Shown here in pieces: positions 1-64,000 of a stretch of DNA of 64,000 bases. Position 1 is the first letter of the stretch; each line of letters opens with the position of its first letter. The stretch comes from Rhizophagus irregularis (lineage: Eukaryota; Glomeromycota; Glomeromycetes; Glomerales; Glomeraceae). Location: positions 1,757,501 to 1,821,500 of the forward strand of contig NC_089438.1 in the NCBI RefSeq assembly GCF_026210795.1. The letters are read 5' to 3'. The notes beneath the pieces were generated by a model that did no database searches, was not told where the DNA came from, and saw only the letters and a list, made by a program, of their open reading frames with translations. A program made the translations under genes and the position numbers.

Positions 1-192
1 TGTGACGATATATATATTTACACATATCTTACACATATCGGGTACCCGATTTTCTGCATTAATACTACACATATTGGATACATATCTGATACATATCTGC
101 TACCCGATATATTGGTTTTCGAATTAGCGTTACGATCCCATCGCGAATGCTTTCCAGGTGCTCGAGTACCTTCCTTTGGTTCAGGGTCCCAG
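1..192. other. AT-rich edge with short ACACATATC-like repeats
   Basis: No gene is supported here. Bases 1-110 contain several copies of short words such as ACACATAT, ACATATCTG and GATACATATC, and a perfect 10-base palindrome CGGGTACCCG near 39-48. The stretch lies just beyond the 3' end of the broken helicase gene on the minus strand and may include its last codons or its 3' flank. Confidence 0.4.
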
Positions 193-2181
193 TCAACTTC
201 TAGTTCTCGTGCGGGTCTGGGATAATTGCTCTTTAGGAGTGGCTTCGTGGGTCAGGCTTAGCGGACAGATGCAGAAAATTCTGTGGGAGACGGGTTGTCT
301 TCGGTGGGAGCTGGTTCTCTGGGTCAGGCTTAGTGACAGATGCAGAAAATTCTCCCCAGAAAATTCTGCGGGAGACTCGGGTTGTTGTTCAGGAGCTGGG
401 TTCACAGTTGTAAAATCTGAGTCAGATAGCAAGTCATCTAAGACGTCGCAGTAGTCATCAACAGCTTTAAGTGCAGGTTCTTCAGCAGGCGGCTCATCTT
501 CTTGATCAGGTTCCTCATCGGATAGATAACAGTCGAGAAGCTATCTATAGGTTCATCAGTATCTGACTCTATAGGAGCTGGAGATTCCTCAGGAATAGGA
601 TCCTCATTGATGACAGGTGCGGGTTTTACCTTCAAGCAATCGGGCTTAAGTGGTACTGGTGGTGGAGTCTTTTGGTTTTGCGGTTCAGAGCAACACCGAC
701 AGAAGCGGGTTTTTCCTCAGCAGGTTTCTCAACAACTGGCTCTACTTCCTCTTGATCTAATTGTGCTTCCTGTATGTCTTGTGTCTCCTGGATTACTCTA
801 CTAAAATTCTTCGCAATTTTTGCTTTATCTAGTATGTAATAGTTTATTCTAGCACCTGAACGTCTTGGGCGAGTTTTAGGAATAAATTGCTTAATCTCCA
901 TACCAAACTTATTATCACTAAGTGTTTTGTTTTCGCCCTTCTCACTGCACCAATTCTGGTAAGTGCTATAGAAATTTGTACAAGGAATTTCAAGTGTATC
1001 ACAATTGTCGGGCCACATCATTTCAAGGTAATATTGTATGAAACGCTGGGGATTTGGAATACTTGCTTCGATTAGCTCCTGTTTCATTTAGATCAGTATC
1101 GATAGATCGGGGATTGAAGCTAGTTAAGTCTCGGCTAAGTAAATAGGACATGAAGGAACTGGCTGTATCCGGATTTTCTAATACTTTTACGAGAGAACCA
1201 AGTATTCTCTATTGCCCTTATATTTGGCTGAGACGTTGCTACAAATCTTTCATCTCCCATTTCTATACGGATTGGCATAGCATGATTACTGAGGATCATG
1301 TAGCCAGCAAAGTCATCAATAACCTTCGCATCTATCCCCTTTTCCCCGATAGAGATGTAAGGCTCGGTGATTAAACTCTTGAGTCGGTTGTTTGCCCCGT
1401 GCCATTCCTTGCCTGACATATCGCATTCATTGAGGATGATAAGTTTTTTGGCACGAACAGCCGCATTGAACCTTCCCATTACATCTTCAAGACGCGTAGT
1501 GGAGAGGAAGTTTTCACGGCCGAGAATACGTTCTCCGATAAAATCGGTTAAGATATTCTTACCTACATCTGTGGTGGACTGCGCATAATAATTGCGTCGT
1601 ACCGGGTTTTTTGTCGGGATTTTGAACCAGAAATGCAAGCCAGTTGAGGATGTACGTGGTTAACTGCTTGTCCTCTGCACACCATACCTCATGAACATGT
1701 CGAATGATTGGATTAACTAGGTTCGGTTTGATGTGCTCAGCGGGTTGAGCCCTGAAACCTAGAAAGAGATTGAAGAATTCAGGATTATACTTTGGCGCGT
1801 TTGGGGGATAAGGCATGAAGTTTACATCTGTATAACAGATCTTTGTGACTGAGGCTTGGATAAGAAGGTCCTTTAACTTGATGGATGTGGTCATACCATC
1901 ATCTTCTCCCCTGCATCCGACCGAATACTTACCTTGCGCTTAGTAGAAATTCCCTTGAGATCTGCAGCAAACTCGAAGTATACGCTTCCATTATAAGCCT
2001 TCTTTTTTCTGATCCACATGCCGGACTTCGTGGTGATGAAAGCCACAGAAGCTGAGATTGCTGAATTGATGCTTTCTTTTGTGTGCGTACCTATACACTT
2101 TTTAAGAAGGTCGTCGTAGAAGAAACGGTTGTTGGGGTTAAAGATTGCTGGAACTTGAGCGGCCATTTTTTGTTCTATCAA
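193..2181 (-). pseudogene. Decayed D5/NrS-1-like superfamily 3 helicase (primase-helicase C-terminal half)
   Basis: One ancestral reading frame is now split by about six frameshifts, near 1890, 1600, 1190, 1085, 665 and 525. The pieces run in order from the ATG at about 2166 or 2181. First comes an N-terminal region rich in basic residues. Next is the family block ending in KKPGT, followed by a damaged Walker A (TTDVGKN; the first glycine is lost), a Walker B-like NECDMSG, a sensor block SNHAMPIRIEMGDERFV, a winged-helix-like C-terminus (LIEASIPNPQRF, then FYSTYQNWCSE) and a long Pro/Glu-rich acidic tail. D5-like helicases of this kind (DUF5906/NrS-1-like) unwind DNA for replication in viruses, plasmids and mobile elements. 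Family membership is inferred from motif order. Continuity across the breaks was checked by reading the alternate frames. It is almost certainly non-functional. Confidence 0.75.
248..352. repeat. Two-copy direct repeat in the helicase tail
   Basis: A unit of about 35 bases, containing GGGTCAGGCTTAG and ACAGATGCAGAAAATTCT, occurs at about 248-283 and again at about 319-352 with one or two differences. It lies in the region coding for the acidic tail of the decayed helicase and probably reflects replication slippage. Confidence 0.6.
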
Positions 2182-2405
2182 ATCGAGTACTAATTTATAG
2201 TTACCTAATCTTCAATTGCCGAATATTTTTTCCAAAGATCTGCACTCCTACCAGGCTACCCTCCTTGCCCCAGCCCCATGCCCTCCTGCGTTCTGCGGTC
2301 CTCCGGTTATATCTGGTTATCTTTTAGGGGTAAAAAAAAACTATAAACCACGAACCTTTACGACTGCTCTAAATCTTCCCTTCCCCCTTTTCAATCCACG
2401 TATAT

Positions 2406-2843
2406 CTAGTGAAATCCACACCGCTCAAGAGCCCACCTTACCATTATTTGCTCTTTTCTAGCGTCCGTTAACTCTTTACAAGCCTTTTGATACTCCTTCC
2501 AATTAAGCTCATGAAGTTCACGATTTCCAATACCCTCTTCCTCAAATGATTGACCAAGAGCATCCCCCGCTTTTTCCTTCTTTTCTACTGCCCTGTCGTA
2601 TGCCTCCTCGGCTTTCTCATATCTCTTCCACAACTCGGCTTTACAACAGTTGTACCAGAGTCTGTTTATCTTGAGGTGCTTTCCAAATTCTTTGGCCGGA
2701 AGGTTTCTGACTATTTCTGCTACTATATCCGAGTCGTTGAGGGGTGATGCCCGCATTTGGATCCATTTACGGATTCCATAGATGTCTACAAGATCAAGTC
2801 CGAGGTCTTCGGCAAGATAAGTGGCTGCGTGTAAGTTCGTCAT
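2406..2843 (-). CDS. Hypothetical coiled-coil protein upstream of the helicase relic
   Basis: This is a 145-residue open frame from an ATG at 2843. I do not recognise the family. Residues about 70-125 are charged and heptad-like, with many Glu, Lys and Ala, and are compatible with a coiled coil. The frame is on the same strand as the helicase relic and about 225 bases upstream of it. The two could be neighbouring genes of one element or exons of one gene: a GTAAGG donor-like site follows the KEQIM codons near 2447, which would remove the last dozen residues, but I could not find a clean in-frame acceptor. Codon usage looks like coding sequence, and its GC content is higher than that of the DNA around 3400-9000. 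Function unknown. Confidence 0.5.
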   Translation of the reverse strand: MTNLHAATYLAEDLGLDLVDIYGIRKWIQMRASPLNDSDIVAEIVRNLPAKEFGKHLKINRLWYNCCKAELWKRYEKAEEAYDRAVEKKEKAGDALGQSFEEEGIGNRELHELNWKEYQKACKELTDARKEQIMVRWALERCGFH

Positions 2844-2892
2844 TGTATATTACTTATGGTATACCCATTGTTCAATTACTTATTTTTTCTGA

Positions 2893-3195
2893 CGGGGTAA
2901 GTGGCCATAGTTCGGTGGTCGTAGTTCGGCGGTCATGGAGGTTCGGTGGTCATAGTTCGGCGGTCATAGTTCGGTGGCGTAGTTCGGTGTCTCAGGTAAG
3001 TAGATAAAGGGTGGTCGTAGCTTAAATCGGGTTTTGGAGCCTGAGCCTAACTAAGGTGGCCATAGTATTATCATAAGTTTTTTGAACTGTGGCCAGTACT
3101 ATGACCGGATATTCTGTCTGATTTTGGCTTTATTCGTGTTTTTATCCACTTTTTAGTAGTCTGGTCATAGTGGTCATAGTGGTCGTAGTAGTTTT
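2893..3195. repeat. Iteron-like array of GGTCATAG / GTTCGGTGG words
   Basis: Bases about 2905-2990 contain at least six partial copies of a 15-17 base unit built from GTTCGGTGGTCATA and GTTCGGCGGTCATA. Bases 3055-3110 and 3160-3190 carry further TGGCCATAG, TGGTCATAG and inverted CTATGACC copies. The array sits immediately 5' of the minus-strand cluster containing the helicase relic. No protein is predicted across it. Confidence 0.65.
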
Positions 3196-3247
3196 ATATA
3201 TAAGAAAAAATGGATAAAAAAAAAGAGTTGGAAAGTAGTGTGACCAG

Positions 3248-3268
3248 CCATGGCCACTGTGGCCATGG
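3248..3268. repeat. 21-base palindrome with 10-base perfect arms
   Basis: Arms CCATGGCCAC and GTGGCCATGG are separated by one T. The palindrome follows the iteron-like array and could form a hairpin or bind a dimeric protein. It is followed at about 3285-3365 by an unusually GC-rich patch (GACCCCCGTAGGGGGGAT and beyond). Confidence 0.7.
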
Positions 3269-3598
3269 TAGTAGTATATATGGGGATTCCTGACCCCCGT
3301 AGGGGGGATATAGGTACTGCGAGGCCGTGAGGCTGAGGTGGGGTGAGCGGTAGCGAGACACACATCCAGACCGACGACGATGAAAAGTATCAATTCACTA
3401 TTTAATTTATATGAGATTATGTGTGCTAATAAAATTATATTGCAAATTCATTGTAAAAATTTAATGAATTAATTGAATGGATTACAATTGATTGAGTTAT
3501 TTGAATAGACACGACTACGCAAATTTACGCATTAATGAATGGAACTGGCTGTAAGAATCTGGTGGCTAATATCGTGGAATCATTCGCAATTTTACGCA

Positions 3599-3819
3599 TT
3601 ATAGCAAAATTTAAAATATGCGAAACACTCAGCAATTTTGCTGTCGGGAACTTGCCGAGTTCGTGGGTTGGCAAATCTAAAAATAAATGTAACAAGTTTA
3701 CGATGTACCATATAAATATTGTTTATTATTTTATTTACTATTTCAATTTGCCGGCAACCTGCCAAGTGAATCTGACAGCAAAAGTGCTGAGTGTTTCGCA
3801 TATTTTGAATTTGCTGTAA
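3599..3819. mobile_element. Fold-back element with about 75-base inverted arms
   Basis: The left arm (3599-3672) and right arm (3746-3819) are inverted copies of each other with a minority of mismatches. Both contain AATATGCGAAACACTCAGCA and TTTTGCTGTC when read inward. The loop is about 70 bases of A+T. The element is flanked by a direct repeat containing GGCTGTAAGAAT at 3547-3558 and 3822-3833, longer than an ordinary target duplication. No coding potential was seen. It is best read as a MITE or fold-back element of unknown superfamily. Confidence 0.65.
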
Positions 3820-4435
3820 CGGGCTGTAAGAATTCGGATGGCTTATTCAATCGGCTAATCATCTGATAATCAGCCGCAAATTTATTGGCTTAACACGGCA
3901 AATCACTTTTACAATAATGGACGGATGATCAGCCACAAATTTATGCGATAATCAGGTTATAAGCGCTCAAGATCACTATCAATCTGATCAGCCAAATGAG
4001 TTCACTGGCTGCAACTTTTTTTTTCCATGCATAAAAGTCCCCCAAATACGTGTAACATGTTATTTTTTTATAAATTGGATTTGATTAATATTTCGATTGT
4101 ACTATGTGCTTTTACGAGAGTTTTTTTTTAAAGTTCTCTTATGAAAGTGTTACAATATTTTTTCGTAATATCACGATGCAAAATTTTTGCATTAGTACAT
4201 TCATTTTTTGTAATATTTCGCATTAGTTCATCCATTTTTCGCAATATTTCGCAAGTTTTTTTTCTTTTTTAGTATAGAATGGCGGAAATTACCTTATGAC
4301 AGCTTGCCTCCTTTTTCTGAATTTCTGATTCATGTATTTCCCCTTTTTCCTCATCCTTTTCGAATTTTCTAGTTCACCTTTTTCTCATATATTTCCTCCT
4401 TTTTCTCATATTTTCGTTTCAAATTTATTATCATA
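3820..4435. other. Intergenic, AT-rich, no gene seen
   Basis: This contains many dispersed short words such as TGATCAGCC and TTCGCATTAGT, plus T-rich runs, and leads into the hypothetical gene starting at 4436. A pyrimidine-rich stretch (4280-4435) with repeated CCTTTTTCTCAT lies just upstream of that ATG and may be its promoter or leader. Nothing else can be supported. Confidence 0.4.
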
Positions 4436-5853
4436 ATGGCTACAAAGCGTGGCGAGAAACGAAGAATTGACGATAATGAAAGATTTTCAAAACGTAGTAC
4501 TGGCGGAAGTGCTTTCTATAATGGTACTTAATATCCGATGATAGTGTTGATGGTATATATGACATAATATGTATCATATTCTTTATAAAAGAAATTATAT
4601 AATATATAGTTAAATTATATTTTATTGTTAAAGTTAATAAAAAAATAATAGAAAAACTATTAAGAACCAATTCGCAGATAATTTCTAAGCTTGAAGTTCT
4701 TATCACCGGACAAAAAAAATCTCGAAACCCGTCTCTCGAGCATAGAAAAAAAGCTCAACGATAATAACAAAAATAATAATAATACAATAGATCCGGAGTA
4801 TGTAAAGGTAATAAAGATGAATATTATTTAATGTAAACCTGAAATGCTAACCTCGTTTGATTAGGAGCTCGTTAAGAAGGTGTCGAAAATTTTATTTGAA
4901 AATTTTGTTTATCCTTCGCAAGACGAGTACAAACTCGCTACCGAAAAATATTTAAAAGACAAAAATCCGGAATTTATGCGCCAGTTCAAAAAAAATCAAT
5001 GGATTATTTTTTTCGAAAAAAAAAATTGCCCCGACTGTAAGTTAAAGCAATTATGAATTTTATTAAATTTCATACTAACATTTTTTTTTAATAGTTAGTA
5101 CAACAACATAGAAGCATACGAGGGACGTTCACGTCTAGAGTTAAAGACGTTATGTATTCTGTTTTCGAAGCGACTGGGCATAAATTACCGTCTATTAACA
5201 CTCAGGCTAGTCCGTCAAAGATTCAGGAATGGAAGAGTAAGGCGGAGGTGAAAAGATGTTACAACAACCTATTTAAAAAGGTTAAAGATTGGCAACTATG
5301 ACATATATGTCGCTGATAATTGATAAGTTGCGAAAAGAAAATAAAAATCCCTCAAAAACACAAATAGCGTATGCGATTAGCATATGCGAAACGTACTTAA
5401 ATCCTAATAATCAAAACATTCAAATGAGCGAAAGTATAATGAAGTCGAAGATAATCAACAACTTAGTAAGTTTTTAATTTACAATTTGCAAAATGTGAAT
5501 TATTTGAATTACAGTTTATTTATTTATTTATTGATTTTTAGCAAAAGTTGGAAAATAGGGATAAATTTACACATTCGGACGATGATTCTCATGATGGTAA
5601 TGATGTAGACGATGGTGGTGATAGAGCAGCTGACGATAGAGCAGGTGCGGCTGATGATGATGTACTAACGATGGTAGGCCTAACGATGGTGCGGCTAACG
5701 ATGATGCGGAACGACGATGGTACGGCCAACGATGGTGCGGCCAATGATGGCATAGCTGACGATGATATACTTTCTATTGACTCTTATAACACGGAGGAGG
5801 AAGGTCGGTATGTAAATAGTTTATTAGAGAATTATGGGTTGCATAAAAAATAA
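4436..5853 (+). pseudogene. Five-exon hypothetical gene with two frameshifts
   Basis: Exons deduced by frame continuity are 4436-4523, 4652-4807, 4865-5036, 5099-5465 and 5542-5853. The protein starts MATKRGEKRRIDD, a basic nuclear-signal-like N-terminus. A coiled-coil segment follows (LEVLITG, then LETRLSSIEKKLNDNN), then a conserved-looking block containing LFENFVYPSQDEYKLATEKY and FTSRVKDVMYSVFEATGH, and an Asp-rich repetitive C-terminus. The frame is broken twice. An A8 run at about 4709-4717 needs a one-base shift, and another shift is needed near 5285. In the Asp-rich tail two compensating shifts turn the repeated NDG codons into LTM-type codons. I do not recognise the family; it looks lineage-specific. 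It may be a recent pseudogene, or the A8 break could be a sequencing error. Confidence 0.55.
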
Positions 5854-6361
5854 ATATTATTTTTTATATATATCACACGTAATAGCATTTTTTTTACCAT
5901 AATTAATATAGTTTTAATAAATAAAATGGTTATTAATTCTTAACAACACGGGTGTGACATAAATAAATTGTGGCTGAAATTTGTGTTCAATTTGTGTTCA
6001 ATTTGTGTTGATAATTCTGGTAAAAATTTGTTAATTTTGGCCAAATTTCGTTAAATTTGTTAAATTTGTGTTGAATTTGTGTTGATAATTTTTAATTTAT
6101 CATGAGGGGATAATATTTAGTAATTGTGCATATACAATTTCTGTGATTTTTTAAAATGCGGATTTCCGTAATTTTACGATATCGTATTTTCTGGCCAATC
6201 AAATTAGGCTGATCCTTGCATGTGATTTAATCATTTAATCATTTAATCATGCACGCGTTTTTGTCTTATTTATTTTTGTTTCTTATTTTTAATTTTTTTG
6301 TCTCTTCTTTCTATTATTTCTTTAATTATATACAATATATTTACATATATTTCATAATTTA
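5854..6361. other. AT-rich spacer with short tandem words
   Basis: No gene. Bases 5965-6095 repeat TTTGTGTT, AATTTGTG and GTTAAATTTG. Bases 6225-6249 hold four tandem copies of an eight-base unit (ATTTAATC). The remainder is T-rich. Confidence 0.5.
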
Positions 6362-6890
6362 TTGCTTTGCAGGTATAGAAATATTTGTTTATTAATACTA
6401 ATTATTTTCATTTTTTTTTACCTCTTTGTTATTTTGTATCGTAATACTAACAATAATATCCATGTTTCCTTTATTCCTTTTTACTTGTACTTTAATACTA
6501 ACGATACTAACAATACTAACAACATGTTTATTTTTTCCTTTCTCTTTATTTCTTTATTCTTTTGTTCAATTACTTTGCAGGTATAGAAATATTTATTTAT
6601 TAATACTAATTATTTTAATATTAACGCGTTTTTTTTTACCTCTTTGTTACTTTATGTCGTAATACTAACAATACTATCTACGTTTCCTTTATTTCTTTTT
6701 ACTTGTACTTTAATACTAACGATAATATCCATGTTTCTTTTACTCCTTTTACTGTTTCTTTAACTCTTTTTACCTTAATACTAACAATAATAACAATATT
6801 TCTTTTATCTTTATATCTAATACTAACGTTACTATAGCTGTTTCTCTTCTTTTTACGTCTAATAATATTGTTACTCTACTCTTTCTCTTT
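6362..6890. repeat. Duplication with a 208-base period plus AATACTAAC words
   Basis: A segment beginning GCAGGTATAGAAATATTT at about 6369 recurs at about 6577, giving a period of 208 bases. Both copies continue through TATTAATACTAATTATTT and TTTACCTCTTTGTTA. The trinucleotide-like word AATACTAAC or CTAACAATA recurs many times from 6440 to 6830. Short open frames here consist of runs of Ile, Leu and Phe codons and are not credible genes. Confidence 0.6.
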
Positions 6891-6984
6891 TTTACTTTTA
6901 TGTATTCTGTATATATTAATAAATACTTGTAATTTTTTATGATTATATCTAATAAAACATACATTATATAAACTTATAGTACAG

Positions 6985-7470
6985 AAAATGAAGTATTATT
7001 TATCGAAATATTTTGAAATATTACGAAATATTAAGTTGTGTAAAATCACAGAATATTACGAATCGTCAAATTATGGAACATTACGCATCATAGAATTTCG
7101 AAATATTTTAAAAAGTTGCGAAGTATTACGCAGTAAAATTACGGAATATTACGAATCGTAAAATTACGAAGCCTTGCATACAGTAATATTTCGAAATATT
7201 TTAAAAAGTTACAAAATATTACGCTTACGCAAACTTGCGGCGGGTCTGAAAACTTACGAAATATTATGTAAAATTACGAAATATTGCGAACCGCAAAATT
7301 ACGGAATATTACAAATCGTAAAATTACGAAGCTTTGCATATCGTAATATTTCGAAATATTTTAAAAAGTTACGAAATATTACGCTTACGCAAACTTGCGG
7401 CGGGTCTGGAAGCTTACGAAATATTATGATGTGTAAACTTGCGCAACTTTTCGCACTATATAATTTCCTG
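6985..7470. repeat. 160-base tandem repeat in an AAATATTACG-rich block
   Basis: Two clear copies with a 160-base period lie at about 7141-7300 and 7301-7440. They share ACGGAATATTAC, AAATTACGAAG, TTGCATA and GCTTACGCAAACTTGCGG. Upstream (6985-7140) are less regular relatives built from TACGAAATATT. A 152-codon open frame crosses the repeats (7174-7632), but its N-terminal half is repeat translation and it matches nothing I know. Confidence 0.7.
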
Positions 7471-7632
7471 ATGATAATGCTAATGCGAAATAAAAACATT
7501 CTTGGCAAGACCCTAAATTGTTTGTTAAAACAAACCCGTGATAGGCTGATCAGTGAGAGTTATTGCGTTGTGGACTATGAAAGAATGGGAAAAAAACGAA
7601 AATGCAATTTATGCAAGTTTATTGAGGCGTAA

Positions 7633-8599
7633 AGCGCAGGCCGGTCATGTGAGATTGATCACCTGAAATGCGCAATACGATATTTCTTGCCGGCTGGCTA
7701 ACATTTGCATATATATTTCGCATTATTTTTTCTAAAAGTTAATTTGCATTTATTTTTTACGTGTCATGTCTCCAGTTCACGCTAGTATCATACTAACAAA
7801 ACAATATTCGAATATATATTGTAGATAGTTTTTTTGGTATCAATATTTCGCATATGGGTTTTGGGAATATCTATGCTAATCCTGAAGTCCTTTAGACGCT
7901 TTAGTTACCTTTTTGATTTAAAACAAATTCTTGAATACAGTTATCCCATAATTTATTAAAAAACTTTTTTTGATAAGTTAACTCGATGATTTCAAAAATT
8001 TCTTTAAGAATAAAAATCACCATGATTGTTAATTAATATTTCTTTAATATACTTGATTAAAGGTTGTAATTTAAATTCATCGGATAATGACAAGAGTTTT
8101 ATTATCTCATGAGGAATTAATTTTGTCAATTAATATTTTCACAATATATATAGCTAGGTAAAATTCTTCTAAAATGATATATTCTTTAATTTTGCCAATT
8201 TTTATGCTTTTTTGTTATAATCTAAAAAGTGGTAGATACTTGGTAAAAAATCAGTAAAAATACATTTTTCTGTAGTTATTCTTCTAAAATGATGTTTGTA
8301 TATATATATATACACGCAATTTAATTTTTATAAATCTAACAAGGAATTTTACTGCTTTTTTGCCGTTTAATATTTTGTTTTTAAATTAGAATTTTTATAC
8401 GAAATTCCTGAATTTTTTTAAACCGTTTATTATATAAGAATCACCTGATTCGATTTTGGTCATTAAGAGTTATAACACGCTATAAAAAATCCTCCATTTT
8501 TCATGAACAAGTATAAATGAATTTAATTTTATACACGAAACAAGTTTATTGATTAAGCCTTTTTAACCGTTAATTTTTCCAATAGAATATTCTTAACTA
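7633..8599. other. AT-rich spacer, no gene seen
   Basis: This is low-complexity A+T with poly-T runs and a short TA microsatellite at about 8296-8311. I found no open frame with convincing codon content and no recognisable element boundaries. Confidence 0.4.
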
Positions 8600-8715
8600 T
8601 CACCGGGGGTGATGATCACCGGTGACTGAAATAGTGATGATCGACCAGCATTAAAAATATAAAGTGCCGGTAAAAATTGATAATTCTGGCCAACGGGGAT
8701 GATCACCCCCGGTGA
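8600..8715. mobile_element. Small inverted-repeat element (MITE-like), 116 bp
   Basis: The left end TCACCGGGGGTGATGATC and right end GATGATCACCCCCGGTGA are near-perfect inverted repeats of about 18-20 bases. They enclose about 80 bases with further internal copies of GATGATC and CCGGT. The element stands out by its GC-rich ends in an A+T background. No clear target duplication could be fixed. It lies 76 bases beyond the stop codon of the kinase gene. Confidence 0.65.
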
Positions 8716-8790
8716 TTTGAAGTAAAAAACTTTCCAATATGTATTTATTAGCCTTATAATTAAATTTTAAAAACGATTTCGTACTTAAAT

Positions 8791-11190
8791 CTAGTGAGGA
8801 AAGCCTGGATCTAATTTTAGTGTTTTCGGTTTTCCTATTTTTAAAATAAATAAATAAAATAAGACAACAAATATTGATAACGTTTAATCAAATAAAATAT
8901 TTACCATTATTTCCATTATTCTCATAAGAATTATTTAATAATTCTTCGATCTTTCTCTTGGTTCCAAGTAATTTGGATTTACTACTAATATAAATAGTAT
9001 TTTGTTGAAGATTTTATTTTGAATTATTGAATTTATTAATAAAATATTTTTAATTTTAAATACCTTTCAATGTCTACATCTAATACTACTTCTATTGAAG
9101 TGTAATCTATCAAAAAAAGAAATTTAACTTATTATCTAAAGATGACTATTATTAAAATAGTATAATACACATACCATTTGAAGAATTGATAGATGAACAT
9201 TTAGTAAATATAGATGAGCATTTTGAAATGTAAGAGCTTATTGGTCTACTTGTATAAATAGCTTTTGGATGAGGCTTTTCACTAAACTTGGGACCAAGCT
9301 TCTTTGAATTTATTAACTCTTTTTTTTTTAATTCAGCTTCAGAATATGATAATTTATAAGACCAATCATTACAAAAATCAAAAATTTCCCTTGCAGAAGG
9401 TCTTTTTTTAGGATCAGAATCCCAATACCTTTTCATTACATTAGCATAATGTTTTGGTGTATCTTCTGTAATTTCAGGTCGTACACCATCAATAATATTA
9501 TAAATAAGTCTATGATCATGTTCAACATTAGCAAAAGGCTTACAACCTGTTGTAAGTTTCCACATAATCATACCCAGACTATAAATATCAGATTCTTTAG
9601 AAAATGTAGACCCTTTAAATATTTCTGGTGCAATATAAGGTATTACGCCATAAATTTCATTATTCGATAAGATATCATTTGCATGTCGTGATAATCCTAG
9701 ATCTCCTACGGCATATTCAATATATGAGCTATCATTATTAACCAATATGTTTCCACTGTGTAAATCTCGATGTATGAAATTTTCATCATGAATAGCAAAG
9801 AGTCTAAAATAAAATTAATAAATAAGTTAGTATTACGAGTTAATCATTTACCAATGTATTAAAAATATAAATACCCTCTTGAAATATATACTAAAATAGT
9901 TATTTTTTTTCCCCAATTAATTTTTGTAAATTCCTTCTGTAAATATTTATGTAAATCTCCTTCTGATGCATATTGCATGACTAATATATAATCATCCAAT
10001 TTGGGATCTTTTGTATAACCATAAGTTTCAATAAGACCATAATATATTTCATAACAACAATGATAATTCGATTTTAACTATAAATTTCAAGATTAAAATT
10101 AAAATATTTTACAAACATTAAATAAAATAAATAAGATTTTTAAAGAATTTACCTCATCCAAAAAACATTTGTTGCTTTTAAATCTTTTTAAAATGACATT
10201 TTTAGTCCGATTTAACCAAGTTGCTTGATATACGATACCATATCCTCCTTTTGCTATTCTTTTTACATTTGTAAATTGAGAATATGGTATATATTTCAAC
10301 ATTTGTGATCTATTTATTGATAATTTTTCACATATTTCGAATGGAACGAAATACTTATCAATATTTTTTACATCGTTAGCAAATTTAGCTATTTCCGATT
10401 CATATCTTACATTAGAAAGAAAATCATATAAATCACTATACCCACTAATAATATTTGTGATATCAAAAATAATGGTTGATACTCTTTTGCATTTTTTACA
10501 TTGTGATTGATTTGTATATCCAAAAATAATATTTGTTATTAAACAATATCTACATCCGATAACAAATACGAAACAATCCCCACAATACTTTTGACAGTTT
10601 GATGTAAATACTAATTTTTTAGAACAATAACAATGAGTTCTATTTTCCCAAAATGGCAAATAAATAATTGAAATAAGTTTTTTAGTCAAGGTTGATTCTA
10701 TACGTCCGGAAGATATTAGATAACAATTTGAACATAATTTAAGTATAATCGAACAATAACGAGATAATAATTTTCCACATAGTTTACAATATTTTTCACC
10801 TTTAATCACGTTTTTGCAATACACATCATACGGATAAGAATAATAACCAGGTATTTGTTTAAAACATAATATTATTAAACAATTTCTACAGCGGTTTTGA
10901 ATACTTTGTAGTACTTTTATTCTACTTATTTCATGTTCATTACATTTTAAGTCCTTTGTGAATAAATAGTCCAAGTATATATTGTTATCGGTTATATTAG
11001 TTAAATAACTCGATAAACACGTTTTGCAATATTTTTGATTACTTAAAAGCGTTTTCATGTATTTTTCTCCACAATGAATACAATTTTCATCATCCTTATC
11101 AAAAGAAACAAAAAAAATTGGTACGGAACTAGATTTTAATTTTGGTGTCGGATCAAAAGAATTTTCATCATTTAATTTTACAAGTTCCAT
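8791..11190 (-). CDS. Protein kinase with cysteine-rich N-terminus (six exons)
   Basis: Exons on the minus strand are 11190-10153, 10077-9875, 9803-9175, 9106-9064, 8984-8905 and 8834-8791, which join in frame to 678 residues. The first 250 residues carry many CxxC pairs (CIHCGEKY, YCKTC, CRNC, YCKLCG, CKKC), suggesting zinc-binding knuckles. The kinase domain follows: glycine loop KGGYG (about 314-318), ATP-binding Lys335 in VILKRF, catalytic HRDLHSGN (Asp427), DLG in place of DFG (Asp448) and APE. All key residues are present, so an active Ser/Thr or tyrosine-kinase-like enzyme is expected. The short C-terminal exons encode SKLLGTKRKIEELLNNS, a tail I recall from expanded Rhizophagus kinase families. 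The closest architecture is that large lineage-expanded family; the substrate is unknown. Confidence 0.85.
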
Positions 11191-12649
11191 TTTATAATAT
11201 TACAGTATAAGTAAATGTAGAAAATTCGACATATTTATAGTTTTTTCAAATTCTTATATAATGAGACGATGAATAGTACTTTGGAAAATTCGATTTTTAG
11301 TTTGGAAATACTTTATAGAAGGTGTTGATCGCATGTCTAACCCTATTTGTAAAAAGTTATAATTTCATTATTCAAAAAATATTTCAGTTCTTTTACGTTT
11401 TGTATAATATCAAACCCGAAAAATTTTAAAATTTGCTCTATTTGTTCTATAAATTTGATCGATATGTGTCGATGCATCCTTATTCACACCATTTTCAATT
11501 CAATTCAATGTTAATAATTTTTTGGCTTTTATTTTATATGTTAATTTTTTTTATCTCAACGATAAATCCTGATTATATATAAACTAGTTCGCCAACATTG
11601 AACATATCATTTCAATTCAAAATTAAAATAATTGGAATTATTTTTTCAATTAATATTCCAAACGAACTCTCAAAGAATTTCTCAAACAAAATTTCTATCA
11701 AATAATGACCCAAACAAACCCTTAAAACAAATCTTTATTAAAAAAAAAATCCAAAACTTCTCTTAAAAAAATTTTTCAAAAAAAATTAAAAAAAAGCAGC
11801 ATTCCCAAACTAAAATTTTCACATGCATGCCTTTTAATTGGTTGTTAAATATGTTACATATCCAAGATACGCTATCAACCTATCAAAATCACAAAATGTG
11901 TTCGCTTTAGTTTGTTCATCCGTTTTTTAAAAAATTATCAAACTATAACTGTAATTTTTTAACCGTAAGTAGCATTCAATCTCTCAGCTAATTAATGAAA
12001 TCACAATGCTCCTTCCACTTAAGTAAATTCAACATATTGATTCAGATCTTATGAAATATTTCTCTTTTTCAACTTCTATTACATGTTATTTTTTTTTTAT
12101 TTAATTTTTAAAAATGTATATAAAAAATAAAAATAGAAAGTGACACAGTAAAATTTTCCTTTAGTTACCTTTTTGATTTATATGTAATTTTACAAATTTC
12201 TATTGATGAATAACTGTCTCTAGTCAAATCTTGCATGGCGATGTTCACCATTAACTTGATGATTAACCAACTTTGAGATCGTTGCTGTCACATTAAATTT
12301 TCTGGTATCTATTTATTTTATGTTTTAATAATAATTCCATTATCCCGATGACTTTGAATTATTTATTAAGGAGACCAGCACAAAAAAAAAATTGGAATTC
12401 CTATGGAAATTATTATAATCAAAAGTCGCTTCGCACAAATTTACAAATTTATAATTTATATACATTAGCAACAAGATATATTCATTATAAATGCAATATA
12501 TACACAAAATAAGCTTAACCCGAGGAAGAAACTTTATTGATATTTATGATATATTACAAAAAAACTAAGATTAACTACATAAATTACAAATTGTCAACAA
12601 TATAACTACTGTATATGATAATATATATATCCGCATCTTTAATAAGTGC
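11191..12649. other. Intergenic between kinase and hypothetical gene; no gene seen
   Basis: This is the upstream region of the kinase (promoter side) and the downstream flank of the gene ending at 12650. It is poly-A and poly-T rich, with no credible open frame. A pentadecamer-scale sequence, TAGTTACCTTTTTGATTTA, occurs both near 7903 and near 12163, so it is a dispersed repeat. Nothing else is supported. Confidence 0.4.
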
Positions 12650-13399
12650 TTAACTATTTATTTTACTTTCTTCTTTTTCTTCTTGAACGTCATCTCCATT
12701 CGAAATCGTTTTATCATCTATAAGCTTCGAGTTTAAAATCTTTTTATCATCAGTCTTACAACTTGAGGCAGAATTGTAAATATCGGAAATCCTTTTGATA
12801 GTATCATCAACACTGTCCCCACAGTTTTCTGCAAATTCGCTAAAGTAATAGGTCAACTCGTCGTTAGAGAGTTTGTTACGGTCTAAGATTGACTTGCTAA
12901 AGACATAACAGAATGCGCTCTCAACATTACTTAAGACACCGCTAGAGGAGAATTTATAGTACCAAATGCGGATATCAATGCGAACGAGAGCATTGTTTTG
13001 TAATAAGATATAATCGAATGCTTGTTCAGATTCACCGATAACGTTGTTTCTAAATAAGGAATCAATCCCCGCAGAAATAAGTTCTTTGCACACGTCAACG
13101 GTTTTAAGTTTCTTTTTGCCGTCATTCTGGTCCGTAGGAAATAGAATGTCAATAGCATCTTTAATAGATTTATCAACTCCTTGATCAACATTAAAAAAGC
13201 TACGCCTATCGCGAAAAATGAGCTAGTCTGGAGTGGAGGGATCTAAAGACATACATGTATTTTCAATTGATTCCTCGAACAATTTCAGCTTCGTGTCTAC
13301 GGTTTGTTTGAGGAAATTAAATTGCTCTTTGATCTTGGCTTTGGCTTCATCATCATCTAGGGATTCAATTAATTCAAAAACTTGACTAACAAATAACAT
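12650..13399 (-). pseudogene. Hypothetical 249-codon gene with one in-frame TAG
   Basis: From an ATG at 13399 (MLFVSQVFELIESLDDDEA) a single frame runs to the stop at 12650. It is interrupted only by a TAG at 13225-13223, after codon 58 (between PSTPD and LIFRDRR). Codon content, acidic and amphipathic N-terminus and acidic C-terminus look protein-coding on both sides of the stop, and no intron explains it. The second part contains WYYKFSSSGVLSNVESAFCY and a Ser/Asp/Lys-rich tail ending EEKEESKINS. I do not recognise the family. Possibilities are a recent pseudogene (a single C-to-T or G-to-A change makes TAG), a sequencing error, or a shorter protein started at the internal Met of the second part (13093). 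Confidence 0.6.
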
Positions 13400-16139
13400 G
13401 ATTAATTATTTTACGTATTAAGTGAATTTCCATAGGGTATTTATAATAATTTGGTATAATAACGGGTTATTTAAAAAGTGCGTTTATCGAAAGTTGTCCA
13501 TCCTTACCATATTCTTTTCGGATCAACATTTTCATGCGACTAATGAAATCAATGAAATCTTGACCATCGAGATCGCCAGTTATTGGTTTTATGAATAAAA
13601 AATTTTTTCCTTTTTAAAAATATCAGTAACAATGAAAACTTATTGAATCAATTATAAATATTATTCTCAATAGAAAAAAGTGGCCTTTTACATAATTTTG
13701 TTTTAGAAATACGATACCAAACTATCAAACACGAGATTAGATGACAATTATCATAATATCTAACGTTCAATCAGCGGGATTATTTATTTTCTCATGAGAA
13801 AATCATTCATATTTAGGATGTGAATAGTACCGGGAACTCTCTCATGATCATTATTATGATTTTTAAAATTGTACGGTACTTTTAATTGTGAAGTATTGAT
13901 TTGGTTTTGATCTTTGTTATTTATAGTAAAGTTTTGATTTCTTATCTTTTTCAAATTCAGGTTACTGACATAATTTGATTTGTTATTTAATGATTAAAGT
14001 AAATGATTAAAGTAAAAAATGTTTATTTCAATGATAAGTATGTGAAAGTAATGCATATATCCTTCTTTAATATAAATTGTATTAAGATTTAGAATATTAG
14101 AAGGTTAATATTGTCAATATTTAGTAATGTTTTTCTGTAAATAGTGAAATAGTGAAGATAAGCAAATTTTCGCGTACTGCAACACAAACATTTAGATAAA
14201 GTTTGTTTAATACGTTACATTTAATGATTATGATTTACTGTATATTCATTCACTTACATTTGTACACAAAGTCTAAAATTCTTTTTTTTCTTTTTTTGCG
14301 TACTTTATTGATTTAACATGAGCAGATACAATGTTTCTGTCATATACACCTTTTGACTAATGTATAAAATCAATTTAACCTGTTCTAAAAGTATCTAGAA
14401 CGGCGGTACTAAAAATCTTTTGTACAGAACTACAGAACGCGTCCTTATTCACAAAATTTATGTAAATATTATATAAACATAATAAATTACTTACAATCTG
14501 AATAATTTTTTAAATAAAGAATTTAATTAGTTTAAGTTACATGTAAATATATATAAATATAATAAGAATTAAATAAATAAATATAATAATATAATTAATA
14601 AAATTTTGGTGATATTTAAATAATTTGATTGTGTAACATAGAAATGCCTGCGCCTGATCTATTTCCGTTAAAAATAATTCGTTCCCGTTGAAGATTTTTT
14701 ATGGACTAATCCGTTGATCAGATTTTTATATATATATATATATATTTTTACTAACTAGAGGACAGCGAAACGTGTCGCCGCCAGTTAAAAATCTTTAAAT
14801 GAATACTAGCAGTGACCCGTTGTTTCGCACCCATCGAATGTGTAATTATCTAATTTAAAAATAAAATAGTATTTACCTATACCTATATGTTACTATTTTT
14901 ATTATTATATTTTTAATACAATTATTAAATAAAATAAAAGATAAAAAATTAAATTATTTCATACACAAACATTTTCTTTTTTTTTAAAAAAAAAATCCCT
15001 TTATTGATTCTTCAACTTCTTTTTCTTTTAATTTCGTTTTTTCAAAATTGTCTAAAAATATTAAATGATTTCGAAAATTTTGAATTGTCTAATTCTATCC
15101 TTTTCAAATTTTTTTCGTATTTCAAGATGGAATTTTCATTCTTTGGTCGATTCACTGCTTGTGTTTTGTCTTTCTTTTTCGTGAAATCAAAATTTTATTT
15201 TCCATCTCTTCCTATTAAATGTTTTTAATAAAAAAGATATCTTTTAATGGTAATTTATATTTTTGTGTAAAAAGACTATATGTTTAACTTCTTATCATAT
15301 TGTTTTGTCAATTATTTCATCCTTTAACCATATTTTTTTCTCTTAAAAAAAAAAAATTTGGTCAATTGATCAATTATATGTAAAAAGGTAAATCTCATTT
15401 AAGAATGAGTAATTTGCCTAAATATAAAGGAGTGAAAAGAATAGCTATTTATTTAATGTTTGCACCAAATTTTTGTCTTTTTACTATTGTATTTATTCGA
15501 TTGAATTTACCGATCAAATTACTTTTAACTAAAAAAAATAGAGAAAGACCTTTACCATGGAATAGCCAATATGTGCGCAGACGCATCTGACTTTTTTTGA
15601 GCCTTATGCTCTCCCTCAGTATTCATAGTGAGCAAGGCATTTGTCCAATTCCTCTCCAAAGAAATAATACCGTAACTCCTTAATATCTCGTATCATACAT
15701 TTTTATTCTGCGTCTACACTTCGGAAATCAAATTCAAATCAAAAAAAATAGACATCAACTCTCGTGCAGATTCTCTATGACCTAAAATCACCATAAAATT
15801 TTAGTCATCCCAAGTTTTTTATTTGGGAAAAATTCAATTTATTATTATGTGTTATGTAATATGGGAATTTATGATAATTTAAATAATATATCCAATAAAT
15901 TAAATTTTTTTCGCAACCTAATGATATCATATTACATCACTTGCATCATTTACTATACAGAAAAATTTATAAATACCTAATCACCTTTACTTTAACAAAC
16001 GTCAACTCACAAAACTTATAATTTACAAAACAAAACTTATATTCGCAAAATTTATATTATAATTCGCAAAATGTCTTTGATGATATATTCCAACTTGGCA
16101 TTCGGATTTTGATGACCGTTGACATAAAATATTTTATCT
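13400..16139. other. Long AT-rich spacer, no convincing gene
   Basis: Open frames at 15004-15228 and 15405-15590 are low-complexity and match nothing I know. Bases 14730-14746 are a TA microsatellite. Near 14750-14845 two related words (ACTAGAGGACAGCGAAACG and ACTAGCAGTGACCCG followed by TTTCGC) resemble decayed transposon ends, but I could not define an element. The rest is A+T-rich without recognisable structure. Confidence 0.4.
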
Positions 16140-16860
16140 CAAGTACTAAAATCCTCTAACGCAGCATATTATCAGCTATTGGTAAAGGAAACGTTTTACT
16201 TTGGAAGGAATACATTAACTATTATCACTAGTCGAATGTATTTAAACAGAAAGCAACATAGACCTTTACATTGTGATTTCAAATTTTTTCAAGCTATATT
16301 TACAGAATAATTTTTAAGAGACAATCTTACAATGCACATTTGGTTAAAAAAGTGCAAAATCTGCATGATGCTATAACTGACATTTATTCTGCTGATAGAT
16401 CACTAATCCGTTGTTTGCACAACAATTACACAAGTATTAGTAACGATTTGATTGAAAATGCAGGTCAATACAGAACAAAACTCGTTATGCCAGCGTCTTC
16501 AAGTTTAATAGAGGGCAAAATGAATGAACTATTCCACTAATGTAGAAGAGAATTTGGAAAAGAAGACCTTCAATTGGAAGAAACCATAAAATATGGAGTA
16601 TGTTTTTTTCATCAATTTTTGTATATTCATCCTTTCGTTAATGGGAATGGAAGAGTGGCCAGGGTACTACTAAGCTATTTGCTATCAAAATTTACTGTGG
16701 TACCACTCTCATTATACACTGGAAAGAAAACACGAGACATTTTTGAGTGAAGCAGACATGACAAGCGGTTCACACTCGTGGCTTTCATACTTGAAAATAT
16801 CCATTTGACTTCATATAAAATATGTGTATTGATGGATATAGATTTTAATGAAACACGCGT
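16140..16860 (+). pseudogene. Broken Fic-domain gene
   Basis: The core frame from 16340 continues through an in-frame TAA at 16538-16540 and then reads the diagnostic Fic motif HPFVNGNGRVAR (family pattern HPFxxGNGRxxR) at about 16633-16668. Upstream, in other frames, MYLNRKQHRPLHCD-type sequence matches the region preceding the Fic core in this family. Downstream, after LYTGKKTRDIF, a frameshift is needed to read SEADMTSGSHS and another to read LVAFILENIH. Fic enzymes transfer AMP or related groups to protein hydroxyls using the motif histidine. Here the motif itself is intact, but at least one stop and two or more frameshifts break the gene, so it is a relic. The frame descriptions were read directly; the family call is by motif. 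Confidence 0.8.
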
Positions 16861-17745
16861 TTACTGCCAGATAAAAATTTCACTTTTTTTTTAATTTGTT
16901 AAATATTTGTAGCTTTAATTATTGTATTGAATATAAATATATTCACAAATAGCTTGAACATATTACAGATACATAAGACGAATGATGGATGATACTAAAT
17001 ATCTGTCTTTATATTAGTATAGATATTTTTCACAATTCATAAAATAGCTTTAAATATCTATAATATATTTTACAAATAAATTTATTAATGCTTCTTGCTT
17101 TCATTGCTTAAGTTCACTGTAAATATTTTTTGTGTGAAAGTAAATTAAGTTATTATATTTTAATACCTTAAATATTTTAGGTAAGTGATTGAAAAGATCA
17201 CAATACAAATAAATAAATAAGAAATTCTTCTATAATTGGCTTTTCACCAGCATAAAATTTCGTAATTATTAATTATCTCCTCATAGAATTTTACAGATAT
17301 AATGGGTAAAATGAACAAATTCCGCTATTTTAATGACATTTGTGAGACTGTATAAACTTACAGTAACCTACGACCATCTATTAAAACGAACAAAAAAACC
17401 CCAAAAACAAATAATACCATTGCAATAAATAAATCAAAACACACAATATATCATCATTACGCTTTGAAGATGAAAATACGTGGAATTTAACTTTTGGCTA
17501 TATTAAACCATAGGAATATAAACATGTCATATGATTACGGGAGATTAATCAAATCTATATCTACCATTTCCCAATTAATAAGCTGAATATTTAACTAAAA
17601 TAAGAAATGTTATACATGATATAAAAACTTTATTATAAACGTTAATGATAATCCTTATTTCTTGAAAAGATATATAATACAAACAAAATTTCAGTTTACT
17701 TGAAATCTCGAAATTTAAAATTAACAAAATTTATAATCAACAAAA
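16861..17745. other. Spacer and upstream region of the DUF427 gene
   Basis: A+T-rich with no credible open frame. The last roughly 150 bases contain AAATTTAAAATTAACAAAATTT-like tracts just before the ATG and are the likely core promoter and leader of the gene at 17746. Confidence 0.35.
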
Positions 17746-18269
17746 ATGCCAAAAGCTGAATGGAATGGAGAAGGTAAATAATTTATAAAATTTGGATTAC
17801 TTTAATTATTATAATTATTATAATAAATTTTCTCATAAAATTCTCCATAAATTTATATTATAAGTTATCGCTGAATCTGATGACTTCCAAGAAGTTGAAG
17901 GAAGTATTTATGTAAGTAATCTTTATAATATTTAAATAATTGTTTTGATAAATTATCTTTATTATAACTATTTCTCGATTAGTTCCCACCGAACAGTGTT
18001 AAATCAGAATTTCTTCAAACAACTAGTCATAATTCAACATGTCCATGGAAAGGAGTAGCTTCATATTACAATATTGTCGTTAATGGTATTTATTAACAAA
18101 TCTTTTTTTTTAAAAAAAAAATTGGTTAAACATCATGATTTATTATTATTATTTTGAATTAGGTAAAACAAATGAAAATGCTGCTTGGTATTATCCTAAA
18201 GCGTTGGAAAAAGCAAAAAATATTGAGAATTACGTTGCTTTTTGGAAAGGTGTTAAAGTAACCAAATAA
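17746..18269 (+). CDS. DUF427 small protein (four exons)
   Basis: Exons 17746-17773, 17865-17911, 17983-18085 and 18163-18269 join to a 94-residue protein beginning MPKAEWNGEVIAES. It shows the DUF427 (NTP_transf_9) pattern: a substrate-pocket-like segment with HNSTCPWKGVASYYNI, then AAWYYPKALEKAKNIENYVA and a final FWKGVKVT. The length is typical for the family, which is a compact beta-barrel-like domain widespread in fungi and bacteria. Its biochemical role is not established. The first exon is only 28 bases. All four introns begin GT and end AG with in-frame joins. A decayed duplicate lies about 1 kb downstream. Confidence 0.85.
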
Positions 18270-18690
18270 ATTTAAAACTTATTTGTGAAGCATTTATTTA
18301 TTTTTTGCTAAATAAAAATGGAAATTATTAACTAACAATTGCGAATAAGTATAATAAGTATATTATTTCCGTAAAATTTTCTGTACATAAAAAGAACATC
18401 CAGGAATAAATATTATACACGTTAGCAATAAAAATTATTTTAAATAAGCAATAATTTAGGCCAAATGACGTTATATACTTTAACATAAATATTATTACTA
18501 TACGTTGGTATTATTAATAAATATTATTTATATCCCGCCACTCAACTTCCAATTAAGTGTTCTGAGTACTGCACATGTTGCAAATTTTACTATCACCATA
18601 GTAGCTCTTCCTACTAGCACGATAAAGTAATTCGAATCTATAATATAAAATCTAACTAATGAAATAAATTTGATTACAAAATAATAACTG

Positions 18691-18713
18691 ATAATAATAA
18701 TAATAATAATAAT
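18691..18713. repeat. ATA trinucleotide microsatellite
   Basis: About seven tandem ATA units between the DUF427 gene and its decayed duplicate. The surrounding 18270-19252 is otherwise A+T-rich spacer without a gene. Confidence 0.7.
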
Positions 18714-19252
18714 GATAAAAATATATGAAAATATACCACTTCTTTAATTTTTAACTTTTTCATATGATATTTATAATTTATAAAAATGTGTTTATAAAAT
18801 AATCTCTTGATGTGTCCTGTCTCATTATAGGTTGTTAAAAGTTAAATATAATTACTCATATGAATAAAAAAAGTACTCATATCAAGTCAACGATATTACA
18901 GTCAACATAAAATGACTCGTGATAGTAATGTTATATTTGCCAAAATGAAAATTATTTTGAAAACTTTTTTTCCATAGTAACTCAGCATTATACTATATTG
19001 CCATGTACATACTGTTTTTATGCCCTGTCCGCTATTTTAAGAATCTTGTGGAATTTTTTCATTACCAGGTTACACAGTTTAGGTATAGTATCGATTTTTA
19101 TGTTAATTCAATACTAAAAAGATTTTAGGAAATCGATTAACTTAATTGTTTACGATTATCATAGATAAATGCGCGCATCTATATATTTTCTTTCCCCTTA
19201 ACAGTCCTACATAGTTATTTACTAAAAAATATGTTTTAATAATCGATAAAAA

Positions 19253-19532
19253 ATGCCGAAAACTGAATGGAACAGCGAAAGTAAATAATTAAAAATTAAA
19301 ATTATTCAAAAAATTAATTTCATAATAATTTTATTATGAATATATAATTATCGCTGAATTTTCAAAATCAAAATGTTGAAGGATATATTTATGTAAGTAA
19401 TCTTATAATAACAAATAATTTTTCTAAATAATAACCTCTAATAATAATAATAATTATATTTTCGATTAATTATTTATAATTTCCATCAAATAGCGTCAAA
19501 TCAGACATCTCCTCATCGCATAACTTTGATTA
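19253..19532 (+). pseudogene. Decayed duplicate of the DUF427 gene
   Basis: The ATG at 19253 begins MPKTEWNSE, matching the start of the intact gene at 17746 (MPKAEWNGE). The splice donor GTAAATAATT follows in the same place. The exon 2-like block (TTATCGCTGAAT to GGATATATTTAT) has lost about two bases relative to the intact copy and shifts frame. An exon 3-like block is recognisable by AATAGCGTCAAATCAGA, then similarity fades and exon 4 is absent. It is a tandem duplicate retaining introns, so it arose by DNA duplication and not by retrocopying. It is not expected to make protein. Confidence 0.75.
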
Positions 19533-20890
19533 AGTAAAAAAGTTTTAAATTGATAGTTGATATCATAACATGAATTTACTCTTAATTTCGCCAAATAGTT
19601 AAATCATGTGCAAATATCTTGTTAGCGAAGCACGTACCCTATTATGTTATGGCTCATGAAGAGATTAAGACTGGATATACCCATCATGTTTTTCAGCATA
19701 TTGTTGTGCTTTGGATAACTCATCATTGACAACTCATTTTCGCATAAAATATCAGGTGGGTTTGATTTTATCAGATTCCTCAATTACTCTAATTCAAAAT
19801 TTCCGTTTTATAATATATATATATTATACAGTATATATATATATATATATGTATATAATGGATTCTATGAAATAAGAAAAAACATCTTAATGCTGAGACT
19901 CGTGTAACCTTCTTGAGGATGTGACGTAGTAAAACTCTTATTTTGGGTCTGCATTTCAAGATAGTTCAAAACTTAATAATCGTAAATTTATTGGTCATTT
20001 TTTCATGTTAATCATTGAGATTTTTGGGAAAAAGATTAGTAAAGATTAGGAAGGATAATTTTAAACGCGTGAACAAATTGTATCACTGTATATATATAAA
20101 TGATAAAACATGTTTAGGATTGTATTATAATATTAAGAAATTGGCAGAAAGAATTACGCAATCTATATTTATAATTATATTTTTTTTTTGTTCTCTTAAA
20201 TTGTATATTTGTTGATTAGAATTGTTTTTTTTTTACGGACAAAAAAAAAGTTTTTCACAAATTCGAATTCGAGTTCTTTTATAATTTGATCTTCAGAAAA
20301 AAAAAATAAAAATAAACTCAGCCAATCACGATTATTAATGTATATAACTTTTATTTATATTTCAATTTTATTATTGGTCATTACTAAACGTAAGGAGCAA
20401 AAAAAAAAAAGCCTTAGAAGAATCCTTTTCTGGTAATTCCCGTTGTGAAAATGAACCAATATAAAAGTTTTCATGTTTATCGATTGTTTTTGTTCCATGA
20501 AAAAGGAAATCTAAAATTTGGGAACAAAAACATCTACATATGATAAAAAGATAAGCCTCCCGATTTTGTTACATAGTACTTGTACTCTTTTTGATCTCAT
20601 GTGATTACAAGGTTCTTTGAAAGTTACAATATAGAAATGATGGAAGAATGTAAAAGAGAAAGGTAATATCACCGACTTGCGCAGTGTGACAAAAGAAGAA
20701 CAAACGATATGACGAACTTTAGACAAAAAAATCATCCATAAATTTACAATTAGGGGTTTACCTACAAAAAAAATTATGTTAGTGTCGTACAAGATAATTC
20801 GCTTATGTTCCACATAATCACAAGATATATATTATATAAATAGGTACTCTTCTGGTCTAATTATCGATTTTTTTTTTATCAAAATCTTAA
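19533..20890. other. Spacer with TA microsatellite and a possible Rep-like scrap
   Basis: Bases about 19818-19856 are a TA microsatellite. At about 19650-19720 a short plus-strand reading (YVMAHEEIKTGYTHHVF) resembles a replication-protein motif, but it is only some 30 codons long. Poly-A and poly-T tracts fill the remainder. The 100-codon minus frame at 20511-20813 has no recognisable domain and is not accepted. Confidence 0.35.
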
Positions 20891-21677
20891 ATGAATATGA
20901 GTCACTCTGCTCAAGGCGCAAATTCACAAGGACCTAAGGTCCCAGATAAAATAACATGTTATGGCTGTAATAAAAATAAACCTGCTCATTCCTTCTCAAA
21001 AACACAAATTGCGAAGTACATGTCGAACATCCATAACGGTAAGCATTTTTGAATGATAAAATGATTTTTTTTTGTAGATAACTTACTTCGTTGATAATTA
21101 ATAAATGTGAACTCACTTTCAAAATAATATAGAATATGCCCCTAAAGGGAGGACTACAAAGAAACATCATATTATGTGCAAACAATGCACTCCACAACAG
21201 AACAGCTCGTTGACCTGTATGATTTGTACGCGAACTAAACCATTGGACTCGTTTGCAAAGGTAAATTCATGGTTGATAATTACGTATTGAATAATTCTTA
21301 AGAAATCTTGTAGTGCTATTTTCATATTTTGCGTAAATCTCGGTACAATTATGATTATATTTCAATTATTAAGCATTCATTCGTTTCAATGAATTATATT
21401 TTAATTTATCTTACGATTATTTTTTGATTTTTCTTAATATATAAAAATTAATTGGTAAATTTAGGCTCAAAGAAAAAATGCTGAAAAAGCGAGGTGCCTT
21501 GGTAAGTTCAAGCTATGATTCCTTGATCATTAATTGGTAAATATCGACGACTAATCATTCATTCATTCTCATTGAATAGAATGTATGAAAAAACGTGAAG
21601 AAGATGACATTGATGACAGTGAGCCGGATACAGATTCTGACGGATCATTTAATGAAACTTGGGATGATATCTTGTAA
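20891..21677 (+). CDS. Stc1-domain zinc-finger protein (four exons)
   Basis: Exons 20891-21038, 21133-21260, 21465-21501 and 21580-21677 join to 136 residues. Four CxxC pairs are visible at Cys23/26, 65/68, 78/81 and 103/106. They lie in the order typical of the Stc1 domain: CYGC, FSKTQIAKY, CKQC, then LTCMICTRTKPLDSFAKAQR and ARCLEC. In fission yeast Stc1 is a LIM-like protein that links the RNAi machinery to the CLRC histone H3K9 methyltransferase complex. The family also contains many short fungal proteins of unknown role. The C-terminus is acidic (EEDDIDDSEPDTDSDG). A second Met at residue 3 could be the start. The family call is strong on cysteine spacing; the heterochromatin role is inference. 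Confidence 0.82.
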
Positions 21678-22318
21678 ATGTGTAAAGCTATAAAGGGTGA
21701 TAATAGATTTAGATGATTATCCTTATTTTTCTATTACTTTTTTTTCTTTTATTTGCTTTTAAATCTGTCAATTTTTTATGATTTATCACTCTTTTTTAAT
21801 AGCCTTTTAATATTTGGTCATTTAAAAAAAAAAGGGTTAAAATACTTTTTTTTTTTGCTTTTGGATTTGTTATTCCTGTTACAAGATTCTCATTGATATA
21901 TATGTTTTTTTTTATAAAAAAAAGAAATAGTGATATATACCTGTGATATGTGATACAACAATAAAATTGTGTATATTCAATCGATCATAAAGAAAATATC
22001 GCAGGATCTTAACAAAGTATTACTGCTAAAAAGTTTCGAAAACTTATTATGTGACTCTTTTTTAGTGATGAAGATTTAATTTATGATCATAATTCATAAT
22101 TTTTGACGTGAAAAGCTAATACTTTAAAATTCTGTTTTTTTTTTTGTTATATTATGAAATAAATAAACTGCTAATGTGTATAAAAATCATCTATGTCTAT
22201 CGGTATATATATATATTTTGGTGATAAAAAAGAAATAAATAGAAAACGAAAAAAATCCTCATAACATTTACTTTCATTAAATTATAAATAACTTATTTTT
22301 TTTTTCCGTTTAAATAAT
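21678..22318. other. Convergent intergenic region between the Stc1 gene and PMT4
   Basis: Poly-T and poly-A rich. It lies between two 3' ends, so it should hold both polyadenylation regions; AATAAA-like words occur near 21960 and, on the opposite strand, near 22300. No gene is seen. Confidence 0.4.
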
Positions 22319-25300
22319 TTAAATTTCACCTCTCTTTGGTTGAAAATGTAAATCCCAAGTATCTAACCATCTTCTATTATGTATGCCAGAAGGATCAAGC
22401 CCAGGCGTACCATAAGTTAAAGGAGCAAAATATATGTAAACTCCAAATGATATAAAAATTAATATTGTAGCAATAATAATTGATATATAATCTACTCCAG
22501 CCTTTAATACTGAATGAACTTTAGGTCTATTACTTGACATATTATTGCTACCGACACTACTAATTAATATTGGATAATTGACAGAATTTACAAACATAAA
22601 ATTAAATACAATTGACGTTACCATATAACTACATACTAATGCTGGTAAATAATGATGTAAAAATAACGATCTGCCCATCAAATAAAATGGTATATAATGG
22701 AAAAACCATGCTAAGAAAAAGAAACATCCTGAATTATACAAGCGAATTCTAACGGCTGTCATTTTTTCACAAAACAAATAAAATGAATTAATATTTGAAT
22801 AAAGGAAAGGCCCTTAAAAATTCTTTAAATACTTACGTTTGTTTATAGGTTCAAAACCACGTCGTCTTGAAATTATATCAGCTAATAAGACTCCAACAAG
22901 TACAGCCATTGAGGCAACAGTTAGCCACCAATTAAAAGGATTTCCCAATAAATAAATTTGTTGTCTATCGTCATTATTTGTCCAAAATGATATACCACGT
23001 ATTAAAAATGGCCAATTAATTGGTCCACTTGAATATGGATGTGGTTTTGTTAATCCTGAATTATGACTTATCATTAAACGTTGTAATTCGAAATATTTTA
23101 ATAAAAATGGTATCTTTTTTAGTTCTTTTGGTTCCATAGGTTCTGTATCTATAAATAAAAATAAATTAAATTCAAAATTTTAAATTAATGAATTTCTTTC
23201 CTTAAAGGGAATAAAATAAGACATTCTTACTTACAATTTTTACCAACAACTTCATTTGCAATCCAAATATTACTTCTTTCAACATTATTTTTATTACCAT
23301 TAACTTCTTGTTGGTTAAATCCCCATTCGGGTAATTCTGAACTATGTGTCCACAAAGCAACTTTAGTATTATAATGAATTAAGCGTATATAACTTGATTT
23401 AGTTTTCCATACAGTATCAGACTCTCCATCATTAATATGAACCTGAAATATTGTCTCATTATAACGTGAATCATCGTCTACTGGGATTGTAGTGAATTCT
23501 TGATTAGTTGGCATAAGTGGTGAAGCTACATCATGTGTTAATAAATGTGAATTTGTGCCAATATGTTCAAGTAAGATATAATCCTTGTGCTTAATTGTGT
23601 CATTCTCTGGTCTTGAATTGTCAAAGAAATTTTCCGCTGGTTTAATACGCCAATAATTGTTGGTATCATTATGTAGATATCCTGTTACTTGTTGACCTAA
23701 GATTACAATTAATTTATTGTAAAATTTTATTTATAAAATTAATATAAAGAGACGCGTAAATATCGTACCTTGACTACTAATCCGTCCATCTTCATATCTA
23801 AGCGGATAATTTTCAGTATGCGAATGTAAAAAGACCGAAGTATCCTTGTGTTTTAAAGTAATAGTATCATTGAATCTTATCTCTGCAAACATAAAAATAA
23901 AACCACAAGTGTTAGGTTGTAAATTATGAAAAACAAGTATAAAAACAAGTTGAAAACATTACCGGAACTTTGAAGATTCATTTCATTCCCTTGTAGCGTC
24001 TCTTGAAAAGCAGGGCTCATAAACACGTCGCCAGTCCCACTTGTATTCAATATGAGGAAGTGAAGATAGAAAAAAAACAAATAAACTGAAATTGGGACAA
24101 TTATTAAACCAATGGCTCGTGCAGCGAAATGTTTCCTAAATTGAGCCTTTAAAATGTAAACGTAAATTAATTAATAAAAATAAAGTACGAAACCATAGAT
24201 TAAAATTCTAACTAAAATTACCATTGTCAACCCACGGTTAATGTCTAATAAATTCCACAAATCGACAAGAACGGCAACCCCAATAGTCATGACTGTAAAT
24301 AATCCCACCATCTTAACGCCTATTGTTAACCCAAGTGAAACTCCAGAGGCAACTAGCCAAATCCACCATTCATTAGAAAATTCTCTTATGAATAATGAAA
24401 ATATTATTATTACCGTCAAATTTGTATGAGTTAAAAATAATTATTTATAATTACCTCATACGAAGTTTGCAAAATCTGATGTAAGAATAAAAAGTGCAAA
24501 GCATGAAAAATACAAGCATAGAATCTAGAAGGATAAGTTGCGTTTGACAAATCAAAGCATTATCTACAGAAAATGAAATAGTTAAAAGAAAATTAAAATC
24601 ATTAAACGAGTTATTAAAATTTTGTTTAGTAGATTTTTCTTACCAAACAATACTAATGCAGCAGCAAAAATCGCGGTAATTATCGGATATCCAGATTCTA
24701 TCATAATCATATATGTTAGAGGAACAAAAAGCGCGCCTAAAGTGGCAGGCAAAGCTCTTAATCCAACATAAGGTACATCATTCTCTATATAATCGTCACC
24801 GATATTATCAAATTCAAAATGGCCATCATAACCAAGTAGATACCCCATTCCGGCAAACATCAATTTTGCAAGTGGAGGATGAACGTCAAAGAAATAGGCC
24901 CTTTTAAGATAATAACTTGCAAATTTACCGAAATGAACTTCATCGAAGCTATCGAATTAAGGATGAATAGATTCAATTACAATCTAATCATGCATAGTAG
25001 GTTTTAAATAGATTTAATCAAGTGGGTTAAATAAAAATGTATACATACACTACTTGAGATGGATAGTCGATATTATAGAAACGGGTCGCAAAAGACAATA
25101 GAGTTAGCACCGCTAAGGTGGCTCTTGAAGCTACATCGGGCTTGCTTTCTCGTTTTTTGAAAATTGTTTCCTATAATAATAAATTTTATAAACAAATTCA
25201 CTGGGAAAGGTCTTAACAACAAATGCATACCTTCTTTTTATCGTCAAAGTTTTCTTGAATTGGCACTTCACTCTCAGTATGTCCACTTTGCCTCAGGCGA

Positions 25301-25320
25301 ACTTGGTTATATTCAGACAT
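22319..25320 (-). CDS. PMT4: Dolichyl-phosphate-mannose protein mannosyltransferase, PMT4 type (ten exons)
   Basis: Exons on the minus strand are 25320-25231, 25170-25049, 24948-24644, 24563-24455, 24384-24222, 24146-23963, 23882-23769, 23696-23235, 23148-22837 and 22755-22319, joining in frame to 765 residues, the usual PMT length. It transfers mannose from dolichyl-phosphate-mannose to Ser/Thr of secretory proteins in the ER membrane. Visible landmarks are FDEVHFGKFASYYLKRAYFFD with the essential DE, DVHPPLAKL in loop 1, several membrane spans, HFAARAIGLIIVP, a MIR region with LHSHTENYPL, RISSQGQQVTGY and LPEWGFNQQEVNGNK, then HPYSSGPINWPFLIRGISFW. The segment LTHDVASPLMPTNQEFTT matches the Pmt4 subfamily better than Pmt1 or Pmt2. 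It is divergently arranged with PRP4, 244 bases apart. The Pmt4 assignment comes from remembered signatures. Confidence 0.92.
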
Positions 25321-25564
25321 TTTTTGTCTATACTTACAATTCAAAAATTTGAATTACACGCCTAACAGCTCGCTTATCTGTTATCGAAATAAATTTTTGT
25401 TGTCTAAATTCTATTGGTTGAAGTGATGAAATTAAGTGACATTAAATAAATATATTAAATAAATATTCTCTCAAGTTGTACAAAAACGTGGAAAAAAAAT
25501 ATAAGAGGCTGATAAAAAACAAATCGGCTTCGCGAGCAGCCATTTGCATGTTACATCCTTAAAT
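25321..25564. promoter_or_regulatory. Shared divergent promoter of PMT4 and PRP4
   Basis: Only 244 bases separate the two start codons, so the 5' ends and promoters of both genes must lie here. The region is A+T-rich, with ATTAAATAAATATATTAAAT at 25441-25460 and a run of A before the PRP4 leader. No factor-binding site can be named with confidence. Confidence 0.6.
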
Positions 25565-27963
25565 ATGTCAACTCCTATGGATATTGATAGTAATAAACCG
25601 AGCAAGCGTTCTGGTGAAACCTCATTGTCTAGTACGTTATCTAGACGAGTTCATTTTGGTAGCATTGAAGAATCTGAACGTCAAAATAGAAGGAAGACAA
25701 CAGTTGCAGAAGTATGATTTTGTCATAGTTGTCCATTTGTCTCAGCTTTATTGACTCACTTCATAATTTGAATAATTATATATGTAAAGGACTTAAATGG
25801 AGTCTCTTTAGAAGATTTAGGTTAGTGAAAGATTTATTTTTTTAATGATTTGCAAGATTATGTTCATCAAAATTATTATTTCACAGTCGACAGTTCGATG
25901 AATTATGAATTATCCGAATCGTCTAAAAAATCACGTGAGGAACACCAAGCAATTTTGGACGAATTTGAACGTAAGAAACGTGCCAGAACACTCGCAGTAC
26001 CAACTGATGATGGACGCGTTCGAGCAAAGCTTAGAGAGCTAGGAGAGCCACAATGTTTGTTCGGTGAAGGCGTAAGCAAAATTTTCAATTAACGTATATT
26101 TCTAAAATTTTTTATAATAACGTGTCAATTTTAATAGCCCGGAGATAGACGCGATCGTCTACGATATTTACTTTCAAAACAAGAAGGAACTGAAATTGTT
26201 CCTGATGAGGAAGAATCATCCGCATCCGAATCTGAAGAAGAGGTATGGTTTGTGTGACCATAATTGCTATGTGTTTATTGAATAACGTATTGACGAACAA
26301 GTGGACTTAGTTCGTGTTTATAAATCAAGAAAGAGGAGGAGTTTTTTACTCAAGGAACTCCAGAATTGTTAGAAGCTCGGCGATGGATTGCAAGTTACTC
26401 TTTACCCAGGTTAGTTATTAAATATAACTTTATATTGATCCACAAAGTATATTGACTATTTTCCTTATAGAGCAAGAGATCGACTTCAAAAGCAACGTTT
26501 GGAATATGAATTACCATTACCTCAGCTAAAATCATTACGAAAAGATTTATTTTCAGAATTAAAGGCAACTGAATTTTGAACAAGTTTTTTGCTTAAGATC
26601 AAACGTTTAATAGTTAATATTGATTCTTTTCAATATACTTTTAGTCTTATGCAAATTTCAGTTCTCAAATTGGAGATGATCGACCAACTTCACAATGTAC
26701 TTTTTCACCAGATTGTAATCTGGTTGCTACTGGTTCGTGGTCTGGACTATGTAAGATATGGAGTGTACCAAGTTGTAATACATTTGCTACTTTAAAAGGT
26801 TTGTATTATTACTTTGTAAGATATCATTTATCATTTATTTTAACTTATTTACACAAATATTAGGTCATACTGATCGAGTTGGGGGAGTTTCTTGGCATCC
26901 ACAGGCAACCATATCCATTGATAGAAATGTAGTAAATTTGGCCTCGGGAGGAGCTGATGGGTTTATTAACTTGTGGTCATTAGAGAGTGAATCACCATTG
27001 GCATCATTACAAGGACATACTGCTAGGGTTTCAAAGATTGACTTTCATCCTTCTGGACGGTTTCTTGGATCGGCGAGGTATTTCTTAAAATCTCATCATC
27101 ATCATCATTATTTTGTTTCATATTAAATGTTTTTTAATATATAGTTATGATACTTCATGGCGTCTCTGGGACGTCGAAACTACAGAAGAGTTGCTTTTAC
27201 AAGAAGGACATTCAAGAGAAGTCTATGCAATTAAATTCCAAATAGATGGTGCATTAGTCGCCACAGGGTATTTGAATTTTTTGATAGGAAGCAATGAGAT
27301 CTGAAGAAACCTTAATTTACGTGTCCTTTTCTTTTTTGTAGTGGATTAGATGCAATAGGAAGAGTATGGGATTTAAGAACAGGTAGATCTACGATGGTTT
27401 TAGAGGGACATGTTAAAGATATTTTATCAGTGGACTTTTCACCAAACGGGTAAGTGATAAACACTAATAGTTACATTGTTTTTAATATTGCTTACCGGAC
27501 AATTTTTTCATTCTCTAGTTATCAAGTTGTTACTGGAAGTGCTGACAATACGATTCGAATTTGGGACATTCGAACCTTGCGATGTATATATGCTATCGCT
27601 GCACATAAATCTCTTGTATCGGAAGCAAGGTTTTTCCATGGTTCAGTGACATTAGCTAATGATGAACTGCTAAATGGCGTTAGACCCGCATTATCTGGAT
27701 TGTATTTAGTAAGTAGCGGATACGATGGATTTGTTAATATATGGTCTGCAGATGATTGGAACTTGTTAAAGAGTCTAGCAGGACATGACGGAAAAGTTAT
27801 GTCTGTAGACGTTTCTTCAGGTTAGTATATATGCTTGACTAAGATTGATTGTTTTTTTTTTATACTTATATATATTTATTTGTCTTTAGATAATAGATTT
27901 ATTGCTTCTTCTGGATTTGATCGGACATTTAAATTGTGGGCAAATGAAAATTTGCCAATTTGA
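25565..27963 (+). CDS. PRP4: U4/U6 small nuclear ribonucleoprotein Prp4 (WD40, 12 exons)
   Basis: Exons 25565-25711, 25790-25820, 25887-26071, 26138-26242, 26330-26409, 26471-26564, 26645-26798, 26864-27077, 27145-27267, 27342-27449, 27519-27820 and 27890-27963 give 538 residues. The N-terminal half holds the Prp4 splicing-factor motif ([19 protein letters not shown], then [12 protein letters not shown]). The C-terminal half has seven WD40 repeats, including [70 protein letters not shown] and FDRTFKLWA. Prp4 binds Prp3 on U4/U6 snRNA in the tri-snRNP. The intron after exon 6 begins GC instead of GT (26565-26566): no GT donor gives an open frame before the TGA at 26577. Exon 2 is 31 bases. Confidence 0.93.
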
Positions 27964-28198
27964 AATAAAGTAACTCGTAATACATAGTGACTTATAATCG
28001 TATCGTTATTTATTTTCATTAAAAAAATTTTTAACATTAAAACTAAGTAGGTTTCGCCGATATATTAAAATTTCCACGTTAAAATAGAAATTCGCATTAG
28101 CTAAATTTTTTAATCTTCAAATAACAATCAGTAAACGTTTTTTAGGATGATTATAATGCATTATAATATAAAAAATTCTAATAAACTGTGAATAGTTA

Positions 28199-28792
28199 TT
28201 ATTCGTCTCTAGGAACAGGCAATCCACAAGGTTGCAGCATTTTCTTTTAACGAAAATATTTAATGGTTAATTTAATTCAAATAATGTAAATAATGTGTAA
28301 AAAAAAAAAAATTTTTATTGTCGGCATAATACTTACTTCTACAAACTCAAATTTCACCCTGGCAATGCTTTCGTTTTGTGCTACGGCAAAATAAGAAATT
28401 AAAGAATGATGACCAATATACGAAGCGTAGCTATCTCGATGTTGATTTACCATCCATTCGCTATGTTTAAAAGTCAATTAATTTTTAAAATAAAAAGAAA
28501 AAAAGCTGCCAATATCACTTACAATTTATTTGTATCTGCATGACCAGTTCCAACATACTTAGATTGTACTAAATTTAATAAAAGTCAGATATTAGTAAAA
28601 GGAACTACTATAATGTAATTTCCCTCAAGTAAATAATAGACTGAGTCATAGTGTGCAATTAGAGAAGGTTTGATTGCAAAAACTTACAATGTTCGAGTTG
28701 ACTATTAAGATTGAACCGATCCTATAATCGCAAACATCTTTTAATTATGCGCTTATCAATAAATTTAACTTATTTAATGATACACATACCAT
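28199..28792 (-). CDS. SF3B5: SF3b complex subunit 5 (SF3B5/Ysf3), five exons
   Basis: Minus-strand exons are 28792-28790 (the ATG alone), 28721-28688, 28568-28523, 28460-28337 and 28243-28199, giving 83 residues against about 86 in animals. The sequence follows the family closely: DRFNLNSQLEHLQSKYVGTG, HADTNKFEWMVNQHRDSYAS, YIGHHSLISYFAVAQNES and a final MLQPCGLPVPRDE. SF3B5 is a small structural subunit of the U2 snRNP SF3b complex that helps recognise the branch site. The first coding exon consists only of the start codon, followed by GTATGT. It lies convergent to PRP4 (235 bases between stops) and divergent to the p47 gene. Recognition of the family is secure. Confidence 0.93.
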
Positions 28793-28966
28793 TTCGCTAA
28801 AGAAATTCGTCAAAAGTAAGAAACAATAACTATCACGTGAAATTTTTTTTTAAAAAATACACATACAGACGTGCTACGTACACGTAAGTTATGCATGTTT
28901 TTGTATGACATCTGGATAAAATAAATGAAAATACGAATTTAATTTGAAATTTCTCTAATTCTAATT
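28793..28966. promoter_or_regulatory. Shared divergent promoter of SF3B5 and p47
   Basis: Only 174 bases lie between the two start codons. This must include both transcription starts and leaders. The sequence is A+T-rich around a more GC-balanced core (GACGTGCTACGTACACGTAA at 28868-28887), which contains overlapping ACGT and CACGT words. A specific factor cannot be assigned. Confidence 0.6.
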
Positions 28967-31044
28967 ATGACTGACGAAGCTGATTTGATTGCACAGTTCA
29001 CTGGAATTGTTTCTTGTAACGAACAACAAGCACGATTCTATTTAGAAGCAACTAATTGGGATCTAAATGTACTTAGCTGTTTACAAATTAACTAATTAAA
29101 TTGCTTTTGTTCATTTTCTGAGTCGCGTTTTTTTTATTTAATAGGCGGCTGTAGTTAACTATTACGATGGTACGAATGCAGAATCAACAATTGGGGAACC
29201 CGAAGCCACTGCCTCGGGCTCTCGCGATACTGGAGGGCCATTTCAGGGAACGCATTCTACAACGGCCCCAAGAAGGTATGTTAGAAACTTTTCTTTCAAA
29301 CTCACTAAAAACCAATTTGTTTTATTAAACATTTATGTTTTGCTTTCTAATGTTTAAATTCTTCCCTAAGCTCTTTCGCTACTTTACATGATCTTGATAA
29401 AGAACAGTCTGAAGAAGAAGAGGAGGACGAGGAACGCGAAAATTTGTTTGCTGGAGGCGAAAAATCGTATGTAATTCTTAAATCCTATTCTTAATAATGT
29501 ATTTACAATACTGTAACATTTTCATTGGAATATGTAGTGGTATCTTTATGCAGAATCCTAATGCTAAACCAACAAAGCCATCGAACTCATTAGTTTCAGA
29601 CATCTTAAAGAAGGCAGCAGAGTAATTAATGACATTCAAATAAAAGCTTTTATTATGTTTATGATCATATTTACAGCAGCGATTGATTGGTTTTATTTAT
29701 ATAACAGAAGTGGTCGTGGACCTACTGAAGAACTAGAAGTTACTAGACCACCTGAGAATTCTTCTTTTTCCGGAACTGGTTTGTAACTTAAATGCTTACT
29801 CAATAATAACGTTTATTATTTATCTTACCAATAAATTCCATTTCAAACTTTAGGTTATAAGCTTGGAAGCGAAGATGAGCCTTCCGTTGCAATTAGTAAT
29901 CCAACTACACCAACCGCACCAACAGAACCACCTACTCCGGTAAGTTCAATATATTCAAATTTAATTACATAGGTAATCTTGATAAACCGGACCTTCGATA
30001 AACCAGAACATTAGAGTTGGGTCTGGAACGGATTATTATCAATATATCGAATTTCTTGATATATCGGATTTTTCTAACGGAACAGCCCGGTTAATCGAGA
30101 CCGCCTGTGTATAACCTTATGATGGATGATTTACATTTTAAATAACTGCAGGTTGTTCGTCATTTAACATTCTGGAGAAATGGGTTCAGCATTGAGGATG
30201 GTCCACTAATGTCTTATGATGATCCATCGAACGAAGAATTCTTAAGAGCCATCAATAGCGGGTAAATAATACTATTTTTCTGATTTTTCAAGCACATTAG
30301 TGATATTAGTGATATATGAAAATTAACGATTCCTGTAAAATATATATAGGCGCGCTCCTTTGGCATTGCTAAATGTAAGGCAAGATCAGCCAGTGGACGT
30401 ACGTGTAGCTCGCAGGCTAGATGAGGATTATAAACCTCCACCAAAGAAGCCTTCCAAGCCATTTTCAGGCACTGGGCAAAGACTTGGAAGGTTAGTTAGT
30501 TTTGCCTAATATTATTGTGAAAATAAGATTACTTATCTTTATTATTTTTTAGTCCTACACCGACTGTAATTACTAGCAGTACACCAGGTGCATATCCCTC
30601 AACTTCTTCATCAAGTGAAGCCGCACCCGCACCAAGAACAAGAGAATTAGAAATAGATGAATCGTTACCAATAACATCCATTCAAATCCGATTGGGTGAT
30701 GGAACAAGGTAAACTTAAAAAAAACTTTATATAAAGTTTATGATTTTATTCAATTAACTATCTTTTCGCTTTTTTAGATTGCGTTCTAGGTTTAATCATA
30801 CACACACAGTTGGAGACATTCGAAGTTTCATTAATGCGTACGTGTCTCTTTTATGTAAAATATGTTTATATTTTTAATTTCACTAAAATAATATTTCTTA
30901 ATTTTAATTAGTTCACGGGTTGGAGAAGCACAACGTAACTATATTTTACAAACTACATTTCCATCAAGAGATCTCAAAGATGAGAAACAAACATTAATCG
31001 ACGCATCTCTCCTTAATTCAGTGGTTGTTCAAAGATACATTTAA
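28967..31044 (+). CDS. SHP1: p97/Cdc48 cofactor p47/Shp1 (UBA-SEP-UBX), 11 exons
   Basis: Exons 28967-29068, 29145-29275, 29371-29466, 29538-29621, 29708-29778, 29854-29939, 30152-30261, 30350-30490, 30553-30708, 30778-30837 and 30912-31044 give 389 residues. The N-terminus is UBA-like ([27 protein letters not shown]). An acidic linker ([13 protein letters not shown]) follows. The SEP domain contains [15 protein letters not shown] and [19 protein letters not shown]. The C-terminal UBX domain spans about the last 80 residues. Two SHP-type p97-binding boxes are visible, FSGTGYKLG before and FSGTGQRLG after the SEP domain. The protein recruits Cdc48/p97 to ubiquitin-dependent membrane fusion, degradation and phosphatase regulation. 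Every exon junction keeps frame. Confidence 0.93.
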
Positions 31045-31585
31045 TATAACTTTTATTGTATAATCAAGACTAATTTTAGGGGTTATTAATACTTTTCTAC
31101 AAAGAACACATATTTTGAAAACAATATTTCGTGTTTTATTATTAAATGAGTTATTAAAAAAAAAAATTAATCTATGAAATTATCGTTGCCACATAATAAT
31201 TGCGCTTATGCAAATTTTTTTATGAAAAACCAAAATCAGCTTCATTAAAAAGCAGCTTTTAAACGTTAATGTATATTGTATACCCTTTAGTCAATATTGT
31301 ATTTATATTTTCAAATATATTTACCTCTCAATTAATCTGATCTTTCTAATCTTTTCTCAAGAATATTTAAAGAGTTGCTTTTGCTTGCTTGACTTTGTCA
31401 GCGGTGAAAATATAATTTTCAAATTATATTAATTCTACGGATTTATCTTCGAGAGCATCTCTCATATACATATATTTATCCATAATAACATCTCCTGGTT
31501 CGTGTTTTAAATTACTAAAAATATTCCAGAATGAAAGTTAATTTATGGTATTTTAATAAATATCACCAGCAAATAAATTTTTTTG
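31045..31585. other. Convergent intergenic region between p47 and SLD5
   Basis: It lies between two 3' ends. It is A+T-rich, with a scatter of AATAAA-like words suitable for polyadenylation on both strands. A minor TC-rich patch (31334-31372) has no recognisable gene. Confidence 0.4.
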
Positions 31586-32533
31586 TTACGTGTCTTGTGA
31601 ATCCTTAGGAACTAAAGGTTTTATAACGCGACAAAATACTGGTTTCGAAAGATCCGGTCTTTTTTCAAAAGTCTTTATTACACCTATAAAACAAATCATT
31701 TGAATAACCAATTAAACTTTATTATGATTTACGTGAAAAAACTGACCATCCTCCAAACAATCTTCTGGAAGTTTGTTGCCAAGTTCAGCTTTTAGATAAT
31801 CTTCAAGTAATTTCTTATAACTAAATGAAATGTATAATGTTAAAAAAATTTGAAAAAAATAATGTTAATAATAAATAAAGTAAAAATTACTCTTCCGCGT
31901 GTCTTAATTCGGCTTCGGATAATCTTCCTTTATATATAGGAGATGAGAGAATGCTCAAGACTTGATTTTCAATCTTGAATAAATAAAAATTTTAGTGTTC
32001 TTGAATGTTTCGACTATAATAAATAAAATCTTGTAATAATACCTTAACTCTTCTACATAGCAAATATTTTTCCATAATATATTTAATACGATCAATATCA
32101 CTAAACAGAAGCATACCAAAAGGTTTTCTTTCACGAATTAATAACATTTCACTCGAAATAGCATTCTTTAAAAAAAAAATTTTTTAGAGAAAAAATATCT
32201 AAACAGAATATTCATATTCATATAATTTTTTTATTTATTACGTACTTGTTCTTGTATTAATTTATCTAAATTATTTATAGCTCTATCTTGAAACTCTAAA
32301 ATTTCCGGTGAAAATTCCTCATTAATCAAAGTTCTTTTCAATGTTTCATAACTATTATATACTTCTCCAACTTGCAATTGAGTTTCTTGTTCCTTTTTAT
32401 CCTCTACATCACTATCTGATAAATCATCGATATCAAGATCAATATCAATATCAGGTATTTCTCGTATAGGCCGAGTAGGTATTACACGTCCTCTTGATGT
32501 TCCTAACTCATCTAGAGCAAAAATACGAGACAT
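31586..32533 (-). CDS. SLD5: GINS complex subunit Sld5 (five exons)
   Basis: Minus-strand exons are 32533-32246, 32165-32043, 31973-31891, 31820-31747 and 31683-31586, giving 221 residues, normal for Sld5. GINS (Sld5, Psf1-3) joins Cdc45 and Mcm2-7 as the replicative CMG helicase. Family features are an acidic N-terminal stretch (IDIDLDIDDLSDSDVED), the helical core FSPEILEFQDRAINNLDKLI, LFSDIDRIKYIMEKYLLCRR, the LSEAELRHAE and YKKLLEDYL helices, and a C-terminal B-domain-like end with GVIKTFEKRPDLSKPVF. All splice joins are in frame with GT-AG ends. The gene is convergent with p47. Confidence 0.9.
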
Positions 32534-32727
32534 TTTTTAGTGAAATAATCGCGAGATTAATCGCACGCGTTTGTTTAGAATCTACTGTAGATCTACCGAT
32601 TTTTGTCCGTTACACTAATAGGCTATTTGTCACGCAATTATTTGTCACATTCGTAATTTCTTAATGCCGCAATTCCGGCCAAATCTGCCCCGCTTTAAAC
32701 ACTCCAGGTTTTAATGATAAAGCTATT

Positions 32728-33581
32728 ATGGGATGGAATCTTATTGGAATAATCTAGGAGAAAATAAAGCAATGGATTTTAAAAAATGGATGTCTAGATT
32801 TATAAATGAAATAATTTTCGAAATAACGACTCTTTAAATGAAAATGGAAATGAAAAAATTAAAGAATCTGAAAATTTTATTCAATCACTTGAAACTTTCA
32901 ATAGAGGATTTATTTATTTTTTTTTATTTTTAATAGAGTTTATTCGTCATTATGTCCATTTATTCGTGGTCAAATTAAAGATTCTTTATGTTTGATAAAA
33001 CATATAATATTATTAAAGAAAGAAGAATTAAAATTGAGAATACACGTGATATCAATGTTACGAAAAATGTCTGACACTGAAGGAGGTACTGTAAGTAAAA
33101 AAAGAACTATGCATCACTTTTTAAAATTGAAATTTATTTATTTCTAAATCTTTTGGGTCATAGATGGCAAATTTAATTTGCTTTATTGCCGAAGTGAAAC
33201 AACGATTACGACAAGAAATTGAGTAAAGACTTAACAAGGCCCATAACATTCAGTATAAGGATCTTGATGAATTAAAATATTGTGAAGCAGTTATCAAAGA
33301 AGTACATCGTCATCATCCTCTATCTTTTGCAATTCTTTCAAATGCTTTATGGTGCAATGATGAAAGAGAATGATAAATATTTACTTGAAAAACAACATGT
33401 GAAAGATTCTTTTACTATATGGGGAAGTGGAATTAGAATCTGTCCAGGAAGAAAATTAGCAACATTAGAATCAAAGTGTTTAATTTCTTTGATTTTTAGA
33501 AAATATGATATAGAAATAGCAGACCATTCAAATGTAGATCAGAGTTTGCAAAGAATTGTTAAAATTAAACCAAGAAAATAA
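32728..33581 (+). pseudogene. Cytochrome P450 relic with internal deletions
   Basis: Recognisable P450 blocks appear in the right order but in changing frames with pieces missing. They are YWNNLGENKAMDFKKWMSRF (about 32735), EVKQRLRQEIE (about 33192), YKDLDELKYCEAVIKEVHRH with the ExxR-bearing helix region (about 33253-33315), and the heme loop WGSGIRICPGRKLA with its cysteine ligand (about 33420-33462), followed by a normal C-terminus ending PRK. The I-helix oxygen-binding segment and most of the sequence between the PLSF block and the heme loop are deleted. In-frame TAA occurs after RQEIE. The gene cannot make a working monooxygenase. It is a relic of a P450 family abundant in this fungal lineage. 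Confidence 0.82.
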
Positions 33582-33857
33582 GAGATAATTACACTTTCTT
33601 TTCTTAAAATGGTAGTTAAATTTGACTAAAAAAAATGTTTTTAACCTGATAAAATGTTATTGGAAAGGATAATATTTAAAAAATATATCAGATATATATT
33701 TTGAATTTGTAATATTATTTATATAAATAAAATATTGTAATTTACGATAAATAGAATCTATTTTAAGATTTACAAGTGTGTTACAAGAAGAAAATATAAA
33801 AATAAATTCGTTCGGATAATTAAAATTATCCTCACACTTCTGTAAGTCCACCCTGCA

Positions 33858-34093
33858 TTTACAGCTGATTTCATAATATGCGTGGCACCCATCATTTTTA
33901 CTCCATGCCGCGGTAAGATTCGGTATAACAGAATAAAATAAAAACTACCGCCAAATCTAATTTTACCACACTAGGTGTCCGTATATTTTGAAATCAGCCT
34001 CAAAAAAAAATACCGGGAAAAAATCCGGAATAAATTGCAGCTAATTTCAAAAATTTGCTAGGGTGTCCCGACCTTTTTGAAATCAGCTGTAAA
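33858..34093. mobile_element. MITE with 33-base terminal inverted repeats
   Basis: The left end (33858-33890) starts TTTACAGCTGATTTCA and ends GGCACCC. The right end (34061-34093) is its inverse, starting GGGTGTC and ending TGAAATCAGCTGTAAA. About 236 bases in all, with internal copies of GGTGTCC and AAATCAGC that suggest nested or rearranged ends. No open frame. TA dinucleotides inside the ends would suit a Tc1/mariner-type origin, but no clean target duplication can be fixed. Confidence 0.7.
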
Positions 34094-34782
34094 AGTTCCG
34101 AATTTCCCGAATTTCCCGGAAATCTAAAATACTACCGTATATGGGAGAGTAAGCTGAAAAATTGATTTAAAAAAAACTTGATACCCGCAAGATTAGATCG
34201 TAAAAGACGGTCGGCAAACGACATTAATGGGATTTACAGGAAATAAATCCGGATAAAAATTTCGGCAATTAAACAAATTGCATGACGCATCTGATCTTGG
34301 TTGCGAATACATTAGGTTTGTTTCATACTATATGCACTATATGCCGTGCTCCAAAGAATATATTTCGTAAATAAGAAAAAATAAGAATGATTATAAATAA
34401 AATTTTATATGAAATCTTCTAAATAAATTTTCCTTTTTTTTCTTGCTGGACATGAAAAATATAGATAGGTCTAAATAATTCCGAACTTTCTTTCTGTTTT
34501 TATATTTTCCAACTAAAGCATCCACTTTTACAAAAAAGTAAAATAAAAATAATAAAAGCCTCCTTTGCCACAATTTTTTATATAAAACAAAAAAAAAAAC
34601 ATTATTTATTGAAAGGTGGGGTGTTTCTATCAAATTTTTTTTTATTAAACTGTTCTTGTTTTCATGTTCTTTATAAAGAACATTTCTTTTTTTACAATCT
34701 ATTTTTTTTAAAAAAATATTTCTTAATAGTAAACCAAATTGTGAATATACAGATTGACCAAATTTAAGAAAACTCACGTAAA
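34094..34782. other. Upstream region of the copper ATPase
   Basis: Bases 34095-34330 have scattered CCCGAATTTCCCGG-like and CCGGAAAT words, possibly remains of the neighbouring MITE family. Bases 34380-34780 are A+T-rich and likely include the ATPase promoter. A 128-codon minus-strand frame here (34391-34777) is Lys/Phe/Leu low-complexity and is not accepted. Confidence 0.4.
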
Positions 34783-37700
34783 ATGGATAAAACTGACGTT
34801 CATTCTCGAGCAGTTGACATAATAGAAGATCTTGGTGATAATGCTATTACTGATAGCAAGGATTCAACAGCTCAAGCTGAAGTGATTCCAATTAATGGTA
34901 TGACATGTCAGTCTTGTGTAAAGTCGATAACTAATGCAGTTTCTTCATTATCTGGAATTTTGAATATTACTGTGAGTTTAGAAAATAAAGAAGCATCAAT
35001 TTCTTTTGATTCAAATAAAGTATCAAAATCAACAATCATTGAAACAATTGAAAATTGTGGATTTGATGTTCCTTTAACATCAGATATATCAATGGTAGAT
35101 AAAGTAATTCCAATTAATGGTATGACATGTCAGTCTTGTGTTAGGTCGATAACTAATGCTGTTTCTTCATTATCTGGAATTTTGAATATTACTGTGAGTT
35201 TAGAAAATAATGAAGCATCAGTATCTTTTGATTCAAATAAAATAACATTATCAACAATTATTGAAACAATTGAAGATTGTGGATTTGATGTTCCTTTAAC
35301 ATCAGATATATCAATGGTAGATAAAGTAATTCCAATTAATGGTATGACATGCCAGTCTTGCGTAAGGTCGATAACTAACGCTGTTTCTCTATTACCTGGA
35401 ATTGTAAATATTACTGTGAGTTTAGAAAATAATGAAGCATCAGTTTCTTTTGATCCAAATAAAATAACATTATCAACAATTATTGAAACAATTGAAAATT
35501 GTGGATTTGATGTTCCTTTAGCATCAGATATAGCAAATATTAATTCAACAGAATTTGCTTCATTCACAAATATTACTTTGAAACAATCACAGGAAGAAGA
35601 ATCATATCCTCTTAAAGTTATTAAGACACATAGTTTTGATCAAGATAATATTCAAGTTTGTCATATACAAGTTCTTGGGATGACTTGTGCGTCTTGCGTG
35701 AATAGCATAGAAAAAAATTGTTGTGAAGCTGCAGGAATAATTTCAATTAAAGTGTCTTTACTTGCTGAAAGAGCAATAGTGGAATATGATCCTGATATTT
35801 TAGATGAGAGTTCTGTAGCTGAATTGATTGATAGCTTAGGATTTAAAGCTACTCCAATTAAGCCAAAGCGTGAAGGTTCAGTCGATCTTCAAATTTTTGG
35901 AATGCGAACCTCCGATCATGCCCAATTAATTGAACGAGAATTACTTAAAATTTCTGGAATAATAAACGTTTCAGTTAATTTTTCCACGGCAATAGCAACG
36001 GTTCAATTCGATAAGGAATCCTTAGGAGTTCGGGATATCGTAGACCAAATTGAAAAACTTGATTTTAATGCTCTTATCCATGATAATAGTCAAAAAGCTC
36101 AGTTAGAATCTTTAGCTCGTACAAGAGAAATTACAGAATGGCGTTCAGCATTCTATCGATCGCTTATTTTCGCTATTCCTGTTTTCTTTATTTCTATGGT
36201 CTTCCCAGGATTTGAATGGGGAAGGAAATTAGTTCATATTGAATTACTTCGTGGGATATTTAGTGGTGATTTAGTCGCTCTTTTATTAACAATTCCTGTT
36301 CAATTTGGTGTTGGAAAACGATTTTATGTTTCATCATACAAAGCTCTCAAACACAAAACTGCTACTATGGACGTTTTAATAGTTATTGGAACTACGTCCG
36401 CGTTTACTTTTTCATGCTTTTCCATGATCTTTGCATTAATTGTAGATGGAAATGAACCATCGGTATTTTTCGATACATCGACCATGTTAATTACTTTTGT
36501 TACGTTTGGAAGATATCTTGAGAATTTAGCAAAAGGAAAAACCTCAGTTGCATTATCGAAACTCATGTCACTCACGCCTGCTTCTACTACCATATTAATT
36601 AAAGATTCCAAAACAGGTGAAATAATTGGAGAGAAAAAAATTCCTACAGAATTAGTACAAGTTGGCGATGTAGTAAAAATTTTTCCTGGGGATAAAATTC
36701 CGGCAGATGGAATTGTTATATCAGGTCAATCAGCTGTAGATGAATCAATGGTAACTGGAGAAGTCAATCCTGTAAACAAACGACAAAGTGATTCGGTAAT
36801 TGGTGGCACTGTTAATGGATTGGGAACTTTTGATATGGAGGTCACACGTGCTGGAAGCGATACAGCTTTATCTCAAATTGTCAAACTTGTTGAAGAAGCT
36901 CAAATTTCCAAAGCTCCGATTCAAGAATTTGCTGATACCGTTGCCGGTTATTTTGTACCCGTGGTCATTGGGTTAGGCCTACTTACATTCGTAGGGTGGA
37001 TGATTCTTGCACAAATTTTAAATCCTCCTCCGGAAATTTTTGAACATAATGGAAGTTATTTCATGGTTTGTCTTAAATTATGTATTTCTGTTATTGTGGT
37101 TGCATGTCCTTGTGCATTAGGTCTTAGTACTCCTACGGCTGTTATGGTCGGAACTGGAGTTGGAGCACAAAATGGAATATTAATCAAAGGTGGTGGTCCG
37201 CTTGAAACAGGACATAAAATTACAAAAATCGTTTTTGATAAGACTGGTACACTTACAAAGGGTCAATTAGACGTTGCTCATTATGAGATTATAACGAACA
37301 ATTTAGAATTGACAAAGGAAACATTTTTTGCAATTGTTGGAGCAGCTGAATCTTCTAGCGAACATCCTCTTGGAAGATCTATCGTAAATTATGGAAAGAA
37401 ATTGTTAGATATTGAAACATATGATGCTGATGTTTCAGATTTTGAAGCTGTTGCTGGATTAGGTATAAAATGTAAAGTGATTTTAAATACATCATATTCT
37501 GCTGTTACACCTCTATCGGCAACAACAAATACAACATCAAAATTATATAATGTCTTGATCGGTAATGAGAAATTTCTCTCACTTCGAAATCAAATATTTA
37601 TTCCAAGCGAAGCAATGAATATCAAAGAATCACAAGAACGTCTTGGAAGGACTGCAGTTTTAGTAGCCATTAACAATTCATTTGCTGGTTGTATATTTTT

Positions 37701-38418
37701 ATCTGACATGGTTAAACCTGAAGCTAAAATAGCAGTTGGGGCTTTACGTTGTATGGGAATTTCAGTTGCAATGGTTACAGGTGATCAATTGCTTACTGCC
37801 GAAGCAATTGCAGCGCAATGTGATATTACTGAAATTCATGCTGGTGTATCACCAAAAGGTAAAACACAAATTGTTCAAACGCTTCAGTATGAAGGTAAAG
37901 GAAATGTAGTGGCAATGGTTGGGGATGGTATAAATGATTCACCAGCATTAGCAGCAGCAGATTTAGGTATTGCGCTTTGTTCGGGTACAGATATTGCAAT
38001 GGAAGCAGCAGATATTGTATTAATGAGAGGGGATATAACAGATGTTGTAGCGGCTATTGACTTATCAAAAACAATATTTAAACGTATTAGGTTAAATTTT
38101 GTATGGGCAAGTTTATATAATGTATTGGGCATTCCTCTAGCTATGGGGTTATTTATCCCGTGGGGATTTCATTTACATCCAATGATGGCTGGATTTGCAA
38201 TGGCTTTTTCGAGCGTGAGCGTTGTTTGTTCTAGTTTATTATTAAGATGGTGGAATAAACCTACTTGGGTTGATAATGGTAAAGGTGGTGTAGAAAGAAT
38301 TGTAGATAATGATGGTATAATCAATTATTTAATAACTTTATTAAAACATGGTCCTAATAGTAGTAATTATATTGGTAATAGTAGATATAGTAGATTAGCA
38401 GCCGAAGATAACTTATAA
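34783..38418 (+). CDS. CCC2: Copper-transporting P1B-type ATPase (Ccc2/ATP7-like), intronless
   Basis: An uninterrupted frame encodes 1,211 residues. It pumps Cu(I) out of the cytosol, normally into the late Golgi for loading of secreted cuproenzymes. The N-terminus has three almost identical HMA domains with GMTCQSC (Cys42/45, 116/119, 190/193), a fourth diverged one with GMTCASC (Cys302/305), and a fifth degenerate one (GMRTSDH at 373-379) that has lost both cysteines. The catalytic core is complete: TGE (658-660), the transport site CPC (775-777) in [17 protein letters not shown], phosphorylated Asp819 in DKTGT, His861-Pro862 in SEHPLG, and GDGINDS (1047-1053). Eight membrane spans are expected. 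Yeast Ccc2 has two HMA domains and human ATP7A/B six, so five is plausible. It is the only long gene here with no intron. Confidence 0.95.
34882..35547 (+). repeat. Three 222-base tandem HMA-coding repeats
   Basis: Units start at 34882, 35104 and 35326, giving an exact 222-base (74-codon) period. Each encodes one HMA domain plus the linker. The second and first units share [10 protein letters not shown] and DSNK, while the second and third share NEASVSF and [11 protein letters not shown], so unit 2 is a mosaic of its neighbours. This implies recent unequal exchange or conversion. Confidence 0.9.
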
Positions 38419-40192
38419 ATCATATTTAATTTATTGGTTTTGGCATTAGAAATAATAATCCTGGTCGGTAATTTGGTATTTTAATGATTTGTTCGCATTG
38501 TACATTGTTTTTATTTAATTTATTTAATTTTCATTTTAGTATTAGAATAAATATAATAAATAAAAAAACCAACATTCTGATCACATGATATAATTTTCGA
38601 TGCACGTCTAAGAGCATCATCACTCTTAATTGAGATCAACAGAATCTTTTTGTGATATTTAAAGTAATTTCTCTCTAAATTAGGTTAGTTCTATACAATT
38701 GTCGACGTGCCAGTGATAAATTTCACGAGAAATTATAATTTTTTCTTTGTTCAATAAAATTGTGATCAGAATTCTTTTCATCGTTTAGTCCATCACTTAT
38801 TTGTAGGACAGCATCAAAATTTGGAGTTCTTTGTTATTAATTAGTCTTTATTAAAACTTTACTATTTAGAATAATAGAAGAATTACAGGAAAGGTAAGAG
38901 GAGGTAAGATTAACGTATCAGGGCACCATTTTAAGAAAAATGAATCAATTGAACTTTTAAAATTTGCTCGATGAGTTAAGATATCAAAATTTGCAGACAA
39001 TATTACAGCAAGATTCTTCTTTGGATCTACAATACCTGCCTCTTGATCACAAAATAAAAAAAAAATTTTAAATTATCCCTTTAGCAACTTGACGAAGAGA
39101 ACATGATTATCACATCTTGATCGGCAATTTTTTTCTCAATGGACATATTATTTCAAAGATGAGGCTTGGAAATAGGAACAGTAAGAATTGCAATTTTATC
39201 AAATACATTTTTCACGATTATAGTAAAGTAGATTATAACAAAGTATTAAGATTTAATACTATATTATTAAAATTTATATTTCACAATGTGAATATTTTTA
39301 AATTAAACTGATTTGCCAGTTTTGATATACGATTTCTAATTATTTCTAATTCAAAGTGTGTAATATGTACATATTTATACATTTATATGTATTTATATGA
39401 AAATACCCACAGCTTCGTAAGGGAAAACGACAAAAATGATCAATTGTGCCACATATCATTGAGATTTGGGAGATCTAGGATAAAGATCCTCCAATCGAAA
39501 GTTAAGTTTTAAAACAAGCATTTTTTTTTGTTGCAGCTATTTACAACTTTCTTCGGAAGAACTTTTTCGAATCAAGTTAATGCTGAAAGCTTTGAATTGT
39601 GAAATCTAGAAAGTAGTTTCATTAATTTCATTGTTAATAAATTCTTTGTCTTCTTTATTATATGTGGTGTCATTTTCATGCTATTATAACTTTTTTTCAT
39701 GTGCAAGTAGTTCAAAGTTTTGTTGATTGGTAAATATACTTTATTTTATCCCTATCCGTAATTTTGAAACTTAATCACCCTAAAAGCCACCAACCGCAGA
39801 CTTGCATTCAATTTTTTTTTTATGGTAGTAATCAAATCATCTGGATCTGCATGAAAACCGCCAAAATCAAAAATTAATCTAGAGCATTTTCGTCGACCCA
39901 CTTTTTTTTCATAGCGGGGGTCACTAAATTTTAGGTTACAATACATGATTTGTTTTACTAAAAAACTTAATTAAGGTAAGTATTTATAAGATTAACTATC
40001 TATAATCGTGCTTTAACTCAAAAGTAAAGTTATACATACATACAGGTCATACAAACATTTTTGATAATATTAAATGGTTAATATTATTCAGAAAATTCTG
40101 GTATAAAAAGCTCAGGGGAATTTTTTTTTTTGTAATATTAACCGCGTCCTTAGGTGTTGCTGTGTTTTTAATTACAATTATATAATAAAATC
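38419..40192. other. Intergenic between copper ATPase and dynein; no gene seen
   Basis: A+T-rich with no open frame of convincing content on either strand. The first roughly 150 bases carry AATAAATATAATAAATAAA, a likely polyadenylation zone for the ATPase. The last roughly 120 bases before 40193 should contain the dynein promoter and leader. The middle shows no recognisable repeat ends. Confidence 0.45.
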
Positions 40193-43100
40193 ATGGATGT
40201 CGACACAGAAACATCTCAAGGCGAAACTATAGCAGGTGGTCCAACTACTACTTCGCTTGTTCCACCTTGCGAACCAAATCAATTACAAGATTATTTTGAT
40301 AAATTATTACCTTTGGTCCTGGGGGCTGAATCTTCTGATTTAGCAAATTCACTGTGGTCTGTGAGTGATACCACAGATAAATTAAAGCGTTTTATAAATG
40401 ACCCTCAGGTTAACGTTATATTTTTCACAAAGAGAAGAGACGACAAGAAAGAAGAAGGTAAGTTTACATATTCACTCCGCAGTATACTTGTATTACATGC
40501 GCTATGCAATGCGACAAAGGATATACATTGAAAGTTGCACAATTTGTGCGCAGGAAAGATTTATCGTGAACCTTTATATAGAGAATATTTCATTTTATCG
40601 AATCGATCCAACTTGAAATGAATCAAATTATTGGTTGATAGATTTGAATATATGCCATCACAACTCACATCAATGAAAATTTTACGCTTTAAATTCATTT
40701 CATTAACACAGATGAACAAGCAACTTTCACATATTCATACATATGTACACAAGAAATCACTTACAATTCAAATAACGTTGCTTCCGTCGCTTTCATAAAA
40801 CACGTACCTACGTTGGATGGTTCTCGCGCAATACAAACACAGATTCAACTTATAAATTTACCCGGTCCTGCATCAAGCGATTCCGGTTCGACTGGTATAA
40901 GCCCATATGAAGCGTTACATTCTTACATTCACCTTGCTGTTGCTCCTTATTTCGATGCATATGCTAGAGAAAAAGGTGCCAACGAAGGTCTTGTCAGCAT
41001 TGGAGGTAAAAAACACGATGACTCTAAAATGGGTATGTATAAGCTAATATTAATTAATCATTTTTTAATGGAAATCATTGTAAATTTATTAATATATATT
41101 ATCGTATTTATTAATATTTTTACTATTTTTTTTAAAAAGGTATTCCGATGGCCAAAAAGAAAATTACCGAATTAGAATTATCACTTCTTCATTTACAACA
41201 AAATGTTGAAATACCCGAGATATCACTTAATATACATCCTGTAGTTCAAAAAACTGTGGAAGAGGTAAGTAATCTTTTCCGTAATTTTGAATAATCCCGT
41301 ATTTTTTTTTCTGAATCGTGTTTTGAATTTTTTTTCTAACCAATTTTTCTTCAACATATTAAATAGTGTAGGAAAAAAGGAAAGCGTGTAACCGTTGACA
41401 TGATTGAAAATCAAGCACTTCTCACAGATTCAACATTTTTGAATAAACTCCAAGGAGATGTAAACGGTTGGATTAAAGAAATTAAAAAGGTTACCAAGTT
41501 GTCACGTGATCCGGCAAGTGGCACGGCCATTCAAGAAATTAATTTCTGGCTAAGCATGGAAAAAGCTTTGGAAGGAATTGACGAACAGTTAAAAGGAGAC
41601 CACATCGGTTTGAATATATATATTTTTTTTTTAAAAAAAAAGAGACAACTTCTTTATTTGTGATATTAAATATTTATCATCATTATTATTTTTAGAATTA
41701 ACATTAAGCATTTTGCGACATGCTAAACGTTATCACACAACGGTATCATTTATCGCCGATACTGGTTTGAAGGAATCAAAAGAAAAAGGTACATTGATTT
41801 ATTTAATCACACCAGTCTCTCATTAGAGTGTTATACTTACAAATCACGTTCTTCAATTATATTAGTTAATAAATACAACCAACTTATGAAGGATTTTCCT
41901 CTTAATGAACTTCTTTCTGCACCTGATGTGAATAAGATAAAGGAATCATTAAACATTATTTTTAATCATTTGAAGAAATTAAGATTATCGTAAGTTTTAT
42001 ATATATTTATTTAATAATTGTAAAAATTTTTCATCTTTTACTTATAATTTCATAATTTTTAGCACATATCCAATCAAAAAAGCTCTCGCACTTGTTGAAG
42101 CTATATCACGTGATTTAAATGATCAGCTACTCAGAGTTTTGGGTAACCGAAGATTAATGTATATGGAATATGAAGATTTCGAAAAAATTATGTCTGGTGC
42201 TGAAGATGTGTTTAAGACTTGGGACGAAAACATTAAAGAATTTACAAATATAGCGCGTGATGTTACACGTAAACGTTCAGACAAGTTTATCCCAATTAAA
42301 ATTAGCCCTGCACATGACAAATTACAAGAACGTGTTGCTTTTGTAAGGAATTTCAGAAAACAACATGAACAACTTCATCAAACAATTGTTAAAGTTATGT
42401 CACAACCTAAAACTACCACGAAGATAGTGGTTGAAGGAGAAGACAAAGTGGTACGACAAGAAGAAGAATCCGCAAATACGAATGATATTAATTCAATGGA
42501 AGAAGTTAAATTGGCTTACGAGAGCGTGAAGGATATTGATGTATTGGATGTATCAATTGAAGGTACCGAAATTTGGATGCAAGCGGAGAATGCTTATAAC
42601 GAACGCGTTTCACGTGTCGAAAATCAGATCATTTCGAGTTTACGTGATCGTCTTGGTACTTGCAAGAACGCCAATGAAATGTTTCGCGTATTCTCTAAAT
42701 TTAATGCTTTGTTTGTTAGACCTAAGGTATCGTATATTTTTTTTTTCTCTTTGATCAAATCATCATTACTTTAAATAATAAATTTTTTATTTTATATTCA
42801 AATTTATTTATATAGATTCGTGGTGCCATTCAAGAATATCAAACTCAACTTATTGACTCCGTCAAAGAAGATATTAAGAAACTTCAAGACAAATTCACAC
42901 AACAATATCGTAAATCTGAAGCATATCACATGGCACAACTTCGTGACTTACCAGCTATTTCCGGCGCTATGATTTGGGCTCGACAAATAGAACGTCAATT
43001 ACAAGCATACATGAAGCGTGTTGAAGATGTACTCGGAAAAGGTTGGGAAATGTATGCGGAAGGCCAAAAATTGCAAACTGATAGCAATAACTTTAAGAAG

Positions 43101-46100
43101 AAATTAGATACCCGACCGGTAATTTTGAGATAATAAGTTATTTAAAAATAGGCGTTGAAATGCTAATCATCATCTTTTTTTTTTAAATTATAGATTTTTG
43201 AAACCTGGCAAAAGGATATTCAGAATAGACGCGATTTAAATGTTAGCGGTCGACTCTTTGAAATTACTAAGAACCGTGCACAAGGGAATGTACTGCAATT
43301 GGGTGTTAATTTTGACCCACAAATTATTACTTTATTCAAAGAAGTGAGAAATTTACTGTGGTTAAATCATCAAGTACCACATAATATTAGCAGTCTTGCA
43401 AAGACTGCAAAACGTGTTTATCCCTTTGCTGTCAGTCTTATGGAAACAGTACGAACATACGCACAAACTCTACAAAAAGTTCAAAAACATCCTGAAATTA
43501 TCATGTTAGTAGCTAGTTATCGACATGAAGTACAGGTCATGATCACAAAAGGTATAAATTATGAATGGAAATATTTTGTCGAAACATATGATCGCCATTA
43601 CAGAACAAATTTACTTAATGGAGGAGCCTTAGATGAAAATCAACATGTCACTTTTGTAAGAGAGTTTGCAAACCAAGTATCAATCTTCCAAGATAAAGTT
43701 GATGCATTGATAGATAGTTATGACAGTATCTCTCGACATATTGATGATTTGAAAACTTGCGCTTTTAAGGGTCGAAAATTCCAGGCAAACTTAAAGAAAA
43801 TTCAAGATATAATTAATAGGCTTATTCTTGAGTCATACTCAAATCTCAACCCATGGGTTGCTCAACTTGATAAACGTGTTGAAAATGTTCTTGTTAACCG
43901 GTTAGAAGATGCAGTTGATGCGTGGACAATAGAATTTATGGAATCAGGCGACGAATCTGCTAATTTTGCGGAATCCATATATAGTGAAGCAGTTTCAATA
44001 AGTGGTAAAGCTGTAGGAAAAAATAAACGTAGAACCACAAGAAATGATTCAATTGATGGCGAAAGACCAACTATATCAAAAGCCGAGAAACCTACACTTG
44101 CTGTTTTAACTCATGAAATTAAGATTCGTAATCAAGTAATTTATCTAGACCCTCCTATTGAAGATGCTAGAGCAAAATGGTATAATCAATTCCATGAATG
44201 GCTTGCTATTGTGTGCAGTCTTCCAAGACTCCAAAGTTCCAGTTACGATATTGATTTACAAGTCAGAGGAACTTTTTCTCGTGAGACAACTTATTCTAAT
44301 TTATTGACACAGATTCCGAGTAATTCACTTGAGAAGGCTTATGAAGTAATCGAAGCCAAATTGAAAGAAGTATTCGAATATATAAACGTTTGGTTTCAAT
44401 TTCAATCGTTATGGGATCTTGAAGCAAATAATGTATTCGCTGAACTTGGTGATAATCTTTTAAAATGGCAACAAATTCTTACTGAAATTAAAAAAGCTAG
44501 AAATACTTTTGATAACTCTGATACATCACGAACCTTTGGTCCCATAGTAATTGATTATCAACATGCACAAAGTAAGGTTAATGCTAAATATGATTCGTGG
44601 CAACGAGAGGTTCTCAATAAGTTCGGTGCTAAGATTGCAGATTCTATGAGAGAATTTAACACGAACGTTTCTCATGCTCGTAATGATCTTGAAAATAAAT
44701 CCATGGAAAGTGATAATACTAGTGAAGCTCTTGAACTGTTTATCTTTGTTCAAGATCTTAATCGTAAAGTTGCTAAGTGGGAACAAGATGTTGAAATTTT
44801 CAAAAATGGACAGAAAACTTTGGAGAGGCAACGATACCAATTCCCAAGTGATTGGATATATATTGATCAAATTGAAAATGAATGGAGTGCTTTTAATCAA
44901 ATATTGAAAAGAAAGGACAATGCAATTATGGAACAAGTTGATAGCTTAAAAATGAAGATCATTACTGAAGATAAAGTCATTGAAGGTAAAGTTAAAGAAA
45001 TAGTTACTGAATGGTTTGAGAAAAAACCAATTCAGGGAGATATTAAACCCGATGTTGCAATAAATACACTTAATCAATTTGAGAGTCGCGTCTCTCGTAT
45101 CAAAGAAAATTATGAAAGTGTTTGTCATGCTAAAGAAGCTCTTAATATGGAGTCGTCTTCTGAGGATCGATTAGAGCCTGTTTATGAAGAACTTAAAGAT
45201 CTTAAGTCTGTATGGAGTTCTCTTGGTAAAGTTTGGAGTTCTATTAATGAACTAAAGGATCAACCATGGGCTTCCGTTGTACCTCGTAAAATCAGACAAC
45301 AATTGGATAATCTTATCAATTCTACAAAAGAAATGCCCAGTCGTATGCGTACATATGCAGCTTTTGAATATGTTCAAGAAACAATGAAACAATACATCAA
45401 AGTTAATCCTATTCTCTCCGAACTTAAATCCGATGCTTTGAAAGATCGTCATTGGAAACAATTATTTAAAGTATTACGTTTTGAAGGTCGTGTAAGTTCA
45501 TCTGATATGACTGTTGGTCAAATTTGGGACATGGACCTAAAGAAAAATGAAACAGTTATTAGAGAAGTTGTAGCTCAAGCAGCTGGTGAAATGGCTCTCG
45601 AAGAATTTTTAAAACAAGTTAAAGAAACGTGGACAACTTATGCTCTTGAACTTGTAAATTATCAAAATAAGTGTCGTCTTATCAAAGGTTGGGATGATCT
45701 TTTTACAAAATGCAGCGAAAATCTTAATTCATTAACAGCCATGAAAATGTCACCATATTATAAAACCTTTGAAGAAGATGCTTCTTCATGGGAAGATAAA
45801 TTAAATCGCGTTAACCTCTTGTTTGACGTTTGGATTGATGTTCAACGTCAATGGGTATATTTGGAAGGTATTTTTAGTGGTAGTGCAGACATTAAACATT
45901 TGCTTCCTGTAGAAACTCAACGCTTCACAAATATCAACTCTGAATTCATGGGTGTCATGAAAAAAGTTTATAAATCTCCTTTCGTAATGGATGTTTTGGG
46001 TATAAGAGATGTTCAAAAATCATTAGAAAGATTGTCTGATCTCTTAAGTAAGATTCAAAAAGCTCTTGGTGAATACCTCGAAAGAGAACGTTCATCATTC

Positions 46101-49100
46101 CCTCGTTTCTACTTTGTTGGTGACGAAGATTTACTCGAAATTATTGGTAATAGTAAAGATGTTGTTAGAATCCAGAAACATTTCAAAAAGATGTTTGCTG
46201 GTATTTCTAATATCTTATTGAGCGAAGATTTGACAATCATCCAAGGAATGGCATCCCGTGAGGGTGAAGAAATTCCATTCAAACATCCGATATCAATTAA
46301 AGAAAATCCAAAAATTAATGACTGGCTTACTATGATCGAAAAAGAAATGAAAGTCTCTCTCGCTGAATGGTTAACAGAAGCTGTTGCTGAACTTAGTTCA
46401 TTTTACCTTAATGATGAATTAGTTACCAGTACCTTATTAGAATGGATTGAAAAATATGCATCACAATTAGTAGTAGTTGCGGTTCAAATTGTTTGGACAA
46501 CATCTGTAGACAAAGCTCTCTCTACAATAGAACAGGGTGATCGTAACGATCAAACTCCATTAAACAAATCCCTTCAGTTCGTAACTCGCGCATTAGACGT
46601 CTTAGCTGACACTGTACTCACAGATTTACCTTCAACTCAACGCAAAAAATGTGAACATTTAATTACTGAACTTGTACATCAACGAGATCTTATCCGTCAA
46701 CTTACTAAGAACAAAATATCTTCACCAAAGGACTTTGAATGGTTATACCAAATGAGATTTTATTTTAACGCATCTATTGATGATCCACTTGCTAGACTCA
46801 CAATTCATATGGCAAATGCTCAATTCTTATACGGATATGAATATCTTGGTGTTCCTGACCGTCTAGTACAAACCCCTCTTACCGACAGATGTTATTTAAC
46901 TCTCACTCAAGCTCTTTCTCTTCAACTCGGAGGCTCACCTTTCGGGCCGGGTAAGTCTACGAAAGTTTATTCTCTTCTCGTCAGAATTAATTATTTCGAT
47001 TTTATTCTATTCGTCCTAACAAAAAAAAATAATTTTTTTCCTTTCCGCCAATTAAATGGTGAACATTTTATTTCTTGTTTATTAGCTGGTAAGTAATTTT
47101 ACATATTTTTTCAAATACTTCCGTTATTACATTAATAACAATTCTCTTTATATGTAGGTACTGGTAAAACGGAGTCGGTTAAAGCTCTTGGTGTACAGCT
47201 TGGAAGATTTGTGCTTGTATTCTGCTGTGATGAAAATTTCGATTTCCAAGCTATGGGACGTATTTTTGTTGGTCTCTGTCAAGTTGGTGCTTGGGGATGT
47301 TTTGATGAATTTAATCGTCTTGAAGAAAGAATTTTATCTGCTGTTTCGCAACAAGTACAAACCATTCAACTTGGGTTAAAGTCAATTGTAGATAATCCAA
47401 ACGCTGAAGTAGAAATTGTTGGCAAAAGTCTTACAGTTAATGCAAATACTGGCATTTTTATTACTATGAATCCTGGTTATGCTGGACGTTCTAACTTACC
47501 AGATAATTTGAAAAAACTATTTAGAAGTATGGCTATGACAAAACCAGATCGTGAACTAATTTCACAAGTTATGCTTTACTCGCAAGGTTTCCGTACAGCC
47601 GAAACTCTTGCTTCTAAAGTAGTACCGCTTTTTAACCTATGTACTGAACAATTATCGCCACAAGCACATTATGATTTCGGTCTACGTGCTTTGAAATGTG
47701 TACTTGTTAGTGCTGGTAATTTAAAACGTGAACGTCTTCAATCTCTTAGAGATAAAAATAGTGATGAATCAGAATATGCAAATATTTCAGAACCTATTCC
47801 AGAACAAGAAATTGTTATTCAAAGTATCCGTGAAACTATTGTTCCAAAATTGGTCGCTGACGATATTCCATTGTTGTCCAGTTTATTAGCTGATGTATTC
47901 CCTGGTGTTGAATATAGACCTGTAGATCTTGATAGACTTACAAACGAAATCAAACTGGTCTGTCAAGAAAAACGTCTTCTCGATGGAGAAATGTGGATGG
48001 AGAAAGTATTACAACTTTATCAAATTCAAAACTTACATCACGGTCTTATGATGGTAGGACCATCAGGTTCTGGAAAAACTGTAGCTTGGAAGGTTCTTTT
48101 GGAAGCTCTAGAACGTGTACAGGGTGTAGAAGGTGTCTCATATGTAATTGATCCAAAAGCTATCTCAAAGGATGCTCTTTATGGTACTCTTGATCCTACT
48201 ACTCGTGAATGGGTAGATGGTTTATTTACACATATCTTGCGTAAAATTGTGGACAATGTTCGTGGTGAAAGTGGAAAAAGACATTGGATTATTTTTGATG
48301 GTGACGTAGATCCCGAATGGGTCGAAAACTTGAATAGTGTACTTGATGATAATAAGTTACTTACTTTACCTAACGGTGAACGTCTGAGTCTTCCACCAAA
48401 TGTTCGTATTATGTTTGAAGTAGAAAATTTGAAATACGCTACTTTGGCTACTGTCAGTCGTTGCGGTATGGTTTGGTTCAGTGAAGAAGTTTGTACCCTA
48501 AAAATGATTTACACCAATTACTTGGAGACTCTTAAATCTGTACCATTGGATGACAATGAAGAGGAAAATTCCTCAACTGCACGCAGAGCTGAATCTGGCG
48601 AAGAAGAATCTGTTTCACCTCATTTAAGTACACAACGTGCTGTTGCACAAATTCTTGCTAAACACATGACTGACGATGGTTTCGTAACCAAAGCCCTCGA
48701 ACATGCTGAAAAATTGGAACACATTATGGATTTCACAAAGATGCGTGTTTTAAATACCTTATTCTCGTTGATGAATAAGACAGTACATAATGTCATTGAA
48801 TATAACGTACAACATCCCGATTTTCCAATGCCAGCCGATCATTTAGAAAGTTATGTCACTAAACGTCTAGTTATTGGTGTTATTTGGAGTTTCTCTGGAG
48901 ACGCGAAACTTGATTTACGTGCTAAACTTGGAGATTTCGTACGTGGAATTACAATTGTCGATTTACCGCCTGCATCTCCCGGATCATCTGTTATTGACTA
49001 CGATGTTCAAATAAGTAATGGTGAATGGGTTGCTTGGACAACTAAAGTACCTACTATTGAAATTGAAACTCATACTGTTGCTGAAGCTGATGTAGTTATT

Positions 49101-52100
49101 CCCACTGTTGATACTGTTCGTCATGAAGAAGTTTTGTATTCCTGGTTATCAGAACACAAGCCACTTATGCTTTGTGGTCCTCCAGGCTCCGGTAAAACAA
49201 TGACACTTTTCAGTGCTCTTAGAAAATTACCTGACATGGAAGTCGTTGGTCTCAACTTTTCTAGTGCTACAACTCCTGAACTTATTTTGAAAACTTTTGA
49301 ACAATATTGTGAATATAGAAAGACACCTAATGGTATAGTTTTGTCACCTATCCTTATTGGCCGTTGGATTGTAGTATTCTGCGATGAAATCAATTTACCT
49401 GCTACTGATAAATATGGAACTCAACGTGTTATTTCATTTTTAAGACAGTTAATTGAATATGGAGGTTACTGGAGAACTACTGATAAAGCATGGGTTAAAC
49501 TTGAACGTATACAATTTGTCGGTGCCTGTAATCCACCAACAGATCCTGGTCGTGTACCACTAACTCACAGATTCCTTCGTCATTCACCTTTAGTGATGGT
49601 TGACTATCCTGGCGAAATTTCTCTTAACCAAATTTATGGTACTTTCTCACGTGCCATGTTAAAAGTTGTCCCTACACTTCGAGCTTACGCCGAACCTCTT
49701 ACAGCTGCAATGGTAGATTTCTATCTTGCATCACAAAAACATTTCACACCAGATATTCAAGCTCATTATATTTATTCTCCTCGTGAATTGACCCGATGGA
49801 TGAGAGGTATTTTTGAAGCCATAAAACCAATGGAAACATTGTCTCTAGAAGGACTTGTTCGTATCTGGGCACATGAAGCTCTTCGATTGTTCCAAGATCG
49901 TCTTGTCACTGAAGAAGAAAAGAAATGGACAGATGATACTATTGATGCAATTGCTATGAAACACTTCCCTAATTTAAATCAACAAGAAGCTTTAGGACGT
50001 CCAATATTATTCTCCAATTGGTTATCCAAATATTATATTCCCGTTGAACGTGAGGATTTACGTGATTATGTCAAAGCTCGCCTCAAAGTCTTTTATGAAG
50101 AAGAATTGGATGTTCCATTAGTACTATTTAATGATGTATTGGATCACGTACTCCGTATTGATCGTGTATTTAGACAAATGCAAGGACATTTACTTTTAAT
50201 TGGTGTAAGTGGTTCCGGTAAAACTACATTATCCAGATTTGTTGCTTGGATGAACGGTTTAAGTGTCTTCCAAATCAAGGCTCATAACAAATACACCGGT
50301 GATGACTTTGATGAAGATCTTCGCGTTGTTTTAAGACGTGCAGGTTGTAAAGGTGAAAAAATATGCTTCATTATGGACGAATCCAATGTATTAGATTCAG
50401 GTTTCTTAGAACGCATGAATACATTGCTCGCTAATGCTGAGGTTCCTGGATTGTTTGAGGGTGATGAATATAATACTTTAATGACAGCTTGTAAAGAAGG
50501 TGCTCAAAGAGAAGGGTTAATGTTAGATTCTCAAGAAGAATTATATAAATGGTTCACACAACAAGTAATGAAGAATTTGCACGTTGTGTTCACAATGAAT
50601 CCTCCTGAAGGTGGTCTTGCTTCCCGTGCAGCAACTTCTCCTGCCTTATTTAATCGTTGTGTATTAGATTGGTTCGGTGATTGGCCAGACCAAGCTTTCT
50701 TCCGAGTTGGTATGGAATTCACGCATAACTTAGATTTGGATATCCAGAATTATTCTCCACCGGTAAACTTCCCAACTGCGTATCGTGGTTTATCTCTTCC
50801 ACCTACACATCGAAATGCTATTGTAAATGCTTTTGTATACGTTCATCAATCACTTTATGATATTAACGCAAAGTTAAGCAAACGACAAGGACGTTATAAT
50901 TATGTTACCCCCCGTCATTATTTGGACTTTATCAATCATTATGTACGTTTATTTAATGAGAAACGTGAAGACTTAGAAGAACAACAGCGTCATTTGAACG
51001 TTGGTTTAGACAAATTAAAAGAAACTGTGGAAACTGTAGAAGAACTTCGTAAGAGCTTAGCTATCAAGGAGAAAGATCTTAAAGCAAAAGAAGCTGAAGC
51101 CACTGAAAAATTAAAGAAGATGGTAGAAGATGAAACACTTGCTAAAGCACAAAAAGATGAATCCGAAAAAATTGGAGCTCAGCTTGAAATTCAAACAAAA
51201 AACATTGAAGAACGTCGTAGTGTTGTATTAAGAGATTTAGAGAATGCAGAACCAGCTGTTGAAGAAGCGAGGAGAAGTGTACAAGGTATTAAGAAACAAC
51301 AACTTACCGAAGTACGTTCTATGGGTAATCCTCCTGAAGCTGTAAAACTCGCTATGACTTCCGTTTGTACCTTGCTTGGATTTACTATAGACAATTGGAA
51401 AGCTGTGCAAGGTATCATTCGTCGTGACGATTTTATTACAAGTATTGTTAATTATGATACGGACAAGAACATGACAAAAAATTTGAGAGAAAAAATGAAG
51501 AAAGAATATTTAAGCAAACCGAATTTCAATTACGAGCTTGTAAACAAAGCTAGTAAAGCTTGTGGACCCTTAGTTAAATGGGTAATTGCTCAAGTGAGTT
51601 ATTCTGAAATTTTGGATAGAGTAGGACCTTTACGTCAAGAAGTAGATAATTTAGAAAAGGAACAGGAGTCTACTAAATTGAAGGCTGTTAGTATTCAAAG
51701 TATGATTAATGATTTAGAAGAAAAAATTGGAATATATAAAGTAGAATATGAATCCTTAATTAGTCAGAAAAAAGCTATTAAAGATGGTATGGAAAGTGTC
51801 AAAACAAAAGTTGACCGTAGTATGACGCTTCTTGAGAGTTTGTCATCCGAAAAAGAAAGATGGGAAAGCGGTAGCCAGGCATTTGAAACACAAATGGGTA
51901 CTATTGTGGGAGACGTCTTACTTTCAGCCGCTTTCCTCGCTTATGGTGGTTATTTTGATCAACAATATCGTGAAATATTAGTGAACAAATGGACAGGTCA
52001 TCTTGTCAACGCAAACATTCAATTCAAACAAGAACTTTCATTAACAGAATATCTTTCAACCGCCGATGATCGTCTGTCATGGCAAGCAAATTCTCTTCCC

Positions 52101-55100
52101 GCGGACGATCTTTGTACAGAAAATGCTATCATGCTCAAACGCTTCAATAGATATCCATTAATTATTGATCCATCTGGTCAAGCTTCAGCCTTTTTGATGA
52201 ATGAATATAAGGATAGAAAAATTGGAATTACTAGTTTCTTGGATGATTCATTCATTAAAAACTTGGAAAGTGCTCTTCGTTTTGGTAATCCATTACTTAT
52301 TCAAGATGTTGAACATCTTGACCCTATTTTAAATGCTGTACTAAACAAAGAATTGCGTCGTACTGGAGGTCGTGTCTTGATCCGTTTAGGAGGACAAGAT
52401 ATTGATTTCTCTCCATCATTTACTCTATTCCTTTCAACTCGTGACCCATCTGTCAATTTCCCTCCAGACGTATGCAGTCGTGTGACATTTGTCAATTTCA
52501 CTGTAACTCGTGGTAGTTTACAAAGCCAATGTCTTAATCAAGTACTTAAGGTTGAAAGACCAGATACTGACAAGAAGAGAACAGACTTAATTAAACTTCA
52601 GGGTGAATTCAAATTAAAATTAAGACATCTTGAAAAATCTCTTTTACAAGCTTTGAATGAGTCGAAGGGTAATATTTTGGATGATGCTGTAGTTTTGAAT
52701 ACTCTAGAAACATTGAAAAAGGAAGCTGCTGAAATTACTCAGAAGGTTCAAGAAACAGAAAGTATTATGCAAGAAGTTGAGGAAGTTACAAAGCAATATA
52801 CTCCCCTTGCTCAGGCTTGTAGTTCAGTCTTCTTCGTAATGGAACAAATGAACTTATTACATCATTTCTATCAATTTTCACTTGAATATTTTTATGAAAT
52901 CTTCCAATTTATTCTCCATGACAATCCCAATCTTAAAGATATTACGGAAGCTAACTCTAGATTAGACATTCTTAAACGCGACCTTTTTAACGTTTCTTTC
53001 AAACGTGTATCACGTTCATTATTGCACGAAGATTATGTTACATATGCAATTTTATTATCTCAAATTAAGATGCGTAGCTCACCTTCAGCAATTGACGAAA
53101 CAGAATACGATTTCTTATTAAGCGGCGGTGATGTAGTTCCCGGTTCTCATGCTACTGCCAAAGAATTAGGATTACCAGCTGATCTTTTCGATTCTGATCA
53201 ATTATGTAAAATCAAAGAATTTACTACCCTCCCGTGTTTCTCCAATCTTACTAAACATATCACAAGTAATTTATCAGATTGGAAAGAATTCTTGGAAGCT
53301 GAATCTGCTGAAAACTGTATTCCCGAATTCTTGGATAGTGGATTACCTGGTAAGAAACATAAGATTATTATAATGGTGTAATGAATTCTTTGAATTTCCA
53401 ATTTTTCTAATTTTCATTACTGTTAATACTATAGCTACCGTCAAACAATTACGAAAGATATTGATTGTTAAATGTTTCCGACCAGATAGATTGATTCCTG
53501 CTGTGACCCAATTAGTTGGTGTTGCATTTGACCCAGCTTTCATTAATCAAACAGATTTGGACTTTAAAGCTTTAGTTTTGGATGAAATTCAGCCAACTAC
53601 ACCAATTTCCTTATGTTCGGTTCCTGGTTATGATGCAAGTTTCCGTGTTGATAACCTTGTTGCAGAACTTAATGTTCGTTGCACATCTGTTGCTATGGGA
53701 TCACAAGAGGGTTTTACTCTTGCCGACAACGCTATTGCTAGTTCCATCAAGAATGGTAACTGGGTGTTATTGAAGAATGTACATCTTGCACCTTCCTGGT
53801 TAGGTCAATTAGAAAAGAAATTACATAGCATGAAAGCACATAAAAACTTCAGATTATTCCTTACCATGGAAACGAATCCAAAAGTGCCAGTAAACTTATT
53901 ACGTCTATCACGTATACTTATGTTCGAACCTCCACCAGGTATTAAGGCTAACCTTACAGATTCTCTCAAAGCTATTGCTCCAAGTAGACTTCAAAAAGGA
54001 CCTACGGAACGTGTCAGATTATACTTTATGCTCGCATGGTTACATGCTATTGTACAAGAACGTCTTCGTTACTGTCCTCTTGGTTGGACCAAGATTTATG
54101 AATTTAATGAATCTGATCAAGATTTTGCTATCAACACAATTGACACTTGGTTAGACTCTGTTGCTCAAGGCAGAGCTAATGTTTCCCCTGATAAGATTCC
54201 TTGGGAAGCTATGCGTTCATTGATTACTATTTCTGGTTATGGTGGTCGTATTGATAACGAATTTGATAAACGTCTATTGGAATGTTTCGTTAATAGTTTG
54301 TTCACACCAGCTGCATATGATCTTGATTTTAAACTTGTTGAAGGCGTTGACGACTTGGCTACACCTGAAGGCAGTAAGATAGACCAATTCATGAACTGGG
54401 TTAATAAACTCCCTGAAAGGCAACCACCAATTTGGTTAGGATTGCCAAGTAATGCTGAAAAAGTATTATCCATAAGCAAAGGTATACTATTTAATTTTTA
54501 TTTTTTTCTCGTTTTATTATCTATCATTTATGAAGATTATTTAAGTTATATTATAATTCTACTTTTAGGTAATGCAATGCTTGTTAAAATCATTAAGATG
54601 AGGAGTTTAGCTGACGACGATGAAGTTGCATACACACAAGAATCAGGTTCTGAATCAACTGGAGCGTCTGCTCAACCTGCTTGGATGCGTGCTCTTTATA
54701 ATAATGTCGATACTTGGTTAAATATATTACCACAAGTAAGTTTGTGTTATTAATTTAAATATCAACAAAATTTAAATATTAATACTAATCGACATACACG
54801 TTTTTTTTTTTCTTATTTACTTATTGTAGAAACTAACTTCCATGAATCGTACCGCCGAAAGTATCAAAAATCCATTATTCAGGTTTTTCGATCGTGAAAA
54901 TCAAATAGGTCGTTCTCTTCTCAAAAAGATACGTCATGATTTAGAAGATATAAAGAAGGTTTGCGATGGCGAACTTAAACAAACCAATCATTTACGCATG
55001 TTGTTGAGTTGTTTAACAAAAGGTAATTCTTTTTAATATAGTCTCAACTTTATTCAAAGAGTATTTATTAATTCGTTATTCGGATTTAATATTTAAAGGT

Positions 55101-55700
55101 ATTATACCCGACCACTGGAGAAAATATAAAGTTTCAAAAACTGTTTCACTCAATCATTGGATAGCAGATTTTAAGAGTCGTTTACAACAACTAGAAGCAA
55201 TTACCAATGAAACTGAATATTCAGGATTAAATGTATGGTTAGGAGGTCTTTTCATGCCTGAAGCATATGTTACAGCTACACGTCAAGCAGTAGCGCAATC
55301 ACACAAATGGTCATTAGAAGAATTGAGATTGGAAATTGACCTTGACAGGAGTGGAGATGAGGATTCATTTACGATATCAGGACTTAAACTTGCAGGTATG
55401 TAAAGAATATATAGTCCTTTCATAAATTGTAAGATTCAACTAATAATCATTTTAATTAATTCAGGTGCCGAATGGAAAAATGATCAAATAAGATTGGTCC
55501 CATCCCCATTCACTAAATTAGATAAATCACAAATCCGATGGGTATTAAAGTCTAAGGAAGTCGAAATCACTGAGCAAACAGTTCAACTCCCAGTTTACCT
55601 TAATGAGGATCGAAGTGAATTACTTTTCATAATTAATTCAAGTGCTGAGAAAGAAGACAAAAACAAAGTTGCTCAACGTGGTGTAGCAGTTATTATTTAA
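40193..55700 (+). CDS. DYN1: Cytoplasmic dynein 1 heavy chain (16 exons, 4,675 residues)
   Basis: Exons: 40193-40457, 40712-41032, 41140-41264, 41367-41607, 41696-41788, 41866-41989, 42063-42726, 42816-43118, 43194-46950, 47086-47088, 47158-53349, 53435-54481, 54569-54735, 54830-55022, 55099-55395, 55465-55700; all joins keep frame. This is the minus-end-directed microtubule motor that moves nuclei and endosomes in hyphae. The tail covers about residues 1-1900. Walker A loops are GPAGTGKT (AAA1, Lys1969), GPSGSGKT (AAA2, Lys2272), GPPGSGKT (AAA3, Lys2645) and GVSGSGKT (AAA4, Lys2987). The stalk coiled coil follows [20 protein letters not shown], with the microtubule-binding tip near [20 protein letters not shown], and AAA5-6 plus a C-terminal domain follow. 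AAA1 surroundings ([20 protein letters not shown]) are of cytoplasmic type. No flagellar genes are seen nearby. Confidence 0.96.
47086..47088 (+). other. DYN1: Three-base microexon (CTG) of the dynein gene
   Basis: Exon 9 ends GGGCCGG|GTAAGT at 46950 and exon 11 begins TATGTAG|GTACTGG at 47158. Joining them directly gives GPGTGKT, one residue short of the invariant dynein loop GPAGTGKT. Between them ATTAG|CTG|GTAAGT supplies three bases with a proper acceptor and donor. G+CT codes Ala and G+GT codes Gly, restoring the loop. The flanking introns are 135 and 69 bases. Confidence 0.85.
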
Positions 55701-56356
55701 TTTTTATTACATATTGCATTTAATTTTTTTTTAATTGGAGATTTCATTTTCTTGATTTACATAATTAGTTGGAAATGCTTAGTGTTTATTTAAATAATTT
55801 TGTAATTTATAGCGAAAAAAAAAAAATCATTTCATTTTTGTATTTAACTTCGTTTAGTATTTATTTTATTTAGAATATTCAAAATTGACATCCATGATCC
55901 ATAGCATATAGAATACATTTAAATAAAATAAATCATTATTAATTATAAATAAATAATTTACAAGTTCGCCTCCGTGTGTAAGTTTGCGGACCATAGTACC
56001 CTCCCTTCTATTGCGCGAATTTTTATTATTAATGGAAGATGTTTAAAACTTGTATAGTATAACAATTGGATGTTTATTATATTATTTATATAATAATGAG
56101 TTGTTTTTTGCAGGGTATTATACATGGGGGTATTGTGGCCCGTATGTTCACGTGCAAGTGCATCTTTGGACATTTTAAAAGGACTTATTTTTAGCAGTAT
56201 CACTATTGTTTCAACAAATTTTGATGGTATAATAAATAGTTACAATAAACGGAGAATAAGACCGCCAAGAATTATCTTATTTTATTTTTCCTCTTTTATA
56301 TTTCCGAACTATACTCTCAACTTTATTTTTAAGAATTTCAATTTCAAGTTTTCAAG
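55701..56356. other. Intergenic between dynein and DID2
   Basis: Dynein 3' region, then the promoter and leader of DID2. A+T-rich; a short more balanced patch at 55965-56010 and 56120-56165 has no credible gene. The open frames at 55958-56203 and 56124-56393 show no recognisable domain; the second overlaps the DID2 start in another frame. Confidence 0.4.
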
Positions 56357-57319
56357 ATGGGTAGTAAATTGGAAGCACACCTGTTCCAACTAAAAGTAAG
56401 GATATAACATACATGATTATATTTTGCAAATTGCTTTAATGAATTCCGTTTTAAAAGTTGACAGCAAAACAATTAAGTCGGCAAGCAAAAAAAGCTAACA
56501 AGGATGAAAATACAGAAAAGGCAAAACTTAAAAAAGTGTGATATTTAGAATTCTCAGGATCATTAATTTTTGGGAGTGCTGTCTTGACTAATTTATCTTC
56601 CATTTTCAGGCGATACAACAACAGAATACAGAAGGAGCACGAATATATGCCTCAAATGCTATTCGCAAAAAGAATGAGGCGTTAAATCTATTGAAATTAT
56701 CATCAAGAATAGATGCAGTTGCCAGTCGAATACAGACTGCTGTTACGATGCAAAAGGTAAGAGTATTTTTTTTTCGATCTTCTGATATTGATAATACAAG
56801 TGGTAACGTAAAAATTCATGTAGGTGACCGGATCAATGGCAAATGTTGTAAAAGGCATGGATAAAGCTATGTCGAATATGAACTTGGAACAGGTATATAA
56901 GGATTGCTTATAAATTAATTGAAAAAACCATTAATCTTATTAAATGAATCTTAACAATAGATTTCTGCTGTAATGGACAAGTTTGAAGCTCAATTTGAAG
57001 ACATAGATGTTCAAACGCAATATATGGAAGGTGCAATGGGTAATACTACGTCATTGAGCACTCCACAAGAAGAAGTTGATTTATTAATGCAACAAGTAGC
57101 AGATGAGCATGGATTGGAGTTGAATCACGAGCTAGGAGAAGCTGCCCCGAGCGATGTTCTTGGTGTGCCAGATAAAAATAATAAAGAAGACGAAGAATTG
57201 ACAGAACGTTTACGTAAGAAATTTTGTTTATCTAATAGTTTATATTTGAGCGCAATTATAAACAGTTTCTTATTTTTTTATTCTATTTCATAATAATAGG
57301 CGCATTGAGACAAACTTAA
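56357..57319 (+). CDS. DID2: ESCRT-III-associated protein Did2/CHMP1 (six exons)
   Basis: Exons 56357-56395, 56458-56535, 56610-56756, 56824-56892, 56961-57213 and 57300-57319 join to 201 residues, the family's usual size. The Snf7-type helical core is visible: [40 protein letters not shown], then [19 protein letters not shown] and [20 protein letters not shown]. The C-terminus ends ELTERLRALRQT, a classical MIM1 motif for binding the Vps4 MIT domain. Did2 acts late in endosomal sorting and membrane scission and recruits Vps4. In fungi it also affects endosome traffic along microtubules. The last exon is only 20 bases and supplies the end of MIM1. The exon 2 donor is the weak GTGTGA. Confidence 0.93.
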
Positions 57320-57728
57320 GTATGTGATAAGGACAAATAATAAATGCCAAATTGTCAAATGAATTAGAAATTAGATACTTATAATTGAATAGTTCTTTTG
57401 AATCGTCTAAAACTAACTTTCTTAATAGTGCGCTTGGACGATTACTCAAAAATTTTTAATAATGAAATGTAAAGTTGGATAATTTTTTATTTAAATGGGA
57501 TATAAGATAAATTTTTTATTATAATATATTTAGAAATTTTAATTATCTTATTTTTCCCCAGTTTCGTAACAACTATAGAAACAAGAAAATTTGTATTGAA
57601 ACATATTATTATTTGTAGAATATTTATATATTAAAACATAAAACATCTTTTTTTAATGAAAGAGCCCAATAACTGTTCCGTATATATAAATAAATTTGAA
57701 GATCAGGTGCGGTAGACCCAAAAAAAAA
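57320..57728. other. Spacer between DID2 and the small mitochondrial-type gene
   Basis: A+T-rich. It contains the 3' end of DID2 and the promoter of the gene at 57729. No repeat or gene is seen. Confidence 0.4.
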
Positions 57729-58006
57729 ATGTTTTCTCTCTCTGGCCGATTTTCATCTTTTTTAAAATTGTCATCATTTAAACCAAATTTGTTTTTACAA
57801 GTTCGTCATGATAGTTCGTTAGACAAATTTTATAGACCAAGAAAAACGCATTATCCACCTCCAAAACCTCGCGATAAAACAGCTAGATATGATGGTTTCT
57901 TAAAGGTACTTTAATATCAAATAATAACTTTTTAAAGTTTGGCCCGTTTTAAAATATTTTGATTTAGGCAAAACGTAAACGACTACGAAGGAATAAGACT
58001 CCTTAA
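57729..58006 (+). CDS. Small basic protein, probably mitochondrial (two exons)
   Basis: Exons 57729-57905 and 57968-58006 give 71 residues. The first roughly 28 residues (MFSLSGRFSSFLKLSSFKPN and on to VRHDSS) are rich in Ser, Phe, Lys and Arg without acidic residues, as in a mitochondrial targeting sequence. The remainder is proline-rich (RKTHYPPPKPRDKTARYDGF) and ends in a very basic tail (AKRKRLRRNKTP). The shape fits a small mitochondrial ribosomal or mRNA-processing factor, but I do not recognise the family with certainty. Codon content and a clean GT-AG intron keeping frame support a real gene. Confidence 0.6.
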
Positions 58007-58365
58007 ATAAACCCACAAATATCGTACAATCTCATCTATAAATTTCATAATTCCATTTTCTCTATTCTTTCTTTAAGGTTTAAATAATGAAATTATGAGA
58101 CTGGATTAATTAATAATTGGTCATTTTTATTTTTTTTGTCACGAAAACTGCGGATTATAAAATATCATGTGATTTAAAAAAGAATTATCATCATATTTAC
58201 AATAAATATTATAACCTAATTCCTCAATCGTATTTTTATATCCAAATGGGTATTTTTAAAAAAGTTATTTATTCCTTATTATACTATATTCCGTTTTCTA
58301 ACAAATTATTTTATAATTTAAAGAAATCAAAAATACAAACACATCTCTTGAACTTAAACCACCAT

Positions 58366-59514
58366 TCAAGGTTCATATTAGTAACAATAAAGCATTATTA
58401 TGGAATATTGAAGGTTTTTTTTAACTTTTTCGATTATTGTAATTATTATTTATCAAATGGTAATAGCTCAAATAACAAATAAATCATAGAAATTCGATTT
58501 CTACGTGAAAATTACCGAATTGTAGGATCTTTTATTGGATGTCTTCCAAGATATCCATTGCAAAATCAATTATTTGGTTTGCCAATGACTTTGTTGAATG
58601 AAGAAGTTACACTGCTTCTTTCTAAAGGTTATAAATAAAATTTTCAAAAAAAAATTGCATTATATTAGCAAGACTAATATTATTTATTATAATACTTCTT
58701 TAAATCACAGGATTAATTATTTTAGTTGATGATAAAAAAAGTCATCAATCACCTACAAATGCACAAATTAAAGAATTTGAGCAGAAAAGTTTTCAAGAGG
58801 AAAATAAACAGTTACAAGAATATATAAATTTTATTGAGGAAAAAAAATTAAAGATTAAAAATTTAAAAAAGAATAATACTTTAAATCATGATATTAAAGA
58901 AAAAATCAATAAAGCTAAGAAAACAAATTTAAATGATTTAAAAGAAGAGAATACATTGTTACAGCAAAAAAAAGAATCTCGGAATCTGGAAAGTACTCCA
59001 AACTCTGAAAATAAAACATCAAAAGTAAATGGTTTTGCACCAATAATTAATATTAAAACATCATCAACATCATTTACTTGGTATAATAATAATGAAAATT
59101 GGTTTGATTCTATCAATACAGCTAAACAAAATAATTTATGGATTTGGCCAAGTACTTTAAAGGATATACAAAAATATAAAATATATAGTGATTTATGGAA
59201 TAAAGGATATTATATTACTAGTGGTATTAAATTTGGTGGAGATTATCTTTTATATCCTGGTAAGTTTAATAAATTTATTAATTTTTATATTTGATAATTT
59301 TACTAAATTAATTTATTTGATAGGAGATCCACTGAAATATCATAGTCATTTTATAGCCACTGTTTTTGATATAAATAAAATAATATCTCCTATGGATATT
59401 ATTACATTTGGACGTTTAGGAACTACTGTTAAAAAATCATATATGTTATGTTCTTGGAATCAACAAGAAGATAAAGCTATTTATTTTTGTTTAGAATGGT
59501 CTGGTTATGGTTAA
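58366..59514 (+). CDS. SEN34: tRNA-splicing endonuclease subunit Sen34 (5' end unresolved)
   Basis: Exons recognised are about 58366-58413 or slightly longer at 5', 58490-58627, 58711-59259 and 59324-59514. The N-domain reads NNKALLWNIE|EIRFLRENYRIVGSFIG, and LPMTLLNEEVTLLLSKG follows. A long Lys/Glu/Asn-rich linker precedes the nuclease domain. The catalytic triad is visible: Tyr in YPGDP, His eight residues later in KYHSHF, and Lys in VKKSYMLCSW. Sen34 cuts the 3' splice site of intron-containing tRNAs as part of the Sen2/Sen34/Sen15/Sen54 complex. No start codon is in frame in the first recognised exon, so an upstream exon carries it or the 5' end is damaged. The acceptor candidate is TTCAAG at 58365-58370. 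Confidence 0.88.
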
Positions 59515-60083
59515 TAAAAAAATTGTAATTGCAATATTTATAATTTTAATAAATATTTTCTTTTTTTAAATATACTTTATTTGATTCAATCTCAATAATA
59601 TAATAAATACCTTTTATTCAATTACATGAATAACATAAATAACATGGATATATGGATTATCCATTCAATTTTTTTAAAATTATCTGTATCCAGACTTGAT
59701 TTTTATATGGATTACAGATATTGAATTTTTATTATGCCTTATAAAAAAAAATTTTACTTAAAATATATTTAAAATATATTTAATTTTCTTTAAAATATAC
59801 TTAATTTTCTTATTTTATATTTAAAATTGAATTTTCACAAAATTTAAATTATATTATTTTGATAATTGCATCTTATTGGATGGATATAGCTTATGATAAT
59901 TTATTTGTATGGTATATAAACTACATATCAATAAAGCATATATAAATCATTAAAAAAAAAATTAAATTGTATTTAATATATACTTAAAATATATTTAATT
60001 TATACTTAAATTTTGCCCATTTTAGTATATTTTATTTATAGTATATCTAGTTAAAACTTGTGAAAACATTGTAATAGTACAAG
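59515..60083. other. A+T-rich repeat-like spacer after SEN34
   Basis: Repeated words AAAATATATTTAA and TATACTTAATTTT from about 59755 to 60025, together with AAATTATATTATT tracts. There is no gene. It borders the hAT-like element starting at 60084. Confidence 0.45.
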
Positions 60084-61613
60084 TAAGGTTACCTGCCAAA
60101 ACCTATTTGGCCTAATGCTGAAAAGTGAAACCCTTACATAGTGGTAAAACTGCAAAATTGCCAAAACTTGCGAAACTGCCAAAATGTGTGAAACTGCCAA
60201 AATTTGTGAAACCTCTATAATTAAGTTTATCCATAGTTTTGGTATAATAAGCATTAATATTTTATATGAATTTCACCATAGTTTCGCTATTCTAATATTT
60301 TTTAGCATTTTTTTTTTAATTTCAAATTGTCTAATAAATTTAAAAAAAATTATTGTAATTTTTATTGTTTTACTTAATATTTTTTTATTTTATTACAATT
60401 ATTACAATAATAAAGAGATTAATTACATTTCTTTGAAGTAAACTCCCAGTTCCCATTTAAGTTTTGTTCACCCAAATGTCCGATAATCTAAAAAAAATAG
60501 AGAAAGAAATGTTAGTAACGTTTTTTAATATTAAAAAAAAATCACCTCTCTCTTTTCCAACTAACATTCCAAAGTCTGGATTCGTCTAAGAAGTCTGGCA
60601 ACCTAATAAAAATAAAGAAACGTCAGTACGTTTCTTTAATATTTAAAAAAACTTCCCTTCTCCCATTCCTTACATTTTAAGTCCAGGTTCATCCAGGAGG
60701 CTGTTTTTATTTCATTTCAACAGAATTCATGTCCCAAAAGAATGACCCTAAAGTAAAGAAAAAGGACCATTAGGTACGTTCCTACAATGAAAAAAACTAA
60801 CATTTCCCTTTTTAACCTACTGTTTCACCAAATTCCAGATCTGAAAGGCACCCTAAAGTAAAAAAAGAGAAAAGGAACGTTAGATACGTTCTTACAATTA
60901 AAATTAAACAAGTTAAACAATACTTCCTCCTTTTCAACCTACCGTTTCACCGAATTTCAGGTCCAGAAGGTGCTCTAAAGTAAAAAAAAGAAAAGGAACA
61001 TTAGGTACATTCCTAAATTAAAATAAAACAACACTTCCCCTTTCCAACCCACCATTACGCCGAATTTCAAGTCCGGAAGGTATTCCTAAAGAAAAAAAGA
61101 GAAAAGAAATGTTAGGTACGTTCTTATAATTAAAATAAAACCACACCTTCTTTTCCAACCTACCACTTCGCCGAATTTCAGGTCCAGAAGGTGTTCTTAA
61201 AGAAAAAAAGAGAAAAGGAATGTTAGTGACATTCCTACAAAAAAAATAAATTAATTAAAAACCCAACCTTTTATGTTTAGAACGGGTTTATTTTTTCCAA
61301 CTATAAACAATAAAAACATTTTTTTTTAACCTTTTTTTAATAAAAAAAGATTATCAGATCAGTAAATTAGTATGATCGGTAAGTCATATGATATACCGAA
61401 ACTGATCAGAATAAAATCTGCAAATCACAGATTATAGTGTATGCCGAAACTATATGTATATCATATGATATACTATGCCAAAACGTCAAAACAGTTTCGC
61501 ATATTTCAGCAGTTTTAGCATTTTGGCATTTTGAGGCAATTTTGCGAAACTAGTTTCGGCAGTTTCACATACACCATCTTGCCGAAACCTCCTAGTTTCG
61601 GCAAGCAACCTTA
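60084..61613. mobile_element. Non-autonomous hAT-like element, about 1.53 kb
   Basis: The left end TAAGGTTACCTGCCAAAACC and the right end, read inward as TAAGGTTGCTTGCCGAAAC, are inverted repeats. The flanking 8-mers are AGTACAAG on the left (60076-60083) and GGTACAAG on the right (61614-61621), an 8-base target duplication with one mismatch, as hAT transposons make. The ends carry subterminal copies of GCCAAAACT, GCGAAACT and GTTTCGGCA on both sides. No transposase frame is present. The interior holds a minisatellite and T-rich filler. Confidence 0.78.
60480..61240. repeat. Minisatellite of about 110-122 bases inside the hAT-like element
   Basis: At least four good copies are anchored by CGAATTTCAGGTCCAGAAGG at about 60951, 61062 and 61172, and a diverged copy near 60830, with spacings of 122, 111 and 110 bases. 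Each unit continues TAAAG, A-rich tract, AATGTTAG, TACGTTC and CTTTTCCAACC. More diverged units extend upstream to about 60480. Confidence 0.8.
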
Positions 61614-61751
61614 GGTACAAGCTACAAATAAAGAAAGTTCTCCATTCCCACTGTGCAATGAAAATGTCCAGGTACACTTGTATCAAATGATGCTTCGTAC
61701 CAAAAAGAAATAAAAAGAAAATAAAAATAATGAAAATATAAGGGTTAAAGT

Positions 61752-61976
61752 AGGATCTCACCTACTATTAAGATAGGTCACCTTGTGGCCTAAGATAAAG
61801 TTTACATATAAAACTCTTTAAAGATCCTACTATAAAAGGAAATTTTATGTTACATTGTTATGATTTTTTTTCCTTTTTAGTCAATTAACCAATAGAATTT
61901 AAGCAAATCCTAAGATAAGGTTTCATATGAAAGTGAAATTTCTACTGGTAATATATCTTAATAGTAGGCAGGGTCC
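61752..61976. mobile_element. Inverted-repeat element of about 225 bases
   Basis: The left end contains AGGATCTCACCTACTATTAA and the right end TTAATAGTAGGCAGGGTCCT, inverted over about 25 bases. TTAAA occurs just outside both ends and may be the target duplication. Internal copies of CTAAGATAA with TTTCATATGA and TTTACATATAA suggest a second inner inverted pair. No coding potential; superfamily unknown. Confidence 0.65.
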
Positions 61977-61989
61977 TGTTAAAATTGAC

Positions 61990-63170
61990 AACAAAACCAC
62001 CCTACAACTACTACACTCCTAAAACTAGGCGCCACTAATCATTCTGTACAGAATTTCTTAAGATACTCCTAATTTTCTTAGCATTGATCTAATATCAGCT
62101 AAAACAGTTAGTTTGTCAATGTTGTCTAAGCTCTTGTCACTCGTTTAGTCTCCTTATGTTTCTTGTCTGACTTAATTGTGTTAATATTCTTTTGAAATAC
62201 CTCAGAATCATCATCTTGCTTTATCTTCTGATATCAGTTCCTTTTTTGCTTCAAGTTAGAGGTATAATATCTTTTCCAATTACCTATAAATCTGTTTAAA
62301 CTGAAAGTCTTACTAACGACTTTATCCAAGTCAGTTCGTGATTTATAGTAAGTTATCAGCTTATGATTACCCTATCTTAAATTAGTTTAAATGCTTTACA
62401 CCCCGTGAGTGTAAGAATAGATTGAGCAGGGTTATTTGGATATAAAATTGCAGTAGTGGTAGAAATAGGAATTTCTATTAATACTGCCTGAAATCGCTCC
62501 CGTTCTTTTCTTTGTTTGAGATCCCAGTTGGCTGAAACTATTGTACAGGTAAACCTCTAAGTAGAGTGTTCTAAGCTCCACTATTCCATAGATTCATTGC
62601 CACCTTGTTGAGGTTTACTGACATGGTAATGGTAGTGTATTTCTGTCATGATTTAATTTAATCGCAATAACTTGACTAAGGTTGCTTGTCTAAACCTCTT
62701 CAAAATCCTACGATTAGTTTCATCAAAATTTTACTATAGATTTATTATAGTTTCAGCAGAGTTTCGGCAGTTTTAGCATTTATAATAAGTTTCGGCAGAA
62801 TTTCGCTTTTCGGCGAAATGCCATTTTGCCTAAACCCCTAGGTTTCGGCAAGCAACCTTAAACTTGACCCAGGTCTTTAAGTGACTAAGAACATTAAGAT
62901 AGGTCCATCTGGAAGGGATATCATAAACTGTAATTTCACAGATATTGTCCTTAACTTCTGGATTATAGCAAGTCATTACAGTACTAATTGTTTTGGGTGC
63001 TGGTGTAACTAATTGTTTCTTGAGAGCCTTATGGCTAATACTAGATAAGCTAATCTTTGAATGGACGCAGCCTTTTTTTTCTTTTTGTCCATATTAGGAG
63101 AAGGTGAGTTCAGTCTGCTAGAGTTACTATTCGAATCCTGTTTAACTACTTCTGCATAAGAAACTCACTT
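61990..63170 (-). pseudogene. Degenerate LINE ORF1-like (RNA-binding) relic
   Basis: On the minus strand, interrupted reading pieces appear in a sensible order. SYAEVVKQDSN-type sequence with a Lys-rich MDKKKKKAA segment comes near 63060-63170, NPEVKDNICEITVYDIPSRW near 62890-62980, and SANWDLKQRKERERFQAV near 62490-62545. The middle part resembles an RRM-like module followed by a basic linker, as in ORF1 or gag-like proteins of fungal LINE elements. Many stops and frameshifts are present, and the relic is split by the 184-base MITE at 62677-62860. The assignment rests on remembered phrases and is moderate only. Confidence 0.45.
62677..62860. mobile_element. hAT MITE, 184 bp, with perfect 8-base target duplication
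   Basis: The ends TAAGGTTGCTTGTCTAAACC and GGTTTCGGCAAGCAACCTTA are inverted repeats with three mismatches. The element is flanked by AACTTGAC at 62669-62676 and again at 62861-62868, a perfect 8-base duplication. Its ends match those of the 1.53 kb element at 60084, so both belong to one hAT-like family. It interrupts the LINE-like relic, so it inserted later. Confidence 0.88.
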
Positions 63171-63192
63171 GTTTCCTTTTCCTTTAGGAGTA

Positions 63193-64000
63193 CAGTCAAC
63201 TTTCCATAAATGCACTCTCCATAAATACACACTCTCTATAAGGCATCCTTTTGTTTGGTTCCAAGCTAGGAACTTAATGCTAAATGTATACCCTCCATAT
63301 TCTACATGTGCAATAATTTTTTTGATCCCGGTCATATAATAAATTTTCTACAAATGCACTTACGTGATTTTGTATAACTGAAAAGCCTTTATTTATTCAT
63401 TTGTAATGATAAAAATTGCTAAACTTAAGTTAAATGAACATGTACCATTGATCAAATTAAAACTATATAATAATGCACAATATGCGTAATACATGTAATT
63501 TGATCAACTACTAGCTATTTTTAGCAATAATATGCCAAAAAAAGAGTTTCCTTAATGAATATTCAAAAATACGAGTTTTGTCTTTATGCTCATAATAACA
63601 AAAAAACTTGGTCTTAATATGTAAACTAGATTGAAGAAAAATGGAAAGTTAGAGTTGACAAATCTACAATTACAAGAATTTTGCAAAGTAAAAATAAATG
63701 ACTTGCTGTAGAAGTTATTAATCCAGAAACAAAACATCATAAAGCTGTTGTTTCAGAACTTGAGCTTGCCCTCAAGGAATTTGTATTAACTTATTAGCAT
63801 AGAACAATTTTAAGTGATGTTTTACTAGTTGAAAAGGCAAAACAATTGACCGATGAATTAAATGTTCCTGAAGGAATATTACAGTTTTCTTCTGGCTGGC
63901 TTCAAAAGTTTAAAGATTGAAATAATATTCGTCAAATAAAGCTTCAAGGAAGTAGGGCAAACTTGGGGGTTCTGGGACAGCGGCGGTATCAACGTAGGTC
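63193..64000 (+). mobile_element. 5' part of a pogo/Tigger-type DNA transposon (runs off the window)
   Basis: The end CAGTCAACTTTCCATAAATG begins after a TA dinucleotide (63191-63192), as expected for pogo/Tigger elements, with subterminal repeats of CTCTCCATAAATACAC type. From about 63558 a transposase-like frame starts (NIQKYEFCLYAHNNKKTW), with the Psq/CENP-B helix-turn-helix (DKSTITRILQSKNK) and the second DNA-binding segment (LPxxxLQFSSGWLQKFK-like; seen as FSSGWLQKF). It is broken by in-frame TAA, TAG, TGA, TAG and TGA codons and a frameshift at its start. The catalytic domain lies beyond the window or is missing. The last 40 bases (from 63961) are distinctly more GC-rich. Confidence 0.75.

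What the first reader, a model, noticed from the sequence alone, without database searches (positions are those of the whole stretch)
46951..47157. Three-base microexon completes the AAA1 Walker A loop of dynein
The only splicing that yields the invariant GPAGTGKT loop uses a CTG exon of three bases at 47086-47088, flanked by a proper AG acceptor and GTAAGT donor. Skipping it keeps the reading frame but deletes one residue from the ATP-binding loop, giving GPGTGKT. Inclusion versus skipping could therefore switch the main motor ATPase site on or off. Three-base exons are near the lower limit known for spliceosomal exons, and one placed in a catalytic P-loop is striking.
Basis: partly seen in the sequence, partly recalled or inferred. 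Interest (0 to 1): 0.85.

Follow-up and report, generated by a model that had tools for sequence, protein, structure and literature searches.

The report
Three-base exon completes dynein's ATP loop
In a fungus that is probably an arbuscular mycorrhizal species, the gene for the motor protein dynein appears to need a separate exon of only three DNA letters to spell out its main ATP-binding loop; it is probably used all the time rather than as an on/off switch, and only RNA reads can prove it.

Summary
The cytoplasmic dynein heavy chain gene is interrupted inside the AAA1 Walker A codons. I enumerated GT-AG, GC-AG and AT-AC/AG splice forms across the interval. None of 144 open one-intron forms and exactly 1 of 8109 open two-intron forms gives GPAGTGKTE: introns 46951-47085 and 47089-47157 around exon CTG 47086-47088. 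Without splice-site rules, 0 of 20950 in-frame single deletions give it. A fitting exon with a good donor arose in 3 of 20000 shuffles; with the exact GTAAGT donor, in 0. GPAGTGKT is present in 17 of 17 dynein loci that cover the loop, of 19 fetched (11 distinct sequences). The two donors rank 2nd and 3rd of 851 GT sites in the gene region for U1 pairing.

The "switch" reading is unsupported: no second dynein heavy chain was found, the donors look constitutive, and skipping would give an in-frame, probably poisoned motor. No RNA evidence was available either way.

Novelty: new member of a known kind. RNA-supported 1-nt exons are published for Fusarium P450 and plant APC11, and 3-nt exons for animals. 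I found no report of one in a P-loop or in Glomeromycotina.

The parts
43194..46950 (+). Long coding exon of cytoplasmic dynein heavy chain; ends in the AAA1 Walker A codons GGG CCG G (phase 1)
   Evidence: Open frame; DHC_N2 match; start of AAA_6 match; 5' boundary inferred from intron 43119-43193
46951..47085 (+). Intron 1, 135 nt, GTAAGT...TTATTAG; branch-like CTAAC at 47016-47020, after which AG at 47084-47085 is the first AG
   Evidence: splicing itself inferred
47086..47088 (+). Three-base microexon CTG; supplies the last two bases of Ala (GCT) and the first base of Gly (GGT) in GPAGTGKT
   Evidence: Only solution among 8109 open two-intron forms; shuffles
47089..47157 (+). Intron 2, 69 nt, GTAAGT...TATGTAG; branch-like TTAAT at 47132-47136; in-frame TAA if retained
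   Evidence: splicing itself inferred
47158..53349 (+). Next long coding exon: rest of AAA1 Walker A (GT ACT GGT AAA ACG), then P-loops [16 protein letters not shown] and GVSGSGKT of AAA2-AAA4 and beyond
   Evidence: Open frame; AAA_6 match; 3' boundary inferred from intron 53350-53434

Best explanation
It is a constitutive 3-nt U2-type spliceosomal microexon in the apparently single cytoplasmic dynein 1 heavy chain gene of a Glomeromycotina fungus, by assembly size Rhizophagus irregularis. Two short introns, each recognised across the intron (intron definition), flank CTG. They are most likely removed one after the other, because U1 pairing at CTG|GTAAGT covers the whole exon and abuts the upstream AG. 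Removing either intron first leaves a full splice site for the other. The product is the conserved Walker A loop GPAGTGKT, so AAA1 can bind and hydrolyse ATP. Shown: sequence, uniqueness, frame, motif conservation in the sequences examined, donor strength. Inferred: inclusion in mRNA, order of removal, constitutive use.
For: Unique solution among 144 one-intron and 8109 two-intron forms; 0 of 20950 unconstrained deletions. Shuffles: 3 of 20000 with a donor of at least 5/6, 0 with the exact donor. GPAGTGKT in 17 of 17 covering loci of 19 fetched (11 distinct) and in the 5 alignments printed of 84 PDB matches, which stand for about two proteins. PMC4540427 (passages) states that the AAA1 loop is identical in S. 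commune, A. nidulans, S. cerevisiae and human. Removing the Ala costs 10.2 bits against Pfam AAA_6 (315.4 versus 305.2). Donors rank 2 and 3 of 851. An undivided 207-nt intron would be more than twice the longest of nine other introns assigned in the gene (69-94 nt); in the inner parts of those nine (20 nt trimmed at each end) no similar decoy exon occurs. After CTAAC, the AG ending at 47085 is the first. No second dynein heavy chain found.
Against: No RNA evidence. Exact GTAAGT also occurs at 45492 and 50205, inside the long coding exons, so it is not proof of a donor. Intron 1 (135 nt) is longer than all nine others, and its CTAAC lies 66-67 nt from the AG, against 22-42 nt for CTAAT in four others; but the other five have no CTAAY at all, and TTAAT or TTGAT motifs in some lie 48-69 nt away, so branch points are poorly resolved. 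Conservation in other Glomeromycotina could not be tested. The Ala-less form still matches AAA_6 very strongly (E 6.3e-91), so family membership alone does not decide.
Confidence: 0.88

Rival explanations
1. Regulated microexon switch: CTG is included or skipped by condition, toggling AAA1 between active GPAGTGKT and a defective FGPGTGKT loop, so that transport along hyphae is tuned.
For: The exon is a multiple of 3 with phases 1-1, so skipping keeps the frame. Acceptor 47085 has a distant branch-like motif. Of three segments folded, 47089-47150 (intron 2 donor and branch region) folds into small hairpins with 0 of 200 shuffles as stable, z -3.29. A switch-like 20-nt microexon is reported in Trichoderma Xlr2 (PMC11121469, passages).
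Against: Both donors are exact GTAAGT and rank 2 and 3 of 851. No second dynein heavy chain was found, so an off form would probably poison the only motor (inference). The hairpins are weak (-5.4 kcal/mol).
Confidence: 0.06
2. The exon is skipped: the mRNA uses one 207-nt intron and the protein has GPGTGKT in AAA1.
For: The join is open and in frame.
Against: It breaks GxxxxGKT in the only dynein heavy chain found; GPAGTGKT in 17 of 17 covering loci; an AG|CTG|GTAAGT exactly where needed would be coincidence (0 of 20000 shuffles with the exact donor); 207 nt lies outside the 69-94 nt of nine other introns.
Confidence: 0.03
3. Nested intron (stwintron) or minor U12-type splicing rather than two U2-type introns around an exon.
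For: R. irregularis has about 205 predicted minor introns (PMC10639083, passages and section 34); stwintrons are known in fungi (PMC5639578, two passages).
Against: CTG must stay in the mRNA to make the motif, whereas a stwintron leaves no exon between its parts; both donors are GTAAGT, not the U12 donor (consensus recalled).
Confidence: 0.02

Closest known systems
1-nt exon of Fusarium CYP621A P450 genes (PMC12940212; parts 1 and 2 of 3 of the text read)
   Same: Fungal gene; ultra-short exon inside a conserved protein motif; deduced from motif completion and an over-long apparent intron; GT-AG sites
   Different: 1 nt rather than 3, so skipping shifts the frame; compared across 20 orthologs and supported by 18 SRA reads; a P450, not a motor
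1-nt exons of plant APC11 and VPS55 (PMC8831610, passages)
   Same: Conserved protein, ultra-short coding exon, missed by annotation; VPS55 has a conserved GTRAGT donor
   Different: Plants; supported by RNA-seq and RT-PCR; frame-shifting if skipped
3-nt microexons of Drosophila homothorax (PMC7392893, abstract and outline), and of Drosophila troponin T and mouse Ncam (mentioned in PMC8042270, passages)
   Same: Three-base exon, in frame whether included or not
   Different: Animals; homothorax and troponin T exons are alternatively spliced; no catalytic loop mentioned in what I read
Trichoderma virens Xlr2 20-nt microexon (PMC11121469, passages)
   Same: Filamentous fungus; microexon inside a conserved domain
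   Different: 20 nt; switch-like with glucose; transcription factor

Membership tests
Spliceosomal microexon (exon of 30 nt or less) | Bounded by AG acceptor and GT donor, very short | tested here: met
   TTATTAG|CTG|GTAAGT, 3 nt
Spliceosomal microexon (exon of 30 nt or less) | Needed for the conserved protein sequence | tested here: met
   1 of 8109 two-intron and 0 of 144 one-intron forms give GPAGTGKTE
Spliceosomal microexon (exon of 30 nt or less) | Present in spliced RNA | not testable with these tools
   No RNA-seq or cDNA held
Spliceosomal microexon (exon of 30 nt or less) | Exon boundaries conserved in relatives | not testable with these tools
   No other Glomeromycotina genome held; the 17 covering loci from MAG contigs read through the loop without an intron
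Cytoplasmic dynein 1 heavy chain | AAA1 domain with GPAGTGKT, closest to dynein 1 | tested here: met
   phmmer E 3.1e-140 to 'Dynein heavy chain, cytoplasmic' and 9.4e-140 to cytoplasmic dynein 1, against 1.4e-90 to dynein 2; Pfam AAA_6 315.4 bits. Only the AAA1 region was compared with PDB
Regulated (switch-like) microexon | Condition-dependent inclusion | not testable with these tools
   No RNA data; strong donors argue against
Stwintron | No exon bases remain between internal and external intron | tested here: not met
   CTG is required in the product

The most novel reading that the evidence does not exclude
The CTG microexon is a regulated single-residue switch in the AAA1 P-loop: skipping makes an in-frame, ATPase-dead dynein that acts as a dominant brake on transport in the fungus's shared cytoplasm.
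Probability: 0.06. Interest if true: 0.85.

Novelty: new member of a known kind. Interest (0 to 1): 0.45.

Why it matters
If spliced as predicted, it would be a 3-nt constitutive exon in a catalytic loop of an essential, apparently single-copy motor in a non-Dikarya fungus. It would show that splicing across short introns tolerates near-minimal exons there too. It also warns that gene models of this fungus may carry a false one-residue deletion in the dynein Walker A loop, which could be misread as a dead or divergent motor. Each spliced transcript would report inclusion or skipping, so the locus is a clean natural test of microexon fidelity.

Tried and rejected
Single-intron solutions with GT, GC or AT donors: 0 of 144 open forms. 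Single in-frame deletions without splice rules: 0 of 20950. Repeated (introner-like) origin of the intron pair: the 207-nt interval matched only itself, 1 candidate scored (that search skips very common words). A second dynein gene or retrocopy showing the spliced form: none with AAA_6 (2 matches, both exons of this gene, 4 candidates scored) or DHC_N2 (1 match, 1 candidate). Relatives in viral contigs: 4 pattern matches, none a relative. A hairpin that would shorten the branch-to-AG distance of intron 1: not better than shuffles (z -0.59 for 47020-47085, -0.23 for the whole intron). Stwintron and U12 readings rejected as above.

Paper searches for a prior report. Several lists were capped: 20 of 120 papers, 15 of 22, 8 of 741, 6 of 8. 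The direct pair 'Rhizophagus' and 'microexon' occurs in one held paper, on Rhizoctonia solani (listing only, not read). Only open-licence PMC papers are held, so absence here is not proof.

Introns upstream of 41608 and one near 54500 were left unresolved. Nine other introns, chosen by me from frame and from recalled similarity to dynein, served as the comparison set; at several gaps other joins were also open.

Full report
What was checked. The finding claims that a 3-base exon, CTG at 47086-47088, completes the AAA1 Walker A loop of a dynein heavy chain. The sequence shows the stated features at the stated places: exon end TTCGGGCCGG at 46950 followed by GTAAGT, TTATTAG|CTG|GTAAGT at 47085-47089, and TATGTAG|GTACTGGTAAAACG at 47157-47158. 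Both junctions are phase 1. Translating 43194-46950, CTG and 47158-53380 together gives 3327 residues without a stop, containing FGPAGTGKTE.

Uniqueness. A script listed the in-frame, stop-free splice forms using GT-AG, GC-AG or AT-AC/AG sites in the interval, with introns of at least 30 nt. Without splice-site rules, 0 of 20950 single in-frame deletions give it. The direct 46950/47158 join gives FGPGTGKTE, in which the position of the first Gly of GxxxxGK[TS] is Phe.

Is it more than chance? In 20000 dinucleotide shuffles with the interval's ends fixed, an AG|CNG|GT exon able to encode Ala-Gly appeared in 26, with a donor matching at least 5 of 6 bases of GTAAGT in 3, and with the exact donor in 0; any 3-nt exon with the exact donor appeared in 5. 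In the 64-kb window, both strands, AG-NNN-GTAAGT occurs four times and AG-CNG-GTAAGT twice, the other on the minus strand at 42956, so the string alone is not diagnostic; the place, frame and codon are. Exact GTAAGT occurs eight times there, two of them (45492, 50205) inside the long coding exons. Nine other introns that I assigned are 69-94 nt long, median 77, and their inner parts hold no AG-short-exon-GT decoy; an undivided intron here would be 207 nt. Those nine were chosen from frame and from recalled similarity to dynein.

Is the motif required? Of 19 dynein loci fetched from bacterial MAG contigs, presumably protist contaminants, 17 cover the loop and all 17 have GPAGTGKT (read with the ciliate code and a motif-like filter); they hold 11 distinct 30-residue stretches. 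L020 and L021 start downstream of the loop. The 5 PDB alignments printed, of 84 matches, all show it, and stand for about two proteins. PMC4540427 (passages) states that the AAA1 loop GPAGTGKT is identical in S. commune, A. nidulans, S. cerevisiae and human. Removing the Ala costs 10.2 bits against Pfam AAA_6, though the shortened form still matches strongly. The AAA1 region is closest to cytoplasmic dynein 1. AAA_6 and DHC_N2 searches find no second heavy chain in the genome, within the limits of that tool.

Source. The genome has 146,748,485 bases in 32 contigs. PMC10234402 (passages) gives 146,773,001 bp in 32 scaffolds for R. irregularis DAOM197198, so I infer that this is that fungus or a close strain.

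How it most likely works. Two U2-type introns of 135 and 69 nt are each defined across the intron. The 3-nt exon is too small for U1 and the 3' splice-site factors to hold both sides at once, so removal is probably sequential (inference). Excision of either intron first leaves an intact site for the other...GGCTG|GTAAGT, or TTAG|CTGGTACTGG. The strong donors probably compensate for the lack of exon (inference). In intron 1 the CTAAC at 47016-47020 is followed by no AG until 47084-47085, which favours that acceptor over 47157 for this branch point, if it is the branch point.

Results against. Intron 1 is longer than the nine others, and its CTAAC lies 66-67 nt from the AG, against 22-42 nt for CTAAT in four others; five of the nine have no CTAAY, so branch points are poorly resolved. 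Intron 1 is 45 codons long and stop-free, as are 368 of 5000 shuffles; its retention would insert 45 residues without a stop. Of three segments folded, the intron 2 segment 47089-47150 is more stable than all 200 of its shuffles (z -3.29), pairing the donor and the TTAAT region in weak hairpins of -5.4 kcal/mol in all. These are the only hints of inefficient or regulated splicing, and no RNA data were available.

The switch idea. Skipping keeps frame, so it could yield a dynein with a broken AAA1 loop. That AAA1 P-loop mutants bind microtubules but fail to move is recalled, not tested here. With no second heavy chain found and no nonsense decay to clear the product, strong constitutive sites are what selection should favour, and strong donors are what is seen. 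I give the switch 6%.

Known kinds. PMC12940212 (parts 1 and 2 of 3 read) reports a 1-nt exon in a conserved motif of Fusarium CYP621A with 18 SRA reads, by the same reasoning, and mentions an 8-nt exon in a Phanerochaete P450 motif. PMC8831610 (passages) covers 1-nt exons in plant APC11 and VPS55. PMC7392893 (abstract and outline) and PMC8042270 (passages) cover 3-nt exons in animals. PMC11121469 (passages) covers a 20-nt switch-like microexon in Trichoderma. The present case is a new member of a known kind, notable for its place in a P-loop of an essential motor and for its lineage. My paper searches listed no report of it; several lists were capped and only open-licence papers are held.

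Noticed in passing
window 34768-38418 (+): 1216-aa open frame that looks like a copper-type P-ATPase with several near-identical N-terminal GMTCQSC repeats, suggesting internal duplication (identity recalled, not searched).
   Followed up: no
window 46951-47085: Intron 1 is a multiple of three and stop-free, so retention would insert 45 residues into the P-loop; an intron-like stretch before about 54570 in the same gene is also open in frame.
   Followed up: partly
window 47089-47150: Intron 2 donor and branch-like TTAAT each lie in a small predicted hairpin; z -3.29, 0 of 200 shuffles as stable.
   Followed up: partly
L003-L021: Records titled as bacterial MAGs (Verrucomicrobiaceae, rumen Bacilli, Elusimicrobia and others) carry dynein heavy chain sequence, presumably contaminating protist contigs.
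   Followed up: partly
window 40458 and 41265: Two further GTAAGT sites in the 5' part of the dynein gene rank 4 and 1 of 851 for U1 pairing and may be donors of 5' introns that I did not resolve.
   Followed up: no
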